A stretch of 64,000 nt of DNA from Pyrobaculum ferrireducens (GTDB taxonomy: Archaea; Thermoproteota; Thermoprotei; Thermoproteales; Thermoproteaceae): NCBI RefSeq assembly GCF_000234805.1, contig NC_016645.1:62001-126000 (forward strand), given 5' to 3'. The notes beneath the pieces were generated by a model. It did no database searches, was not told the origin of the DNA, and saw only the letters and a program-made list of their open reading frames with translations. Positions 1-64,000 of the stretch are shown here, one piece after another (positions within the stretch are counted from its first letter, which is position 1; each line of letters opens with the position of its first letter). Both the position numbers and the translations under genes were made by a program.

Positions 1-1
1 C

Positions 2-307
2 TGCCCGTGGCACGGCCATTTAAAAATTAGGCTGAAGCTCCTCGAGGTGACCGTCGAGAAGGTGAGGATGCACAAAGCCGCCGTGGTGACCCACGAGTGG
101 GTACACTACATCAGGAAGTACAACAGGTATGAGCGCAGGAGGAGGAGAATGAGGGTGAGAGTCCCCGAGTGTATCGAGGTGAAGCCGGGGGACAAGGTGA
201 TCATAGCAGAAACGAGGCCGCTCTCCAAGACAATATCCTGGGTAGTCATAGGCAAAAAGGAGGACGTAACTGAGTGGACTGCCAAGCACGAAGTCCTGGG
301 GACCTAA
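2..307 (+). CDS. rps17: 30S ribosomal protein uS17 (5'-partial)
   Basis: Primary rRNA-binding protein of the small ribosomal subunit. The frame is open from base 2 and reads CPWHGHLK before the first in-window GTG (base 47). Archaeal uS17 proteins normally carry such a CPxHG segment ahead of the core, so the true start lies upstream of the window. The core shows VRMHKAAVV, the basic KYNRYERRRRR stretch and the family signature AETRPLSKT near the C-terminus, followed by the last beta strand SWVVIG. Known family order would place uL14 and uL24 next to it, but here it is followed by an unrelated exported-protein gene. Certain as a family call. Confidence 0.95.
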   Translation, partial: CPWHGHLKIRLKLLEVTVEKVRMHKAAVVTHEWVHYIRKYNRYERRRRRMRVRVPECIEVKPGDKVIIAETRPLSKTISWVVIGKKEDVTEWTAKHEVLGT

Positions 308-334
308 ACTAGCAACCATAGGAGGCCCGAATAG

Positions 335-360
335 GATTCGTACTGCGTCAATTATATATT
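335..360 (+). promoter_or_regulatory. Shared promoter element upstream of exported-protein gene (copy A)
   Basis: GATTCGTACTGCGTCAATTA runs straight into a TATA-like box (TATATATT). The same element lies at 5095-5120 and, on the minus strand, at 49487-49462. In each case it begins 45-47 bases before an ATG or GTG, and the TATA part sits about 20-28 bases before the start codon. This copy has the weakest inner palindrome. The match in sequence and spacing is seen directly; a shared activator or repressor is inferred. Confidence 0.6.
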
Positions 361-380
361 GGACACATTTCCAAGAACCC

Positions 381-2622
381 ATGGAAGGGAGATTTTTTCC
401 AAACCGCGTTGTTGATAGCCGCGCTAGCGGCGGCCATGTCAGCCGCCTCTCCACACAGGCCAGCGTATACGTCGGATTACATCTGTCTGGATGCTTTAGA
501 CGTGGGGATTTCTAATCCCCATAGCGTCGCGCTGAGCGTCTACGTAGACGGCGAGGGGTTCCGCCCAACCGCCCTGTACGTCGAGGGCGATGTCGTGTCA
601 GGAGTCTTTCCAAACATAACAAACGTGGTGTATACAGTGGTGATGCCGCAAAAAGCTAAGAGGGTCTGTCTTGACCTGCCTATTTCTAACTCTGCGCCAG
701 ATTCCGTGCAGAGGGCCGCAGAGGCATACGCGAGGGCAAAGGGGCACCTATACGCAGTCGCTACCCCGAAAGGACGCGGCTACCTCTTGGTGGAGAACCG
801 AACTGCTGATATCCCGCCTTTTGTTAAGTGGCCCGGCGGCGGCGCCACGGCGAAGCCGACAGATAGGCGGGAGGTCGTGCCGCGGGGCGGCAAGAGGGGC
901 GGGGAGCCGGTGGCCTCGGTCACGGCTAACGTGGGCGACGTGGTGGGCTACATCCGTAGCGTTGCGTATAACTTCACGAGATACCCGGGCGGTTGCACGA
1001 GGAATCCATACCGGATTGCCCTACCCAACGGCACGTTGTGGATTGAGTTTATCCTCACCAACGCGACGACGCGTGGAGACTATACAGTTTATATAGATAT
1101 ATACGACGCCCCGGTGGGGGGCGCTACGGTGTTTTACGACGTATATGGACAGCGTGTGACTGTCGATAAGAGGTCGCCGACCTACCTAGCTAGGCACGTG
1201 GATGTGCCACCCGCGGCTCAGGACAGAATCATATATTTAGAGGTGTGGACCTGCGGCGGCCCGCCCGGTGTTTTAGATGGATACATCGTGTTTAGGGTGC
1301 GGACGAGTGACTACTACGCCGACTATGTGCGCTACCCCATCCAGCCCGGCGCCGTGGTTGTTGTGAAAAACACCCTTACAAGCCCCAGCCTAAATGATAT
1401 GTACTCTAACACCACTCACGTAGTCCTTCCGCCTTTCGAAACTCCGCCCGGCCACTGGGTAGGAACCGGCGCGCTGGCCGCCGACGTCACAATTAAGCTC
1501 TGCACCACGAGCTCCTCCACGCCGCCGCCCTCCTACTTCGGACCGCTGAACCTGTACTACGGCCCCTACTGGGTAGCCTCAACATCCGTGGCGGCGCAGA
1601 GTTGCGGCTGGCAGAGTATTGGCGGCTACAGTCTCTACTGCTGCACCTACAGGGCCAATACCTGGAGCTGGATAAACGCCCAGGATCAAGTCGCCACGGC
1701 ATATTCGCTGAGAAATCCACTCGGGTTCCCAGTAATCCTAGGCCCTATACCCAGCTCCAGCGCCATCGTGTACTCGGACGCCGTTATTAACACGCTTTAC
1801 TACAGAGGCCAGAGGAGGCCCGACATAGCGCCACCGGATTCGAGTATTTACTCAGGCTACGCCCACAACTTCGCAGATGTTGTACTAAACTATCTAAATG
1901 TGAGGGGCACATCTGGCGTGGGCATTAGAATAGACGTAAGGACACAATTTTCAGGTGGAAGTAGCGCTATCCCATACATTCCTATAGCCCTCTCTCCACT
2001 TAGGATAACAACGCCAACCTCTTCTATAGTGTATAGCCAGCCTGATAGGGTAGACATAATGCTGAGAAGCCCCTATGCCATGTACTCACCTGGACTCGTA
2101 GGCGGCGGGAAAACTCTAATCCCAGATCCTAGTGGTAGACAAGCTTTTGAATCTATATCGGCCGTGCTCGACGGCCTTGGGATCTTGGCCAAGGGTCTTC
2201 AGTTTGTAAATTATTTTGCTAAGAATCCGTACGTGGCTGGCGCCGCCGTTGCCATGTCTTTCATAAGCAGTGTAGGGCAGCGTGTGGTAAGCTCCGCCTA
2301 TAGCACTGTCACCACTTCTAGTGCCGCGTCTTACACTACTACCGTGATGGTGAACATAGGATGGGCCGAGAAGCGCACACAGCACGCGACTGCGCTATAT
2401 ATACAAATAGATGCTAGAAATGATCCAGCTATTATCAATATCGAAAGTGTATCTATATGGGAGGGGAGCTGGGTTAGAACTTATACGTTAGCTATAAGTT
2501 CCACCGCGCCTATAAGGCTAAGTAGGGCCGCGGAGGATGTATACCTATTCCGTAACTTCTTCTGCCTTTTTAACGAGGTAGCGGCTACCGGATGGATCTG
2601 CAACTACGGCGGGTTCAGATAA
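381..2622 (+). pseudogene. Large exported protein, frameshifted at a T6 run near the start
   Basis: Uncharacterised exported protein of about 745 residues. The long open frame can begin at TTG 409, but the promoter spacing points to ATG 381, in another frame. Removing one T from the T6 run at 393-398 joins the two frames and gives MEGRFFQTALLIAALAAAMS, a convincing signal peptide. The mature part is rich in Tyr, Ser, Thr and Pro, has several Asn-X-Ser/Thr sites and scattered Cys (for example LYCCTYR), and resembles S-layer or adhesin-like beta-rich proteins. I recognise no named domain. A membrane-protein gene follows with a 1-base overlap. The lesion could be a sequencing error, a true mutation or phase variation. 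Without repair, translation from TTG 409 would still keep a short hydrophobic leader, so function may not be lost. Confidence 0.65.
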
Positions 2623-3131
2623 TGGTGCCTATTTTCTCCGCCGCCGTCTTGTTCCTACTCTTTTTACCGCTTTATTTTCTAGATCCCTCTTTCCACTCGG
2701 TCGCACCACTCGGGTTTTCGCTCGCCTACATCGCCGCGTTTAGGCCGCGGCTTCTGGCACTCTGGCCCCCCGCCTTCATCGTGCCCGTCTTATACCGCCT
2801 GGGTGTTCTCGACGCTGTGTGGGTTCTCTGGTACACCGTGTTTACCACCGTTTTGGCGTACCTCTTAGCGCTGTCTCTGGGAAATAGGGGTTGCCGCCTC
2901 GTGTCTCTGGCGGTTTTCTGGCTGATGTCGCAGGTCGCCCCCTTCGTCGTAAGCCTCCCGCTGTTTCTGTTGTTCGGCCCAGTCTTCGGCGCCCCCCTGC
3001 CCAACCTCTGGGAGTACCCCCTCTACGTGGCCGTGTACTGGAGTATATACCAAACCCACGGAAGAGCTGTGAACCGGTGCCAGAGGCACATTGAGGAGCC
3101 AGAGCTCAGGTGCTGGTGCTCTAGAAAGTAG
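2622..3131 (+). CDS. Polytopic membrane protein of unknown function
   Basis: About 169 residues, with roughly five hydrophobic segments starting at FSAAVLFLLFLPLYFL and ending near YVAVYWSIYQ. The tail is short and hydrophilic with three Cys (CQRHIEE, CWCSRK). I chose ATG 2622 because it overlaps the stop of the exported-protein gene as TAATG, typical of translational coupling; an ATG at 2592 in the same frame is possible but would overlap more. The coupling suggests the two products act together, for example as an exported protein and its membrane partner. No family recognised. Confidence 0.6.
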   Translation: MVPIFSAAVLFLLFLPLYFLDPSFHSVAPLGFSLAYIAAFRPRLLALWPPAFIVPVLYRLGVLDAVWVLWYTVFTTVLAYLLALSLGNRGCRLVSLAVFWLMSQVAPFVVSLPLFLLFGPVFGAPLPNLWEYPLYVAVYWSIYQTHGRAVNRCQRHIEEPELRCWCSRK

Positions 3132-3145
3132 ATTTAAGACCCGGG

Positions 3146-3811
3146 TTGCAGTGGGACGTGAACCCGGTGGTGCTGGTCGACACGAGAGAGTGGGCTCTGG
3201 AGGTGGTTAGGGCCATAAAGGAGGCGGGGTGCGGCGTCTTGAAGACGAGGCTCGAGGTGGGCGACTACGTCGCTGGGGATTTTGTCTTTGAGAGGAAGAG
3301 TGTAGACGACTTCGTAAACTCGGTGGTGGAGGGGAGGTTGTTTGAACAGGCGGAGAGACTTAGATCATCCGGCATGAGGCCCGTCGTGGTGGTGGAGGGA
3401 GATCTGTGGGGCGAGCTGAGGTTTAGGAGGGTGTCGCCCAACGCGGTTTTGGGGGCTCTGCTGGCCCTGGCGTCTATGGGCGTCGGGCTGATCTACACCG
3501 AGGATAGGGCCCAGACGGGGGCTTTGGTGTGTCTCGCCGCTAGGCGCGAGTCGTCTAGGAGGGGGGTCAAGGCCCCGGTGGCTAGGAAGCGCGGGGTCGA
3601 CGTCAGATCTCTGCAGATTGCCCTTCTGGCCTCGCTCCCCGGCATAGGGCCTAGGCGTGCCGAGGAGTTGCTGAGGCGGTACGGCACGCCGCTCAACGCC
3701 CTGCTGAACTACAGATCTTGGAATGTCGACGACAGGAGCCACATGGCCATAAAAAGGGTGCTGGAGACCCCATACGGCGACAGCTCGACTCTCGACGACT
3801 TCCTCGGCTAG
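3146..3811 (+). CDS. xpf: XPF/Mus81-family structure-specific endonuclease
   Basis: Crenarchaeal-type XPF nuclease, about 221 residues, without the helicase part found in euryarchaeal Hef. The N-terminal ERCC4 nuclease domain shows VDTREW near residue 11 and the catalytic ERKSVDDF near 50, together with the GDYV segment of the fold. A C-terminal helix-hairpin-helix pair is visible as LPGIGPRRAEELLRRYG, followed by a second helix set. The family cuts 3' flaps and branched DNA and usually works as a dimer with PCNA. The start is TTG 3146, with GTG 3158 as an alternative. It converges on the glycosidase gene with a 4-base overlap. Confidence 0.9.
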   Translation: MQWDVNPVVLVDTREWALEVVRAIKEAGCGVLKTRLEVGDYVAGDFVFERKSVDDFVNSVVEGRLFEQAERLRSSGMRPVVVVEGDLWGELRFRRVSPNAVLGALLALASMGVGLIYTEDRAQTGALVCLAARRESSRRGVKAPVARKRGVDVRSLQIALLASLPGIGPRRAEELLRRYGTPLNALLNYRSWNVDDRSHMAIKRVLETPYGDSSTLDDFLG

Positions 3812-4890
3812 AGCGGTTGCCAGCGCCACTCATGGCCAAGGTCGAGATTCTCCAGCCTACAGGCGGGGGGGTTTCTCAACGTCTCTCTAAATACGTGGGC
3901 GAGTTTTGTAGGCACTCTGCGTGTCCCCTTGACGTCTATGAGCGCGAAGAAGGGCTGATACCCCAGGCCCCACTCGTAGCCGTGTAGAAAGCTCCACCAT
4001 ATCGCGGCCTCCGGTTTCACCTCTTTGAATATGCCGGCCATGGCGCATAGGTAGCTGTACCTCAGCTCCTCGTCTCTTGTGGCTATGCCGAACTCCGTCA
4101 CGGCGAGGGGCCGGGGCGGCCTTACCTCCAGAAGAGCCCCGGGCCTCAGCACGAACCTCAGCGAGAAGTCGTCGTATTTCCCCACCACGTAGAAGTTGAG
4201 GGCGGCGTAGTCCATCTCCCGAAACATACTCATATACCTGTCGTTCTGCTTGTTTAGGAAGTGCAGCACCGCCTTGAAGACGGGGCTCCTCGCCTCGAAT
4301 TTAGTGTATGAGTGGGTGAAGGTGGCTTTGACGCCGTAGCTCTTCAACACGTCCCGCGCCTCTGTGATGGCGTGGTCAATCACCGACTGGGCTCTTCTCA
4401 TGTTTTTAATAGAGAGGAAGGCGAATGGGGGCAGGTCGCCCCTTCCGTACGCCAGGTAGGTGTACATATTCGGCTCGTTAAAGATAATGGCGACGTCTAT
4501 GTAGTCCCCCAGCTCCCTAGCCACGAGGTCTACATATGAGAGGAACCTCGCCGCGACCATCCGGCTCTCCCACCCCCCGTGTCTCCACACCCAGCGGGGG
4601 TTGGTGAAGTGGTGTAGGGTGACCCAGGTCTCCAACCCCGCCTCCTTGACGTCGCCAAGGTATCTCTCGAAGAGCCTAAGCGCCTCCCGGTCGTAGCGCC
4701 CCTCCACGGGCTCCACCATAGCCCACTCCACGCCAGTCCTAAAGATCTCAAGCCCAACAGCCTTGGCCAGGCTTATGTCCTCGTTGTAGAAAAGCAGGTG
4801 GTGAGCCCCCGGCTCGTCCGGCATGTCGCACCTACAGAAGCCGAAGTGTTGGTAAGGCGAAATCGCGGCGCCGATCTTCACACCCCACAC
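3808..4890 (-). CDS. Family GH1 beta-glycosidase, short form
   Basis: TIM-barrel glycoside hydrolase of the GH1 clan. Seen: TLHHFTNPRW near residue 91 followed by GGW, the acid/base motif FNEPN (Glu139) and the nucleophile motif AVTEFG (Glu266; TENG in most relatives). A Trp-rich substrate region (AIWWSFLHGYEWGLGY) precedes the end. At 360 residues it is shorter than the usual 420-490, lacking much of the loop insertions, so its substrate cannot be read from sequence. No signal peptide, so it probably acts inside the cell on oligosaccharides or glycosides. GTG 4890 gives the longest protein; GTG 4881 fits better with the TATA-like TTTTTAAAT at 4901-4909. Confidence 0.8.
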   Translation of the reverse strand: MWGVKIGAAISPYQHFGFCRCDMPDEPGAHHLLFYNEDISLAKAVGLEIFRTGVEWAMVEPVEGRYDREALRLFERYLGDVKEAGLETWVTLHHFTNPRWVWRHGGWESRMVAARFLSYVDLVARELGDYIDVAIIFNEPNMYTYLAYGRGDLPPFAFLSIKNMRRAQSVIDHAITEARDVLKSYGVKATFTHSYTKFEARSPVFKAVLHFLNKQNDRYMSMFREMDYAALNFYVVGKYDDFSLRFVLRPGALLEVRPPRPLAVTEFGIATRDEELRYSYLCAMAGIFKEVKPEAAIWWSFLHGYEWGLGYQPFFALIDVKGTRRVPTKLAHVFRETLRNPPACRLENLDLGHEWRWQPL

Positions 4891-5094
4891 CAGCCATCAT
4901 TTAAAAACGATTAGCTCCACGAAGCTTATGATCTTTGATGTCCTTTTATTTCAGCAGATGGCTAAGTAAAAGTGCGGCATATGTTCATGATAAAGAAGAG
5001 GTATCAGGGGGATCTCCGCCAGCCACCTTGTTGGGAGAGGCGTCTGGGCAAGCGCGGCGCCGAAAGAGCTTGCGATAAACATAGGTACGAATAC

Positions 5095-5120
5095 GATTCG
5101 TATTGAGTCAAATATATATA
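5095..5120 (+). promoter_or_regulatory. Shared promoter element (copy B) with palindrome
   Basis: GATTCGTATTGAGTCAAATA leads directly into TATATA. Together with the preceding bases it forms the odd palindrome AATACGA-T-TCGTATT at 5091-5105, which looks like an operator placed just upstream of the TATA box. The GTG start of the exported protein is 45 bases after the motif begins. Upstream similarity to copy A extends further (ACATAGG...CGAATA in both). Confidence 0.65.
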
Positions 5121-5139
5121 CAGAATTAAAGTACATTAC

Positions 5140-6855
5140 GTGGAAGATAACAGATCAGATAGAAACATAAATAAGTCAATAGAACTAGATACTAGGTATA
5201 TGCCCAATCAATCAAAGCTGATAAGAATGATTGGAGCCGCAGGTTCACTTATTTTGCTTATATTGTTTCTTACAGCGCTTATGCAACTTGCATACCTGGC
5301 TCCCTACCTAGGGACGACCGCATCGTCCATTCCTGAGAGTCTAGTAGAAAGAATAGTGAACCGCCCCGACTACGCTGTGCACTACACAGCTAAGTTGCCT
5401 TTTGATAACGATACAAATATCATAGTTAGAGTCAAGCTTAATGGTACGCCTGTTGATTTCGGCATGTACGTCACCGCGCCTTCTCCAAAGGGATTTGTAG
5501 AAGTGGGCAGAACCCGTGGAGGGGGCGAGGCAAAAATATCCATAGGCCACTACCTGGGCGAAGCCGTGAGGCTTGTAAGAGAGCTCGGCTACACTCCCAA
5601 CCAGGCGGGGCCCAGCCTTATTTTACACATTACGACTAGCTGGAAGGATGGCAACGAGACGTACGTCGGCACTCAAATAATTGCCGTGCCGGTAATCCCC
5701 GGGAAAGTGTCCGGCCGCGATATTGTCGTAGATGTGAACTTCAAGCCCCACAGAAGACACAAGATAAATGGATCTGCTGTGCCCATCAGCCAAGCCGCCG
5801 CTTCTCACAATGTGGCAACCGCTACAGCCTCTTCCTCCTTACCAGACCCGGTCACCGACTATTGTGTGTGGATTGATCCGGGGCTCCCTAGCTGGAAGCT
5901 GGTTTGCTACATCTGGAGATATAGCTACACACAATACGACGGGTGGGACGGTATAATGTTCGCCACTACTCACCTTGACAGTATTGACGGCGAGGCGATT
6001 AAACAAGTAACTCACGACGTAGATGTAGCGATATATGCTAATAAAGCCGTTGGATTTGAGCTAGGAGTAGAGACTCAGCTTGGTTACCTCAACCTCCCCG
6101 GACCTGGCTTCACCATTGCAGCTGGCAACTCTAACTGGAACATATTCAAGATGAACTGTGTATACACAAACTCATTTTTCATAAGCTCCCCCGGTACATG
6201 TTCTATCTATATTGCCAAGGACGGCACCACGCGCTCCTGGGACTTACCGACATTTTATAAAGATGTTATTTTAGCCACTGGTACCTACGGCATGTACAAA
6301 ATAGGCGTATATGACTACCTCGAATGTTCATGCCCCACCAGCGATGGCTTCAGTTGCAGTACCGTGGCGTTTTACTGCACAAAGAAGTTAACAGATAGGT
6401 TGCACTGGGTGGCGCCACAACTAAATCCTGATACCCAGACGTGGTATCCCTATACAATTATAGACGATGGCTTGGCGCAATACTGGAATAAGTGGTTGCT
6501 AGTTTCAGGACAGAAATATAACACAGTAGCCACGCGCATGCTTTCCCCCGACCAATCGCTAACAGATTTACAAGCCGGTATGTATTACACGTCGGAGAAT
6601 GTTAAGTTCTTCGCGCTTAGCTTTCCACTACTAGTGTTCGGCTTAGGTGTGGAATTCGGCACTTCATCTACTCAGTTTGGATACGCCTCTGTAACCCACA
6701 CCGTGCTGGCAGGAGCATGCGGCACAGTTGAGCTTAGGAGGTACTACGCGCCGCAGATACACCTCGAGCCATCAGTTTCCACCTCCTGGACAAGAGGTGA
6801 GTTAATACAGCCGGTCACAGCGGCTTACTGGCCCTACTCCACAAAGTGTCCGTAG
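5140..6855 (+). CDS. Exported or membrane-anchored protein of unknown function
   Basis: 571 residues. A hydrophilic N-terminus of about 27 residues is followed by a single strong hydrophobic segment (LILLILFLTALMQLAYLA), then a large extracellular part with several N-glycosylation-type sites and paired Cys (CSCPTSDGFSC). It is homologous to the frameshifted product at 37680-39330: both have an N-terminal region with an LxELGY/LxRLGY motif followed by IxAVPxxPxxVxGR, and a later YPYxxIDD motif. Function unknown; the architecture suggests a surface-layer-associated protein. Base composition is more AT-rich than the neighbouring housekeeping genes. The start GTG 5140 is fixed by the TATA box 20-27 bases upstream. 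Confidence 0.7.
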   Translation: MEDNRSDRNINKSIELDTRYMPNQSKLIRMIGAAGSLILLILFLTALMQLAYLAPYLGTTASSIPESLVERIVNRPDYAVHYTAKLPFDNDTNIIVRVKLNGTPVDFGMYVTAPSPKGFVEVGRTRGGGEAKISIGHYLGEAVRLVRELGYTPNQAGPSLILHITTSWKDGNETYVGTQIIAVPVIPGKVSGRDIVVDVNFKPHRRHKINGSAVPISQAAASHNVATATASSSLPDPVTDYCVWIDPGLPSWKLVCYIWRYSYTQYDGWDGIMFATTHLDSIDGEAIKQVTHDVDVAIYANKAVGFELGVETQLGYLNLPGPGFTIAAGNSNWNIFKMNCVYTNSFFISSPGTCSIYIAKDGTTRSWDLPTFYKDVILATGTYGMYKIGVYDYLECSCPTSDGFSCSTVAFYCTKKLTDRLHWVAPQLNPDTQTWYPYTIIDDGLAQYWNKWLLVSGQKYNTVATRMLSPDQSLTDLQAGMYYTSENVKFFALSFPLLVFGLGVEFGTSSTQFGYASVTHTVLAGACGTVELRRYYAPQIHLEPSVSTSWTRGELIQPVTAAYWPYSTKCP

Positions 6856-6862
6856 ACTAGAG

Positions 6863-7285
6863 CTATCGCAGTATCAAGACTGAGGTGTTGGCCGCCAGCG
6901 CCACTGCTATGGATGTGCTGTTGTACAGCAGGGCGGAGGCCCCGTAGTAGCCGCGTGAGAGGAGGATTACCATGTCGTAGGTGTTTTCAGACAGCTCTTT
7001 GACTATTTCCGAGGCAACGGTCTCGCCCTCCCCCATCTTCCTAGTCTTGAAGTGGTACCTCACCCCCCGCTTCCCCACGAAATCATCCACGGTCTTTTTC
7101 AGCTCCTCTGAAGCATCCCCCTCCGTGGGGGCCACGTATAGGAAGACTATCTCCGCGCCGTATCTCTCGCCGAAGTCCACGGCCACATTCAGCAACTCTC
7201 TAAGCCTCGCGGGGCTCATCGGCGAGATGGGGACTAGAATTCTCCTGAATTTGTAAGCCAGCTCGTAGAAGGGCTCGTCACCCAT
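6863..7285 (-). CDS. Universal stress protein (UspA family)
   Basis: 140 residues with the alpha/beta Usp fold: first strand [11 protein letters not shown], an amphipathic helix [16 protein letters not shown], second strand EIVFLYVAP, and a C-terminal [15 protein letters not shown]...TSVLILR. The ATP-binding pattern G-x2-G-x9-G-S/T is only partly kept (GYYG is present, but the later Gly is replaced near NSTS), so nucleotide binding is uncertain. The gene overlaps the GAPDH gene by 8 bases and is the last of a pgk-gap-usp operon, so it may be co-expressed with central carbon metabolism. Confidence 0.8.
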
Positions 7286-8309
7286 ATCTCTTCCCCTCTG
7301 TTATCAGTTTAAGTGTTTTGTCTGTTTTTTCTATGGAGGGCCACTTGGGCATGACGCCGAATATAGCTCTTATCACGTCTATGTTTTCCGGCACGACGAT
7401 GGACTCTTGGTGGACGCCGTACATTAGGTACAGCTCCCCGCCTCTGACCGTCACGGAGTCTCTGAATATGGCAACCTCTGGAAAGTCGCCCCTGGGTCTG
7501 CCGAGGTCTCTGGCATACTCTATGATCTGCGCGAGGCTTAGTAAGCCGGCGCCCACGTCGGCTAGGAAGAGCCGCGGCGTCTTTGCAAAGGCCTCGAGCA
7601 CCGCGTCTCTGGTGTAGCCCCCGTCTAGCTCGACGTACGCCATGTGCATGTGCATAATCGTTACTGGCACCGCGACAGCCATGGTTACGATGTCTACGTT
7701 CCGCAGGATCGTCTGGACGTCGGGGCCGTGGTGGCTGGGGACGCTCGCCGGGTTTGGGACGACGTCGTTGATAGGCCCCTTCTTGTGCTCCTTGGGGTCG
7801 GCGCCGCGCCTCGCGATGAATATCCTCGCCTTTTTGATCCCTATGCCGTTTAGCATCAGCGACGTGAGAACTCTCGTAATGCCCGTGGTGTTGCAACTCA
7901 CCACCCTCACGTAGCGCCTGCCCCTCGCCTCTTCGTAGTTGGCGAGGGCGTTGAAGCTCACCTCAGCCACGTCGGCGTCCTCCCCACCTTGAAAAACCAC
8001 GGGCTTGTCAAACCTGCTGTAGTACTTCTCCTTGTTGTCTCTGCCGACGTCCTCGGGGGAGGCGTCTATTATGACGTCTGAGGCTTTTATCAAATCTTCT
8101 ATCGTACCCGCCGGCTCGATGCCGGCTTTTCTAAACTTGTCCAGCCTATCCGGCAGAGTGTACACCCTGAAGCCTCTCTCCAGCGCCACCTTCGCCTCGT
8201 AGTCCGGCGTCACCTTCAGGACTCCGGAGATCTTCATGTCGTCCTGCGCCGCCACTGCGTCGGCAATGCGCTTGCCTATCGTCCCGTAGCCAACTATTCC
8301 CACTTTCAT
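7278..8309 (-). CDS. gap: Archaeal glyceraldehyde-3-phosphate dehydrogenase (phosphorylating)
   Basis: Class II archaeal GAPDH, 343 residues, the expected length. The Rossmann nucleotide loop GYGTIGKRI lies at residues 7-15 and the catalytic Cys139 is in SCNTTG; HHGPDV near 193 supplies a conserved His. It interconverts glyceraldehyde-3-phosphate and 1,3-bisphosphoglycerate in the cytoplasm with NAD(P). In Pyrobaculum-like organisms glycolysis is thought to use ferredoxin-dependent GAPOR, so this enzyme, paired with PGK, probably runs in the gluconeogenic direction. The ATG overlaps the pgk stop as ATGA, showing tight coupling. Confidence 0.95.
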
Positions 8310-9532
8310 AGTTTGAACTTCCTGGCGGATGTTAAAAGTGCCTTCACCGCAGGCATCTCCTCTCCGCCTATGGTCTGTATGAATGCTCTGCCTCCTGTGG
8401 ATACGTGGAAGGCTTTGTCCAGCACCCCGGCCTTCTCCGCGGCCATTATTGTGTGGCCGCCCCCTAGAATGAGCTTTCTACGGGCCGCCGCCTTTAACAG
8501 CTCCATTGTGCCCGCTGCAAATCTCTCATCTTCTATATACCCCATCGGGCCGCTGAATATTACCAACTCGCTTTGGTCGACGAGCTCTTTAAAGGCTAGG
8601 ATCGTCAGCCTTCCTATGTCGAGCGGCGACTGGGCTAGCGAGTAGACGTCCATGTCCATCCTGCCGTTTTGGTTCACGGCGAAGTCGACGGGCGTGTGTA
8701 TCTGCCCGCCGTATTTTGCCAGCAACTGCTTCGCCTTGTCTATGTACGGGAGGTAGCCGCCTTGCTCCACCACCTGCTTAAGCGCCGTGTTTAACACGCC
8801 GTGTTTAGCCACGGCGAAGACAAAGCCCACAAGGCCCCCGACAGCCACCTTCTCCACGAAGCCGTTTTTCAACAACTGCTCCACAGCCTTCAACGTGTCT
8901 GGTATCTTGGCCCCGCCGGCCATCAACACGACGCCCCGGCCCTTCTTCTCGAACACAGCCCCCAGCGCTCTGAGCTCCCGCTCGAATACGGGGCCGGCGC
9001 ATGAGGGCAACACCATGGGGAACCCCACGACGCTTGGTTGCGATCTGTGGGCCACGGCGAAGCCGTCAAAGACGAAGTAGTCTGCGAGGGGGGCCAGCTT
9101 CCGCACTAGAAACGTGTCGGCCTGGGCCTCGGGGACTTTTTCAATAACCTCCTCAGCCAGCACGCGGACGTTCTCCAGTAGCAGTATCTCGCCCTCCCTG
9201 AGCTCCCGTATCTGCCTCCTCGCCTCTGGCCCAATGACGTCGTCGACGAATTTTATCGGCTTTTCTAAGTACTTCTCTATGTAGGGTTTGTGGAGGTCTA
9301 GAGATGTGAAGTCGTCTTGGCCGGGCCTGCCCTGGTGCGCCAGGACGACCACCTTTGTCCCGGCCTCGGAGGCGACGCGTAGTGTGTAGGCGTGCATACG
9401 TATTCTGAAATCATCTACTATCTTTCCATTTACAATAGGCGAATTTATGTCAATTCTAATAATTAGAGTTTTTCCTCTATGTAGGCATTTGTTTATATTT
9501 GGAATCTGATCTACTATTTCATTAAGCAACAT
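8306..9532 (-). CDS. pgk: Phosphoglycerate kinase
   Basis: 408 residues, typical archaeal PGK. Visible are the substrate-binding RIDINSP near residue 26, the HQGRPG loop near 66, a GGAKIPDTL hinge region (residues 206-214) and the C-terminal nucleotide loop LGGGHT followed by STGGRAF. It transfers phosphate between 1,3-bisphosphoglycerate and ADP. First gene of the pgk-gap-usp operon, with a 4-base ATGA overlap to gap. The 115-base gap to the divergent gene at 9648 is AT-rich and holds promoters for both directions. Confidence 0.95.
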
Positions 9533-9647
9533 GTGGAAAGTTATTACTAGGGTTAATAAGTATTACTGGCTACACCCACTATTTATCAATATATAGTATA
9601 TTTAGGATAAGCCACAAACTGTTATTAATAAGTGCCTCTTTGGGGCT

Positions 9648-10223
9648 ATGCGTCTTGACAAATACAAAACCGCGCTGAAAAGGGTGGCGAAGAGTCTGAA
9701 TGAGAAAGGCGTCGAGCATGTGCTGATCGGAAGCGCAATCTTGCCATTTCTCTATAATATAGACTACGACCCCAGGGACTTGGATATTTTTGTAATTAAC
9801 AAATCCACAGTGTTGGATAACGAGCTGTTTGAAGAAATTGCCGAGGAAAACGACTGGGATATGGGCACCTCTGACCACGGCACTATATACTACGAGTTGA
9901 TAGTGGGTGGGGAGACCGTAAGGGTAGATCTGCTGGAGAATATCCTAGACATATATATACCGCCGGAGCTTTTGGCAGATCTCAGAGAGGTCGATGTCGA
10001 CGGCATCAGGGTTAGGGCTATCGGGCTGGAGCAACTCCTCGTCTTGAAGGCCAAGATAGCGACTAAGGAGGCTGAGGATTTCATAAACGAGGTGGCTAGG
10101 TACGTGCTGGAGCGCGGCATCAAGCTCGACTACGACAAGATAAGGAAATACGCCGGTGCGTATCCTGAAGACGCCGAAGGTATTTTGAAGAGGCTTAGGA
10201 GAAACGGGATCTACGTAGAATAA
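9648..10223 (+). CDS. Minimal nucleotidyltransferase-fold protein
   Basis: 191 residues. The region GVEHVLIGSAILPFLY...PRDLDIFV matches the GS...DxD core of pol-beta-type nucleotidyltransferases (Asp pair in DLDIF), and a third acidic residue may be in VRVDLLE. The C-terminal half is helical (LEQLLVLKAKIATKEAEDF) like the DUF of standalone archaeal NTases. Such proteins may be the toxin half of MNT/HEPN pairs or adenylylate a target, but no HEPN partner is adjacent, so the role is open. Small ORF context: divergent from pgk and 31 bases upstream of thrS. Confidence 0.6.
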   Translation: MRLDKYKTALKRVAKSLNEKGVEHVLIGSAILPFLYNIDYDPRDLDIFVINKSTVLDNELFEEIAEENDWDMGTSDHGTIYYELIVGGETVRVDLLENILDIYIPPELLADLREVDVDGIRVRAIGLEQLLVLKAKIATKEAEDFINEVARYVLERGIKLDYDKIRKYAGAYPEDAEGILKRLRRNGIYVE

Positions 10224-10254
10224 ACAGTTATAAAATAGGCGGAAGGCGGGTAGT

Positions 10255-12078
10255 ATGAGAGTTCTCTACATACACGCCGAGCGTTTTAGCTGGGAGCCTA
10301 GAGAACCGGCTCTCGACATCAGAGACGAGCCGTCTTCCGGAGCCGCCTCTAACGCCTTGGTGGTCTTCGTCTCGGTGGAGAGGGGCGACACCGCAGACGA
10401 GGGTTTTCTAAAGGCCGTGGCGGGCGACGTGGTGGACATGGCGAGGAGGGTCAAGGCGGCCTCGGTGGTTATATACCCCTACGCCCACCTCTCCAGCGAC
10501 TTAGCTAGGCCTTACGTGGCGAGGGAGGTGCTAGATAAGCTGTATGAAGCGGTAAAGTCACAGTTCGGCGACGGGGTCTACAAGGCGCCCTTTGGCTACT
10601 ACAAAGCCTTCGAGCTGAAGTGCCTCGGCCACCCGCTTTCGGAGCTCAGCCGGAGTTTTAAGCCTGGCGAGTCTAGGAGCGAGAATAAGGCGGAGGAGAA
10701 GAGGGACTACTACGTAATCATCACGCCGGCGGGGGAGGAGCACGACCCCGCCAAGTTCGACTACAGCGGCTACGGCGATTTAAAAGCTTTGGTGGAGAAG
10801 GAGGTTTTTAAGAAAGAGCTGGGCGGGGGGGAGCCCAGGTACCTGGACTACCTCAGGAAATTCGGCTTTGAGTGGGAGACTATGTCAGACGCCGGCCATA
10901 TGCGCTACGCGCCGGAGGCCACCATCATGATGGAGCTGGTTGAGGACTACGCCTACATAGTGGCCAAGTCGCTGGGGATCCCGGTGTTTAAGATCAGAGG
11001 CACCAACATGTTTAAACTCTCGGAGCGCGCCATTGAGTCCCACGCGAGGCTCTTCGGCGAGAGGCTCTACATCGTGGAGTCCGACACAGATTTGATACTT
11101 AGATACGCCGCCTGCTTCCAGCAGTTCGCCATGGCGAAGGACTGGGTCATAAGCTACAGACACCTCCCCTTCGGGATGTTGGAAATAGCCGACTCCTACC
11201 GCCACGAGCAACCCGGCGAGACGGTGCTCCTGTTTAGACTTAGGCGTTTCTACATGCCCGACCTCCACATATTTACAAAAGACCTGGGAGAGGCTATTGA
11301 GGTCACCTACAAACTCCACGAGGCTATATTTAGAGAAATTGGGAAGCTGGGGAGGACCTACGTCTCTCTATACAACGTCACAGAGGACTTCTACAAGACC
11401 CACAGGAGCTACCTAGCCGAGCTGGCCAGGAGGGAGGGCAAGCCCATTTTGGTGAGGGTCCTCCCCGGGCAGAGGTACTATTGGGTGCTCAACGTGGAGT
11501 TCCACATAGTGGACGAGCTGGGGCGGCCTAGGGAAATCGCCACTTTTCAAATAGACGTGGGCAACGCCCAGCGCTTCGGCATTAAGTACGTAGATGAAAA
11601 CAACCAGGTGAGGCACCCCGTCATTATCCACACAGCCATCTTAGGCAGTGTGGAGAGGTACCTCTACGCGGTGTTCGACACCATGGCCCTGGCGGAGAGG
11701 CAGGGCAGGTCTCCGAGGCTACCCACGTGGCTCTCGCCGGTGCAGGTACGCGTAATCCCCGTCTCTAGAGAGAACTTGAAATACGCCATGGCCGTTGCCG
11801 ACTACCTAGAGGCCGAGGGCATCCGCGTCGACGTCGACGACAGGGAGGAGACTTTGTCGAAGAGGATTAGAGACGCCGAGACCAGCTGGGTGCCCTACAT
11901 CGCCGTAGTCGGGGCCAGGGAGGAGGCCGAGGGGGTCTTGGCTGTTAGGGAGAGGGGCGGGGGGCAGTACAAGGCGAAGCCGGAGGAGCTTGCGGCGAAG
12001 ATCAAGGAGGAGCTTAGGGGCTATCCACAGAGGCCTCTCTACATGCCGAGGCTCCTAAGCCAGAGGCCGTCGCGGTAG
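10255..12078 (+). CDS. thrS: Threonyl-tRNA synthetase, archaeal type
   Basis: 607 residues. The N-terminus MRVLYIHAERFSWEPREPAL is that of the archaeal D-Tyr-deacylase-like editing domain, here with KxExxHPLSELSR near residue 120. The class II catalytic core follows (GFEWETMSDAGHMRYAP, motif 2 region RHLPFGMLEIADSYRHEQ, then VLNVEFHIVDELGRP and a motif 3 region), and an anticodon-binding domain ends the protein (VRVIPVSRENLKYA, AEGIRVDVDDREETLSKRI). It charges tRNA-Thr and clears Ser-tRNA. One full-length gene, unlike the split catalytic/editing pairs of some crenarchaea. ATG 10255 has a TATA-like GTTATAAAAT 20-29 bases upstream. Confidence 0.93.
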   Translation: MRVLYIHAERFSWEPREPALDIRDEPSSGAASNALVVFVSVERGDTADEGFLKAVAGDVVDMARRVKAASVVIYPYAHLSSDLARPYVAREVLDKLYEAVKSQFGDGVYKAPFGYYKAFELKCLGHPLSELSRSFKPGESRSENKAEEKRDYYVIITPAGEEHDPAKFDYSGYGDLKALVEKEVFKKELGGGEPRYLDYLRKFGFEWETMSDAGHMRYAPEATIMMELVEDYAYIVAKSLGIPVFKIRGTNMFKLSERAIESHARLFGERLYIVESDTDLILRYAACFQQFAMAKDWVISYRHLPFGMLEIADSYRHEQPGETVLLFRLRRFYMPDLHIFTKDLGEAIEVTYKLHEAIFREIGKLGRTYVSLYNVTEDFYKTHRSYLAELARREGKPILVRVLPGQRYYWVLNVEFHIVDELGRPREIATFQIDVGNAQRFGIKYVDENNQVRHPVIIHTAILGSVERYLYAVFDTMALAERQGRSPRLPTWLSPVQVRVIPVSRENLKYAMAVADYLEAEGIRVDVDDREETLSKRIRDAETSWVPYIAVVGAREEAEGVLAVRERGGGQYKAKPEELAAKIKEELRGYPQRPLYMPRLLSQRPSR

Positions 12079-12095
12079 CTCTGACTGTCTGTTTA

Positions 12096-12272
12096 TTATG
12101 TTTTTCCGCACTGGCCTAGGGCGGTGCACACGGGCTCTAGCCTCATCAATGCGTCTAGGGCGCCGCCAGTGAGGCGTATCTGCTTTTTCTGTTTACTCCA
12201 GCTCTCCACGCCCAGCGTCTTCAGCACCGCAACCGTCCTCGCGTAGTCCGCCCCGCGCCTACGACACAAATG
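12096..12272 (-). pseudogene. PaREP2-like C-terminal gene fragment
   Basis: The minus strand encodes RRRGADYARTVAVLKTLGVE followed by SWSKQKKQIRLTGGALDALM and LEPVCTALGQC, then a stop at 12096-12098; no start and no upstream gene body remain. The ALDALMxxExVCxALGxC ending recurs at 50390-50450, where it follows other PaREP2-like pieces. I assign it to the Pyrobaculum PaREP2 repeat family from memory of that family, without a search. The broken end lies 6 bases from the duplicated speH tail at 12279, suggesting a rearrangement junction. Confidence 0.5.
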
Positions 12273-12278
12273 TAGTAG

Positions 12279-12329
12279 CTATCCCCCAAGCGGTTCACCG
12301 TCAACTACTCGGACCGTTCATATAAGTAA
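12279..12329 (+). repeat. 51-bp duplicate of the speH 3' end
   Basis: Exact copy of 12757-12807, the last 16 codons plus stop of the decarboxylase gene, starting CTATCCCCCAAGCGG and ending CATATAAGTAA. It lies 91 bases upstream of the intact gene's ATG, in the same orientation, and is not itself part of a reading frame. It abuts the truncated PaREP2-like fragment. The bases on both sides differ from those of the original, so the copied unit is sharply bounded. Confidence 0.9.
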
Positions 12330-12420
12330 CTCTCGAAGCTCCTGAGCCAGAGGTTTGTGAGTAACCGATATATTTATTCAAGCGAAAAGTTTATATAGGG
12401 GTACCTACGGCGCGGTCGCA

Positions 12421-12807
12421 ATGCAAGCAACAACCCAAGCCCAGACGAAAACCCCCGTGGTGGGTAAGCACGTCTACGGCGAGCTATACGGCGTCGACGA
12501 GGGGTTGCTCCGAGACGAAGACCGACTCCGAAGGGTCGTTATAGAGGCCGCCCATATAGCCAACATGCACCTGGTGGAGGTAAACTCGTGGAGGTTTAAA
12601 GGCGGCGACAAGGAGGGGGTTTCCGTAATCGCGCTCGTGCTGGAGAGCCACATTGCGATCCACACCTGGCCAACCTACGGATTTGCTACTGTAGACGTCT
12701 ATACATGCGGCGAACACTCCGACCCGATGGCAGCCTTTAGATACATAGTATCGCAACTATCCCCCAAGCGGTTCACCGTCAACTACTCGGACCGTTCATA
12801 TAAGTAA
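12421..12807 (+). CDS. speH: Pyruvoyl-dependent S-adenosylmethionine/arginine decarboxylase proenzyme
   Basis: 128 residues, SpeH family. The proenzyme cleaves itself between Glu75 and Ser76 in LESHIAIHTWP; Ser76 becomes the pyruvoyl cofactor. GFATVDVYTCG contains the conserved Cys96. The family makes decarboxylated AdoMet for polyamines, but in crenarchaea a close paralogue is an arginine decarboxylase (known from Sulfolobus), and I cannot tell from this sequence alone which substrate is used. The longer N-terminus (residues 1-20) resembles the arginine-type enzyme. Promoter: TATA-like GTTTATATAG about 25-34 bases before ATG 12421. Its 3' end is duplicated upstream. Confidence 0.88.
   Translation: MQATTQAQTKTPVVGKHVYGELYGVDEGLLRDEDRLRRVVIEAAHIANMHLVEVNSWRFKGGDKEGVSVIALVLESHIAIHTWPTYGFATVDVYTCGEHSDPMAAFRYIVSQLSPKRFTVNYSDRSYK
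12757..12807 (+). repeat. Parent copy of the 51-bp direct repeat (within speH)
   Basis: The in-gene copy of the repeat at 12279-12329. It covers the C-terminal codons of the decarboxylase, including KRFTVNYSDRSYK and the TAA. The repeat distance is 478 bases. Confidence 0.9.
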
Positions 12808-12827
12808 TCCTTCTCTTCTTTTTCCCC

Positions 12828-13739
12828 GTGTCCAACATTCTACTCATCGTACTGTGGCGTAGGGCTGAGGACCTGCCCTTGGACATCCGCGAAAAGGCGG
12901 CTTACGTCGGCACCGCGTATTCGGCAGACGTAGTGAACCACGTCGTCAAGGCTCTCTACGAGATCTATACACACGTCGACACGGTGGTTGTATACGGGCC
13001 TGATCTCAGCGGCGCGGGCGACTACGTTGTGCAGGCTCTGAGGGGTGAATGTAACGACGCTGTGAGAGTCCCCTGTCAATACATAAAAGAGCTCGGGGTC
13101 CAAGTGGTGGATCTCAGATGGAGAGACGACAACACGCTGAGGGAGGTCGTGGCGATGCTCTATAAGCCAAGGAATACGCCCGCTAGGGAGAGGCGCGAGG
13201 TGGCTCTAGAGCCTCCGGACAAAAGGCTACAGTACCGTGGACCCCATGTGATCTACGACCCGGACCCCGCCACGCTGAGGGCCAAGGCTGTCGACTATAT
13301 CTTGACCTACGGCGTCGAGACTAGAGACGTCATCTACAGCGTCCTGATACTACAACGTGGAGACGGCGGGGGCTACGCGGCGGGGCCGTGCGACCTCTTA
13401 GAAGACTGGCCCTGCGGCTTGGGGAGAGCCGACGTTTTCATGGCCACCCCGGCGTACGTCAAGAAACGGGAGCTACAAAAAGCGGCCGCCTTAGTCGATG
13501 TGGGGATCTACGGAAGAGATGTATACGACCCACACGGCAATTTCGTCTTGGCCGACTCGCTGTATCACTACAGCCCCCGCGGCGTGTTGCTTAGACAGAT
13601 AGAGCTGACAGAGGTCAACGTAAGGAGAGAGGCGCAGAAGCTGTTGCCAGACCACGCGTTCTACCTGGGAAGGGAATACGCAGCCTATAGAATACTAAAA
13701 GAAAGATATGTACAAGACAGGTGGAAAGGCGAATTCTGA
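12828..13739 (+). CDS. Conserved archaeal protein of unknown function (DUF4346-like C-terminus)
   Basis: 303 residues. The N-terminal part NILLIVLWRRAEDLP...DTVVVYGPDLSGAG reads as an alpha/beta domain. The C-terminal part has DPHGNFVLADSLYHYS, then a helix ending with the YLGREYAAYRILKERYVQD block. That late block resembles the DUF4346 region of archaeal proteins annotated as thymidylate-synthase-like or methyltransferase-associated, but I am not certain. The true thymidylate synthase here is the ThyX at 56652-57392, so a ThyA role is unlikely. Starts at GTG 12828, 20 bases after speH, probably co-transcribed. Confidence 0.5.
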   Translation: MSNILLIVLWRRAEDLPLDIREKAAYVGTAYSADVVNHVVKALYEIYTHVDTVVVYGPDLSGAGDYVVQALRGECNDAVRVPCQYIKELGVQVVDLRWRDDNTLREVVAMLYKPRNTPARERREVALEPPDKRLQYRGPHVIYDPDPATLRAKAVDYILTYGVETRDVIYSVLILQRGDGGGYAAGPCDLLEDWPCGLGRADVFMATPAYVKKRELQKAAALVDVGIYGRDVYDPHGNFVLADSLYHYSPRGVLLRQIELTEVNVRREAQKLLPDHAFYLGREYAAYRILKERYVQDRWKGEF

Positions 13740-13741
13740 AA

Positions 13742-14704
13742 TTAGATACGTTTCAAAAAGTCTAGAATTCTTTCAGCTACTTCTCTTGGGGAACCGTACT
13801 TACCTTTCACAAGCGCGTAGTGGTGGCTCTGCCAGTATATGTCTGTTCTCTCGGCGGCTTGCGGTAGGAGTTCCACCAGCTCTGCCCTAAGCCCCTCGTC
13901 GAAATATCTGGCGAGAGAACTACGCGGCACGGCCCACACAGCTCTTAGATCTAGCAACGCCTTTAACACGTCGTGATCCACATAACCACGTCTCAGGGGG
14001 TCTACTATCTTGCGCCTAGCCTTCTCCGCCAGTTGCCAAGCCACTGAAGAGATTTTAAAGCCGCCGTACAGCTCAACGGGCGGATTTAGCTCGACCGAGA
14101 CGCCAATTCTGAGAAAGTCTACCCTGGGCGTGTCGACGCCCAGAATTTCTGCCGACATTCTCTTCACCTCAGCAACAACGTCGTAGCCGACCTCCACGCC
14201 CATACGCCGTAGGTAAGTCCACAGAGGCACACCAGACCACCTAGTCACCACAGGCACCCTCAGCGGCAGTAGGTATGGAAAGACGTCTTTCTCAACGTCG
14301 TGTTCAAACAAACCGAAATAGACATGCCTCCCCACCCATACAGCAACTGCGTATCCCTCCTCTACCAGCTCGCGGTTCGTCTCTGCCACCATTTCTAACA
14401 CAGAAAGTTTAGAAGTAGGCGTAGGCGGAGCGGTATCTACATCAAATGTAAATCTAGGCGGCTCTCCTACGTCGGGCAACACGACGTAGTTTATCGAGAA
14501 GCCGCCTCCGATAACGAAGCCGCGTCTATTCATAATCTGGGAATACCTAATCATGTAGGCCACCCTCTCGCCATCAGAAAGCAGTTGCTGAGACGGGGCG
14601 TGCGGCCAGCCCAGCCGTGTCAGTACCTGCCTAATCTCGTCGATGGTAGGGACTAGGCGCAGAACCTCTCTAAATTGACGTAATGTCTCTCGCCCCATCC
14701 TCAA
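13742..14704 (-). CDS. AbiEii/MenT-like nucleotidyltransferase (toxin-like)
   Basis: 320 residues. A GG-containing motif (RRGFVIGGGFSINYVVLPD) followed by RFTFDVDTAPP matches the GG...RxTxDxD core of AbiEii-type nucleotidyltransferases, the toxin half of type IV toxin-antitoxin systems. In place of the usual KxxAxxxRxKxRDxxDL there is a divergent helix around WQLAEKARRKIVDPLRRG and VDHDVLKALLDL, so the protein is a distant member. It overlaps the end of the upstream gene 14670-15152 by 35 bases, as expected for an antitoxin-toxin pair. It converges on the 12828 gene with a 2-base gap. Confidence 0.55.
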   Translation of the reverse strand: MRMGRETLRQFREVLRLVPTIDEIRQVLTRLGWPHAPSQQLLSDGERVAYMIRYSQIMNRRGFVIGGGFSINYVVLPDVGEPPRFTFDVDTAPPTPTSKLSVLEMVAETNRELVEEGYAVAVWVGRHVYFGLFEHDVEKDVFPYLLPLRVPVVTRWSGVPLWTYLRRMGVEVGYDVVAEVKRMSAEILGVDTPRVDFLRIGVSVELNPPVELYGGFKISSVAWQLAEKARRKIVDPLRRGYVDHDVLKALLDLRAVWAVPRSSLARYFDEGLRAELVELLPQAAERTDIYWQSHHYALVKGKYGSPREVAERILDFLKRI

Positions 14705-15152
14705 GTATATACCCCGTCGCCCACCTAGCTACGTAGTTAAGCCACGGGAGAAATTCCTCGCGGTAAGGGTCAAAGGCCCCCCAGGAGACGCTCCGACCTC
14801 TCAGCAACATGTCCCACACCACCAACGCGGCCAGAATAGCCCTGCCCCGCGGCCCAGACAGCGCGTAGATCTTATCCACGTCGTAGAGCCCCCGAGACCA
14901 CAACAAATCCACAAGATAGGGCCCAGCCTCTCCATAACTTAAAATATCTGCATAACACTGCTCCACAGTACAAACATAGCCGCCGTAATCCGGAGAATAC
15001 TCCACCTCTCGCCTATCCATATCATTGACATATACATCCGCCTTAACAAAACCCCGAGCCTTCACATCCGCGATCACCATAACTCTGTAAAATCCCACCG
15101 CCTTCTTCAACCAGGGAATTACGTAGTAAAACACTGCCCCACTCACTAACAA
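14670..15152 (-). CDS. Partner of the AbiEii-like protein, possible antitoxin
   Basis: 160 residues. The segment EYSPDYGGYVCTVEQCYADIL, followed by PYLVDLLWSRG and RGRAILAALVVWDML, is laid out like the C-terminal domain of AbiEi antitoxins (cognate binding with a PEY/GG motif, then a helix that tests for RLG-like features). No N-terminal winged helix is evident, so if it is an antitoxin it may not bind DNA. The link rests mainly on overlap with the nucleotidyltransferase gene, so it is an inference. The start at 15152 is AT-rich upstream; a 235-base stretch separates it from tRNA-Ser. Confidence 0.4.
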   Translation of the reverse strand: MLVSGAVFYYVIPWLKKAVGFYRVMVIADVKARGFVKADVYVNDMDRREVEYSPDYGGYVCTVEQCYADILSYGEAGPYLVDLLWSRGLYDVDKIYALSGPRGRAILAALVVWDMLLRGRSVSWGAFDPYREEFLPWLNYVARWATGYILEDGARDITSI

Positions 15153-15387
15153 ATCACAGCCTAATAAATTAAAATCTTAATTCTAGCCAGGTGCGCCCCC
15201 ACGTCGGGCGCCCGCCTATGCGTGCCGCCTACACGCCCCAGCCCACATGCGGCGCCGCACTGTAGCAAGCCCTGTCTGGGATCTATGTCGTTTGAAACCC
15301 CGCCGTCATATTGCCTACTCTACGCCTAGCCCTCAAGATCCTCACAGCATTATGATTTACGGATTTAAGAGAGGCTGTGAAGAAAAG

Positions 15388-15483
15388 CGCCGGGGGTGGG
15401 ATTTGAACCCACGCCCCCTCGCGGGGACGGGATCTCCTGCGAGGCCTCAAGTCCCGCGCCTTGGGCCGCTCGGCCACCCCGGC
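15388..15483 (-). tRNA. tRNA-Ser(UGA) with a 12-nt intron
   Basis: The minus strand reads GCCGGGGTGGCCGAGCGGCC and ends CCCACCCCCGGC plus discriminator G. The acceptor arms pair fully, and a long variable arm (CCCC...GGGG) and a GTGGG-TTCAAAT-CCCAC T arm are clear. The anticodon stem CGGGA pairs with TCCCG only if 12 bases after CTTGAG are an intron, which sets the loop anticodon to TGA at the usual 37/38 intron site. G73 supports Ser over Leu (archaeal Leu has A73). No CCA is encoded. TATA-like TTTTTAATATAG lies 24-36 bases upstream. Confidence 0.85.
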
Positions 15484-15744
15484 TATCAACACACAACACG
15501 TCCTATATTAAAAACTTGTCCAAAGAGACTGGCTTACAGACTGTTCTTAAACTTTGTATACGATTCACTGAGAGGTATAGGCGTATTTAAAAAAGCGACT
15601 GGAGTGCCACTACATTTTTGGAACCAGCTCTATGTACTTACTAACGAGGACCTTACGTATGGCATATAGTTCCTCTATGTTTTTCCTTAAGCCGAGTAAA
15701 ATAGAACCTTCATGTAACTTTTAAACAAGTACGTAAGTGGAAAT
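15484..15744. other. Gene-free spacer between tRNA-Ser and the Nudix gene
   Basis: Holds the tRNA promoter and, at 15719-15726, a TATA-like TTTTAAAC for the Nudix gene. The minus strand between about 15600 and 15715 encodes GLRKNIEELYAIRKVLVSKY and then a stop after VPKM; this helical end could be a gene remnant but has no start, and I do not recognise it. Nothing else found. Confidence 0.4.
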
Positions 15745-16203
15745 ATGAATGGCCCGGGCGGGCCCCAGAAGCGCTTGGATAGGCGTCCGCCTCATGTAGT
15801 TGCTTCTCACCTTTTCTTAGTGGAAGACGGGAGGATTCTTTTCCTAAAGCGTAGGAACACCGGCTATTTTGACGGATACTACAGCGTGCCTGCTGGACAT
15901 GTCGAGGAGGGCGAGACCGCGGTTCAAGCGGTTATCCGCGAGGCGCGTGAAGAGCTGGGGATAACGCTTAGGTCTGTGGAGTTTGCATACGTCATGCATA
16001 GGTTCGAGGGCCACTACCGCGTCGACTTCTTCTTCAAGGCGCTGGAGTATAAGGGCGTGCCTACAAACGCAGAGCCGGAGAAGGCGGAGCACCTCGCCTA
16101 CTTTAAACTGGACTCGCTCCCAGGTAACGTAGTGCCTTATGTTAAAAAAGCGGTGGCCGACTACTTCCTACATGGCAGGACCTACGGCGAGTTTTTCCTA
16201 TAA
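15745..16203 (+). CDS. Nudix hydrolase
   Basis: 152 residues. A complete Nudix box is present: GHVEEGETAVQAVIREAREE followed by LGI, fitting G-x5-E-x7-REUxEExGU, so the metal-binding Glu residues are intact. The family cleaves nucleoside diphosphates linked to another moiety, such as oxidised nucleotides or ADP-sugars; the substrate cannot be read from this sequence. VASHLFLVEDGRILFLKR forms the first strands of the fold. The start ATG 15745 fits the TATA box 18-26 bases upstream. The MFS gene overlaps its end by 32 bases. Confidence 0.88.
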   Translation: MNGPGGPQKRLDRRPPHVVASHLFLVEDGRILFLKRRNTGYFDGYYSVPAGHVEEGETAVQAVIREAREELGITLRSVEFAYVMHRFEGHYRVDFFFKALEYKGVPTNAEPEKAEHLAYFKLDSLPGNVVPYVKKAVADYFLHGRTYGEFFL

Positions 16204-16684
16204 CGCATTGGTCGCCTGCCTCGCTCTAATACAGGCGTCTTACGCCTCAGACGCCGTCTACCTAGCCTACGTGCTTGACCCCGCCAGATTCTTCGGCGTC
16301 TTTCTGTGGTACTACCTATCGCTCGCCATGTCGAGGATCCTCTCCGGCTATTTTGTAGATCTGTTAGGCGGCGGCGCCCTTCTCCGCACGTCGTTGGCGA
16401 TGCAGATCGCGGCCAGCGTTTTTACAGGCTTTTCAGACGACTACTACCTGCTTTCGCTAGGCCGTTTTTTAAGGGGGTTCGCCACCAGCGCCATGATAGT
16501 TGGAGTGCTGGAAGGCTCCGCCCATATACACTTCAGAAAGCTATACGGCTACACGGAGCTAGCCATGGCGGCGGGCTACCTCTCGGCATATATAGCCCCG
16601 CGGCCGGTTATCTACGCTCTCTACATTCTCCTCACGGCGCTGTTTCTCCCCCGCCAAAATGCAGAGCGGGCGTGTGGATTTTAG
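16172..16684 (+). pseudogene. MFS transporter, N-terminal half (frame-split)
   Basis: About 170 residues with six hydrophobic helices, from NALVACLALIQASY to VIYALYILLTALFL. It has a loop after helix 2 (SGYFVDLLGG) resembling the MFS signature and an RFLRG motif. It ends at 16684 just where the second half opens in another frame at 16659. Removing one C from the C5 run at 16648-16652 joins the halves into one 12-helix protein of about 355 residues. The alternative, two separately made six-helix halves, is possible but rare. Start chosen at ATG 16172; ATG 16139 lies deep in the Nudix gene. Confidence 0.6.
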
Positions 16685-17240
16685 ATTGGCTATTTCCCGG
16701 GGGATTATTCCAGTGGCAGTCTCCGAATTTTTTCTCAACATGGGGCTGGCTTTGACAGTCCCGGTGGCTTTGAAGATTTCGGTAGGCGAGTCGCTACTCC
16801 CAGCCGCACTCTCGGCCTCGGTTTTAATAAGGGCGTTTGTACAGCTTGCGGCCCGGTCCGAGTTCAAGGCGGAGGAAGTCGCCGTATTTAGAGTTGTCGA
16901 GGCTTTTCTCCTCTACCTACTTTCGGTACTTAGAGGAGTTGAGGCCGCCCTAGTCTATTTCGCCGTCAACATAATGGCTGGCGCATACAGAGCCTCGGTT
17001 GGGCTAATTATTCGGAGATCCGCCGAGAGAGGTGGGGATTTGGGTTTCCACTACTTCATGAGAGATCTAGGCGCGCTGGCGGGCGCGGCTGTGGGCATGT
17101 GGATGCCTTATGCGATATTTATTGCAGTATCTACGGCGTATGTATCCTCGGCGCTTGTGCTCGCAACAACAAGGCCAGGCCGCATCGCGTGCGATCTTAG
17201 GCGAGGGGCTGTGGCGAACTGCGGTGGCCGTTGTCTTTAG
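16659..17240 (+). pseudogene. MFS transporter, C-terminal half (frame-split)
   Basis: 193 residues with about six hydrophobic helices (VAVSEFFLNMGLAL, LLPAALSASVLIRAF, VVEAFLLYLLSVLRG, ALVYFAVNIMAGAYRAS and two near the end). It corresponds to the second bundle of a major-facilitator transporter. An ATG at 16659 could start it independently, but the 26-base overlap and the precise 6+6 helix split fit a frameshift at the C5 run better. The substrate is unknown. Its end overlaps the convergent mobB gene by 4 bases. Confidence 0.6.
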
Positions 17241-17680
17241 TCTGCGACCTTCCTGCCTCTGTATGTCGCTACTACTGCGAGGACTTTGCAGATGTCCTCC
17301 TCTACACACCTAACCTCGACCTCTCCTTCTGGGCCTTCAATAACTACGTCGGCGTCGGGGGGCGGATCTGGGCCTATGTGGATTTTGTAGCCGACTTTTT
17401 TGTCGCGGAGTCCCTCCACCACCACATAATCAGCGTCTACATCTCTGCAGTCTATAGAGCGGGTGTAGAGTACATATATCTCGCCGTTGTAGAACAAGAC
17501 CTTGTCCGCCCCGGCCCTCCTCAGCCTGTGCGTGTCTTTGGTGGGGGGCTCGGGGTCGTGGTGGCTTATCTTTATGGCGGCCACGGTGTATCCCTCCTCT
17601 TTTAACTTTGCAATTATTTTCTCAGCCAGCGCCGTCTTGCCCACGTCTTTGCCCCCGGTGAGCTGTATGACGCAGGTCAT
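17237..17680 (-). CDS. mobB: Molybdopterin-guanine dinucleotide biosynthesis adapter MobB
   Basis: 147-residue P-loop GTPase. The Walker A motif GGKDVGKTALAEKI is at residues 9-22 (GxxxxGKT), and KISHHDPEPPTKDTHRLRRA, with ADKVLFY after it, is the characteristic MobB block between switch regions. VVVEGLRDKK carries the Walker B-like acidic region. It supports attachment of GMP to molybdopterin for Mo/W enzymes, which are common in Pyrobaculum respiration. Overlaps padR by 4 bases (ATGA) and belongs to the ino1-padR-mobB operon. Confidence 0.88.
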   Translation of the reverse strand: MTCVIQLTGGKDVGKTALAEKIIAKLKEEGYTVAAIKISHHDPEPPTKDTHRLRRAGADKVLFYNGEIYVLYTRSIDCRDVDADYVVVEGLRDKKVGYKIHIGPDPPPDADVVIEGPEGEVEVRCVEEDICKVLAVVATYRGRKVAD

Positions 17681-17979
17681 GTGAGGAGTTGTAACAAGTT
17701 GCGGAGGTCATCTACGACGTGTTTTAACTTCTCTCTCGCCTCTTCCGAGGGGGCGTATAGCTTCCTCCCTTCCCTCTCCACCTCCACCAGGACGCCGTCG
17801 GCGACCATCCGCTTAATGAGGACGTAGCCATATACGGCGCTGATGTTGAAGCCGAGCCTCCTCAGCTCCTGTATTATTGCGTATCCATGTAGCGGCCCCC
17901 TCTTGTCAAGTGTACTCACTACATATAGCCAGAGGTTGCCCTGGCCTATGCAACGTTTAAACCGCTGGTATGCCCTCAT
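17677..17979 (-). CDS. PadR-like winged-helix transcriptional regulator
   Basis: 100 residues. GNLWLYVVSTLDKRGPLHGY (residues 14-33) followed by AIIQELRR, then YGYVLIKRMVADGVLVEV, is the PadR winged-helix with its HGY signature. The C-terminal helix is short, as in single-domain PadR proteins that dimerise. It likely represses a nearby promoter, perhaps its own operon. Sits between ino1 and mobB with 4-base overlaps on both sides, so all three are co-expressed. Confidence 0.8.
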   Translation of the reverse strand: MRAYQRFKRCIGQGNLWLYVVSTLDKRGPLHGYAIIQELRRLGFNISAVYGYVLIKRMVADGVLVEVEREGRKLYAPSEEAREKLKHVVDDLRNLLQLLT

Positions 17980-19031
17980 CTATCGCGCCTCCCCTCTATA
18001 AACTCCAGCACAGCTCTGTAGGCCTCGTCTGGGCTCATGTGCACCGGCGGGTTTTTGAAGCCCCAGGCAGATGCGCTTATCAGCGGGCCGCCGACTCCTC
18101 TGTCCAGCGCTAGCTTCGCCAGCCTCACCGAGTCGGTGACAACCGCGGCGCTGTTCCACGCGTCGTGTACGTCTAGGGTGGCCTCTATCCTTATCTGGAG
18201 GCCGCCGAATATCTCCGCCTCTATCAAGGTATGCGCTATTTTTCTATCGCCAAGGAAGCCGATGTGGGCCACCGGCGAGATGTAGGCGTCGAACTCCTGG
18301 CCGAGGGCCATCATCTTCACCGCGGCGGTCTTCGTCTTCTCCTTATCCCCCCGCCTATACATCAAGTTCACGAAATCCGGGGTGCCGCCTACATTTATCT
18401 GGTAGGTATGCCTAATCCTGACCCCCCTAAGCGCCAGCAACCTCACCAAAGTTTTATGCAGGACGGTCGCCCCTATCTGGTTCTGGGTGTCGTCTCCGAG
18501 GAGGGGCACCCCCCTCTCGGCGAATTTCCTCTGCCAGTACTCACTCGTCGCTATCGACGCAGGCATGGCGTTTACAAAGGCGGCGCCCGCCCTAAGCGCC
18601 GCTTCTGCATAGGCCTCAGCCGCCTTCTGAGCCCCAGTGGGCAGGTAGTTAACCAAAACCTCCGTATTTGTCGAGTTCAGCTCCCTAACCACGTCCTCGA
18701 CGGTGCCCTCCACTATCTTCGGCACGAGGCCGCCCGCCGGCACGCCGTCGAGCGCAGGACCCGGCCTCACCACTACGCCGAGCTTCGGAGGTTTATAGAC
18801 CACAGTGGCGTTGTTAGGCGGCTGGAATATGGCCTCCGCCAGATCCAGCCCCACCTTCCTCGCGTCTACCTCAAAGGCTGAGGTGAAGACTATATCATGG
18901 GGCGTGTAGCCCCCGACGTCTCTAAACGCCACTATGGGCTCCACCTCCCTATTTCTCTTGTACATCTCTATGCCTTGGACTAGGGCGGAGGCGCAGTTGC
19001 CGACGCCCACTATACCAACTCTGATGGGCAT
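17976..19031 (-). CDS. ino1: Inositol-1-phosphate synthase
   Basis: 351 residues, archaeal short form. The Rossmann loop GIVGVGNCASALVQG at residues 6-20, LVNYLPTGAQ near 127, GDDTQNQIGATVLH near 180 and KIAHTLIEAEIFGG near 255 match MIPS active-site blocks, with conserved Lys and Asp residues. It converts glucose-6-phosphate to inositol-1-phosphate with NAD+, feeding phosphoinositol lipids and possibly di-inositol phosphate, a thermoprotectant. First gene of the operon. An AT-rich spacer with a TATA-like GTTAATAAAC precedes the start. Confidence 0.92.
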   Translation of the reverse strand: MPIRVGIVGVGNCASALVQGIEMYKRNREVEPIVAFRDVGGYTPHDIVFTSAFEVDARKVGLDLAEAIFQPPNNATVVYKPPKLGVVVRPGPALDGVPAGGLVPKIVEGTVEDVVRELNSTNTEVLVNYLPTGAQKAAEAYAEAALRAGAAFVNAMPASIATSEYWQRKFAERGVPLLGDDTQNQIGATVLHKTLVRLLALRGVRIRHTYQINVGGTPDFVNLMYRRGDKEKTKTAAVKMMALGQEFDAYISPVAHIGFLGDRKIAHTLIEAEIFGGLQIRIEATLDVHDAWNSAAVVTDSVRLAKLALDRGVGGPLISASAWGFKNPPVHMSPDEAYRAVLEFIEGRRDR

Positions 19032-19095
19032 AGCTATCTAAACAGCTGTGTTAATAAACAATTCTGTTTAGATGATGGCTTTCCCCAGCGGCGGA

Positions 19096-20856
19096 CTACT
19101 GCATTTTCTCGGCTATCACCTCCGCCAGATCTTTCACAGCTACTGGGCTCTCCTTTGTCCTCTTGGCGTCTGACAGCATGGCGTTGCAGAAGGGGCACAG
19201 CGTGACGATGGTCTTGGCGCCGGTGGCCACGAGCTCCTCGAAACGTATGTGGCTAATTCTCTTCTCCTCGGGGACGTCGTACCAGTAGTTGCCTCCACCC
19301 GCCCCGCAACAGAAGGTCTTCTCCCCGCGTCTCGGAGGCTCCTTCACAGGGCCCAGCTTCACCAACACCTTCCTCTGGGGCTCTACCACTTTGTTGTATC
19401 TCGCTAGGTAGCAGGGGTCGTGTATTGTCAAAAGTTCGCCGCCGGGCCTCACAGCTATCTTCCCCTCTTCAACCAGCCGCTGGATAATCTGTGAGTGGTG
19501 ATAGACCTCGAGCTTCACCCCGAAGCTGGGGTATTCGTTTTTGAAGACGTTGTAGCCGTGTGGGCAGATGGTGATGAGCTTCTTAACTCCGTATTTTTCA
19601 AACACAGCCTTGTTCGCCAGCACAATTTCCTGGAACCTGCTCTCCTCGCCGATTCTCCTCACCGGATCGCCGCAACAAGTCTCCTCATCTCCAAGCACGG
19701 CGATTTTCTCAAGCATGCCGGCTTTTTTCAAAACCTCCACGAGCGATTTGACAATTTCCCTAGTCCTGCCGTCGAAGCTACCCATGCAGCCAACCCAGAG
19801 CAGGTACTCGGCCTCTGGGTTCTCCCCTATCAGCCTCACGCCGAGTTCCCTCAGCCAGTCGTGCCTACCTGCGTTAGCCACGGACATGGTGTTGCCGTAC
19901 TGGGATACGGACATGAGTACGTCTGCTATCTTCTTATCCACCTTGCTCTGGGCCACGAGGGCCCTCCTCACGCCGTAGATCACATCTAGGTGGTTCACCC
20001 TCACGGGACAGCTGTAGACACACATGCCGCAGGTGGTGCACGCCCAGACTTGTTGCTCCAGCTTAACCGCCAGTTGGTAGTCGGGGTTTTTAGAATTCAG
20101 CGCCACGGTCCTCACCACTACCCTAGGCGATAGCAACCTGCCCGCCGCCACCGCGGGACAGCCGGCGTCGCACGCCCCAATCTCGCCGCAGGACTCGCAC
20201 GACAGCAACACGTCCCTATCTACGTCTGCCACCTTCTCGTAGCCAAACTTAACATCCTCAGGCTTCACCCTGCCCTCAATTACGTCCTCTAGCTTAAAGG
20301 GGGTTCTGAACGACGTAATTTCCCTCTTGTGGTTAACTATTAGATTAGCCGCCGGCTTGACGTAGAAAACCGCGAGTAACAAGTTCCTCACAACCCCCAC
20401 GGCTAGCGAAAGCCAGCTGAGGAAAATTGAGGTAAATATGTCGGTAAACGTCAGCACTATTATAAACAGCAAAACCAGCTGCATTTTCTCAGATTCTGCG
20501 ACGAAGCCGCGCCCCTCGCCTAGCCTCCTATGTATCACGCCGCTTCTGACGAAAACCCCTACACGGTAAATCGCCGCGGCGAGGAGGCCCGCCATCACCG
20601 GCACGCCGATAATCCACAGGACAGTGGCAAGGGGCTGAAGTGGGTGCAACAAGGCTAGCAACACGGACAGCACAATGCCGGCGGCTATGGAGAAGTGCAT
20701 GTAGCCAACGCCGCCTCTCATCGCTTCTTTAAACTCATAAATTATCAAATTGATAAAGTCTATCTCCATATTATATAAACGTATTCTCTTAACTAGATTT
20801 ATTATGAAAATTATTAATGTTATTAAAAATAATATCAATAAAACTTCATTTATCAT
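19096..20856 (-). CDS. Membrane-bound HdrD-like Fe-S oxidoreductase
   Basis: 586 residues. Four or five N-terminal membrane helices (about residues 1-190) are followed by a cytoplasmic part. Two 4Fe-4S motifs are visible: CESCGEIGACDAGCP and CTTCGMCVYSCP. Two CCG-type domains follow (CMGSFDGR...ETCCGD and HDPCYLARY...FCCGAGGG...CPFC), which in heterodisulfide reductase HdrD/B bind a noncubane cluster. The fusion of NarI-like helices with HdrD suggests a quinone-linked enzyme, as in HmeD/DsrK or glycolate/lactate oxidase iron-sulfur subunits. The partner is not in the window. The start region is AT-rich, with ATG 20856 as the longest; an internal start after the first helix is possible. Confidence 0.8.
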   Translation of the reverse strand: MINEVLLILFLITLIIFIINLVKRIRLYNMEIDFINLIIYEFKEAMRGGVGYMHFSIAAGIVLSVLLALLHPLQPLATVLWIIGVPVMAGLLAAAIYRVGVFVRSGVIHRRLGEGRGFVAESEKMQLVLLFIIVLTFTDIFTSIFLSWLSLAVGVVRNLLLAVFYVKPAANLIVNHKREITSFRTPFKLEDVIEGRVKPEDVKFGYEKVADVDRDVLLSCESCGEIGACDAGCPAVAAGRLLSPRVVVRTVALNSKNPDYQLAVKLEQQVWACTTCGMCVYSCPVRVNHLDVIYGVRRALVAQSKVDKKIADVLMSVSQYGNTMSVANAGRHDWLRELGVRLIGENPEAEYLLWVGCMGSFDGRTREIVKSLVEVLKKAGMLEKIAVLGDEETCCGDPVRRIGEESRFQEIVLANKAVFEKYGVKKLITICPHGYNVFKNEYPSFGVKLEVYHHSQIIQRLVEEGKIAVRPGGELLTIHDPCYLARYNKVVEPQRKVLVKLGPVKEPPRRGEKTFCCGAGGGNYWYDVPEEKRISHIRFEELVATGAKTIVTLCPFCNAMLSDAKRTKESPVAVKDLAEVIAEKMQ

Positions 20857-20900
20857 GTAAAAATGCGGAGAAGACGATAAATAAATATTGACTTCGACAA

Positions 20901-21545
20901 CTACGTTATGTTCCTACACAGCGGCTTGAACGGACAACGTCTGCACTCCACCTTAGGCGGCTTATCCATCTCAAGCACGGACTTAATCTGGCGCAACACC
21001 TCCAACGCCCTGTCGTCTCTCTCCACTCTCTCCACCCTATTTCTATATACGAGATATCCGTGGCGGGACTTCAACATGTAGATATAGATCTGGAGCTGTC
21101 TCTTGTGGGCCTCCCTGCTGGCCAGCCCAGACTTGACCTCCACCGGTATATACTCCCTGCCCTTCTTAATCACCACATCCACCACCCCCACCAACTCTCC
21201 TATCTCTAACTTAAACTCTGTAATAACGTTGTCAAACGCCGCGACGGCTCTCTCGTACCTCTCGTGTAACAGCTTTCCCCGGATTATGGAAACCGCCGAG
21301 TCTCTGGTGAAGAGCTTAAGGCCTAGCTTGTACTGCAGCCACAAAAACCTCGGGCAAAACTCGAAGTCGTTTATAACTGAGGGGGATATGTGCCTAAAGT
21401 CGTATCTATACGCATATACCTCTGGCAGTAGTTTAAAGATCGGCCGCTCCTTCCCGAGCTCGCCCAGCGCCGTGTCCACGTCAACTTTCTCCAGATCGTC
21501 GCAGTTAACTAAGCTACAGATGGGCTTAGGCAAGAGGAGCTCCAT
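20901..21545 (-). CDS. Solo Cas4-like RecB-family nuclease
   Basis: 214 residues. The nuclease core has SVINDFEFCPRFLW (first Cys), RGKLLHERYE (His), GVVDVVIKKG (Asp), IPVEVKSG (Glu-Lys) and the QLQIYIYML motif of the RecB/Cas4 fold. The end CRRCPFKPLC supplies three more Cys for a 4Fe-4S cluster. No CRISPR array or other cas gene is seen here, so a housekeeping or repair nuclease of the solo-Cas4 kind is likely. The N-terminal 60 residues are not part of the core. Its start overlaps the GTPase gene by 20 bases, suggesting co-expression. Confidence 0.78.
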   Translation of the reverse strand: MELLLPKPICSLVNCDDLEKVDVDTALGELGKERPIFKLLPEVYAYRYDFRHISPSVINDFEFCPRFLWLQYKLGLKLFTRDSAVSIIRGKLLHERYERAVAAFDNVITEFKLEIGELVGVVDVVIKKGREYIPVEVKSGLASREAHKRQLQIYIYMLKSRHGYLVYRNRVERVERDDRALEVLRQIKSVLEMDKPPKVECRRCPFKPLCRNIT

Positions 21546-23082
21546 CTACCCCCAGGATGCGGCCGAATATCCTTGTCGGGCCGTTTCTGAAGACGAAAAC
21601 CCCTCCGTCTATATACCACGGCCTAGACAGCTCTATCTTGACGACGCCGCTGTCCCCCACCATGAGCTCCCCCCTATCAATCTCCTTTATATATCCGCCG
21701 GTCCTCACAGCCTTGTAGTGAAAGACGCCCGAGAATCCTGACCTGATGACCGTCGGGTGTCTCAAAACCAGGACCTCAGCCGTAATTTCCCTCACGGCTT
21801 TTAAAGGCCTCGTCGATATGGCCATCCCCTTCTCAATCTTATCAACCCGATCCAGAGCTATGGTGACGAAGCTACCTGCCCTGGCCTTCTCAACAGGCGT
21901 CCTGTTGAGGTGTATAGACTTGACAGTTGCCTGCGCCCACCTGCCGTCGCTGTAGGGCCCCACCCATATCCTTTCCCCCATATGCAGTACACCCCTCTCT
22001 ATCAGCCCCCCCACCACAACCCCCACGCCCTTCACTAGATAAATCTCCGAGACGTACATAAGGGGCTCCCCGTTGAGGTCCCAGCGCCTCCTCCTAGGCA
22101 GGAGGGAGAAGAATTTAAGCAGTAGGTCGAGCCCGTGTCCCGTCACGCTGGAGACGTAGAACACGGGCGCCACCCGGCCGGCCGGCATGGCCTTGGCCGC
22201 CAGCACCACGTCGCTCACGTCCTTAACTACATAGGGTATTTTACTCACGCCGGGCATTTTAAGAATCTTAACAACTTCGTCGACGGTCCTCCGAAACACC
22301 TCCTCCGGGGCGATGTCTATCCTAGTCACCACCACAAACACGGGCACGCCGAGGGCAACCGCTATGCCTAGATGCTCCTTCGTCATTTTCTGGACGCCGG
22401 AGTTTGCGGCTACCACCAGCATGACGTAGTCCGGCTGGGAGCTGAAAAGCCCCCTCAACGCCGTCCTTAAATACCTCTCGTGGCCCCCCACGTCGACGAG
22501 CAGAACCAGCTTGTCAGACCTCCTGTAGACCTCGGCCTCGTCTAGAGGATCCACCAGCCCGTGGTTAACCACCTTGTCGCCGCTGAAGCCAAGAAGCCTA
22601 AGCGACACAGCCGAGGTACGCCCCACCAAAACCTCGTGCTTATACCTAGAGGCGTAAGACCTCGCCAGCCCGTTGCCGTCGTCAAGCCTGCCCGTGGTCA
22701 ACACGCCCACTAGAGTGGACTTACCAGCGTCCACGTTCCCCATAGCCACCACCGTCACGGTAGGCGGAGGCTCCTCTCTAGTGGCAATCCTAAGCAGAAC
22801 CTCGGCCACCTTCCCCCTAATGCCATCCGACACTCTAAGAATGTAGAAAGAGGCCCCTACACGCCTAGCCATCTCCCGCAACACGCCTAACGCCCTCAGC
22901 AACTCTTCATCGGGCAGTCCCAGCGGCCTCCCGTCGTTAGACACGCCGATTAGATACACCGCCTCCCCCCCGCCCTCCGCCAACCTGCGCTTCAGCTGAC
23001 CCGCCAACCTGTCGACGTCTTGAGAGTCAAGAGTAAGCTTATACTCCACATTGCCCTCCTCCGACTCAGGAGGAAACACCAC
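21526..23082 (-). CDS. EF1A-like GTPase (GTPBP1/2 type)
   Basis: 518 residues. An N-terminal 95-residue leader (NVEYKLTLDSQDVDRLAGQL onward) precedes a translational-GTPase G domain: G1 GNVDAGKST near 110, G3 DVGGHERY near 198, G4 region VTRID, then an EF-Tu-like domain II (GVGVVVGGLIERGVLHMGE) and domain III. The order and leader fit archaeal and eukaryotic GTPBP1/2, whose role in tRNA delivery or mRNA quality control is not settled. A diverged fragment of its 5' end sits at 36839-36930. It shares a 20-base overlap with the Cas4-like gene; GTG 23082 has TATA-like TTTTTAAC 18-25 bases upstream. Confidence 0.85.
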   Translation of the reverse strand: MVFPPESEEGNVEYKLTLDSQDVDRLAGQLKRRLAEGGGEAVYLIGVSNDGRPLGLPDEELLRALGVLREMARRVGASFYILRVSDGIRGKVAEVLLRIATREEPPPTVTVVAMGNVDAGKSTLVGVLTTGRLDDGNGLARSYASRYKHEVLVGRTSAVSLRLLGFSGDKVVNHGLVDPLDEAEVYRRSDKLVLLVDVGGHERYLRTALRGLFSSQPDYVMLVVAANSGVQKMTKEHLGIAVALGVPVFVVVTRIDIAPEEVFRRTVDEVVKILKMPGVSKIPYVVKDVSDVVLAAKAMPAGRVAPVFYVSSVTGHGLDLLLKFFSLLPRRRRWDLNGEPLMYVSEIYLVKGVGVVVGGLIERGVLHMGERIWVGPYSDGRWAQATVKSIHLNRTPVEKARAGSFVTIALDRVDKIEKGMAISTRPLKAVREITAEVLVLRHPTVIRSGFSGVFHYKAVRTGGYIKEIDRGELMVGDSGVVKIELSRPWYIDGGVFVFRNGPTRIFGRILGVDGAPLA

Positions 23083-23134
23083 AAAAATATCTACGTCCAG
23101 TTAAAAACAATGATGAAAAACCAGTCTTGAGAGG

Positions 23135-25306
23135 TTAGAGCGGCAACAAGCCGAATGGGAATATCCCCAGCGCAGAATTGGCAGATACTATAGCATAGGC
23201 GAACACCACAGACAGCGTGTTCAACACCTTTATCAACGGGTTCAGTGAGGGGCCAGACGTGTCTTTGAAAGGATCGCCGACGGTGTCGCCTATCACAGCG
23301 GCCTTGTGCATATCCGTCTTCTTAAGGCCCTGGATTTCGATATACTTCTTGGCGTTGTCCCAGGCGCCTCCTGCGTTTGCCATCAGCAAAGCCCGGGGCA
23401 CACCCGCCACAATGGCGCCCATGATGAGACCCGCCAGGGCGTTCCACCCCAGCAACAAGCCGGTCAGCAACGGGACTATTATGGCGGCCAGCCCCGGTAT
23501 CAAAAACTCGCCCAAGGCCCTCCTCGTCGCTATGTCCACCACCCGGGCGTAGTCCGGCTGCTCCTTCCACTCAAGAATGCCGGGCTTCTCTCTAAACTGC
23601 CTCCTAATCTCCTCCACGATCTCCATGGCGGTCCTCCCCACAGCCTCAAGCGTCCTGCTCGTGAAGAAGTAGACCAGCGCCACGCCGATGAGGGAGCCTA
23701 TCAACACATTGGCGTTAATCACAGAAAGCCCCGTCAAGCTCTGCGACATGACCTGGACCAGGTTTTGCTTCGTAATTTGCGATGCAGCACCTACTATTTC
23801 AAATATCAAAGCCACGAAGAGGACCAGGGCGGCCAGCGCGGCGCTGGCAATGGCGTACCCCTTCGTAGTGGCCTTGGTCGTGTTGCCAACCGAGTCTAGC
23901 ACGTCGGTGATTTCCCTCACCTCATCCGGCAAGCCAGCCATCTCCACCACACCGCCGGCGTTGTCTGAGACGGGGCCGTACGAGTCCGCCGTGATTATTA
24001 TGCCGGCGATCACTAGCAACCCCACGCTGGCCATGGCCGTGCCGAATATGCCAGCCAGATACTTAGAGAGCTCTCCGAAGCCCTGCACAGGGACTGTGAA
24101 GTAGCCAATCATGTAGGATATCCCAAGCACGGCGGCTATCACCGCTATCACGGGTATAGCGCTCATGAGGCCGATGCCGTACCCCGTCACGATGACGGTG
24201 GCCGGGCTGATCTTGGCCTGCTCCGCTATCCTCCTAACAGGCCCGTAGTTGTAAGAAGTGAAGTAGTCTGTGATTTTGACAATAAACGGAGCCAGCACAG
24301 CCCCCAGAGATGTGGCCGCCGCCAGCGCCAGCGCCTTCGCCGTATCGAGGCCTAGTGCTAAGGCGCCTAGGAAGAAGAGCACTACTGAAAGTCCGATGGT
24401 GGCGTATACAGCCATGTTTATCGAAGAGAGCGGGTGCTTAACCCCCGACGTCTTTAGCAGATTGACACCGGCGAAAGTTGCCACAAGCGCCAGGGTGGCG
24501 AATAGTATAATTGCGCTGTAGTATTGAGACGGCAGTCCCAGTATCGCCGCTAGGAACAGAGCCGCGGTTACCGTAACTATGTAAGACTCGTAGACGTCCG
24601 CCGCCATGCCGGCCACATCGCCTACGTTGTCGCCCACGTTATCGGCAATAACCCCGGGGTTGCGGGGGTCGTCTTCAGGAATGCCCGCCTCGATCTTGCC
24701 GACGAGATCTGCGCCCAAGTCGGCCGCCTTTGTGTAAATCCCCCCGCCCACTCTCATAAACAGAGTAACCAGCGAGGCGCCGAACCCCAGCGCCACCAGA
24801 GGCACCTCCCAGCCCTCCTTCAGAATAGTCTTGAAAACCAGGTAGAATCCAGATATCAGAAGCAACGCGATGCTGGCAAGCGAAAGCCCCATCACCGCGC
24901 CAGCGCGCCACGACACTAACAAAGCCCTGCCCATGCCGCCCGTAGCCGCGGCCTGGGCCACGCGGGAAGCCGACCTAGTCGTGACGTACATCCCCAGAAA
25001 GCCCGCCAGCATGGAGCCCAGAGCCCCCACCACAAATCCCAACGTGGTTAGGCCAAAGGTGCCGCGTCCTCTGTCGATAATAGCAAAGATTAGTACGGCT
25101 AACACCACCAGCAGAATCGCCAATGTCCTGTACTGCCTGAAGAGATACGCCTTGGCGCCCGTGGCGATGGCTTGGGAGATAAAACGCATTTTTTCATTAC
25201 CTGGATCCTGCTTCAGTACCCACCTGGCCAGGAAAACAGCGTATGCTATTCCTGCAAGACCTATAAAAATGCCGAGTACAGCGACGTGGGTGTCGGTCAG
25301 TTGCAT
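23135..25306 (-). CDS. hppA: Membrane-bound H+-translocating pyrophosphatase, K+-independent
   Basis: About 723 residues and 15-16 membrane helices. Substrate motifs DLVGKIEAGIPEDDPRN and NVGDNVGDVAGMAADVYESY are intact, with the C-terminal MANAGGAWDNAKKYIE and GDTVGDPFKDTSGPS acidic blocks. The Lys in GNTTKATTKG marks the K+-independent, proton-pumping class, as known for the P. aerophilum enzyme. It couples PPi hydrolysis to proton export. Start moved to ATG 25306 (MQLTDTHVAVLG) because a TATA-like CTTTTAAACC lies 20-29 bases upstream; a longer frame up to 25363 exists. Divergent from the ATPase subunit I gene. Confidence 0.93.
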   Translation of the reverse strand: MQLTDTHVAVLGIFIGLAGIAYAVFLARWVLKQDPGNEKMRFISQAIATGAKAYLFRQYRTLAILLVVLAVLIFAIIDRGRGTFGLTTLGFVVGALGSMLAGFLGMYVTTRSASRVAQAAATGGMGRALLVSWRAGAVMGLSLASIALLLISGFYLVFKTILKEGWEVPLVALGFGASLVTLFMRVGGGIYTKAADLGADLVGKIEAGIPEDDPRNPGVIADNVGDNVGDVAGMAADVYESYIVTVTAALFLAAILGLPSQYYSAIILFATLALVATFAGVNLLKTSGVKHPLSSINMAVYATIGLSVVLFFLGALALGLDTAKALALAAATSLGAVLAPFIVKITDYFTSYNYGPVRRIAEQAKISPATVIVTGYGIGLMSAIPVIAVIAAVLGISYMIGYFTVPVQGFGELSKYLAGIFGTAMASVGLLVIAGIIITADSYGPVSDNAGGVVEMAGLPDEVREITDVLDSVGNTTKATTKGYAIASAALAALVLFVALIFEIVGAASQITKQNLVQVMSQSLTGLSVINANVLIGSLIGVALVYFFTSRTLEAVGRTAMEIVEEIRRQFREKPGILEWKEQPDYARVVDIATRRALGEFLIPGLAAIIVPLLTGLLLGWNALAGLIMGAIVAGVPRALLMANAGGAWDNAKKYIEIQGLKKTDMHKAAVIGDTVGDPFKDTSGPSLNPLIKVLNTLSVVFAYAIVSANSALGIFPFGLLPL

Positions 25307-25405
25307 AGCTTCCCTATTGGGGCGGTTTAAAAGCTTTATTGGCACTGTATATGTAATCAACACGTATACGGCATGTATTTAAAAACGAGTTAATTCTGCG
25401 GATCT

Positions 25406-27709
25406 GTGCCTCTTGAACGCGTCGTGGAGTTCAGAGTAGCCGCCAATGTAGACCTCCTACCTGAGTTGATTTTCTATGTGGGGAAAACAGGCGCCGCCAT
25501 GTTTGAGGAGAGGCCGGAAAAACTTCCCAGACCTCGCGACCCCGCTCTATTTCACAAAGTCAAGAAAATCGACGAGTTTCTCAACCAGCTACAGATCTAC
25601 TTCCAGCCGCAGCAAGTCAGCCTCCCACTCGAGCCGCTTGAGTCCCAAGTGGACTCGGTGCTGGAGAAGCTGGGCGCCGTGCAGAAGGAGGTGGCGTACT
25701 ACACACGCCTACTCGACGAGCTAAGAAGCAAGCTCTCCACCTCGCGTGAGGTAGCTACTGTAAAGACTCAGCAACAGCCGAGGACTGAGATGCTGGACGC
25801 CTTCGTGGCCATCCCAGGCAGGGCGTTGAAGGAGGCGGTGGAGCTGGTTAAGGCCGCCAACGCCACGGTGGCGCAACGGGGCAACGCCCTCCTGGTGGTG
25901 GCGGAGCGGGGGAGGGCCCCGCAGCTGAGGGCCGCCTTGGAGAAGCTCGGCGCCAGGGTCCTCACGTTGCAGGAGGTAGCTGAGATCGAGCCGCCCGACG
26001 TCGTGGAGGAGAGGTTGAGGAGAGTTGAAGAGGAGCTTAAATCCACGGTGCGGCGGCACAGCGACTTGATAAACTACGCATACACTCTCAGGAACGCCGC
26101 GTCCTCCGTCATAGACGTCTTCAACAAATCCGCGATAGACGAAGGGGCCGAAGTCGGCCACCTCTTCGAGTCATATGAAAACGAGATTAGGAGAACTGAG
26201 AAACAGCTGGCGGATCTCAGAAGGATTAAACAGGTGCTGGAGGGGCTCTCGGGGAGGGAGAGCCTAAAACTGCCTGAGGGGTTCAAGCTGTATGTAGATC
26301 CCGAACTGCCCATAGAGGCGCCGCATGTGCTCCAGGAGATAAACGGAGTCAAGGTGGCCCTCGTGAGGGGCGAGGCCAGGGGCCTCGAAGTGCCGCCCGA
26401 GTACCTCGCAGATATAAAGACGGGCAGGCAGCTTGTGGAGGGCGCCATCGCCTCCGCCGAGGCGGCGCTGAGGAAGCTGAAAAGAGACTTGGAGGTTTTG
26501 GAAAAACAATATGGCGAGTTCTCCCTCTACGGCGACAGGAGGTGGGAGGAGCATAGAGACGTCGCCACTCTAGTCTTCTACGTCTTGGAGAGAGACGTGA
26601 AGAAGATCGACGACGCCCTTTCTGAATTCGCGAGGCGGAACTCGGCGAAGTTAGACATACTCAGGAGAACACGCTACAGGTACTTCGACAGCGTCCCCAT
26701 GGAGAGAAGGCCCACCCTGGAGAGGTACCCGGCGCCTATTAGGCAGTTTACCCATATTGTATACATGTACGGGGTGCCCAGGCCCTACGAGATCAGCCCC
26801 GTGCCCCTCGTGGCGCTGATGTTCCCGCTGTTCTTCGGCTGGATGTACGGCGACCTAGGCCACGGCTTCCTGCTGTTCTTGCTAGGCGTGCTACTAATGA
26901 CTAAGCTCTACGGAGGCCGCCACAGAGACTGGGGCGTCATATGGGCGGTGACAGGCCTAACCGCCATGTTCTTCGGCGCGTTCGTGTACCAAGAGGCCTT
27001 CGGCTTCCCCCTAAGCGCCTTCGGCATAGAGGTGCCAGGCGCCCCCCTCTTCCATCTGTTTGGAGAACACCAGCTAGTGGCTACAGAAGGCGTGATCATG
27101 GCGATTAGAGCCGCCTTCATCCTAGGCTTCTTCTTGATACTGCTGTCGTTCCTTGCCAAGTTCGTCAACACCTGGCTGAAGGGAGAGCCCGACGTGGCTC
27201 TTGGATTAATACTGCCACAGGTGGTGCTCTTCTTCTCCCTCGCCATGGTCTTCTTCTCGCTGGTGAAGGAGGCTCTGCATCTAGAGTTCATGTCGCCAAT
27301 ACTGCAACTCCCCTGGATCTACGTCTTCCTAATAGCCCTCCTCTGGAGCTTTGCAGGAGCCCTGGCGCTAAGGGCGAAGTACAGACACCACGAGGAGGCG
27401 CCGCCCATCACCGAGGAGCTTATACTCGGCTTCGTCGAGGGGTCCCTCGGAGCTCTGGCAAACATACCCAGCTTCGCCCGCCTCGTAATTCTCGTCCTCA
27501 TTCACGGAGTCTTGACCAAGCTAGTCAACGGCGTGGCCCTCTCCCTAGGCCCCGCCGGGGTAGCCTTCGCCATATTCGGCCACTCGCTGATAGCCACGGC
27601 GGAGGGCTTGTTCTCCCTTGTGCAATCGCTACGTCTCTCCTTCTACGAAACCCTCTCCAAGTTCTACGAGGGCAGAGGCCGCCTATTCCTTCCGCTGAGG
27701 TTGCCGTAA
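25406..27709 (+). CDS. atpI: A-type ATP synthase subunit I (a subunit)
   Basis: 767 residues. The N-terminal 430 residues are soluble and rich in coiled coil (RVEEELKSTVRRHSDLINYA; AEAALRKLKRDLEVLEKQYG), forming the peripheral-stalk attachment. The C-terminal part has seven or eight membrane helices, beginning PLVALMFPLFFGWMYGDLGHG, with the essential half-channel Arg probably in the LRLSF region near the end. This subunit, with the c ring, conducts protons. Other A-ATPase genes are not here, a scattered arrangement common in Pyrobaculum. GTG 25406 has TATA-like TTTAAAAACG 19-28 bases upstream. The next gene's ATG directly follows the stop. Confidence 0.92.
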   Translation: MPLERVVEFRVAANVDLLPELIFYVGKTGAAMFEERPEKLPRPRDPALFHKVKKIDEFLNQLQIYFQPQQVSLPLEPLESQVDSVLEKLGAVQKEVAYYTRLLDELRSKLSTSREVATVKTQQQPRTEMLDAFVAIPGRALKEAVELVKAANATVAQRGNALLVVAERGRAPQLRAALEKLGARVLTLQEVAEIEPPDVVEERLRRVEEELKSTVRRHSDLINYAYTLRNAASSVIDVFNKSAIDEGAEVGHLFESYENEIRRTEKQLADLRRIKQVLEGLSGRESLKLPEGFKLYVDPELPIEAPHVLQEINGVKVALVRGEARGLEVPPEYLADIKTGRQLVEGAIASAEAALRKLKRDLEVLEKQYGEFSLYGDRRWEEHRDVATLVFYVLERDVKKIDDALSEFARRNSAKLDILRRTRYRYFDSVPMERRPTLERYPAPIRQFTHIVYMYGVPRPYEISPVPLVALMFPLFFGWMYGDLGHGFLLFLLGVLLMTKLYGGRHRDWGVIWAVTGLTAMFFGAFVYQEAFGFPLSAFGIEVPGAPLFHLFGEHQLVATEGVIMAIRAAFILGFFLILLSFLAKFVNTWLKGEPDVALGLILPQVVLFFSLAMVFFSLVKEALHLEFMSPILQLPWIYVFLIALLWSFAGALALRAKYRHHEEAPPITEELILGFVEGSLGALANIPSFARLVILVLIHGVLTKLVNGVALSLGPAGVAFAIFGHSLIATAEGLFSLVQSLRLSFYETLSKFYEGRGRLFLPLRLP

Positions 27710-28375
27710 ATGGAGATAATCGCCGAAATAACCCCGTCCCTCAACAAGGCCAAGTTGGTAGGGAGGCTAGAGGCCGTCAGGCGGTATGTGGAGAAGGTGG
27801 ACATACCAGAGGCCCCCGGGGGGAAGCCCACAGCCCACTCCCTAGCCGTCGGAGTCTTGGCCAAACAGCTCGGGCTGGAGCCCATCGTCCACATCAGGCT
27901 GGTAGACCTAAACAAGACGGCCTTCAAATCCCTCCTAGGCGGGGCCCACATCTTAGATATTAGATACGTCGTGGTGCTACAAGGCGATCCCCCCGCCGAG
28001 GGCAAGCCAGTGGGAGAAATAACAACAGAGGAGGCCGTAGCCGCCGCGAAGAGTATGGGCTTCAAGACAGGAGCCCTTCTAAGCCTCAGGAGGGACTACG
28101 CAAAGAGGCTGGAGATAGGGGCTGACTTCTACCTAGCCCTACACTTCACAGAGCCAAAGCAACTACAAGGCCTCCCGCCGGTCGTGTACCCCTACATACT
28201 CGTCAAGACAGGCAGAAACGCTTCCATTTTAGAGAAGCTGGGACAGACGGCAGTCACGCCGGGGGAGGCCCTGGGGCTTATACACCAGCTACAAGAGGCG
28301 GCACCGGGTGTAGTTCTATCCGCGCCCGGGGACCACCACGCCCTTCTACAGCTCCTGGAAAAGCTGAGGAGCTAG
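27710..28375 (+). CDS. MTHFR-like (MetF-fold) protein
   Basis: 221 residues. EPIVHIRLVDLNKTAFKSLL and IRYVVVLQGDPP (about 60-95) match the MetF/methylenetetrahydrofolate reductase barrel, where the latter strand carries the GD signature before a folate contact. FKTGALLSLRRDYAKRLEIG and ADFYLALHFTEPKQLQG follow in the correct order. It is about 70 residues shorter than classical MetF, and organisms like this use modified pterins, so the exact substrate is uncertain. Starts without a gap after atpI and converges with the Rpp29 gene, overlapping 4 bases. Confidence 0.65.
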   Translation: MEIIAEITPSLNKAKLVGRLEAVRRYVEKVDIPEAPGGKPTAHSLAVGVLAKQLGLEPIVHIRLVDLNKTAFKSLLGGAHILDIRYVVVLQGDPPAEGKPVGEITTEEAVAAAKSMGFKTGALLSLRRDYAKRLEIGADFYLALHFTEPKQLQGLPPVVYPYILVKTGRNASILEKLGQTAVTPGEALGLIHQLQEAAPGVVLSAPGDHHALLQLLEKLRS

Positions 28376-28614
28376 CGGAGCCCGCAGTCGAAAAGCCTCT
28401 TGTCGCGGTAGCCGACTAGATACATCCCGTTTACCAAGACATTATCCCCATAGACAAAAAAGTGGCAGAGAGCCTTCGGAACGGTGACCACACGGCCGCG
28501 GGCGAAGACGAGGAACGTGTTGTAGGTCTCGCCGACAACCACCCCCCTAACCCGATAGGGACACTTGTAGGTGGCGACCTCCCTCCCCAGCAAATCCACG
28601 CAACGAGCAGGCAC
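28372..28614 (-). CDS. rnp1: RNase P protein component 1 (Rpp29), short form
   Basis: 80 residues. GVVVGETYNTFLVFARGR, then VPKALCHFFV and VNGMYLVGYRDKR, follow the Rpp29 pattern GxVxxETxNTxxxx, VPKxxxxF and xGxxLxGRxxxR of the Sm-like barrel. Position in the operon uS3-uL29-Rpp29 is the classic archaeal one. It is shorter than the usual 95-120 residues. Rpp29 normally pairs with Rpp21 on the specificity domain of the RNase P RNA, yet Pyrobaculum RNase P RNA is known to lack that domain, so its retained role is of interest. Start overlaps the uL29 stop by one base. Confidence 0.75.
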   Translation of the reverse strand: MPARCVDLLGREVATYKCPYRVRGVVVGETYNTFLVFARGRVVTVPKALCHFFVYGDNVLVNGMYLVGYRDKRLFDCGLR

Positions 28615-28820
28615 TACTTCCTCAACTCCCTCTCAATAGTCAAAATCCTCGCAATAGCCCGCCGAACCTGTCTAATCCTTCCAGGCTTCTCCACGAAGCC
28701 CCGGGCCCGTTGCGTCTCCAGCCTCACCAGCTCAGCCCTGAGCTGGTTGAGAAGCTCCCTCCGCTCCTCGGGCTTCATCTCCCTAAGCACGCTGGGCTTA
28801 AGCTTCTTCTCAGACGACAT
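28614..28820 (-). CDS. rpl29: 50S ribosomal protein uL29
   Basis: 68 residues with the two-helix hairpin of uL29: LREMKPEERRELLNQLRAEL, then the loop around RAR, then IRQVRRAIARILTIERELRK ending the protein. It sits at the exit tunnel of the large subunit. Placed between uS3 and Rpp29 in the normal archaeal order; a TATA-like GTTTAAAAC at 28847-28855 may drive a separate transcript for uL29 and Rpp29. Confidence 0.93.
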   Translation of the reverse strand: MSSEKKLKPSVLREMKPEERRELLNQLRAELVRLETQRARGFVEKPGRIRQVRRAIARILTIERELRK

Positions 28821-28861
28821 AGAGGCGCGGTTCGTGGAGGTTTAAAAGTTTTAAACCCGGG

Positions 28862-29518
28862 CTAGGCCTGTTGCTGAGCCGCCTCGGGTCTGATCGGCGG
28901 CTTAATTTTATACTCGTCGGAGTACTGGAGCGTGGCTGGCGCAATCCTAACCTCAATCCCGTAGATGCCGGGCTTGAGCAATATGTGGATCACCGCTCTC
29001 CTAACCCTGTTCCTCGCGTCGTAGCCGATTTTGTACAGCTTGCCGTAGGTCTGCTTCTCAAACCGCGCCCTCTCGGTGGAGAGCTTGCCGCTTACCACAA
29101 TCTCGAAGCCCTTGGCCCCCGCCTCCATGAGCTGTCTAATAGCCACAAACATAACCCTCCTAAACCTCACGCCTTTAGCCATGGCGTTGGCAATGCGGTA
29201 CGCCACGACCTTGGGGAACATCTCAGGCGCCTCGATCTTAGACACATCTATCACGTCAATCTGCGGATTCTCGACGCCGAGCTTCGTCGTAAGTATGTTA
29301 CTAATCTCCTTGACGATAGCCCCCTTCCTCCCAATAATTCTAGAAGGCCTCTCCGCGTATATCACTATACGAGTCCCCAGCGGCGTCTTCAAAATCTCAG
29401 AATCGATATAGCCGTACCTGCTAAGCCTATACTCCAGAAACTCCTTAATCATCCACTTCTTCTTATTCTCCTCAAGAATCTTCTTGTAGACAGGCAACCT
29501 CCTCTGCTGGGCAGACAT
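28862..29518 (-). CDS. rps3: 30S ribosomal protein uS3
   Basis: About 218 residues. An N-terminal KH domain with the loop RPSRIIGRKGAIVKEI near residue 50 (GRKG motif) is followed by the conserved uS3 C-terminal domain, containing VSGKLSTERA and the GIEVRIAPA strand. It lines the mRNA entry channel of the small subunit. ATG 29518 is preferred over GTG 29527 because TATA-like GTTTAAATATG is 18-29 bases upstream. A 312-base non-coding stretch separates it from uL22, longer than usual in this operon. Confidence 0.95.
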   Translation of the reverse strand: MSAQQRRLPVYKKILEENKKKWMIKEFLEYRLSRYGYIDSEILKTPLGTRIVIYAERPSRIIGRKGAIVKEISNILTTKLGVENPQIDVIDVSKIEAPEMFPKVVAYRIANAMAKGVRFRRVMFVAIRQLMEAGAKGFEIVVSGKLSTERARFEKQTYGKLYKIGYDARNRVRRAVIHILLKPGIYGIEVRIAPATLQYSDEYKIKPPIRPEAAQQQA

Positions 29519-29830
29519 CGCACCCACACATCACGCCATATTTAAACTTTTTCGCCCACAGCACCTCTGGCAGGCCGGACAAGAGAAGAAAGGCAGATGC
29601 CACTCACAGGTGGCGCGCCAAACGCCACCGTGCGCCTTGAGCCGGCGTCCACCTACATGGGACGCACACGCAAAAAATTAAAACCTCAACGCAATACAAC
29701 AAGCGGTGATGGAAATTCCTTTAGGGAGACAGGTGACCGATTCACCCCTTGCTGACCTTCTACAACCACCCGTGGTTCAGTAAATAACACTATTAAAAGC
29801 CGTAGAGTCGTGCTAACTGTAGTGTCGATT
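29519..29830. other. Non-coding stretch between uS3 and uL22
   Basis: About 310 bases without a credible gene. It holds the uS3 promoter, a stem-loop with arms GGTGGCG (29609-29615) and CGCCACC (29623-29629) extended by CAC/GTG past a bulge, and on the plus strand a TATA-like AAAAATTAAA (29675-29684) followed 21 bases later by GTGATGG (29705-29711) and CTGA (29752-29755). That last set could be a weak C/D-box RNA (box spacing 51 bases), but D' and C' boxes are poor, so I do not call it. Confidence 0.4.
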
Positions 29831-30397
29831 TTACTTTTTAACTAGGTTAAGCTTGTAGTGCTTAGGCACCACCTCTCTGGGCAACTCCGCGGCCACCAGC
29901 TCGATGTTCACCGTCTGCTCGTCGAAACGCGTGGCTCTGCCGAAGGCCCGCGGCATGATGTTGGGGATTCTAATCCCCTTGTGAGCCGCGGCGTGGACAA
30001 TCACCACCCGCTCCACGTCTAGCCCCCTGAACTTGGCATTGTTCTCGAGATTTTCCAACAGCTTGAGGTAGTGCCTCGCCACCTTAACAGGCCACTTCGC
30101 CACCGGCCACCCCTCCCAGGGAGCCGCGTGGTGAGCCTGCTTCTTCTTAAAAGTCCTAATCGGCACCGGGCGCTTGAGCCTCACCACGTCCTCCAGCCAA
30201 GCCCTCGCCTGCCTCAGCGTCATGCCCTTTATAAACCTCGCCACCTCCACACTCTTCTTCCACGACATCCTCTGTTCCGGGGCATACGCCCTCGCTATCT
30301 GCTCCGCCGTAATCTTAACCCCGTACTCCCTAAACACCAGCCTAACAACCTCCTCGTCGCCAAGCGAGAAGTTCTGATGCCGAGGCACGGCCCCCAT
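29831..30397 (-). CDS. rpl22: 50S ribosomal protein uL22
   Basis: About 188 residues. Seen: the helix [20 protein letters not shown] (about 50-69), [28 protein letters not shown] with a long archaeal insert, and the strand [20 protein letters not shown] that leads to [15 protein letters not shown], the beta hairpin reaching the exit tunnel. ATG 30397 gives the expected N-terminus ([11 protein letters not shown]); longer readings to 30505 would run into the divergent UbiA gene's promoter and coding region, and their sequence does not look ribosomal. Confidence 0.93.
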
Positions 30398-30472
30398 GAA
30401 AAAGACATTTATAAAATTGATGCCTACAGCCCACGGCGTAAATAACTTTAATCTCCAGACGAACGAGAAGCC

Positions 30473-31300
30473 GTGTCGCTCTGGAGACTCATAAGAGGCG
30501 AACACGGAGTCCTGGCAGCCCTGGCGTCCACCGCCTCCTACGCCGTGGCGGGCGGGAGAGACCCCTCGGCCATGGCGTTGCTGGCCGCCTCCACCTTCCT
30601 AGCCGAAGCCGGCCTCTTCGCCCACAACGACCTGGCGAACCTAGAGGAGGACCGTGTTAACAGGCCAGATGCGCCGCTTGTGAAGGGAGACGTCAGCGTA
30701 GAGGCGGCGCGCCTCGTCGCGTACGGGTCGCTGGCCCTCGGCGCCGCTCTGGCGGCTATACTGGGCCCGGCCCCCCTGGCCATATACACGGCGGCCGCGG
30801 TCTTCGGCGTGTTGTACAACTCCAGACTCAAGCGGGTACCCCTCGCCGGCAACCTAGTAGTCGCCTTCCTCACATCCATGACCTACATATACGGCATGGC
30901 CGCGGCAGGCGCCGCATCGGCTGTCCTCAACCTCCTCTTCGCCTCGTCCCTAGTGGCGAACCTCGGCCGGGAGTTTGTGAAGACGGCCATGGACTACGAG
31001 GGGGATTTAAAAGCCGGCGTCACCACCCTGGCGGCCCGCATAGGCCCGGAGAAGACCGCGGCGCTGGGGGCCTGGACCACCGCAACCTCCACGGCCCTCG
31101 GCCTGTGGCTGGCGTACGCCTCCCTCTCCGCCGGGCTGTACCTACTCGCGGCTGGCGCCGCGGCCACAAGCGCCATGTTGCTATACCTCTCCATCGAAGC
31201 CGCGAGAGGGCGTTGGCGGAGGTTCCGCAACGGCACACTCGCCGCCTTCGGGACGACGCTGGTGGCTCTAGTCGCCGAGGGGCTATGGCGACTATTCTAG
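30473..31300 (+). CDS. UbiA-family prenyltransferase, probable DGGGP synthase
   Basis: 275 residues and about eight membrane helices. The two Asp-rich motifs of UbiA enzymes are visible: [15 protein letters not shown] (about 52-66) and [14 protein letters not shown] (about 172-185), which bind the prenyl diphosphate through Mg2+. [17 protein letters not shown] matches the archaeal lipid enzyme adding the second geranylgeranyl chain to glycerol-1-phosphate ethers; a quinone prenylase of the same family is the alternative. The HAD gene overlaps its end by 16 bases. Confidence 0.75.
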
Positions 31301-31968
31301 TAGACCTAGACGGGACGTTGCTACCCCTCGACGCTTGGAACCCAGTCTTCGCCGAGATCTGCAAGGCGATAGCCGAGAGGGCCGGCGCCCCGCCCGACGA
31401 GGTGTGGAGAAGGGCCAGGGAGAAGAACCTCATCCTCATGAGGAGGCTAGACTGGCGGGCATTCGACTGGCAACAGCTCTTCGACGCCGTGGCGGAGGAG
31501 CTGGGGGCCGGGAGGGCGCCAAGCGTCCTGGAGGTGCTAGACAAGCACCTACCGCGCTTCCGCCCAACCGACGGCGCCCTGGAGGCTCTGCGGGAGCTGA
31601 GGGCCATGGGGCACCGCGTCGAGATAGCCACCAACGGCCACGCCTCCTACCAGCTACCCGTAATCCGGCGCCTAGGCCTCGACGAGATAGTCGACGGAGT
31701 GAGGACCTCCGACGCCTATAGATGCCCCAAGACTTGCCCCCAGTACTTCCAAGACGCCGACCTAATGGTGGGGGACAACCCGATCTTCGACGTCTACTTC
31801 CCAAAACGCTTCGGCCTACTCGCCATATTCTACGGCGACTGGGAGAGAGAAGCCGCGGAGCACTCCCGACGCCTCGCCATATCTATAGACGCGGTCCGCC
31901 CAGACCATGTGGTGAAAAACCTAAAGGAGCTACCAGACGCGGTGAGGCGCGTGCTAGCTCTTAGGTAG
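31285..31968 (+). CDS. HAD-superfamily phosphatase
   Basis: About 227 residues. Motif [14 protein letters not shown] at 4-16 (nucleophile Asp and the +2 Asp), motif II in VEIATNGHASYQ (Thr/Asn), a Lys in CPKTCP after RTSDA for motif III, and motif IV VGDNPIFDVYF complete the HAD set. The helical cap is inserted after motif I. This resembles pyrimidine- or sugar-phosphatases, though the substrate is unknown. ATG 31285 lies within the end of the UbiA gene, suggesting one transcript; a phosphatase beside an isoprenoid enzyme might act on lipid phosphates, which is only an inference. Confidence 0.82.
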   Translation: MATILVDLDGTLLPLDAWNPVFAEICKAIAERAGAPPDEVWRRAREKNLILMRRLDWRAFDWQQLFDAVAEELGAGRAPSVLEVLDKHLPRFRPTDGALEALRELRAMGHRVEIATNGHASYQLPVIRRLGLDEIVDGVRTSDAYRCPKTCPQYFQDADLMVGDNPIFDVYFPKRFGLLAIFYGDWEREAAEHSRRLAISIDAVRPDHVVKNLKELPDAVRRVLALR

Positions 31969-32418
31969 ACACCAAAGCCCCCTCTCCCTCTGCACGAACC
32001 CCCTCTTCCTAAGCATGACGCTGTTGAGATTCTTACCGTAGTACCTCCTAATCTCGGCAAAGGTCAGACAGCCATCCGGCCTCTTGCCGGCCTCCCGAAC
32101 CACCGCCTCCCAGCCGCCCCCCACCTCCAAGCCCCTCTCCTGCAACTGACGCACCACATCCCTCAACGCCCTCTCCACAGCGCGCGCCACCCTCCTCTCA
32201 ACGTCGCCCACGCTCCGCGCCACCGCCTCCTCCACAATTTTTACAACCCGCCCTTCCAGGTCAAGCGTAGCTAATACCTCCTCCACAATCTCCCTAATCC
32301 TCAGCTTACACGGCTGCTCCAGGAGCTTGATAATGACGTCGTCAAAAGGGGCGTCCGGCCTCGGTAGAAGTCTCCTAAGACGCTCCACCAGCGAGGGATC
32401 CCTAACCTCAATATGCAT
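31954..32418 (-). CDS. Conserved hypothetical protein with central coiled coil
   Basis: 154 residues. A basic N-terminal part (SLVERLRRLLPRPDAPFDDV) leads to a long helix (VVKIVEEAVARSVGDVERRV onward) likely to form a coiled coil. The C-terminal 50 residues (CLTFAEIRRYYGKNLNSVML, then RKRGFVQRERGLWCL) look like a small winged-helix. Together this could be a DNA-binding dimer, but I recognise no family. Promoter TTTATATA-type boxes sit 14-32 bases before ATG 32418. It converges with the HAD gene with a 15-base overlap. Confidence 0.5.
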   Translation of the reverse strand: MHIEVRDPSLVERLRRLLPRPDAPFDDVIIKLLEQPCKLRIREIVEEVLATLDLEGRVVKIVEEAVARSVGDVERRVARAVERALRDVVRQLQERGLEVGGGWEAVVREAGKRPDGCLTFAEIRRYYGKNLNSVMLRKRGFVQRERGLWCLPKS

Positions 32419-32647
32419 GATCCCACAGTATATAAAACTATATAAAGATTACGACACAGACGGCGGAGGGAAAAGCCAGGCCCCGCTACCAGCTTGTGCA
32501 CCAGCCGCGCACTAGCAACAGACATGACCGTAAGCCTTAGACATATCAACAGGAGCCGTGTGCCAAATAAGGCGGGTATGTACACGAGTTGGATGAATGG
32601 CGAGGAGGAGGGAGTACCACCCTGGAGAGGGGAAAAAGAGGAGGGGA

Positions 32648-33496
32648 TTACTCCTTTATCTCTTCTTTGATCATTTTCTTTGCAAGTGTGTAGATAATGG
32701 GGGCCAGCATTATGCCGGCCGCTATCGCGACGCCCCAAGCCACGTTCTGCACCACGTGCGCCGTGTTGGGGAAGTTGGCGAAGATCGCGCCGAGGCCAAC
32801 CATCAGGAATATGAGGTACAGGAGGAACTTGGCGTAGGGAGCCACGCTTGCGAACTCGCCGTGGTCCTCTACGATGTTCCGCACGATGGTGTGGCCGATG
32901 AAGATGCCGGCGCCGATGATGACTGTGCCTAAGATAAGCGGATATACGAGTGGCCCGGTGAAGAGCATTAGGTCAAGCGCCACCGACACGATCAACGCGA
33001 TCAGCCCGATAAGCAGAAGGTTTCTCAGCATCTCGCCGATCTCCACAAACTGCTTAGGGAACAAGCCCGTCATGAGCTTGCCGATGTAGTCGGTTAGAAG
33101 CGCCACCAGAATTACACCAACTGTGAGCAGTATAATGCCGCCGATGAGGCGGGGCAGGTACTGCGCCACCTGGGCCAGCAGAGCCCCGGCCTCTCCCCCT
33201 ATCCGCAGGTAGCCAATGGCGATGACCACGCCGATCACAACTATAAAGGCCGTCACGAGCATCCCTATGAGGTTGGATAGGTCTATCCCCGCCGCCCTAA
33301 AAGCCTTACCAACGTCAGTCTTATCAAAAGCCTTCTCTAAACCAGTCCTCTCCACCAGCCTATTCACAGCCCTCCCCACCACGGAGCCCACCACCCACGC
33401 AATGAGGATAATCAAGATGGCGACTGCGCCCTCTATGCTGTAGTTTATCAAGTCGCTCACTAGTTTGTCCCAGTTAATCCCAAACTGTAGCAACAT
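32648..33496 (-). CDS. Membrane protein with MscS-like conserved TM helices
   Basis: About 282 residues with seven or eight hydrophobic helices. IEGAVAILIILIAWVVGSVV, then GRAVNRLVERTGLEKAFD, and later LIGGIILLTVGVILVALLTD repeat the pattern of the conserved TM-helix family (PF05552-type) found fused to or related to MscS mechanosensitive channels. No MscS beta domain follows, so channel function is uncertain. ATG 33496 was chosen over a longer frame to 33646 because TATA-like ATATTTAAAAAG lies about 20-32 bases upstream and the overlapping-hairpin element would otherwise partly be coding. Confidence 0.7.
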   Translation of the reverse strand: MLLQFGINWDKLVSDLINYSIEGAVAILIILIAWVVGSVVGRAVNRLVERTGLEKAFDKTDVGKAFRAAGIDLSNLIGMLVTAFIVVIGVVIAIGYLRIGGEAGALLAQVAQYLPRLIGGIILLTVGVILVALLTDYIGKLMTGLFPKQFVEIGEMLRNLLLIGLIALIVSVALDLMLFTGPLVYPLILGTVIIGAGIFIGHTIVRNIVEDHGEFASVAPYAKFLLYLIFLMVGLGAIFANFPNTAHVVQNVAWGVAIAAGIMLAPIIYTLAKKMIKEEIKE

Positions 33497-33578
33497 AACC
33501 CTACTACCGTTGTACTTTTTAAATATTGTCGATACGAACACCCACGCTATTAACACAGTTAACAGGGGAAACACGGCG

Positions 33579-33619
33579 TGTGCCAGCCGCAGTGTTAGCT
33601 GGCACAAGCTAACACTGCG
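33579..33619. repeat. Two overlapping inverted repeats (alternative hairpins)
   Basis: Arm A TGTGCCAGC (33579-33587) is the exact reverse complement of A' GCTGGCACA (33598-33606). Arm B CGCAGTGTTAGCT (33588-33600) is the exact reverse complement of B' AGCTAACACTGCG (33607-33619). The order A-B-A'-B' with a 3-base overlap between B and A' means only one hairpin can form at a time. It lies 83 bases upstream of the MscS-like gene, outside any gene. Confidence 0.85.
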
Positions 33620-33883
33620 AAATTTAAATCGGCAGGTGTAAAACAAGGTTTGTATAGGATGTTTAAGCTAACTAAAACTTGTCCACGAGCTATAATATTT
33701 AAAAAATATTTAAATGAAGAAAGCAGTTACTATTCTATTTACAATAGTAGATTAGTAAGACTTATAGAAATTTGAATTATAGAATATAGTTAGTGCAAAG
33801 TATTGATATGCGGCGCGGGTTACCGGATGGAGATTCTTCTTCCCGGCGCCTTAATATTTATTTACCTCTTGAGTATAATACTT

Positions 33884-35218
33884 GTGGAGTCAAAATTTAT
33901 CGATAGAGAGGCTGAGTTGCAGTGGTTGGAGGAGGCTTACAAGTCGCCTGCGGCTCAGATGCTCGTCTTGTACGGCAGGAGGAGGATAGGGAAGACGGCG
34001 CTGGTGGTGTGGTTTTTGAGAGGGAAGAGGGGGATTTACCACATGTGTACCTACGACTCTATTGAGAAAAACGTACGGGAGCTTTTGGACAAGTTGGCGG
34101 AGCTCACAAGGCTGGAGTATCTACGCCATCTGGAGCCGAGATTTGACGTCTTTTTAGACGTCCTCGCCCGCGTGTCTGCGGAGGAGAGAGTGGTGCTGGC
34201 GCTAGACGAGTTTCAATACCTCGTGGAGCTGGACCCCTCTATCCCCTCTGTGTTGCAGAGGGCTTGGGACCTCTCGCTGTCTAGGACAAAAATCTTCTTA
34301 ATATTGGTGGGGTCTAGCGTGGGGATGATCGAAGAGAGGGTTTTGTCGCGTAAGTCGCCTCTATACGGCCGGCGCACTGGGAGTTGGAAAATGGGGGAGC
34401 TACCCCCGGGGAGGATACGCGAGTTTCTCCCCGGCTGGAACTCCGTCGACGTATTTAAGGCGTGGGCTGTGGTGGGAGGCGTGCCGTACTACCTCTCTCT
34501 TTTCGACGCCAATAGGGGCTTTGAGGAGAACTTACTGCGTCTCTTCAGGAAGGGCGGCCCCCTCTACGAGGAGCCGATGTTTTTGTTAAGAGAGGAGTTG
34601 AGAGAGCCCCGGGTGTACGTGTCTATACTCGAGGCAATTGCCGGCGGGAGACACGCCCTGGGGGAAATAGCCGACTGGGCGGGGCTGGACAGGAGCAAGG
34701 CGTCTAAGTATCTGTGGGTACTGCAACACCTCGAAATTGTGCGCAGAGAGGTGCCCGTGGGCAAGAAGAGAGGTCTCTACTACATCTCAGACAACCTCTT
34801 CCAGTTTTGGTTCCGCTTCGTCTACCCCAACCTCTCCGCGTTGGAGCAAGGCGACGTGAGGCCTCTCCAAGACGGAGAAGCCCTCTCCCAGTACTTCGGC
34901 GAAATGTTTGAAGAATTTATAAGGCGCTACTCGCCGTCTATATTCGGCGTGAGGCTAGGGAAGTATGTAAAAGGCAATGTCGACATCGACTTGGCGGGGG
35001 AAGCCCACGGCTGTAGAATATATGGAGAAGTGAAGTGGTCGGAGGACGTCGACGCAGAAACTGTAATGAGAAATCTCGTTAGAAAGGCCGAGGGCGACGT
35101 CTATATAGTAGTGGCCAGGGGGTTCAGGAAAAGAACAGCTAACTCCTACACACTACAGGAGATTTTCGACGTCTTGGAGAGCGGCAGTAGGATAAAACTC
35201 TGCGCAGAGGCAACTTAA
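33884..35218 (+). CDS. Archaeal-type AAA ATPase with DUF234-like C-terminus
   Basis: About 444 residues. FIDREAELQWLEEAY near the N-terminus, the Walker A LYGRRRIGKTALV (about 30-42) and Walker B VVLALDEFQYLVE are typical of the archaeal ATPase family (PF01637). A winged helix (LGEIADWAGLDRSKASKYLW) and a DUF234-like nuclease-fold end (FWFRFVYPNLSALEQGD, YFGEMFEEFIRRY, YGEVKW) follow. EVKW could be part of a PD-(D/E)xK site. Family function is unknown; many are tied to mobile or stress islands. GTG 33884 fits a TATA-like AATATTTATT about 22-31 bases upstream; ATG 33803 would add a hydrophobic leader. Confidence 0.78.
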   Translation: MESKFIDREAELQWLEEAYKSPAAQMLVLYGRRRIGKTALVVWFLRGKRGIYHMCTYDSIEKNVRELLDKLAELTRLEYLRHLEPRFDVFLDVLARVSAEERVVLALDEFQYLVELDPSIPSVLQRAWDLSLSRTKIFLILVGSSVGMIEERVLSRKSPLYGRRTGSWKMGELPPGRIREFLPGWNSVDVFKAWAVVGGVPYYLSLFDANRGFEENLLRLFRKGGPLYEEPMFLLREELREPRVYVSILEAIAGGRHALGEIADWAGLDRSKASKYLWVLQHLEIVRREVPVGKKRGLYYISDNLFQFWFRFVYPNLSALEQGDVRPLQDGEALSQYFGEMFEEFIRRYSPSIFGVRLGKYVKGNVDIDLAGEAHGCRIYGEVKWSEDVDAETVMRNLVRKAEGDVYIVVARGFRKRTANSYTLQEIFDVLESGSRIKLCAEAT

Positions 35219-35239
35219 ACCCCGGCCTCTATAGAGGAC

Positions 35240-35449
35240 ATGCGGCCGCCTATAAAAGCCGTCTGGACATCGAGGAGAAAAACCCCCGACGGCTACTACG
35301 TAGTGGTGCTGGGCCTATACGCTAAGGAGATATTGGGAGTAGATGCAGAGCCAGCAGGCCGGTTTTACATATACAAGACCAAGTCGTGGCAAGAAATCCT
35401 CCGCTTAGTTAACAAAGCGCGGGAGTTAGGACTAGACGTCAGAAGCTAG
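35240..35449 (+). CDS. Small conserved protein, paralogue 1
   Basis: 69 residues: AVWTSRRKTPDGYYVVVLGL, then AGRFYIYKT, SWQEILRLVN and KARELGLDV. It is about 80 percent identical to the product at 39610-39822, 4.4 kb away, and the pair share all key positions. The fold looks like alpha/beta with a helix at the end, perhaps an RNA- or DNA-interacting unit; I do not recognise it. 21 bases after the ATPase gene, so possibly in the same transcript. Confidence 0.65.
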   Translation: MRPPIKAVWTSRRKTPDGYYVVVLGLYAKEILGVDAEPAGRFYIYKTKSWQEILRLVNKARELGLDVRS

Positions 35450-35640
35450 GGCTTAATCCCCCCGGCGAGAATTCTCTTGACAAGACGATTAACAACTTCA
35501 CACTTTGGGGCAAGGGAGGTGTTTCTAGTTGCCACAATCCCTATGTCTCTGGCGACGCGATAGTTTGTTGCTGAGAAAAACATTTGAAAAGCTGAGTCAC
35601 AGTGTAGTGAAATAGACTCTTGACACGAGACGAGAAGCTG
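35446..35640 (-). pseudogene. Open remnant without a start codon
   Basis: The minus strand is open for 64 codons, encoding SISLHCDSAFQMFFSATNYR, then VARDIGIVATRNTS and EVVNRLVKRILAGGIKP, before a stop at 35446-35448. The only ATG is near the middle (44 codons left). Residue use looks protein-like, so this may be the end of a lost gene, but I do not recognise it. It converges with 35240-35449, sharing four bases. Confidence 0.3.
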
Positions 35641-35767
35641 TTAGAGAGTGGATCTGTCCGGCGCTTCAAGCGGAGAGATCTGACGTGTCAGCTGGGCCAA
35701 CTCCACAGCCAGAAGAGGGCGCCAATAAGCCATCCAGGAAGCCTCGCCCCCTCAGCGGGAAGAGGAG

Positions 35768-36010
35768 TCAGAAGTAAAGGACTCTACGTAACCATTCTAA
35801 AATCGCCAAAGTCTCCCTCGTCCCCTTCTCAGTTAGGTGGTAAAATCCGTCTCTCTCAGCTACGAGTCCCTTCTCTTTTAACAGCTGGAGGTATTTCTCG
35901 AAGCTGTAGTAGTTCAGCTTGCTGAGTCTCCACAGCTCGGTTTTCCTCATGGGCCTCTCTAGGAGGAGGGATAGTAGCCTGACGACTACGTCAACATCGA
36001 CGTTACCCAT
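35768..36010 (-). CDS. Winged-helix DNA-binding protein
   Basis: 80 residues. RPMRKTELWRLSKLNYYSFE, then KYLQLLKEKGLVAERDG and FYHLTEKGTRETLAILEWLR, is a compact archaeal winged helix: H1-H2, recognition helix H3 around YYSFEKYLQLLKEKG, wing around ERDGFYHLTEKG. It overlaps the end of the upstream membrane-protein gene by 25 bases and so shares its promoter, which carries a 17-bp palindrome at 36605-36621. It is therefore a good candidate for the factor that binds that palindrome and its partner at 37475-37489; this is inferred. Confidence 0.75.
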   Translation of the reverse strand: MGNVDVDVVVRLLSLLLERPMRKTELWRLSKLNYYSFEKYLQLLKEKGLVAERDGFYHLTEKGTRETLAILEWLRRVLYF

Positions 36011-36573
36011 CGCCTCACCCGTCTAATGGCGTGTAGCCCCAGGGCCGCGGTGGATAGGCCGCATGCGGACAGCGCCGCCGCCGAGATGGGCTCCAGCGGC
36101 GCAGTGGGTAGGGAGATCGCGGTGGCCGCAACTCCGGCTACGACTGCGGTCTTGAGGCCGCGGTAGATTTTTTCGAGGGTGCCGCTTGCGATTAGGGCCA
36201 GGGCGTATGCGTACAGGGCTATGGGCACCGCCAAGACGTAGCCGAGGTAGGCGTTTAGGTGGTAGAAGACGACGCTGATGGCCTCTCCGCCCTTAACGAC
36301 ATACATGCCCCTCACACCGATGGCGGTTAGGCTCCCGGGCGTGCAGTTGCTTACACACCTCAAGGGGGCGCGTGCCGATATCGTGCCCCATCTTAGATCC
36401 ATCGTGCCGTTTTGGAAGAGGGTAAATCTGCCCACTTCGCTAAACCCCTTGTAGATAACGCAGTCGTAGCTGGATCCGTGGGAGACGCATATGCCATAGT
36501 ACCTGTCTACTAGCGAATATGCAACAAAGACAAGAACGACAACGCTTACTATTAATATGATGAACAACCTCAC
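35986..36573 (-). CDS. Membrane protein of unknown function
   Basis: 195 residues. One N-terminal helix (LFIILIVSVVVLVFVAYSLV), an outward loop of about 85 residues with four Cys (GICVSHGSSYDC, RCVSNC) that may pair outside the cell, then three helices (YLGYVLAVPIALYAYALAL, AVVAGVAATAISLP, PISAAALSACGLSTAALGL). No family recognised. GTG 36573 fits TATA-like CTTTTTATC 21-29 bases upstream, immediately preceded by the palindrome. Encoded with the winged-helix gene. Confidence 0.6.
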   Translation of the reverse strand: MRLFIILIVSVVVLVFVAYSLVDRYYGICVSHGSSYDCVIYKGFSEVGRFTLFQNGTMDLRWGTISARAPLRCVSNCTPGSLTAIGVRGMYVVKGGEAISVVFYHLNAYLGYVLAVPIALYAYALALIASGTLEKIYRGLKTAVVAGVAATAISLPTAPLEPISAAALSACGLSTAALGLHAIRRVRRWVTSMLT

Positions 36574-36604
36574 GACTCAATAACATCATTCTGATAAAAA
36601 GTTG

Positions 36605-36621
36605 ATCTACTTAAAGTAGAT
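36605..36621 (-). promoter_or_regulatory. 17-bp palindrome upstream of TATA, membrane-protein gene
   Basis: ATCTACTT-A-AAGTAGAT, perfect around a central base, ends 32 bases before the GTG and directly abuts the TATA region. The same core lies at 37475-37489 at the same offset from another start. This position, just upstream of BRE/TATA, is where archaeal activators or some repressors bind. A short open frame starting inside it (36620-36709, plus strand, 29 codons) is not believed. Confidence 0.7.
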
Positions 36622-36838
36622 GGAATTCGGCGATTGGGGCGGTATCGTGGAGTACATGAAACTACAAGTTAAAACACGCGCATGGAGAGCACCACAAAAG
36701 AGACCCGCCTAGAGCGGCGCCGCGCCGCATTATAAACTGTAGAAGAAATCTTCGGAGTGGGATACAGTCTCTGCCTCGTTATAACCACAAGTCACGGCTA
36801 TTCACACGCCGCCCCATAATCTACAATTTTCATGACGA

Positions 36839-36930
36839 TCTCCGCCAAGCGCGTTTTAGCCGATCCGCCAACCTATCGATATCTCGAGAACCAAGGATAA
36901 GCTTATATTCCACATTATCAATAACTCAGG
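36839..36930 (-). pseudogene. Diverged fragment of the EF1A-like GTPase gene 5' end
   Basis: The minus strand encodes NVEYKLILGSRDIDRLADRL followed by KRA, compared with NVEYKLTLDSQDVDRLAGQL followed by KRR at the start of the GTPase at 21526-23082. Similarity at base level extends through CTCAGG on one side and CTCCGCCAA on the other, then stops, and a stop codon follows. No G domain is present. It is a copy of roughly 90 bases, not a working gene. The rest of 36622-36976 shows nothing I recognise. Confidence 0.7.
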
Positions 36931-36976
36931 TAAAAATCACTATGAATATTCATAAAAAATTATAAAATTAAAAATA

Positions 36977-37441
36977 TTATTTTGTTTGTTTCATCTGTGC
37001 TTTATATGCCGGTAGAATTCTCTCAACTGCTGTGATAGACCGCGGCTTGGTGCTCACGGGCTCAACTTTATCAACAACCTTGGGCCGATACGCCTTTAGC
37101 ACTATTTCTGTACCTTTTGGAGGTTCTGTAGGGCAGGCGCCTTGCGTTGTGAAGTACACCTTGTAGGTAACGTAGCCGCTTTCAGGCCCGAGATCGAAAA
37201 AGATGGCTGTTAAAGTTTTCGAATTGCTGTCCCAGTAGTATGTATAGTAGACCTCGGGCACGTTGGTTACCGCGTCTCCCATCCACACGTCTGTGGCAGA
37301 TGGCAAATGGTAGCTCTTCCAAGTATATTGCCCAGACACTACGTAGACAACGTCGTTGAAGCTACAGGTATTTACCGCTACGCTTGGCGACATCATCTGC
37401 GCCACAGCCGCCAGCGTTATTAACAGGTGGATCGCCAGCAT
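36977..37441 (-). CDS. Small secreted protein of unknown function
   Basis: 154 residues. A clear signal peptide (MLAIHLLITLAAVAQMMSPS) precedes a beta-rich domain with two Cys (NTCSFND, QGACPTEPP) that probably pair, aromatic-rich strands (YYTYYWDS) and a basic tail. No family recognised. ATG 37441 fits TATA-like TTTTTAAG 20-27 bases upstream and a palindrome at 37475-37489. It is the next gene upstream of the winged-helix operon, in the same direction but separated by a 400-base gap. Confidence 0.65.
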   Translation of the reverse strand: MLAIHLLITLAAVAQMMSPSVAVNTCSFNDVVYVVSGQYTWKSYHLPSATDVWMGDAVTNVPEVYYTYYWDSNSKTLTAIFFDLGPESGYVTYKVYFTTQGACPTEPPKGTEIVLKAYRPKVVDKVEPVSTKPRSITAVERILPAYKAQMKQTK

Positions 37442-37474
37442 GGCAACACCACCTCTCTCTACTTAAAAACTTAA

Positions 37475-37489
37475 TCTACTTAAAGTAGA
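37475..37489 (-). promoter_or_regulatory. 15-bp palindrome upstream of TATA, secreted-protein gene
   Basis: TCTACTT-A-AAGTAGA, same core as at 36605-36621. It ends 34 bases before ATG 37441 and touches the TATA region; a second half site TCTACTTAAAA (37458-37468) overlaps the TATA box itself. Two such sites in one promoter suggest cooperative binding and possibly repression. Confidence 0.7.
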
Positions 37490-37679
37490 GGTTTTGCATT
37501 GTATATAGAGAAGTGCACGGCCACGACTAGCAAAGCTACCATATATTCTCACGTCATCTTCAACGCCCTTGAAAACTGCGGGTGGTCACCGCTATTGGCC
37601 ACCTGCGCGAAGTTATAGGCACTCGGGCGGGCAAGACTTCCAGACAATAGGCGGAAGGGAAGGAAAAGAGAGCTTGCCG

Positions 37680-39330
37680 CTATCCGCTTACAGTCGGTTT
37701 AATAAGCTGGACAGCTAGCCGCTGATTTGTTAAGATCGTGTTGCCGTACGGATCTAGATAGGCCTTAATGTTGCCAATAGATAAGGCGTTACCACCCCAG
37801 CTCAAGCCGTCCTTATAGCCTGTCAAGGTGAATTGAATGTAGGTGACGCTAGTCGACTTCGCGCTACTAGACAGCCTTACGTTTATTGGCAGTCCATAGT
37901 CAAGGCTCTCGCTGACGGATCCGCTACTAGTAGCCGCGTAGGCCAGGGGGATTGAGGTGAGAGATATGTCTAGGGTACTTGCTTTTTCAATGACTTCGTG
38001 TTGCCTTATTGAGTAGTCTCTACCAGTACGCTGAGTTAGTGATGTCCATGATTACGTTTGGGGCCGACATGGCGGCGCTCAGCGCCTTTGTTTCCTTCAA
38101 TGCAAACGGCGCGTCGTCTATCACCAGGTACGGGTAGAAGGCGCCGTTGTAGCTGGGATCGCCCCACGGATAGAACGCAATACCGTCGGCGTAGTCTAGG
38201 TTCTGCACTTCGCAGTAATTAGGCGGGGAGAAGCGGTTATACACATAGACCCACTTGGTATACCTCAACTCGCCCAGAATCCCGATATATACAACTCCGT
38301 CGTCGTGTATGCTGTCGCCCGGATAAACGGGACCGTATCTCCCTCTTAAGTAATCCCAGAGCCGGGCCGGTGTAGAGTCGTACCTAGAGTTATATACAAA
38401 TCCTGACACATCTATAAAATCTATGCGTTGGGAAATATCGCTGAGTGTAAAGCTTATTCCAGTAGCTAGCGACAGCCTCAAGCGCGGTAGCTTCAAGCCG
38501 CGCACCTCCATAGATATGTCGAAACTGAGAGATGTTGTTGTGGAGCTACTTAGGTATATCCACACATCGGTTTGCATTCTCTGAATCTTCGGCCCGGCGT
38601 AGCTGTCTAGGTATACTGTGGCTAGTGGGGCTATTACGGTGTCTGCAAATGTGGAGGAGGCCTGGGCCCAGTAGTAGCAATAAGTGTAGGCGCTTCCCGA
38701 GTAGCAGTACTCAAACTGCTTGGGGTTGCGCGGGTCGTAGCACGGGCTCGCGCCTATGGGCGGCGTCCCCGGCCCCCCGGTCCACGCGCCCATCTGCTGG
38801 GAGGCGTCCTCATCTAGCGGTTGTTCTATCTTGTAGACGGGCATGAACTCCCGCTCAACCACCACGCGCCTTCCTCTAACTTCAGAGGGGTTGAGAGGGA
38901 CGGCGAATATGTCTGTGTAGATCTCTAGAATTTTCTTGCCGCCTCTCTCCGTCACGTTAAAAACCTGGGCAAAAACCAGCAGGCCTAGCTCCACCTTGAC
39001 CCCCCTCACGCCCCTGTACCCCAGCCGGTTGATTAGCCTCTCCCCCTCAGCCGCGAACCTGCCGAGCGGCACCGCCCTCCTGTGGGATCCGTTGCCGAGA
39101 TAGAGCCACCCACCCTCGCCCGGGGCGTATATAAACGCGGCGTGTTCAAGACTCCCTCCTCTATGCTTTAAGACTATCTGGATTTCCTCGGCGCCTTCTC
39201 TTGACTGTTGCACCGTCACTTTGACGCCGAACTTGTCGTAGACGGCGCCTCCCCGATTCGCCGTTGTGAATGACAGCAACGTAACTAAAGCCAGCGCGAA
39301 GCCCACAGCTATCCACCCTAGCCGATTCAT
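37680..39330 (-). pseudogene. Exported protein, frameshifted near its C-terminus
   Basis: The first part (39330-38020) encodes 436 residues with a signal peptide (LGWIAVGFALALVTLLSFTT) and is homologous to the protein at 5140-6855 (LxxLGY, IFAVPLNPSEVRGRRVVV, YPYLVIDD). It stops at TAG 38020-38022, but the frame one base away is open for about 114 more codons (GRDYSIRQHEVIEKASTLDI onward to KPTVSG, stop at 37680). Joining them gives about 550 residues, close to the 571 of the homologue. No mononucleotide run lies at the junction (between a stop in the second frame around 38050 and the TAG). Function unknown, probably surface-located. Promoter TTTTTATAAAAG lies about 30-42 bases before ATG 39330. 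Confidence 0.7.
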
Positions 39331-39609
39331 GTGGGTAATAACTTCCGCTATTTATTTTTACTTTTATAAAAAATCGAATTAATCGAAAGATTGCAATTAC
39401 ACCATGTCTCCCCCTCAGGCGGCCCGGGCTGTGGAGAGAGGCGTAGACCTCGCTGGCGGGATCGGAGGCGGCTGGGTGCGGGGTGGGGTGGAGCCGCGGC
39501 ATCGGCGCTTCTAGTCGCTGGAGATGTATTCAGGTTCCTGGGGGTGATACACAGCTACTGCTGTGGCGGCCGCGATTTTTATATAGATCACCAGCATGTC
39601 ATAAATCAC
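39331..39609. other. Spacer before the small paralogue
   Basis: Mostly AT-rich near 39331-39400, with the promoter of the exported-protein gene (TTCGATTAATTCGATTTTTT contains a repeated TTCGATT). A 36-codon plus-strand frame at 39403 has no support. At 39576-39585 a TATA-like TTTTTATATA serves the gene at 39610. Nothing else seen. Confidence 0.4.
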
Positions 39610-39822
39610 GTGGCGCGGCCGCCTGTGGACGCCGTGTGGACTTCTAGGAGGAAGACGCCGGATGGGTACTACGTGGTGGTGCTGGGGCTCTACGCTAGGC
39701 AGGTGCTGGGCGTCGAGGCGGAGCCGGCTGGCCGGTTTTACATATATAAAACCCGATCTTGGCAGGAGGTTCTCCGTCTTGTGAATAGGGCTAGGGCGCT
39801 GGGGCTGAATGTTAGGCTGTGA
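39610..39822 (+). CDS. Small conserved protein, paralogue 2
   Basis: 70 residues with AVWTSRRKTPDGYYVVVLGL and SWQEVLRLVNRARALGL, about 80 percent identical to 35240-35449. I start it at GTG 39610 because TATA-like TTTTTATATA lies 25-34 bases upstream and the product then matches the paralogue's N-terminus (ARPPV versus RPPI). Longer frames reaching back to 39391 are not conserved. GC content is high compared with the paralogue. Function unknown. Confidence 0.65.
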   Translation: MARPPVDAVWTSRRKTPDGYYVVVLGLYARQVLGVEAEPAGRFYIYKTRSWQEVLRLVNRARALGLNVRL

Positions 39823-39851
39823 AGAGGGCAGCGGCGTATCTGGCCGCCTTA

Positions 39852-39868
39852 ACGGCGCCAGGCGCCGT
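39852..39868. repeat. 17-bp GC-rich palindrome
   Basis: ACGGCGCC-A-GGCGCCGT, perfect around one base. In RNA it would form a 7-bp stem with a CAG loop, but no T-run follows, so a terminator is not obvious. It lies between the small paralogue and the tRNA-Val promoter. Confidence 0.6.
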
Positions 39869-39911
39869 CGCTACGGAGAAAAACTTAAAAATTAGGGGCT
39901 TATATCCTCGG

Positions 39912-40000
39912 GGGCCCGTAGTCTAGCGGTATGATGCCCGCCTCACGCGGCGGTTGCCTGGGCGCGCGGGTGGTCCCGGGTTCAAATCCCGGCGGGCCCA
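39912..40000 (+). tRNA. tRNA-Val(CAC) with a 17-nt intron
   Basis: Begins GGGCCCGTAGTCTAGCGGT and ends TCCCGGCGGGCCCA with A73. Acceptor, D and T arms (CCCGG-GTTCAAAT-CCCGG type) are intact. The anticodon stem CCCGC/GCGGG is closed only if 17 bases are removed after CTCACG at the 37/38 site, giving anticodon CAC. The GGGCCCG acceptor and A73 are typical of archaeal tRNA-Val. No CCA is encoded. TATA-like ACTTAAAAATTAGG is 16-29 bases upstream. Confidence 0.88.
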
Positions 40001-40025
40001 TTGATTTTTCTAAAAAGGTGGGGAT

Positions 40026-43000
40026 TTAGGAGAGCGCGACTATTCTGCCGTTTTGTAGATGTGCTGTGATGTAGAAGTTGATGGTGTAGTCGCCGCCGTT
40101 CCAGCCTCCGTGGACTTCTTCCCATGTCGGCGCCTGTCCGAATACGTCGTATATGTTGGATGCGTAGATGTCTTCGTTTATGTATATGCCTCTTGCTGGG
40201 TCGTATGCGTTGTTTTTGCCGGGGTCCCATATGCCTCCGTAGCTGTTTGCAAACACCGCCGCCGTTATGTAGATTTCTTTTGCGTCTTTTAGTAGTGGTA
40301 GCTGGTCTAGCGGTATGGCGAATTCTATGACGTTTCCAGATCTGGCTATTTGCCCCACTGGTTTTGGATCCCAGGAGTGGTTGAATAGGAAGAGTGGAGC
40401 GCCTTTTCCATAGTTTATGCCTATTACGTAGTCCCACTTAAAGGCGAGCTTCGTATCGCTCCAGTCGGGTAGCCACTCGCTGAACCCGCCGCCTGGGAGT
40501 CCGATCGCCACCATGACGTACGGCGCGTAGATGTTGCCGTGTTGCCTCAGCTTTACCAGCCCGTAGAGGTTGTTTCCATCTATGTAGAGTCTGAGCTCCA
40601 CTGCATCTAAGTCGTCTGTGGGGGGCCAGTTCCAATCTGGGCGGTAGTACCTGTACTGATCGCCCTCGGGGTCTGCGACTATTAGCTCATACATACTGGC
40701 GGTTGCCCCGGGGGTCTGCTGAGGCGGTTGGCCGATCCAGTCGCTGGGGTCTCCGTCTACGAATCTCGGGCCTGGGCCGCCGAGCGCCTTGATGTAGGTC
40801 GGCGGCGAGTAGGACACGTTGCTACCCATGGCCTTGACCCTTAGTACAAACACGCCGCTGTAGTTGAGCCTAAACTCGGCCACGTAGAGGTCGCCGCCGG
40901 CGGGCTCCGCGTATATGTACATCTCGTCCCACGGCGCCCCTACATCCCTCAGGAGGGCCATGGACGCAGCTACGTAGACGTCGCCGCTTCTGCATATCCT
41001 GTAGTAGGCCTTAATTACGTTGCCGACGTACGCCGTGGCGTTTCCGGTATAGATAGCGATTAGGTTGCCCCCAGAGTCGTATACCTCCACGCGGCTCAGC
41101 TCGACGCCGCAGACGTAGCCGCCGGTTCTGGGCACCACCTCCACTCTATAGTTCTTCCCAAGCGCCGTTGCGTAGACCTCGTTGGAGCCCTGGGCTATGA
41201 AGGTGAACTCGTACTTACCAGGTGGGAGTCTCAGCTGTAGCGCATATACGTCGTTGTTCCCCACGTCCCCGGCGTACGCCATGGGGGCGAAGAACAAGTC
41301 CCTCCACGCCCCGCCCCACACATCCACCGGGCCCCAGTGCGCCACCGCCCTAATGCCCCCGGCTCTGCCGGGGCTGGCGGTGCCGGCGGTTTGTGAATAC
41401 ACCTCGACGGTGACCGTCACGTTTTCCACCTCGCTGAATATCAGTCTGTTGAAGGGAGCTCCAGCCCAGTCAACTGTGACCTGGCTTCTGTAGTGAATAG
41501 GCTCGTCGAGAGGCCACGTGTAGCTGTAGGGCAGACCTGTCTTGTTGTAAAACTTCTTAATAGCATAGCGGAATAGGTAGTCGAAGACGTTCTCCACTGG
41601 CGATTCCCTATCCCGTCCGTACCACCAGAACCAGTCGCCTGCCTCAGCCGGGTATAGCAACTGCGCCCAGGCCTTGTTCTGGGCGGCTTGCCTCGCCTCT
41701 TTTAGTATCCTCCATGCCAGGTTCTCCTCCCACTCCCCTATCCACACGGAGAGGCTCCCCCCGGCCCAGCTGGAGGGGGGCAACGGCGAGTTCATGGGTA
41801 GCGGCGTGGCTCTCCCGGCTACCTCCCTTAGAGTCGTGGCGCGGTCCTTAACCGCGTTGTATATCTTGGTGAGGAAGATGTAGCCGTCGTGGGGGTACCA
41901 CTCCCACGGGTTTTCGCCGTCGAGGGCTACTACGACGTAGCCATCGCCGGTTCTACTGCTTAAGATCTGTAGGAACTGCCCCGCGGCGTAGTCCTCGCCG
42001 AATTGCCGTGACAGCTCCGAGCCTCTGAAGCCTATCCAGTCCGACAGCTCTCTATCTCTGAAGAAGATTAAGACCCCGTGTCTAACCCACGGCGTGTGGA
42101 GCTCCCTAGGCTCCGCCTCCCTACCCAGGTAGCGTTGCAGAGCCGCCTGATCGGCTATGGTGTACCTAATAGAGTTTTGAGACAGTATTTCTAAAAAGAG
42201 GTCGTCGACTGCCAGCTCGGGGGGCCACACGCCCAGGAGCTCCGACTTGAAGAACGTTTTGAATTTGTGTCTAGAGAGCTGGATCTGCGCGGCGACGTCT
42301 TCAGGATGCGCGAAGGGCCGTGGCAGGGTTATTATGCCGGGGTCTGTGAGTAGGGCGTTGCTGGTGTTTTCAACAAGTGGAGCTATGGGGTAGTAGTACG
42401 GCGTCATGACTACATCTATCCACCCGCCTCTATACAGCTTCGCTAGCTTGTCTAGAAACAGCTTGGGGTACTTTAGGTGCTTTGTCAAGACCACCGCCTT
42501 CTCTAGGTCTGTGAAGTGGGTGCCGCAGTTGCTGTTTCTAGCCTTTTCGTATATAGGCCTCAGCTCCGGGTCTTCGACGAGTAGCTTCTCGTTAATCCAC
42601 GCCAGGTTGAATAATACCTGTAAGTCGCGGTAGTCCGCCGTGTCGAACTGCAGACCGCTGTTTCTCTTCTGGAGTAGACATTGATACCGCGGAAACTTCG
42701 GGATCTGAACCTCCCAGCTTATGTCGAAAAATCTGTTGGCTATAAACGCCTTTTCTTCTTCTGTTAACTCCTCGGCGCTTTTGAGAGAGAGTTGTAGATA
42801 CCTATCAATCAGCCTACCTGAGGCGTACATCTCAATCTGCTCGAGCAGGGTAGGCGTCACGTCAAAAGTTACTTTTACCCCGGTCTCCTCCACCAGCAAC
42901 AACATAGGGTAGTACGCCTTCGCAGTCCACAGCCTTACCCAGGGAGCCTCTGCCACTCCCTTGCCGGTGTCTGTAGGGACGGAGCTTTCTGGTATGTAAT

Positions 43001-43097
43001 AGGGGGGCTGGTGTAGATGCCACACAAACACGACGTTTTGAGCCGCGGCAACCGCGGCAAACAGAACTGCTTGTAGCATTAAAAAATGTCTGTTCAT
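40026..43097 (-). CDS. Secreted GH57 amylopullulanase-like enzyme with C-terminal binding module
   Basis: 1023 residues. Signal peptide (FLMLQAVLFAAVAAAQ), then the GH57 domain: motif 1 WHLHQPPYY (about 26), motif 2 in WIDVVMTPYYYPIAPLV, motif 3 GVWPPELAVDD (nucleophile Glu), motif 4 VVALDGENPWEWY (acid/base Asp) and a late motif near WIGEWEENLAW. The last 240 residues (DGDPSDWIGQPP...DLDAVELRLYIDGNNLYGLV, QIARSGNVIEFAIPLDQL) match a glucodextranase/CBM9-like C-terminal module. Probably a secreted alpha-glucan-degrading enzyme. The large size and signal peptide fit growth on polysaccharides; the GH1 enzyme at 3.8 kb could process short products inside. Confidence 0.88.
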   Translation of the reverse strand: MNRHFLMLQAVLFAAVAAAQNVVFVWHLHQPPYYIPESSVPTDTGKGVAEAPWVRLWTAKAYYPMLLLVEETGVKVTFDVTPTLLEQIEMYASGRLIDRYLQLSLKSAEELTEEEKAFIANRFFDISWEVQIPKFPRYQCLLQKRNSGLQFDTADYRDLQVLFNLAWINEKLLVEDPELRPIYEKARNSNCGTHFTDLEKAVVLTKHLKYPKLFLDKLAKLYRGGWIDVVMTPYYYPIAPLVENTSNALLTDPGIITLPRPFAHPEDVAAQIQLSRHKFKTFFKSELLGVWPPELAVDDLFLEILSQNSIRYTIADQAALQRYLGREAEPRELHTPWVRHGVLIFFRDRELSDWIGFRGSELSRQFGEDYAAGQFLQILSSRTGDGYVVVALDGENPWEWYPHDGYIFLTKIYNAVKDRATTLREVAGRATPLPMNSPLPPSSWAGGSLSVWIGEWEENLAWRILKEARQAAQNKAWAQLLYPAEAGDWFWWYGRDRESPVENVFDYLFRYAIKKFYNKTGLPYSYTWPLDEPIHYRSQVTVDWAGAPFNRLIFSEVENVTVTVEVYSQTAGTASPGRAGGIRAVAHWGPVDVWGGAWRDLFFAPMAYAGDVGNNDVYALQLRLPPGKYEFTFIAQGSNEVYATALGKNYRVEVVPRTGGYVCGVELSRVEVYDSGGNLIAIYTGNATAYVGNVIKAYYRICRSGDVYVAASMALLRDVGAPWDEMYIYAEPAGGDLYVAEFRLNYSGVFVLRVKAMGSNVSYSPPTYIKALGGPGPRFVDGDPSDWIGQPPQQTPGATASMYELIVADPEGDQYRYYRPDWNWPPTDDLDAVELRLYIDGNNLYGLVKLRQHGNIYAPYVMVAIGLPGGGFSEWLPDWSDTKLAFKWDYVIGINYGKGAPLFLFNHSWDPKPVGQIARSGNVIEFAIPLDQLPLLKDAKEIYITAAVFANSYGGIWDPGKNNAYDPARGIYINEDIYASNIYDVFGQAPTWEEVHGGWNGGDYTINFYITAHLQNGRIVALS

Positions 43098-43144
43098 ATT
43101 AGCTGTATAATGAATAATTTATATGTATTTTGTTTCTTTACGAC

Positions 43145-43711
43145 GTGAATTGCCTCAAAATATTTTTCGACGGGGCGTGCGAGCCCGTCAACCCGGGGGG
43201 CGTCGGGGCATATGGCTTCGCCGTGTTTGACGGCGAAAGGGAGGTGTATGGAGAGGGGGGTGTGGTGTGCGTCGGGGAGCGGTGGTGTACTAACAACTAC
43301 GCGGAGTACTCCGCGTTGGTGAGGGCGCTTGAATGGGCTCTGTCAAACGGCGTGGAGTGCGTGGCTGTCTACGGCGACAGCCAGCTGGTGGTGAGGCAGG
43401 TCTTAGGTGAGTACGCGGTTAGGGCTCCCCACCTAAAGCCGCTGTACGAGAGGGCGCTGGAGCTGGCGGGCCGCTTCAAGGGGTTTTCCATTTCCTGGGT
43501 GCCCCGGGGGGAGAACAGCCGCGCCGACTACTACTCGAAGAGGGCTTACTGCGACTACTTGAAGGCGAGGCCGGAGCTCCGGGAGAGGTACAGCCGGTGG
43601 CTCGCCACCGGGAGGCAGCTGGCCGCGCTTAGGCGGCTTGGCGTAGACGCCGACGTGTGCCTCACGAGAGCCGAGGCGTCGAGGTTGATAAGACGTCTGG
43701 GGGGTGGCTAG
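43145..43711 (+). CDS. rnhA: RNase HI (type 1) with extra C-terminal helical domain
   Basis: About 188 residues. The catalytic acids are visible: Asp in IFFDGACEP, Glu in NNYAEYSALV, Asp in VYGDSQLV and Asp in NSRADYYSK. It removes RNA from DNA-RNA hybrids and may cut single ribonucleotides. Residues after 130 form an added basic helical part (RYSRWLATGRQLAALRRLGV). GTG 43145 fits TATA-like AATTTATATG 20-29 bases upstream; TTG 43130 is a longer option. Located beside ThermoDBP-like and NucS genes, a small DNA-maintenance cluster. Confidence 0.87.
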   Translation: MNCLKIFFDGACEPVNPGGVGAYGFAVFDGEREVYGEGGVVCVGERWCTNNYAEYSALVRALEWALSNGVECVAVYGDSQLVVRQVLGEYAVRAPHLKPLYERALELAGRFKGFSISWVPRGENSRADYYSKRAYCDYLKARPELRERYSRWLATGRQLAALRRLGVDADVCLTRAEASRLIRRLGGG

Positions 43712-43768
43712 GACAGATATAAAGCACGGAGCCGGTTGTGCGGCGCGGCGAATGCCGTTGGGCGCGTG

Positions 43769-44149
43769 TTACTGTAGCGGTGCTTGTACCTCAACCTCCA
43801 CCTCTGGTGGGCTCTGGCTGGCATCTACCTTTGTGTAGATCTCCCGTGTGGGGGTGCCGAGGGTTTTGCCCTCCTTGAGGGCCCAGAACAGCAGGGTGGC
43901 ATATGCGTTGTCTACCTTCTCAGCGTTTCCGCTGAATTTCGTAGAGGCCATCTTAGCCGCCGGCAGGGTCTTGTCGCCGTTGGGGTTTGGGGTGAAGATT
44001 TCCACAACCATCTCGTGCCCCTCCTTGCCGTGGAATACCAGGATGGTGTTGGGCTTCAAGTCGCCGGTCAGCGCGGCTCTGTTAGGCACCTTCTTCACGA
44101 CGCTGAAGCCCCTAACCTCCTGAACTTCCTTTACCTCTACCTTAGACAT
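43769..44149 (-). CDS. Conserved Thermoproteales protein, candidate single-stranded-DNA-binding ThermoDBP
   Basis: 126 residues. [20 protein letters not shown], then [40 protein letters not shown] and LLFWALKEG read as a beta sheet followed by helices. Thermoproteales lack a canonical OB-fold SSB and use ThermoDBP instead; length, basic and aromatic strand residues and the location between RNase HI and NucS fit that protein. The match is from memory and was not checked, and I see no obvious dimerising helix at the acidic end ([10 protein letters not shown]). TATA-like TTAATATACC lies 20-29 bases before ATG 44149. Confidence 0.45.
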
Positions 44150-44211
44150 GGCGCGGATCTTCTACGTGGTATATTAATTTATTGCTCTTTAAACCGGCTG
44201 TGGTTGCTAAC

Positions 44212-44943
44212 GTGGCAGGTGCTCCTAAGCCGGAGGAGGCCGCCCGCCTCATAAACTCTGGGAAGAGGCGGGGTGTCGTGGTTGTGGTGGGGATCTGCGA
44301 GGTGTCGTACACGGGGAGGGCCGCGGCGGCGCTGGGGCCTGGGCGCCGCCTCCTAATTTTAAAGAGAGACGGGACTTTGTTGTTGCACGAGGCTGAGAAG
44401 GCCCAGCCGAAGATTTGGAACCCGCCTGGTAGCTTCACGGCGGCTTACGTGGAGGGGGGCGTGCTCGTGGTGAAGAGCGTCAGGTCTAGGCCTTTTGAGA
44501 CTGTGCGGGTGGTGTTTCGCCAGGTGGATTTCGCGTCGGCGTTCGACGTGGGGACGTCGGAGCTCGCCCTCGTCGGAACTGAAAGCGACGTGGTGGAGGC
44601 CCTGGTGAGGAACCCCTCAATAATTGAGGAGGGGCTGGAGGTGGTGGGGGTCGAGGTGCCGACGGACGTCGGCCACATAGATATCCTAGCCCGGGACAGA
44701 GGCGGCAGGTATGTAATTATCGAGGTGAAGAGAGACGTAGCTACGCATGACGCGGTTTTCCAATTGGCGAGGTATGTAGAGCTCTACAGGAGGAAGGGCC
44801 ACGAGGTGAGGGGGGTTTTAGTGGCCAGCGACATCTCCTCCACAGCGCTTGAATATTTAAAAAGATATGACTTGGTATTTGTAAAGGTCAATCCGAGAGA
44901 GTTGACAGTATCAACAAATAAAAATACACTAAATTCCAAGTAA
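44212..44943 (+). CDS. nucS: NucS/EndoMS mismatch-specific endonuclease
   Basis: About 243 residues. N-terminal domain with [20 protein letters not shown] and [11 protein letters not shown]-terminal PD-(D/E)xK nuclease with [20 protein letters not shown] (catalytic Asp, Glu, Lys) followed by the [13 protein letters not shown] helix. In archaea lacking MutS/MutL this enzyme cuts both strands at mismatches. GTG 44212 fits TATA-like CTTTAAACC 19-27 bases upstream and matches typical NucS N-termini; TTG 44182 gives a longer form. Divergent from the ThermoDBP-like gene with about 60 bases between starts. C-terminal [10 protein letters not shown] tail lacks a clear PCNA box. Confidence 0.88.
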
Positions 44944-45124
44944 GCTGTTGAACTTGTAAAGCAGAGGATTCTAGGAGTAGTCTTATTCATAATTATTGAG
45001 GCGTAATTTTCTGTATAATTTTGATATCTAGTTTAATTGATTTCTTAATAAATTTTACATAGATATAATTAGGTTGTTTCATGGAGTTCAGGTAATATGT
45101 TAAAATTCTCAAGCGATTTTTAAA

Positions 45125-45142
45125 TACGTATACGTATACGTA
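45125..45142. promoter_or_regulatory. 18-bp perfect palindrome (TACGTA)x3 at a promoter
   Basis: TACGTATACGTATACGTA equals its own reverse complement and is three tandem TACGTA units. It lies between TATA-like TTTTTAAAT (45117-45125) and GTG 45144, covering the expected transcription start, so a bound protein would block the promoter. It suggests repression of the small gene that follows. Confidence 0.7.
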
Positions 45143-45143
45143 C

Positions 45144-45368
45144 GTGTTTAGAGTGATGGTTAACCGGGAGAGGGGTAGGATTCTCGTGACGGGGAAGGAC
45201 AGGGATCTCAGGTTGTTGGACGAGGGGTGGGAGCTTGTCTACGAGTCGTTTGACTGGGAGGACGCTTTTGAATATGCCATGGAGATAGCAGACGACGAGA
45301 TTGTTGAGTGGTACTACGACGAAGAAGTCAAAAAGAAATTTGTAAAAGGCTTATCTATAGCCGCGTAG
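45144..45368 (+). CDS. Small acidic protein of unknown function
   Basis: 74 residues. N-terminal strands (FRVMVNRERGRILVTGKD), then DLRLLDEGWELVYESFDWED followed by acidic helices ending VKKKFVKGLSIAA. No family recognised. The GTG start is supported by a TATA box 20-27 bases upstream, and the (TACGTA)3 palindrome covers the promoter. It converges with the aminotransferase gene, overlapping 18 bases. Confidence 0.55.
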   Translation: MFRVMVNRERGRILVTGKDRDLRLLDEGWELVYESFDWEDAFEYAMEIADDEIVEWYYDEEVKKKFVKGLSIAA

Positions 45369-46697
45369 AATTTCAGCTATAATATACGCCGCCCTAAGCG
45401 CCATCTCGCGGGGGATAACTAGCGGCGGCGCCACCCTCACAGTGGAGAAGCCAGCCCCGATGACAGCCACGCCCCGTTTAAACGCCTTTAGAAGAACCTC
45501 GTCGAGGTACTTAGCGGGCCTCCCCCCCTCGTCTAGGAGCTCGACGCCTATCATCAAGCCTAGGCCTCTCACGTCGTGTCTACCCCCCACCTCCTCTAAA
45601 AAGAATTTTTTCAACTCCTCCCCCAGCGCCTCGGCGTGTTGCATAAGCCCCTCCTCCTCGATAACCTCTATCGAGGCGAGGGCCGCGGCGGCCGCCACGG
45701 GGTTTCCGCCGAAGGTGTTGGCGTGGGACCCCCGGGGGAGAGACATAACCTCAGCCCTCCCGATTATGGCTCCGAGGGGGAGCCCCGCAGCTATTGCCTT
45801 AGCCGTCGCCACTAGGTCCGGCTCCACGCCGAAGTGCTCCACGGCGAACCACCTCCCCGTCCTGCCGAATCCCGTCTGCACCTCGTCGACGGCGAAGAGG
45901 ATGCCGTGTTCATGGGTGAGTTTCCTAAGCCCCCTTATGAAGTTTCTGGGGGGCACCACGTAGCCCCCCTCGCCCTGCACCGGCTCGATAATCACCAGTG
46001 AAACCTCAGAGGGGTCCACCAGCCTCTTAAACACCCAGTCTTCTAGAAACGCCAGGGCGTATTCGCCGCACTCCTCCGGAGTAGAGGCTTTGAAGGGGCA
46101 GTGCACCGGGTGTGGATAGGGCACGTGTATCACTCCGGGGACCAGCGGCGAGAAGTGCCGCCGGTGCACCGGCTTAGAGGCTGAGAGGCTCATAGAGCCG
46201 TAGGTCCTCCCGTGGAAGGCCCCCATAAAGGCGATTACATACGGCCTCTGCCCCTTGAAGTACCCCCTGGCGATTTTCAAAACCCCCTCCACAGACTCTG
46301 TGCCGCTGTTTGTGAAAAACACCCTCTTACTACCCGATATGGGGGCTATTGAGGCGAGCTTCTCTGCCAGCTTAACCGCCACCTCGTAGTAGAAGTCTGT
46401 GAGGGAGTAGTGGAGGAAGAGCTCAGCCTGCCTCTTGACGGCCTCCACGACCTTTGGGTGGGAGTGCCCCACGTTGGCGACGGCGATGCCGGCGTTGAGG
46501 TCTATGTACAGGTTGCCGTCCACGTCCTCCACCACGGGGCCGTAGCCCCTCGCGATGACGAGGGGGTACCACCTCGTGAACGACTGCATTATCAGCTCCT
46601 CGTCTCGTCTGACGACCTCCAGCGCCCTGGGGCCGGGGGGCTCCACTACTATACGAGGCACCTCCTCAGGGTTGATGGGCCAGTGCCATTTAGGCAT
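45351..46697 (-). CDS. Class III PLP-dependent aminotransferase
   Basis: 448 residues. Seen: VFFTNSGTESVEGVLKIARG, then AFHGRTYGSMSLSASKP, LVIIEPVQGEGGY (Glu/Gln contacts), LFAVDEVQTGFGRTG (PLP Asp) and, near residue 290, the AKAIAAGLPLGA segment with the Schiff-base Lys. This is the family of 4-aminobutyrate, ornithine and acetylornithine aminotransferases; archaeal relatives also include ornithine delta-aminotransferases and amino-acid racemases. Length and the short HWPINPEEVP N-terminus favour the GabT-like group. No neighbouring biosynthetic genes narrow the substrate. Confidence 0.88.
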   Translation of the reverse strand: MPKWHWPINPEEVPRIVVEPPGPRALEVVRRDEELIMQSFTRWYPLVIARGYGPVVEDVDGNLYIDLNAGIAVANVGHSHPKVVEAVKRQAELFLHYSLTDFYYEVAVKLAEKLASIAPISGSKRVFFTNSGTESVEGVLKIARGYFKGQRPYVIAFMGAFHGRTYGSMSLSASKPVHRRHFSPLVPGVIHVPYPHPVHCPFKASTPEECGEYALAFLEDWVFKRLVDPSEVSLVIIEPVQGEGGYVVPPRNFIRGLRKLTHEHGILFAVDEVQTGFGRTGRWFAVEHFGVEPDLVATAKAIAAGLPLGAIIGRAEVMSLPRGSHANTFGGNPVAAAAALASIEVIEEEGLMQHAEALGEELKKFFLEEVGGRHDVRGLGLMIGVELLDEGGRPAKYLDEVLLKAFKRGVAVIGAGFSTVRVAPPLVIPREMALRAAYIIAEILRGYR

Positions 46698-46757
46698 AAA
46701 TAAGCTAAATTTATCTATATATAAAGACTCACACTTAAAACCCAGAAGGCCGGGGGG

Positions 46758-46813
46758 CGTGGTGATGAGGGCTGGGTTTCCGAAATGTGGCGACTTAGGA
46801 GCCAGCTGATCCG
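46758..46813 (+). ncRNA. Candidate C/D-box methylation guide RNA
   Basis: Box C GTGATGA (46762-46768), 11-nt guide, D' CCGA (46780-46783), 4-nt spacer, C' TGGCGA (46788-46793), 12-nt guide, D CTGA (46806-46809): the regular archaeal layout, 48 bases from C to D. TATA-like CACTTAAAAC lies about 24-33 bases upstream. Its 3' part overlaps the end of the sufC gene on the other strand, as often seen for Pyrobaculum guide RNAs. D' and C' are imperfect; guide targets not determined. Confidence 0.55.
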
Positions 46814-47568
46814 AGCTCCTGCCTAATTTCGTTGAAGTAGCTCTGGTAACCCACCTCCTCTATCTTTCTAATCACGTTCTCATCCCCCTCCAAGACCACG
46901 CGGCCCTCGGCCATTACGTATACCCTCGTCGGCTTTATGAATTTCAACACCCTGGCGTAGTGTGTGGAGAGCAGGATGCCGCTCCCCGAGGCGGCCAGCC
47001 TAGTCACAGCCCTGCCCACGGCCGCTATGCCGTCTATATCAAGGCCGCTGTCCGGCTCGTCGAGAACCGTGAACTTGGGAGAGAGGAGGAGGGCCTGCAA
47101 CACCTCAGCCCTTTTGAACTCCCCCCCGCTGAAGCCCGCCCCCACCCCTCTGTTGAAAACCTCCGGCTTAAGCCCCAGCTCCGCCGCCAGCCTCTGGGCC
47201 TGCGCCAGCACCTGGGGGTTGGGGTCCGTGAGCTTTTTGCCAGCCCTTATGTTAATCATGGCTTGTAGAAGGAAGGCGAATCTAACCTCGGGCACGGCCA
47301 CGGGGGACTGGAACCCCACGAATATGCCTCGGGCGAACCGCTCCTCTGGGGGTAGCTCTTTTATAGATTCGCCGTCTAGTAGAATGTCGCCGTCTAGGAC
47401 CTCGTATCTCGGGTTGCCCGCAATTGTCTGGAATAGCGTCGATTTGCCGCTGCCGTTGGGCCCCATCAACACCACCACCTCGCCCGTGGCGACTGACAGC
47501 GACACTCCCTTGAGGATCTCCCTGCCGCCCACCGCCACTCTGAGGTTCCTGACCTCGAGTTTGTGCAT
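46795..47568 (-). CDS. sufC: SufC ATPase of Fe-S cluster assembly
   Basis: About 257 residues, ABC ATPase. Walker A LMGPNGSGKSTLFQTI (GPNGSGKST), Q-loop VGFQSPVAVPEV typical of SufC, signature GFSGGEFKRAEVLQALLL, Walker B TVLDEPDSGLDIDG with the SufC-specific DSGLDID, and the switch His in STHYARV. It forms a complex with SufB to build Fe-S clusters in the cytoplasm. ATG 47568 fits TATA-like CTTTTTAACC 20-30 bases upstream. Here sufC is apart from sufB (50498), split by exported-protein genes and PaREP2 debris. A C/D-box RNA candidate overlaps its 3' end. Confidence 0.93.
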   Translation of the reverse strand: MHKLEVRNLRVAVGGREILKGVSLSVATGEVVVLMGPNGSGKSTLFQTIAGNPRYEVLDGDILLDGESIKELPPEERFARGIFVGFQSPVAVPEVRFAFLLQAMINIRAGKKLTDPNPQVLAQAQRLAAELGLKPEVFNRGVGAGFSGGEFKRAEVLQALLLSPKFTVLDEPDSGLDIDGIAAVGRAVTRLAASGSGILLSTHYARVLKFIKPTRVYVMAEGRVVLEGDENVIRKIEEVGYQSYFNEIRQELGSAGS

Positions 47569-47984
47569 ATGGCAGAGTCGAATTGAGGTTAAAAAGTGCA
47601 AAGATTTACAAAGTCGGGCCGTAAGAAGTGCCACCCCGCCTCATACGCCGATCCACTCTATGTAGTGTACAGCTCGGGTGGGAGAGTTGCCACCACAAAG
47701 TTACAACGGCGGGGCTGGTGCTCACTCGCTGAAGAGTCCGAGACTAATCTACACAGTGGAGAGTCTGCTGGGATAGAGATTTGGAGGCCTCCATCCCCGC
47801 TCTGAGGCTCGGGCTCTTAGCCCTTTTTAGGAGGCTGAGTGGAGTTGCTGATAAGCTAAATCTCTCTAAGCCGCGGCTTGTGTCGCGGCTAGGCAGACAG
47901 AGCCATTATCACATAAAGTAGCTAGACAGGAAACACACCCCTCTGGGCGAACCGAAAAAGTCGGATAGGCCTTTTTTAAAAAAG
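47569..47984. other. 416-base stretch without a recognised gene
   Basis: Short open frames exist on both strands, but none has a start with a promoter and protein-like length. I also looked for the conserved RNase P RNA motifs and found none convincing. A GC-rich stem is possible around 47870-47890 (GCCGCGGCTTGTGTCGCGGC). Probably decayed sequence between sufC and the exported-protein genes. Confidence 0.35.
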
Positions 47985-48794
47985 CTACTTGTCTCTACCT
48001 TGGCAGAGGTTTTTCTTCTCTATTAGGTATTTTTCGCCGTAGGTTACTCTTTTCACAACTACGGTTTTACCCTCTTCCCTATACTTCCATATGAGATCTA
48101 GGGGGGTGTCTACCATTAGTATCTCCGGCTTCTTCGAAAGGGCGTACAGCTCCCTGAGAGGAGCCTCCACTACGAAGGCGCCGACGTACACCTCAGCCAC
48201 GGAGCCGCCCACCTCAACAGCCTTAGTTATGTTGGGGGGCGGGGGCGTGCCGGTGCCGTTGTTGCTACGCCACCACTCTAGAAATAAGATGTGTCTACCC
48301 GTTGAGATTAGTGCAACCTCCCTTATCGACTTCAGCCACGCGTCGAGGCTATAGCCCTCCGGCCTAACGCTGTAGCCTAGCGATGTGTAGGTGCCGTTTT
48401 TGTAGTAGACGTAAGTCACAATTTCGACTATTTTGTCTGTAAGGCTGAGATTTTTAGCCAGCGTGGGGAACTCCTCTATTTGGTATATTCTGCACGGCAC
48501 TACATAGGCTTTATATGTTTCATTTCCATGTTTATCTAAAAGCCTCTTCCACCTCTCCCAGGAGGCTCTCCGCGCCTCTATGTATTTTACCGTTTTGTTA
48601 AAATCCCCGCCTATCTGGTAGGCGCTGGGGCCGTGTTTAATAACGACGTAAGGCCCAGCCATTACGACTTCATGCACCTCACCCAGCTCGTCCACCACTT
48701 TCCCCTCTCTTACGCCAGCCCCACCCACGCCCACGTAGATAGCCACGGTAGCTATAGCAAGCGCCATGAGTATGCCTAGATACCTTGACCTCAT
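47985..48794 (-). CDS. Exported or membrane-anchored protein of unknown function
   Basis: 269 residues. One hydrophobic segment near the N-terminus (LGILMALAIATVAIYVGVGG) is a signal anchor or signal peptide; the rest is mostly extracellular with Asn-X-Thr sites (NKT, NGT, NET) and a Pro-rich turn (GTPPPPNIT). The last part (WKYREEGKTVVVKRVTYGEK) is basic. No family recognised. Its ATG follows the downstream stop of the open tail of the 48955-49440 gene by one base, so the two are translated as an operon from the shared promoter at 49462-49487. Confidence 0.6.
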   Translation of the reverse strand: MRSRYLGILMALAIATVAIYVGVGGAGVREGKVVDELGEVHEVVMAGPYVVIKHGPSAYQIGGDFNKTVKYIEARRASWERWKRLLDKHGNETYKAYVVPCRIYQIEEFPTLAKNLSLTDKIVEIVTYVYYKNGTYTSLGYSVRPEGYSLDAWLKSIREVALISTGRHILFLEWWRSNNGTGTPPPPNITKAVEVGGSVAEVYVGAFVVEAPLRELYALSKKPEILMVDTPLDLIWKYREEGKTVVVKRVTYGEKYLIEKKNLCQGRDK

Positions 48795-48795
48795 A

Positions 48796-48954
48796 CTACC
48801 ACCCGCTAGATCCAGCTTTTGTATTGTAGCAAGCTAGTTCACACCACTCCTCCCACGGAGGTGGCGTAATAGTAGATGCGGGCTCCACCTCAGGCTCGAT
48901 ACGCATAGCGTAGTTTTCCTCTTTTTTAACTATGAAGTATGCATCTACATAATA
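48796..48954 (-). pseudogene. Open tail beyond the amber codon of the upstream exported-protein gene
   Basis: Directly after TAG 48955-48957 the same frame stays open for 52 codons (YYVDAYFIVKKEENYAMRIE through WEEWCELACYNTK to GSSGW), ending one base before the next gene's ATG. It could be the real C-terminus of the upstream protein behind a nonsense mutation or a read-through site, or a separate 36-residue protein from ATG 48906, which has TATA-like GTTAAAAAAG 15-24 bases upstream. Confidence 0.5.
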
Positions 48955-49440
48955 CTATGTATTAGTTTGTATATTCTGCGGGCTTTTTGTACCTATTTCC
49001 ACTTCTTCATTACACATCCTAGGCACAGCGTAACATGTCGGATCCCACCACCTCCACTCCTCTACATCTATTCTAACAGGTGAGGGGAGGTTAGTGAGGT
49101 AATTCCAGAAATCATAAACGTCTTTATCGGTACCATCGGTACAGCTCACGGTTCTGTAGAAGTCAAAGGAGAAGTAATTATCACTTGTAAAGTATTGAGA
49201 TTTTTTTGTCCAGAGATTATCGGTAAATATATAGTCTCTTTTTTGTCCACTTGAATCTGTGTAAGACCATTTGGAATGGTAGTATGACGAGGGATAGAAG
49301 TCTTCTGTATCGCATGCGCCAGCCGCACATGTATGTGAGGCAGTCGCTATTAACAGCAACAGTATAGCAGTCGCTAGCACCGCGCCACTCACCTTGATTT
49401 CTCTTTTGAGATACAGTCCCTTCAATAATCTATTTTTCAT
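48955..49440 (-). CDS. Secreted protein with in-frame amber codon
   Basis: 161 residues up to TAG 48955. A basic start and a hydrophobic stretch (VLATAILLLLIATASHTCAA) form a signal peptide; the mature part is aromatic- and Cys-containing (ACDTEDFYPSSYYHSKWSYT, later a Trp-rich EEWRWWDPTC), typical of small exported domains, family not recognised. ATG 49440 is fixed by TATA and the shared element at 49462-49487. See 48796-48954 for the open tail. Confidence 0.65.
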   Translation of the reverse strand: MKNRLLKGLYLKREIKVSGAVLATAILLLLIATASHTCAAGACDTEDFYPSSYYHSKWSYTDSSGQKRDYIFTDNLWTKKSQYFTSDNYFSFDFYRTVSCTDGTDKDVYDFWNYLTNLPSPVRIDVEEWRWWDPTCYAVPRMCNEEVEIGTKSPQNIQTNT

Positions 49441-49461
49441 AAATAGTTTTGAAACTTTATT

Positions 49462-49487
49462 TATATAAATTTAACTCAATACGAATC
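49462..49487 (-). promoter_or_regulatory. Shared promoter element (copy C)
   Basis: On the minus strand GATTCGTATTGAGTTAAATT runs into TTATATA, matching copies at 335-360 and 5095-5120 with one or two changes from copy B. With the preceding base A and C it gives the core ACGATTCGT palindrome. The ATG is 47 bases after its first base. Confidence 0.65.
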
Positions 49488-49799
49488 GTTTTCTTATCGC
49501 TGTTGATAGTCTATTCTCTCAAGCAGATACGTTACTGCCGCCAATGTACTCCATATTAACCGACATGGGAATGCGCTATTAGTTCTAGGGGTGTTGACAT
49601 TTGCACAAACTGCCATTACATATAACTAGAACCGCCCAATCCAAAATACCCAGTTTTATTTCAGTGTGGTGGGACTGGCTAGTTTCTGGAGATCTGGATT
49701 TGCATAATATCTCTCAGCTAAGCATGACCTGCCGCTATCCGCTTTCTTCGTGATGCCGTAGAATTTTGTTTGTAAAGAGCGTCTTTAGAAAGTTCATGA
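49488..49799. other. Spacer upstream of the PaREP2 debris
   Basis: About 310 bases with no credible gene. A 15-base match TGCCGCTATCCGCTT occurs at 49729-49743 and at 37676-37690 (the end of another exported-protein gene). The cause is unknown and it may be chance. Nothing else seen. Confidence 0.35.
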
Positions 49800-50480
49800 G
49801 TGAATACGCGCCGCTTTGAATATGTATGAGGAGGGAAAGAAGGTCGTCGCCGGTTTGGTTATTAAGAACCTATAGGGTTGCGGCGCTAATCGCAAGGCAT
49901 ATAGGGCGAAGCTCGTGGAGTGGCTGGGCTAGTGACCTAAAAGGGCGCCAAATATAACGGAGTTTGACAAAGACTCCTTTCCACACACTGGCGAACGTTT
50001 TCGGAATGCTGGCGGTAGCGAAGATGCGAGGAGATATGCAGTGAAGACGCCGTTCTGGGAGACGGGACTGTGAAGCGAGGGAGGTTTTGCTGTACGTCGG
50101 CGGCGGGAGGAGGGATAAGATGGCCGCCGAGGGGAAGGCGGCTCTCTACTACGCACTGCTGAGGGGGCTGGGTTACCGGCCATAGATGGCAAAAGCCAAA
50201 GATACCGTCCATATAAGACTGCACGGCGTTGAGGCTGGGCGCCTAGCTAGGGAGGCTCTGCCGTTTCTAATGGGGCTTGAGCATCTGCCGGAAGGAGTGA
50301 AAAGCGGCCGACAAATTTATTCTAAAGGTGGGTGAAGCTAATCGACAGTATAAGATGAAGAGGAGGACCAAGTTACAGTTCATAGACGACGCCTTAGACG
50401 CCCTCATGCGCCCAGAGCTGGTATGCAGAGCGCTGGGGTTGTGCCGCACCAGACAAGCTACTAGAAAGACTTATAGCTAG
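49800..50480 (+). pseudogene. Degraded PaREP2-like gene
   Basis: Several disconnected plus-strand pieces. GGGRRDKMAAEGKAALYYAL leads to LRGLGYRP and a stop near 50184; a short frame MAKAKDTVHIRLHGVEAGRL continues AREALPFLMGLEHLPEGVK; then RRTKLQFIDDALDALMRPEL ends VCRALGLC. The last matches the fragment at 12096-12272. Order and motifs fit a single PaREP2-type gene with multiple stops and frameshifts. The promoter of sufB (TATA-like GACTTATAGC, 50469-50478) overlaps its end. Confidence 0.6.
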
Positions 50481-50497
50481 CAATCGCGGATGTATCC

Positions 50498-51922
50498 ATG
50501 CAAGAGATGGAGTCTCTCCGCGCCACGATTAGCCATGTGGAGTCTGTGGAGGAGGCGCTCGGCCTTGAGAAGAAGTTTGCGTACCAGGTGGAGCTGAAGG
50601 GCCGCATTACTAGGGATATGGTGGAGGAGGTGAGCCGCCTCAAGGGGGAGCCGGACTGGATGAGGAGGCTTAGGCTGAGGATGCTTGAGCTTTTTGAAAA
50701 GCTCCCAACGCCGAGGTGGGTGAGGGCTGTGGAGGAGATAGATCTGGAGGCTCTTGTGCATTACGCAAAGCCTCAGGTGGAGACCGTGTCGAGCTGGGAT
50801 CAGGTGCCGAAGGAGATTAGGCAGTACTACGAGAAGCTGGGTCTGCCTGAGATAGAGGCTAAGGCACTCCTGGGGCTGGGGGCGCAGTTCGACAGCGAGA
50901 TCATCTACTTCAACTTGAAGAAGAAGTTGCAGGAGAGGGGCGTCGTTATGCTCCCCATGGAGGAGGCCGTGAGGCGGTACCCAGACCTCGTACAGAGGTA
51001 CTTCATGAAGGTGTTTCCGCCTGAACATAAGTTCGCCGCGCTCCACGGCGCGTTGTGGTCCGGCGGAGTCTTCATATATGTGCCCCCCGGCGTGAGGATT
51101 GAGCAACCCCTCGAGACCTTCTTCTTCATAGGCCAGTCGATGGAGAGCCAGATGGAGCACTCAATAGTGGTGGCTGACAGGGGGGCCTACGTCCACTGGA
51201 TAGAGGGGTGCTCCGCGCCCCGTCTGTTGAAGTACTCCTTCCACAACGGGATGGTGGAGGGCTACGCCCACGAAGGCGCCACGCTGAAGATAACCACGGT
51301 GCAGAACTGGTCGCGTAACGTGGTGAATTTCAACAACAAGAGGGCAATCGCAGAGGCGGGGGCCAAGGTGCATTGGGTAGAGGGCTCCATCGGTAGCAAA
51401 ACCACGTACACCTTCCCCTCCACAGTGCTCAAGGGGGAGGGGGCCTCAACCGAGATCGTAGGCATAACCGCGGCCAAGGGGCCCCACTGGAAGGAAAACG
51501 GGGCCAAGGTGTGGCACCTAGCTCCGCGGACTAGTAGCAGGGTGGTGAACAAAAGCATATCTGCCGAGGGCGGCGTGGCGGTGTACAGAGGCGTGGTGCA
51601 CGTCCAGAGAGGCGCCAAATACGCCAAGTCCCACGTGCAGTGCGACTCCCTAGTCCTAGACAAAGAGTCGGCGACGCTGACGGTGCCCCACGACCAAGTA
51701 TTCGAGGAGACCGCCGTGGTTACCCACGAAGCCACCGCCTCGACGATATCAGAGGAGAAGCTTGCGTATCTAAGAGCCAGGGGGTTCACAGAGGACGACG
51801 CCAAGGCCGCCATAGTACTGGGCTTCGTCGGAGACATCCTAAAAGACCTGCCGTTTGAGTACGCGGTGGTGCTCGGCAGAGTCATCGAGCTGGAGTTCGG
51901 AAGACTGTCTAAAGTGGGCTGA
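50498..51922 (+). CDS. sufB: SufB scaffold of Fe-S cluster assembly
   Basis: 474 residues. Right-handed beta-helix core of SufB/D: FFIGQSMESQMEHSIVVADR, then GCSAPRL with the typical Cys, HNGMVEGYAHEGATLKITTV, NWSRNVVNFNNKRAIAE and GLEK-region helices at the N-terminus. The C-terminal block ATAST...KLAYLRARGFTEDDAKAAIV with GFVGDIL matches SufB. It receives sulfur and forms SufBC2-type complexes; archaea often have no SufD, and none is seen here. ATG 50498 fits TATA 20-29 bases upstream; ATG 50507 is possible. Confidence 0.93.
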   Translation: MQEMESLRATISHVESVEEALGLEKKFAYQVELKGRITRDMVEEVSRLKGEPDWMRRLRLRMLELFEKLPTPRWVRAVEEIDLEALVHYAKPQVETVSSWDQVPKEIRQYYEKLGLPEIEAKALLGLGAQFDSEIIYFNLKKKLQERGVVMLPMEEAVRRYPDLVQRYFMKVFPPEHKFAALHGALWSGGVFIYVPPGVRIEQPLETFFFIGQSMESQMEHSIVVADRGAYVHWIEGCSAPRLLKYSFHNGMVEGYAHEGATLKITTVQNWSRNVVNFNNKRAIAEAGAKVHWVEGSIGSKTTYTFPSTVLKGEGASTEIVGITAAKGPHWKENGAKVWHLAPRTSSRVVNKSISAEGGVAVYRGVVHVQRGAKYAKSHVQCDSLVLDKESATLTVPHDQVFEETAVVTHEATASTISEEKLAYLRARGFTEDDAKAAIVLGFVGDILKDLPFEYAVVLGRVIELEFGRLSKVG

Positions 51923-51954
51923 CACAACTTAAATACCTAGAGTTTAGCCACTGC

Positions 51955-52551
51955 GTGTCTCTCTGCACATTTGAGAAATTCTCACTCTGCAACCCCCAGG
52001 TGGATAAGGGGGAGGTTTTGAAGGCGGCGCTGGAGATCGGCGAGGCGCTGGCGGCCTCTCCCTACGACTTGATAGGCCTAGCCGTCGCCTTCGGCGCCGA
52101 TCCGCTGGAGGCAAAGAAGAAGCTGGCCCTGGAGATCTCCGGCCACGTGAAGAGGCCCGTGGCCACCTTCCTGGCTAGATACGGCAGAGTGCACGGCTAT
52201 GAGAAGGTGGAGAGGGAGCTGTTGAGGCTCTACCAGGCGCAGAGGGGGGGCTGTATATGTCCAGTGGCCCCCCTTGCCCCCCTGGGGGGCGGAGGGTATA
52301 TAGTCCAGAGGCCCTACGGAGTGTACATATGCGAAGGGGGCGCTTGCAGAGAGGTGGCGCCGGAGCCAATAGCCCTGTACGAACACCCCACCGGCTGTAT
52401 GTTTTACAACCCGCCGCTGGTTTTGACAGACCAGCCCGTGGCCGCCGTGGTCAACGCCTTGAGGCAGTTAAAAGTTGCCGAGCCCGAGCCTGTGGCCAGG
52501 GCCCTCCTCCCGGGGCTCTGTAGAGATCTCTGGGGGGTCTACGTGCCGTAA
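51955..52551 (+). CDS. Conserved protein with several Cys, unknown function
   Basis: 198 residues. Cys residues occur in TFEKFSLCNPQ, GGCICPV, YICEGGACR, TGCMFY and PGLCRDL, enough to bind a cofactor, but no standard spacing is seen. The N-terminal half is helical (EVLKAALEIGEALAASPYDL), the middle Gly/Pro-rich. It lies after sufB with its own TATA-like CTTAAATACC (20-29 bases before GTG 51955) and overlaps the RimK-like gene by one base (TAATG), so it probably works with that ligase. I do not recognise it. Confidence 0.5.
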   Translation: MSLCTFEKFSLCNPQVDKGEVLKAALEIGEALAASPYDLIGLAVAFGADPLEAKKKLALEISGHVKRPVATFLARYGRVHGYEKVERELLRLYQAQRGGCICPVAPLAPLGGGGYIVQRPYGVYICEGGACREVAPEPIALYEHPTGCMFYNPPLVLTDQPVAAVVNALRQLKVAEPEPVARALLPGLCRDLWGVYVP

Positions 52552-53450
52552 TGCAGATAGGTATAGTTAGGCCTTTTGAGGTGGAGTTTAACCCCGGGGA
52601 CGTCGCCGATCTGGAGGAGGCTGTTAGAAGGCGGGGCCACACCCCCGTGAAGATCTACGTAGATATGCTGGAGGTGGGGATTGAGAGAGGCGTCTTGAGA
52701 ATACGGCAGGCCGTGGGGAGGGGGCAGCCCGTCGCCGTCGAGGCGCCCGGCGCCGTTCTTAGACATCTGGGGATTTTCCGCGATTTTGAACAGTTCCTCT
52801 ACAGAGTGTGGGCTGTGAAGGCGCTTGAGGAGGCCGGCGTCTACGTAATGAACCCGGTGTTGCCGTGGGTGGCGGCGGGCGATAAGATGGCCGCCTTGAT
52901 GAAGCTGGCCAAGGCCAACCTCCCGGTGCCCCCCACCGTCGTGACTGAGAACATGTTCATAGGCTACAGGGCGGTGGGGGAGTTCGGGAGGGCGGTCGTC
53001 AAGCAACTACGCGGCGCCATGGGCTACGGCGTGTTTCTAGTGGACAACCCAGACGTGGCCTTCCACATATTCTCCATGCTTGTAAATATAAACAAGCCGA
53101 TATACGTCCAGAAATTTCTTGAAAAAGGCGGCGGCGACTACAGAGTGGTCGTGGTCGGGGGGCGCGTAGTCGGCGCAGAGTTCAGGAGGGCAGAGGGGTG
53201 GAAGAGCAACGTGGCCCAGGGCGCGAGGCCCGAGCCCGCCAAAACCACGCCGGAGCTTGAAGAACTCGCCGTAAGAGCTGTGGAGGTGCTTGGACTAGAC
53301 TACGGAGGCGTGGACATAGCAGAGACAAAAGAGGGCTACTACATACTAGAGGTAAACCCCACAATGAGCTGGCAAGGCTTTAAACAAGCCACAGGCATAA
53401 ACCCAGCGGAACACATCATAGACTACCTAATAGAAAAGACTAGAAAATAG
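52551..53450 (+). CDS. RimK-family ATP-grasp ligase
   Basis: 299 residues. The substrate/ATP domain has PWVAAGDKMAALMKLAKANL and PVPPTVVTENMF, the ATP-grasp motif VVKQLRGAMGYGVFLV, then YVQKFLEKGGGDYRVVVVGG and YYILEVNPTMSWQG, which holds the Mg-binding Glu and Asn. The family joins amino acids such as Glu, Lys or alpha-aminoadipate to a carrier or cofactor (RimK, LysX, MptN, CofF). No LysW or cofactor partner is next to it, so the substrate is unknown. It follows a Cys-rich unknown protein in one transcript. Confidence 0.82.
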   Translation: MQIGIVRPFEVEFNPGDVADLEEAVRRRGHTPVKIYVDMLEVGIERGVLRIRQAVGRGQPVAVEAPGAVLRHLGIFRDFEQFLYRVWAVKALEEAGVYVMNPVLPWVAAGDKMAALMKLAKANLPVPPTVVTENMFIGYRAVGEFGRAVVKQLRGAMGYGVFLVDNPDVAFHIFSMLVNINKPIYVQKFLEKGGGDYRVVVVGGRVVGAEFRRAEGWKSNVAQGARPEPAKTTPELEELAVRAVEVLGLDYGGVDIAETKEGYYILEVNPTMSWQGFKQATGINPAEHIIDYLIEKTRK

Positions 53451-53506
53451 GCCCCCAATCCACATCCAAGAAAGCACTTGGTTAATGCCTACGGCCGGTA
53501 TGGGCT

Positions 53507-53754
53507 TTGGACTTGAAAACAGGCGAGGCGGTGGCCGCGCCTCCGGTCGACGGCAGGAATATAGTCTTCGGCGGCGGTGTGTATCTAAGAGGCGGCTATG
53601 GAGTCGCCTCTGTGCTCTACCTCTTCGGCTTTTCACTCCGCGTAGGGCTGGATCCTTCGAGGTTGAGGGCGGGCTGGCCGCTGGAGGCGGCTGACGGCGC
53701 GTTTGTCAAGGTGCCCATGCCCAGGGGATGGTGGATCAGTCCGTCGCGAGCACG
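53507..53754 (+). CDS. Doubtful ORF between the ligase and Pop5
   Basis: A plus-strand frame reads MDLKTGEAVAAPPVDGRNIV, FGGGVYLRGGYGVASVLYLF and GLDPSRLRAGWPLEAADG, then continues antisense into the Pop5 gene to 53872. The Gly-rich middle looks protein-like, but there is no promoter of the usual type and no recognisable family. The part inside Pop5 is surely not coding. Low confidence. Confidence 0.25.
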
Positions 53755-54078
53755 TCACACATCGGCTTTGGTACTCGTCATCACGTCTAGATCAACGGCC
53801 CTGGTTAAATTTCTTATAGACGCCGCCACGGCCCTCGCCCGCCTAGAGGTGCCCACCACCTTAACCGTGTAGCAACCGTCCAGCAGGGCGACGGCGGCTC
53901 TGACCCTCCTCGCCACGTCTCTGGGGACGCCTATTACCAACACGTCGTCGTACATGGCGACTAGCCTAGGCGGGTGTATCAACGAGGCGAAGCCCACCAG
54001 CGGGTACAGTTCGAGCAACTCCACGTAGCAAGAGGCGGGGTCCAGACTCCTAATGACGAGGTAGCGCCACTTAGTCAT
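53755..54078 (-). CDS. rnp2: RNase P protein component 2 (Pop5)
   Basis: 107 residues. [20 protein letters not shown] at the start and [20 protein letters not shown] near the end match the Pop5 alpha/beta fold (the SGTxxKAR-like motif). It pairs with Rpp30 and helps position the catalytic domain of RNase P RNA. Order eL15 / exosome-associated / Rpp30 / Pop5 is the classic archaeal cluster, which strongly supports the call despite low sequence similarity. Overlaps the end of the Rpp30 gene by 8 bases. Confidence 0.78.
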
Positions 54079-54634
54079 CTCTGCCAGCTACGAGCTCCGT
54101 CAGCACCGCGAGGGAGTTTTTAAAAGGGTAGATCCAGTCGTCGCCGCCGCTGATCTCCACAAGAAGAGCCGCCACGTCCAGCGGAGACTTGACATCCCGG
54201 AGGCCCTCCACGGGGGTGGAGAAGACAACAGCCTCAGGCTCGAGGACTTTGAGCCACTCGGCGAGGAGTGCCAGGTTGGAGAGGAGGGGCCTTAGCTGGA
54301 GCTCCACATACTTCCCATACCTCACCGCGGCCCTGACCTGATCGCGGGTGAGCGGGGCGTGTGGGCTTACTCTGATGAGCTGAACGTCCGGCTTGTAGAC
54401 ATAGACGTTGAACTTATCTCTCCCCCTGGCCTCCGCCCACTTTACATCCACCCCCCGGACAAAGGGGGCCAGCAGACTCGTCTCGGCCTCCTCCCTCAGC
54501 AAGACGGCCCTGACCCCCACCTCCCACAGCGCCCTCTCCACAGCCGGCCCCGGCGACGCCAAGTCCCACTCCACAAACCCCCTCCTCACCACGACGCCAG
54601 ACACAGGACACACATGAGGCCTATTTAAAAACAA
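54071..54634 (-). CDS. rnp3: RNase P protein component 3 (Rpp30)
   Basis: 187 residues. The TIM-barrel-like Rpp30 shows [51 protein letters not shown] and the start [13 protein letters not shown] in the expected order; YVELQLRPL corresponds to the conserved VEI-type strand. It binds Pop5 to support catalysis by RNase P RNA. Shorter than the usual 200-230 residues. It begins 3 bases after the exosome-associated gene's stop, so one transcript with Pop5. Confidence 0.78.
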
Positions 54635-54637
54635 GCC

Positions 54638-54997
54638 TCACCCGGTGCAGAGATCGCCTTTTGTCCTAATCTTAAGCCTAACAACGTCGTCGTGGTCCAC
54701 AGCCCTGACCTGGCCCCTCGCCAGAGCCTGCTTGTCTAGCCTTAGGTAGTACAGCCCCTCACCCTCCCCCCGGGAGGCCGGCACCTCTCTGCTGAAGGCG
54801 GCGCAGAGCTTGTCGAGGAGGCCGTCGCAGTCCTCTACGTACGACGTGGCGAGGTATATGGGGTTGCCGTGGTGCCCCTCGTAGACCTCAACCACTATGG
54901 GGAGGGGGCCAAAGAAGTTGCGGAGCGCCTCGAGGACCCTTTCCAGCGACTCCGTGGCGTGTATTATGACGCTGATCTCGACGTATCTACACCGCAC
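54638..54997 (-). CDS. Exosome-associated RNA-binding protein (COG1325-like)
   Basis: 119 residues. VEISVIIHATESLERVLEAL, EGHHGNPIYLATSYVED and LYYLRLDKQALARGQVRAVD, then DDVVRLKIRT, match the COG1325 pattern H-A-T-E, GxxGNPI and LRLDKQxAxxGxxxxxxxDDxxRxxI. Members are found beside Rpp30/Pop5 and eL15 and are thought to join the archaeal exosome or RNase P. Divergent from eL15; the shared spacer holds TATA boxes for both. Confidence 0.85.
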   Translation of the reverse strand: MRCRYVEISVIIHATESLERVLEALRNFFGPLPIVVEVYEGHHGNPIYLATSYVEDCDGLLDKLCAAFSREVPASRGEGEGLYYLRLDKQALARGQVRAVDHDDVVRLKIRTKGDLCTG

Positions 54998-55070
54998 GGA
55001 GCTGGGCGGCTGGGGGTTTATAGCTGTGTCGGGGCGGGAAAAGCTTATAAAGACGGCTTAGCACTGGGCC

Positions 55071-55637
55071 GTGGCTCGGTCGGCGTATAGCTATATGGCG
55101 ATGTGGTACAGGAAGCTGGGGAGGGAGGTGCACGAGCGGTTGATGAGAAAAGTGTTGATAGAGTGGAGGAGGGCGCCCTCGATCGTGAGGGTGGAGAGGC
55201 CCTTCCGGCTGGAGCGCGCCAGGAAGCTGGGCTACAAGGCGAAGCAAGGCGTCGTGGTCGTGAGGGTGAGGTTAATAAGGGGGCCCTTCAACAGGAGGAG
55301 GCCTGACTCGGGGAGGAGGCCCAAGAGGATGGGCGTCTACGGCATAGCGGCGTGGAAATCCTGGCGGCAGGTGGCGGAGGAGAGAGCCGCCAGGAAGTTC
55401 CCCAACCTAGAAGTCCTCAACAGCTATTGGGTAGCAGACGACGGCATGTACAGATACTTTGAAGTTATATTAGTCGACTGCAACGCCCCCACCGTGAGAA
55501 GCGACCCGCTCTACTCCGGCATATGCGGCAGAGAGGCGCCCAGGAGGAGGGTCGCGAGGAGGCTGAGGGAGAGGCAGAAGAAGACGATCGAGTATCTAAA
55601 GAAGACGTTGCTCCCCAAGCTCAAGACGGGGCAGTAA
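55071..55637 (+). CDS. rpl15e: 50S ribosomal protein eL15
   Basis: 188 residues, eL15 family. [60 protein letters not shown] and [20 protein letters not shown] are the typical blocks, with a basic C-terminus. Present only in archaea and eukaryotes; binds 23S rRNA near the sarcin-ricin region. GTG 55071 fits TATA-like GCTTATAAAG about 24-33 bases upstream. An H/ACA-like RNA candidate follows the stop. Confidence 0.95.
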
Positions 55638-55667
55638 GTTTTTAAACATAGACACATTTTACACCAC

Positions 55668-55733
55668 CGCGACGGGCTGGGAGGGCCGCACACGCGGCGC
55701 CGTGAGACAGCCCGACGGTGTCTGGGGACATCT
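55668..55733 (+). ncRNA. Candidate H/ACA-like pseudouridylation guide RNA
   Basis: Upper stem CGGGCTG (55673-55679) pairs with CAGCCCG (55708-55714); above it an asymmetric GA-rich loop (GGAG / GTGAGA) like a kink-turn; apical hairpin GCCGC-ACAC-GCGGC (55685-55698). An ACA lies at 55728-55730, 13-14 bases after the stem, the spacing required for an H/ACA pocket. TATA-like TTTTTAAAC (55639-55647) would start transcription near 55668. A possible lower stem GACAC (55651-55655)/GTGTC (55718-55722) lies partly before that start, so the RNA may be the truncated type reported from Pyrobaculum. Confidence 0.5.
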
Positions 55734-55798
55734 CTTAAGTCTCCATCTTGAAGCGGGGAGCTGTACGCCACTCGGGGATCCGTCTCTACGCCGTATGG

Positions 55799-56662
55799 CT
55801 AGCCCCTCAGCTCCCGGAAGAGGTGGCCCACGTAGGCGAGGTTGAGCCCCCCTCTGCCGCGTTGCGTGAAGTCGTATAAATACGCCGAGTTGACAGCCCT
55901 GGCCAGGTTATACATGGAGAAGAACCAGGGCGCGTGCTCCGGCTTGCCTTGGAAGAAGACGTACCGCGGCGCGCCCCCCTCGCCGTATATCCACACCTGG
56001 GCATCGCCTATATTTATCTTCGAGACCTTGCCCTCGGGTCTGCAGCCCACAGCGGCGTAGAACCTATCCCTCCCCACGGCGTACTCCAGCCTCAGCCTCC
56101 TACCAGGGGCCTCGAGCCCCATCATGGAGGCGTAGACGTCGGCGGCGGCGAACACCCTCTCCAAGGTCCGCATGGGCGTGTAGAGACATCCGCCCCAAGC
56201 GTCGCGGAAGCCCCCGCAGAGGGAGTAGCTGCCACCCACGTAGGGCCTGTACCTCACCTGCACCTCTAAAAACTCGCCGGTTTTCTCCACGGGCAGGTCG
56301 ATATCTACGTCGGGCACTGGGAGAGATCTGTAGAGGGAAAGCGAGGCGGAGAGCCAGCTGTCCCCCACGACGTAGACCGGCTTGTCCCCCGAGAGGGCCC
56401 CCTTCACCTCCTCAAATTTAAAAACGTCGCAGGAGTCCACGACGGCGTCGTAGTTGCCCGAGACCTGCTCCACAAACCTAACCGCCAAGACGTCTCTCAG
56501 AAAGTCGAGAGTGAAGAGCGGCTCAAACGGCGGCACGTCTAGCAGAGGGTCTGAGGGGTTCGCAGTCAGCACATCCACCTCCACCCCGCTCTCTCTTAGG
56601 AGGTAGGCGAGGTACGCCGACCCCGCCTCGAGACCCCTTATCAACACCCTCCTAGGGGCCAT
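55799..56662 (-). CDS. Rossmann-like protein of unknown function
   Basis: 287 residues. RVLIRGLEAGSAYLAYLLRE at the N-terminus resembles a Rossmann nucleotide loop (GxExGxxxA), followed by VEVDVLTANP. The middle (VPDVDIDLPVEKTGEFLEVQ) and YSLCGGFRDAWGGC form an unrecognised domain. It could be a flavoprotein or NAD-binding oxidoreductase related to geranylgeranyl-reductase-like enzymes, but the typical motifs are missing. It overlaps thyX by 11 bases, so co-expressed; a link to thymidylate or flavin chemistry is only guessed from that. Confidence 0.5.
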   Translation of the reverse strand: MAPRRVLIRGLEAGSAYLAYLLRESGVEVDVLTANPSDPLLDVPPFEPLFTLDFLRDVLAVRFVEQVSGNYDAVVDSCDVFKFEEVKGALSGDKPVYVVGDSWLSASLSLYRSLPVPDVDIDLPVEKTGEFLEVQVRYRPYVGGSYSLCGGFRDAWGGCLYTPMRTLERVFAAADVYASMMGLEAPGRRLRLEYAVGRDRFYAAVGCRPEGKVSKINIGDAQVWIYGEGGAPRYVFFQGKPEHAPWFFSMYNLARAVNSAYLYDFTQRGRGGLNLAYVGHLFRELRG

Positions 56663-57392
56663 GCACAGCCGCGGCGAGCCAGGGCTTCTCTGGCAGTGGG
56701 CCGTGTCTCTCCTCGGCGTCTTTGATGGCGTATAGGCGGCAGTCCTCGCCTCTGGGCACCTTGGTGCAGAAGTCTCTGTGGAGGCTGGGCAGATCCTCCC
56801 ACACGTGCCTCGCCAGGGTGGGCCAGAGCCTCCACGCCGTTGCGAACATCTGCCAGCAGACGTGTCTAATCTCCGCCTGGGCGGCGTAGGCGCACCTCAG
56901 CGGGACGAAGTTGAGGAGGAGCTCCCGGGCGTTCATCTGCACCGCGAAGGCCGTAGCCGCGGCGTTTGGAAGCGCCATCCTGGCGTACTCCGGCTTGAAG
57001 GACTCCCTCAGCCTTACGTAGTCCTCGTAGGCCCTCTTCAAAATGTCGGCGGGGAAGCCCCTCGGCACCACAAACCTAATCTCCCTCTTGGCGTAGTCCA
57101 CGTAGCGCTGGGACTCGCTCCAGTAGGAGGCCAGCCTGTGGCGGATGAACTGGGTGTGGCACGCCCTTGAGCACTCCACGAGGAACTGCGCCCCCATAAA
57201 CTCGAAGACAGACCAGTGGCCCTGTCTGTAGAAGGCAGATATGCGCTTGGCCACCAGCTCCCCCGTCTGGGCCCCCACAGCCTCCCCCCACTCCACCCCC
57301 CTATACAAGGCGTCGGTGAAGGCGGACACAAGCGCCTCGGATCCCCAGCTCCCCACAAGCAGAACCCTGGGAGTTTCGTAGATAGCCACCAC
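56652..57392 (-). CDS. thyX: Flavin-dependent thymidylate synthase ThyX
   Basis: 246 residues. The ThyX motif RHRxxSxxxxSxR is present as RHRLASYWSESQR (residues 84-96), with FEFMGAQFLVECSRACHTQF before it and NARELLLNFVPLRCAYAAQA, then EIRH, which carry the FAD and dUMP contacts. It makes dTMP from dUMP using methylene-folate and FADH2. No thyA is seen in the window. The GTG start at 57392 follows a T-rich region, with TATA-like TTTTTATAC about 15-25 bases upstream. Confidence 0.92.
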   Translation of the reverse strand: MVAIYETPRVLLVGSWGSEALVSAFTDALYRGVEWGEAVGAQTGELVAKRISAFYRQGHWSVFEFMGAQFLVECSRACHTQFIRHRLASYWSESQRYVDYAKREIRFVVPRGFPADILKRAYEDYVRLRESFKPEYARMALPNAAATAFAVQMNARELLLNFVPLRCAYAAQAEIRHVCWQMFATAWRLWPTLARHVWEDLPSLHRDFCTKVPRGEDCRLYAIKDAEERHGPLPEKPWLAAAVHGP

Positions 57393-57506
57393 GTTACTAT
57401 AGGAGCGTATAAAAACCTCCTCTGCGTCACATTAGTGGAGTATCTAGGTATCACGTCACCAAGGCCCTCCGCGTGAAGACTTTAAATTATTCTCCCAACG
57501 CGGCTT

Positions 57507-59021
57507 GTGGTTAATATAACCTTTCCCACTGTTACAGTACCCAGGAATCTCATCAACGACACCCTCCAGGTTTTAAACAAGACGAGGGAGGGCCCCGTGA
57601 CGATTCCCAACGCGCCGGTTATACCTCCGTGGCTTCAACACGCGCTCCTCTCTCTCTACATGGCGTTGCTGGTGCTGTCCATACTCCTCATCGCCCACTA
57701 CGTGTTCTACGCCAGACACGCCAGGTCGGACCCCCCGGGCCCCGCGGGCGCCCCGGCGGAGGTCCCCCTCTCCATAATCATACCGGTGAAAAACGAGAAG
57801 CCCGAAACCGTGGCCGAGGCTGTGAAGAGGCTCGGCGCCCTCCAGTGTCCCCACGCCGAGATTTTAATCGTATCCGACGACCCCCCCGACGTGTTTGAGG
57901 AGGTTAAACGCGCCGTGGAGGCCCTGGGCAGTCCCAACGTCAAGGTGTTGAGAAGGCCCACCCCCCAGGGGTACAAGGGGGTGGCGCTGAACTGGGCCGC
58001 CGAGATGGCGGAGGGCGACGTGTTGGTATTTCTCGACGTCGACAGCGTGCCGCCCCCCGACATGTGCCAGAGGGCCAGGGCGGTGGGGGAGAGGGAGATA
58101 CTGTTCCTCGGGTGGGACGGCTACGCCCCCGTCAAGACCCCCGTGGCGCAGCTACAGCTATTCCTCTACAAATACCTCCTCCTCCACGTGTCGATACTAG
58201 GCCGCCACAACACCGGCCACCCAGTATTCGCACTAGGCTCCGGGATAGCCGTCAGACGGGAGTTCTTCAGAGAGGTGGGCGGGTTCTGCAACTGCACGGC
58301 CGACGACTACGACATCTCGATGAAGGCCTACCTGCACGGCGGGCGGGTGGCCTACGCTCCGGGGCCCCCGGTCTACGTAGAGGTGCCGGCGGGCTACGAC
58401 GCGTTTAAAAAACAGTACGCCAGGTGGACCTACAACTCGGCGTATCTCCTCGCCGTATACGGCGCGGAGATCTTCAAGCTGAAAATGCCCCTGGCCCACA
58501 GACTCAGCGTATTTCTAAACGTAGCCACCCACCCCCTCATGATACTAACCACCTTCTCCATAATGCTGGCAGGAGTGGCCATGGGCTACATGGGGATAAT
58601 CCTCCCACCCCTCCACATCTTGATACTCCAGCTGGCCCTAGGCGTAGCCGCGTTGATGCAGAGCTACTACGTCTATAGACTAGCCGCGAGAGACGGCTAC
58701 AGCTTCCCCGCCGTGGCGGGCAAGCTGATAACCTCGGGAGCCCTCCTCCTAGCCCTAAGCCCATACCTAACCCTCTACGTCCTCATGGGGCTCCTCAAGA
58801 GGAGGATCAGGTGGCACGTCACGCCGAAGGGCCTCGCCTCGGTGGCCGGCCGCCTCGGCCTATACGAGCTGGGCCTCGCCGCGGCTCTGGCGGTCCTGCT
58901 GGCCTACGCCCTCTACATCTCTAACTGGGTCCTGGCGTCCAGCGCCGCGTTCCTTATATTGGCCGTGTTGCACGCCCTGGCCAGGGTGGCTATCCCCTCT
59001 TCACAATTGGGTAGGGGATGA
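57507..59021 (+). CDS. Membrane glycosyltransferase, family 2
   Basis: 504 residues. After one N-terminal helix (LLSLYMALLVLSILLIAHYV) the GT-A domain shows LSIIIPVKNEKPETVAEAVK, VLRRPTPQGYKGVALNWAAE, the metal-binding VFLDVDSVPP (DxD) and CTADDYDISMKAYLHGGRVA plus QYARWTYN (QxxRW-like). Four or more helices follow. Architecture resembles cellulose-synthase/dolichol-type sugar transferases, so it probably makes a surface glycan or lipid-linked sugar. GTG 57507 fits TATA-like ACTTTAAATT 19-28 bases upstream. It converges with lysS, overlapping 32 bases. Confidence 0.85.
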   Translation: MVNITFPTVTVPRNLINDTLQVLNKTREGPVTIPNAPVIPPWLQHALLSLYMALLVLSILLIAHYVFYARHARSDPPGPAGAPAEVPLSIIIPVKNEKPETVAEAVKRLGALQCPHAEILIVSDDPPDVFEEVKRAVEALGSPNVKVLRRPTPQGYKGVALNWAAEMAEGDVLVFLDVDSVPPPDMCQRARAVGEREILFLGWDGYAPVKTPVAQLQLFLYKYLLLHVSILGRHNTGHPVFALGSGIAVRREFFREVGGFCNCTADDYDISMKAYLHGGRVAYAPGPPVYVEVPAGYDAFKKQYARWTYNSAYLLAVYGAEIFKLKMPLAHRLSVFLNVATHPLMILTTFSIMLAGVAMGYMGIILPPLHILILQLALGVAALMQSYYVYRLAARDGYSFPAVAGKLITSGALLLALSPYLTLYVLMGLLKRRIRWHVTPKGLASVAGRLGLYELGLAAALAVLLAYALYISNWVLASSAAFLILAVLHALARVAIPSSQLGRG

Positions 59022-60438
59022 CGTCCTTAATAGACTCGGCGTTTGTTATTATCATAGCAAGCCTATCCACGCCTATGCCCACCCCGCCGGTGGGCGGCAT
59101 GCCGAAGGAAAGCTCCTCCACGAAGTCCCAGTCCAGGGGATGCGCCTCCTCCTTGGGGAAGAGTTGCTCCTCCCTGGCGAAGTACTCGTACTGCCTAACC
59201 GGATCGTTGAGCTCGGTGTAGGCGTTCGCCACCTCGTGGCCGCCTACAAAAGCCTCAAACCTCTCCACCAGGCCAGGTCTCTCTCTGTGGGGCTTGCAGA
59301 GAGGCGTCGACTCCTCCGGGTAGTCCACAACAAAGGTGGGCTCCACGAGCTTCTTCTCCACAAGCTTCTCAAACAGCTTGACGAGGGCAATCCCCCTGTT
59401 GTAAACCCTCAGCGGCACCTGGAGCTCCCTCAGCCTGTCCTTAATCTCGTCGTCTGTCAGCCTGTCGGGGTCCACCCCGGCGAACTCCCTCAAGGCGTCG
59501 TGGAGCGAGACCCTCCTCCACGGCGGGCTGAAGTTGATGCTCCACTCCCTGTACCTAACCACCCCGGTCCCCAGCACCGAGCTCACAGCCTCGTACACCA
59601 CCTCCTCCGTGAGAGACATAATGTCTTTGTAGTCTGCGTAGGCCTGGTACGCCTCCAGCGACCAGAACTCCGGGTTGTGGAGGGCGTCGATATCCTCGTT
59701 GCGGAACTGGGGGCCTATTTCAAACACCTTAGGAAACCCCGCTATTACGTAGCGCTTCAAGTAGAGCTCAGGAGAAATGCGGAGGTACCACTCCTCGTCA
59801 ATCGCCCAGACCCTGGTGGTGAAGGGCCTAGCCGCCGCCCCGCCGTAGATAGGCTGGAGAACCGGCGTGGGGATCTCCAAAAAGCCGCGCCTCCACATAG
59901 CCTCCCTAAGCGCCTGTATAAGCCTAGCCCTAGCCGCAACCCTCCACCTCAGCTGAAGGTCGAGAACCATCGCCACCGACCTGTACCTCATGTAAAACGG
60001 TGAGTCTCTATCCACCTTCCCCCACTCGGGGAGGGGCTGAGCCGCCTTAGCCAGCAGAACCACCGACGACGCCTTAACCGCGTAGTCCCCCCGCTGGGTC
60101 TTCACAATAGGCCCCTCCACACCGATGAAATCCCCCCGCCAGACGTGCTCCAGAATCGGCAACTTGGGATCCGCCATCACTTGAAAGCGGGCGCCGTCTT
60201 CGTAAAGATCTATAAACACGACGTTGGGGTGCCTCCTCACGTCGGTGACCCTCCCGGCGGTCCTCACCACCATCCCCAGCCACGGCTCCAGAAGAGCCTG
60301 CCTCCTAAGCTCGTTAAGCGCCTTCACGCTGTGGGTAGGCGAGTAGGAGTGGGGAAACGGCTCCACCCCGGCCCCCCGCAACGAGGCAAACAGACGCCTC
60401 CACTCCTCCACCCTCTCAGAACTCTGCCTCTCAGCCAT
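58990..60438 (-). CDS. lysS: Lysyl-tRNA synthetase, class II
   Basis: 482 residues. The N-terminal OB-fold anticodon domain includes MVVRTAGRVTDVRRHPNVVF and FQVMADPK; the class II core has motif 1 near FLEIPTPVLQPIYGGAAARPF, motif 2 FRNEDIDALHNPEFWSLE (arginine and ExxH) and motif 3 GGVGIGVDRLAMI. It attaches Lys to tRNA-Lys in the cytoplasm. Many archaea use a class I LysRS; this one is class II, as reported in crenarchaea. ATG 60438 follows TATA-like GTTTTTAAAC about 20-29 bases upstream. Confidence 0.93.
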   Translation of the reverse strand: MAERQSSERVEEWRRLFASLRGAGVEPFPHSYSPTHSVKALNELRRQALLEPWLGMVVRTAGRVTDVRRHPNVVFIDLYEDGARFQVMADPKLPILEHVWRGDFIGVEGPIVKTQRGDYAVKASSVVLLAKAAQPLPEWGKVDRDSPFYMRYRSVAMVLDLQLRWRVAARARLIQALREAMWRRGFLEIPTPVLQPIYGGAAARPFTTRVWAIDEEWYLRISPELYLKRYVIAGFPKVFEIGPQFRNEDIDALHNPEFWSLEAYQAYADYKDIMSLTEEVVYEAVSSVLGTGVVRYREWSINFSPPWRRVSLHDALREFAGVDPDRLTDDEIKDRLRELQVPLRVYNRGIALVKLFEKLVEKKLVEPTFVVDYPEESTPLCKPHRERPGLVERFEAFVGGHEVANAYTELNDPVRQYEYFAREEQLFPKEEAHPLDWDFVEELSFGMPPTGGVGIGVDRLAMIITNAESIKDVIPYPIVKRG

Positions 60439-60466
60439 CGCGCAGACAAACCAACCAGTTTAAAAA

Positions 60467-61426
60467 CTACTCCCCCGACAGCGGCCTCAACACGCTCGCC
60501 CTCCAGAGGTCGAAAAGCCCCTTTAGGTGAACCACCGGCGTACCAGTCGTCATGCGATACGTAAGCCACTTCAAAAACCTCTCTCTATCGCCGGCGACCA
60601 CCCAATCAGTAGCCTCCACCTCAAACACGCCGGTGGACACCTCCTGCGCCAATGCCCGCGCCAGCGTCGAGGCCTGCCACAGAGCTCCCCACCCAATGGG
60701 AGGCAAGCCAAGCTTCAACAAGGAGGAGTCCCCTATGAGATATACACGCTCGTGCTGAGTCTCAAAAGTCACAGGATCAACATCAAGCCCCGCGGCGATG
60801 GGGTGTATCCTCACAGCGGGGACAGAAACTCTCAACTCCCCCTCTCTATAAGGAGGAGGCTCTTCACTAATTTCCACGCCCGATTTAACCATATGCTCAC
60901 GCTGTATAGACATGAACATTTTATAGTCGTCGTGTATGAAAACTACATGAATAGATACATCCTTCTCAGGAAACCTAGTTTTAATAGCATATGCAATTTC
61001 GGCAAAGCCGGCAACCGGGGTAAACTCATTTACAACAAACCTAACAGCCCTGCTACCCTCCACAGCTTGGAAAAGCCTCCTAGAACCCTCAACACTCCAG
61101 TACTCAGCACTCCCCACCTTATAACCCCCCGGCGCGAGTACTACATAGTCTCCACAAACCTGCACAGGCCCCGTGTTAGTCCTCACACAGCCCCCCTCCA
61201 CGGAAACAACCGCCGCCTTTACATGCACTACCCTCCTCAAATCTGAAAATGGAAACGCCAAATCTTCAAAATCCACAAGCCCGGCGAAGGCCAGAGGGAT
61301 GCCGATAACAAACTCATGAATAGGCTTGGGATCAACAACAACGAGAGTGACGTGAGGGGCAAATTTCAGAAACTCACTAGCAAAGTAAAGCCCAGCCACG
61401 CCCCCTCCGACCACCACCACGCGCAT
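60467..61426 (-). CDS. NDH-2/sulfide:quinone reductase-like flavoprotein
   Basis: About 319 residues. FAD loop VVVVGGGVAGLYFASEF at the N-terminus, VVDPKPIHEF, a second block with VVLAPGGYKVG and a late YLIGDSSLLKLGLPPIGWGA holding the FAD-binding GD. No redox Cys pair of SQR is obvious, which favours an NADH:quinone or related FAD oxidoreductase, but the NAD-binding loop is also weak. ATG 61426 was chosen because TATA-like GTATATATC is 24-32 bases upstream; a frame up to 61504 is longer without support. Likely membrane-associated. Confidence 0.75.
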   Translation of the reverse strand: MRVVVVGGGVAGLYFASEFLKFAPHVTLVVVDPKPIHEFVIGIPLAFAGLVDFEDLAFPFSDLRRVVHVKAAVVSVEGGCVRTNTGPVQVCGDYVVLAPGGYKVGSAEYWSVEGSRRLFQAVEGSRAVRFVVNEFTPVAGFAEIAYAIKTRFPEKDVSIHVVFIHDDYKMFMSIQREHMVKSGVEISEEPPPYREGELRVSVPAVRIHPIAAGLDVDPVTFETQHERVYLIGDSSLLKLGLPPIGWGALWQASTLARALAQEVSTGVFEVEATDWVVAGDRERFLKWLTYRMTTGTPVVHLKGLFDLWRASVLRPLSGE

Positions 61427-61460
61427 AAGGTAGCGAGGGGGGCGTGATATATACGCTACG

Positions 61461-62096
61461 TTAGTCCACCAGAACGACGGCCCAGCCCCCCGGCGCCTCC
61501 CCACCCAGTCCCCTCACCGGCAGGCCCAGCCTCAGCCCGAGGGAAGCCGCCCTCTCCAAAGCCCCGCGGCTAGGCACGTCTACGAAATACACCCTGCAGT
61601 TCCCCACCAGCTCCACCAGACGCGAGAGAGCCACCACGCGGCCGCCCCCCACAGACGCCCCGCTGAGCGCCACGCGCCATCTAGAAGGCCCCACCTCCGC
61701 CAGCCGCTCCAGCGCCGCCCTCCTCGGGTCGTCCCCCAGGACCTCCACCCTGGCGAACCTCGGCACGCGCCGCAGGGCCTCCACCACGTAGGCCACAGCC
61801 GCCGCCTCAAGCGCCGACGGATCCCCCGAGCCGACGTAGACGTAGCGGTCCGCGGCTATGTACTGCGCCGCGGCGTTCTCCGCGTAGGCCACCACATACC
61901 GCCCCACCTCCCCCCCGGCCACCACCACGCCCAGGGCCCACCTAGACAGAGGACCCCACCCCCGCCGCAGAACCCACTGAGAAAAGTCGTCTAGAAGAAA
62001 AGCCTTCACCTTCACCCCCACGCGCCCCCTCGGGACCCTCAAAGCCGGCTCCTCCACCCTCTTCACAACACCCCCCTCCACGACAAGCCGCCACAC
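61461..62096 (-). CDS. Unknown protein resembling a reduced medium-chain dehydrogenase
   Basis: 211 residues. The N-terminus (VEEPALRVPRGRVGVKVKAF) and VVVAGGEVGRYVVAYAENAA, then YVVEALRRVPRFARVEVLGD, have the order of an alcohol-dehydrogenase-like MDR protein, with a Rossmann-like strand but no GxGxxG and no zinc ligands. At 211 residues it lacks about 120 of the usual length. Either a diverged relative or an unrelated enzyme of the same look. The start lies 28 bases from the UbiD gene end; low GC bias is not seen. Confidence 0.4.
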   Translation of the reverse strand: MWRLVVEGGVVKRVEEPALRVPRGRVGVKVKAFLLDDFSQWVLRRGWGPLSRWALGVVVAGGEVGRYVVAYAENAAAQYIAADRYVYVGSGDPSALEAAAVAYVVEALRRVPRFARVEVLGDDPRRAALERLAEVGPSRWRVALSGASVGGGRVVALSRLVELVGNCRVYFVDVPSRGALERAASLGLRLGLPVRGLGGEAPGGWAVVLVD

Positions 62097-62124
62097 CCAC
62101 GGCCAGCCGCCGGGGTATATAAAA

Positions 62125-63559
62125 CTAGCCGAGAATCCTCTCCACCACCGCCCTCACCCGCGCCGCCGTCTCCGGGTCGGGAGACACCTCCTCAGGCCAC
62201 CGCCTCCCCCCGTACTCCTCCGGAAGCTTCCGCGTCGCGTCTATCCCAAGCTTAGAGCCGTACCCGGGGATGGGCGACCCCGTGTCGAGGACGTCCACGT
62301 GGGCCCCCGGCACCACCACCACATCCCGCTGCGGGTCCACCCTCTGCGCCACTGCAAACAAAACCTCATTCAAGTCGTGGACATTCACGTCGTGGTCAAC
62401 CACTATAACAATTTTAGTAAGAGACAGCATGTGGCCCAGCCCCCACAAGGCGAACATCACCTTCTTCCCATGCCCCGGAAACCTCTTCCTAATCGACACG
62501 ATTGCCACACCCTGGAATAGGCCGAACTCAGGCAGGTTCAAGTCCACAACCTCCGGCAGTAGGAAGCGGAGGACGGGTAGGAAGACCCTCTCAACCGCCT
62601 TCCCCATGTAGGCGTCCTCAAGAGGCGGCCTCCCCACCACGGTGCCGTAGTAGATGGGGTCCTCCCTACGCAGAAGAGCCCTGGCCTTGAAGACGGGGTA
62701 GAGACCCCCCTGGTCGTAAACCCCGTAGTGGTCCCCCGAAGGGCCCCTCCCTCCGCAAGTCGCCGACGTCGACACACCCCTCCACCACCGCCTCGGCCCT
62801 CGCCGGGATGTACAGGTCGGTGGCCACGCCCTTGGTCACCTCAAGACCGGCCCCCCTGAGGACCCCCGCGAATAGGTACTCGTCCAGGGGGTAGGGAGTC
62901 GGCATCATCCCGCTGAGGAGAAACGCCGGGTCCCCCCCAATCACCACCGCGGCCTCCACACAGCCGCCGGACGACGAGAAGAGGTCAGCCGCCCTCTTGT
63001 GTATCTGCGCGTGGACGAGGGCCTCCCTCTCGTTCAGAAGCTGAATTCTGTACACCCCCACGTTATATATCCCCCTCACATCCCTCGTCACCAAAAGGCC
63101 GTATGTTATGTAGCGCCCCGCGTCCCCCGGCCAGCTCTTAAACGCAGGGATGGAGAGGAGGTTAGGCGCCTCCTCCACCACCTCCTTGACAGGGCCCCCC
63201 CGCACCGCCCTAGGCGCGTAGCGCCCCAGCTCAAAAAACCCCACAGCCGCCCTGAACTTATCCAAGAGAGTCAGCGGAGGAGGGGCGGAGAGGGGCTCCA
63301 GAAGCCTCCTCCCCACCTCCTCCAGCTCCCCCACCCCAAGCGCCAGCTTAATCCTCTCAAGAGAGCCGAAGAGATTCCCCACAACCCTCCACCCCGGGAA
63401 CCCCCTCACAGACTCAAACAGCACCGCGGGCCCCCTCCCGTACATAACCCCCCGCAGAACCTCAGGAATCTCCAGCTCAGGCGACAGAGGCTCCGAAACC
63501 CTCCTAAGCCACCCCCGCCCCTCAAGCGCCTCCAAAAACTCCCGCAAGTCCGAAAACAC
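62125..63559 (-). pseudogene. UbiD-family decarboxylase, frameshifted at a G5 run
   Basis: Two overlapping frames make one UbiD protein of about 477 residues. The first (from GTG 63559) runs DLREFLEALEGRGWLRRVSE, FESVRGFPGWRVVGNLFG, IYNVGVYRIQLLNEREALVH and GDLRREGPFG, then leaves the family pattern. Removing one G of the G5 run (C5 at 62733-62737) rejoins it to GDHYGVYDQGGLYPVFKARA, matching the EGPFGDHTG motif typical of UbiD, and on to GAHVDVLDTGSP and KLGIDATRKLPEE. UbiD uses prenylated FMN to decarboxylate aromatic or unsaturated acids; the family's conserved Arg and Glu appear on both sides of the break. Sequencing error or true inactivation or slippage cannot be told apart here. Confidence 0.8.
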
Positions 63560-63607
63560 GGGGGGAGGGTGCCCCGGGTATAAAAACAGTGGTTTGAGAA
63601 AACACGC

Positions 63608-64000
63608 CTAGTGGAACAGCCTCTCTATGCCGAAGAGGCGGCCCAGCCACTCCCCCAGGAGGTAGGTCAGAAAGGCGGTGCCCAGCAGGAGGCCCACCGT
63701 CTGCACAAACTCAAACTTGAAGTCCCTCTCCCCGTAGACAGCCGCCTGGAAGGTCAAGACAAAGGACAGGGCGATCCCCACCGCGATAGACGCCGCGAAG
63801 GCCAGGTAGACGTCGTGCAGGAGGAAGTACGGCAGAGACATGAGAGCCACAGCCGCCGTGTAGCCAACCCCAGTCACCACCGCCGCCACGGCCGGCGACT
63901 TCCCCACCTCGTGCTTAGTCTGGAGGTATGACGCCGAGGCCATGGAGATGGCCGCCCCAACCCCCACGATGAGGCCGATAACCCCCGCCACCACCGTGCT
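63608..64000 (-). CDS. VIT1/CCC1-family transporter (5'-partial)
   Basis: At least 130 residues; the frame stays open to the window edge (STVVAGVIGLIVGVG), so the start is outside. MASASYLQTKHEVGKSPAVA corresponds to the MAxxxYxxxxSE loop after the first helices of VIT1/CCC1 iron/manganese transporters, followed by helices YTAAVALMSLPYFLLHDVYL, FAASIAVGIALSFVLTF and TVGLLLGTAFLTYLLGEWLG. The usual iron-binding metal domain would lie upstream. It likely moves Fe2+ or Mn2+. Convergence or operon order with the next gene cannot be seen. Confidence 0.7.
   Translation of the reverse strand, partial: STVVAGVIGLIVGVGAAISMASASYLQTKHEVGKSPAVAAVVTGVGYTAAVALMSLPYFLLHDVYLAFAASIAVGIALSFVLTFQAAVYGERDFKFEFVQTVGLLLGTAFLTYLLGEWLGRLFGIERLFH

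Follow-up and report, generated by a model that had tools for sequence, protein, structure and literature searches.

Ordinary prokaryotic pseudogenes that arise by a single nonsense mutation have, as is generally known, a frame that is conserved apart from a single early stop, and an intact paralogue present. Gene 1 of the window (the whole 64-kb stretch of DNA analysed here) shares both properties, and we see no specific difference that would set it apart from such pseudogenes. Its closest relatives are two full-length genes, one in Pyrobaculum oguniense TE7 (CP003316.1, L013:8001-8609) and one elsewhere in the same genome, the second copy (G000:C1:2142428-2143042). The P. oguniense gene resembles the window copy in its two-gene order, in the stop-T-ATG junction between the two genes, in its full-length frame and in protein identity (72-73%), but it reads TGG for TAG, does not adjoin sufB and sufC and has other flanking genes, among them a downstream frame that we take by eye to encode an S3-like ribosomal protein. 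The second copy likewise keeps the two-gene arrangement and a full-length frame, but it too has TGG for TAG and sits between genes named by eye as an ABC-transporter gene and a racemase-like gene.

The interrupted frame and its intact homologues

On the minus strand, ATG 49440 starts a 161-codon frame (49440-48958) that is closed by TAG 48957-48955; this 5' part of gene 1 (48955-49440) encodes a hydrophobic N-terminal segment and a cysteine-containing domain. Past the TAG this frame continues without a stop for 52 codons (48954-48799) and is closed by a further TAG at 48798-48796, the tail thus occupying 48796-48954, and the single base 48795 lies between that stop and ATG 48794 of a 269-aa frame, the partner gene (47985-48794, minus strand), which ends at 47985. 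The initial annotation had described one frame split by TAG, with a tail open to one base before the next ATG, and its coordinates are correct. A TATA-like A+T stretch, placed by eye at 49460-49475 of the minus strand, lies about 26 bases upstream of ATG 49440, a position that presumably fits leaderless archaeal transcription. The region 49447-49523, which includes it, has short matches of 78-85% identity at several sites in its own genome and in that of the nearest relative (G009), three of the own-genome matches falling between 2,362,814 and 2,369,513, and is perhaps a shared upstream element.

A homology search with the gene 1 frame including the tail, an X being put at the stop, recovered the second copy at 65% identity (query 9-214; L002/L010) and the P. 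oguniense gene (G005) at 72% identity (query 20-214), both without a stop. Matches to gene 1 occur in 2 of the 11 genomes of the genus and in 2 of 398 Thermoproteota genomes; 1 locus was confirmed among 111 candidate stretches in genome_contigs, a collection that may lack records from the genome of the window, and none of 96 candidates from the scan of viral_contigs was a relative of gene 1. The column of the in-frame TAG (48955-48957) is TGG, tryptophan, in both sequences, which are the only intact homologues and on which the sense codon rests, and one base separates the two codons. The TAG itself is conserved in neither. The suggestion that homologues might carry a sense codon at this place is thereby borne out, and the proposal of a nonsense mutation gains from it, since a stop at the same codon, which would have spoken against it, occurs in 0/2.

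Homology runs past the TAG in the same frame in both intact homologues; the tail is 0.83 identical to that of P. oguniense and 0.69 identical to that of the second copy and has two invariant cysteines, and the stop-T-ATG junction with the partner is identical in all three copies. Because the frame including the tail matches intact genes in its own genome and in P. oguniense, the tail is more than a chance extension, and on sequence comparison it is genuine coding sequence. Its length would not have sufficed for that conclusion. The window has 59 frames of 120 aa or more that do not overlap; at least 52 open codons follow 9 of them, including 5 of the 28 that end in TAG, and when the tail was shuffled 20,000 times, 812 of the resulting sequences were open. 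The earlier argument that so long an open tail is unlikely by chance is therefore weak if made from length, and the case for the tail must come from homology. Judged in that way, a chance extension, which the frequency of such tails in the window would otherwise favour, is refuted by the identity to two intact homologues over 52 codons, and we regard it as practically impossible.

No family above cut-off was found for gene 1 or the partner in Pfam or in NCBIfam; gene 1 had nothing above cut-off in PHROGs (best E 0.097), and a PDB sequence search gave a best E of 1.2 for gene 1 and no match for the partner. An AlphaFold2 model of the P. oguniense protein, made from a two-row alignment, had a mean pLDDT of 31.8 and was unusable for structure search. 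Each of the two proteins has a hydrophobic segment at its start, and gene 1 contains cysteines that are invariant, of which two lie in the tail; we infer from these sequence features that gene 1 probably encodes a disulfide-stabilised exported protein and that the partner (73% identical to its P. oguniense counterpart) may be membrane-anchored or exported. Elsewhere in P. oguniense, L009:2233-3010 seemingly encodes a trypsin-like exported protein split over two overlapping frames (TAGHC and GDGGGP by eye; Pfam Trypsin E 0.078), next to a 303-aa frame of exported look.

Constraint on the tail and the competing readings

In pairwise comparisons with P. oguniense and the second copy, the tail has a dN/dS of 0.12 and 0.14, respectively, and the body one of 0.18 and 0.09, with dS near saturation. 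On the window-copy branch, where changes were counted as bases unique to the window copy, we find 8 synonymous and 3 nonsynonymous changes in the tail, 12 and 17 in the body, and 40 and 18 in the partner. Some 77% of tail changes would be expected to be nonsynonymous without constraint, and 3 or fewer of 11 has a probability of P = 0.0007; the difference between tail and body is non-significant (P = 0.16). The 8 synonymous against 3 nonsynonymous changes therefore indicate that the tail was under constraint for most of the window-copy branch, until recently, and relaxed constraint after the TAG was not found on that branch. These counts do not support an old, decaying pseudogene and fit a change of recent date or an error in the assembled sequence. 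A constrained tail is, however, predicted alike by read-through, by a mutation that happened recently and by a wrong base in the assembly.

We consider it highly probable that a dispensable, duplicated two-gene operon has here either undergone a recent nonsense mutation from Trp to amber or been given a wrong base in the assembly. The second of these, in which the gene would be intact in the organism, is a minor part of that judgement and in itself rather unlikely. It would agree with the absence of relaxation in tail and partner on the window-copy branch and with the single base that separates the TAG from the homologues' codon, but the assembly consists of one contig and is 99.97% complete, and finished genomes seldom contain single-base substitution errors. 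The initial annotation had also offered a separate small gene starting at ATG 48906 (48904-48906, minus strand), from which the tail would be translated on its own as a 36-aa protein. A purine-rich stretch does precede this ATG, but the codon aligns with an invariant methionine that lies inside the frame in each of the three copies and starts a frame of its own in neither homologue, and the bases upstream of it code for a conserved part of the frame in the homologues; we thus hold a separate product to be very improbable, and that proposal is not upheld.

Equally improbable, in our estimate, is that programmed or suppressed read-through of the TAG yields some full-length protein, although the coding tail is conserved past the stop and its distance to the partner ATG is conserved as well. 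The TGG in both homologues argues against a common recoding signal, and TAG serves as a normal stop codon in the window, where it is the commonest among the stops of the 59 long frames (TAG 28, TAA 24, TGA 7) and is followed by a median open extension of 15 codons, compared with 23 after TAA. A search of the genome for the pyrrolysyl-tRNA synthetase PylS reached 18.8 bits, the cut-off being 178.15, so that none passes; 13 of 14 control genomes also gave matches, only 1 of them above the cut-off. Pyrrolysine recoding was accordingly rejected, with PylS below the cut-off and TAG present in 0/2 homologues. Among 37 hits to tRNAs we recognised no CUA anticodon, although about a third of the hits, including intron-bearing tRNAs, were left unnamed or only partly resolved by ARAGORN; a pattern check for CUA matched in 6 of the 37 loci, and by eye these matches fell in flanks, in a TCT anticodon or elsewhere in the tRNA. 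For comparison, 47 tRNA genes are given for P. oguniense in the abstract of PMC3558965. The terms stop codon, nonsense and frameshift are absent from that paper, and titles and abstract openings of the literature on read-through or stop codons and on pseudogenes or nonsense in Pyrobaculum contained nothing bearing on the locus. Read-through, if true, would account for the undecayed tail, and an amber codon at a former tryptophan site would then be partly read through in a hyperthermophile, preserving the full-length protein and its coupling to the partner; we think this scenario very doubtful. An ordinary recent loss-of-function mutation remains the most likely explanation over any unusual reading of the code.

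Genomic setting of the operon

The operon sits between two divergent genes, sufC and sufB, whose products we take to be SufC and SufB, the ABC ATPase being assigned from Pfam. It lies on a segment of about 2.87 kb (47598-50463) that is missing in the nearest relative, in which the alignment stops at window position 47597 and restarts at 50464, leaving 8 bases in between that do not align, and the flanks are 96-98% identical. Clear terminal repeats were not seen on the segment. In all 7 further loci of the genus that were compared, sufC-like DNA is found 35-658 bases away from sufB; in P. oguniense, a DNA comparison of the 5.3 kb before sufB revealed no sufC. The segment also contains, at 50047-50347 of the plus strand, a fragment of a repeated sequence of about 300 bp that is found in its own genome and in the nearest relative at 70-76% identity and is broken here; it matches 8 other places in its own genome, one of these incompletely, and over the same part 4 in the nearest relative. 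Assignment to a named repeat family was rejected, as two fuller copies gave no Pfam family.

At the locus of the second copy, the nearest relative is collinear, and there gene 1 is gone and all that is left of the partner is a broken stretch of 177 bp. This decayed remnant (L011:2194-2370) has a TAA and small deletions. Another genome, G018, retains a partner fragment of 29-31 residues. Taken with the missing segment, these remnants lead us to infer that the gene pair has been duplicated, moved and lost often, a background against which a nonsense mutation would be unremarkable; the operon appears dispensable.

Consequences of the interruption

Gene 1 heads a two-gene operon that encodes two probably exported proteins and is found in Pyrobaculum only. 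If the preferred reading of a recent nonsense mutation is right, a TGG tryptophan codon of gene 1 would have become TAG in the window copy, recently relative to the split from its homologues. Translation would then end after 161 residues, and the last 53 positions, two conserved cysteines among them, would be lost, leaving a truncated protein without one probable disulfide region that probably does not fold as before. The start of the partner, normally one base past the stop of gene 1, would no longer be reached by the terminating ribosome and would need to be used independently. Export of the proteins is presumed, as are the loss of function, a compensating role of the second copy and the lost translational coupling. 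The partner gene looks intact. A tail without signs of decay and a seemingly constrained partner (40 synonymous to 18 nonsynonymous changes) stand as a counterpoint to loss, both being also expected if a full-length product is made.

As an ordinary recent gene break, the locus is useful chiefly for annotation, where it should be treated as one interrupted gene rather than two, and the operon should be annotated as a patchy, duplicated and repeatedly lost gene pair of Pyrobaculum.
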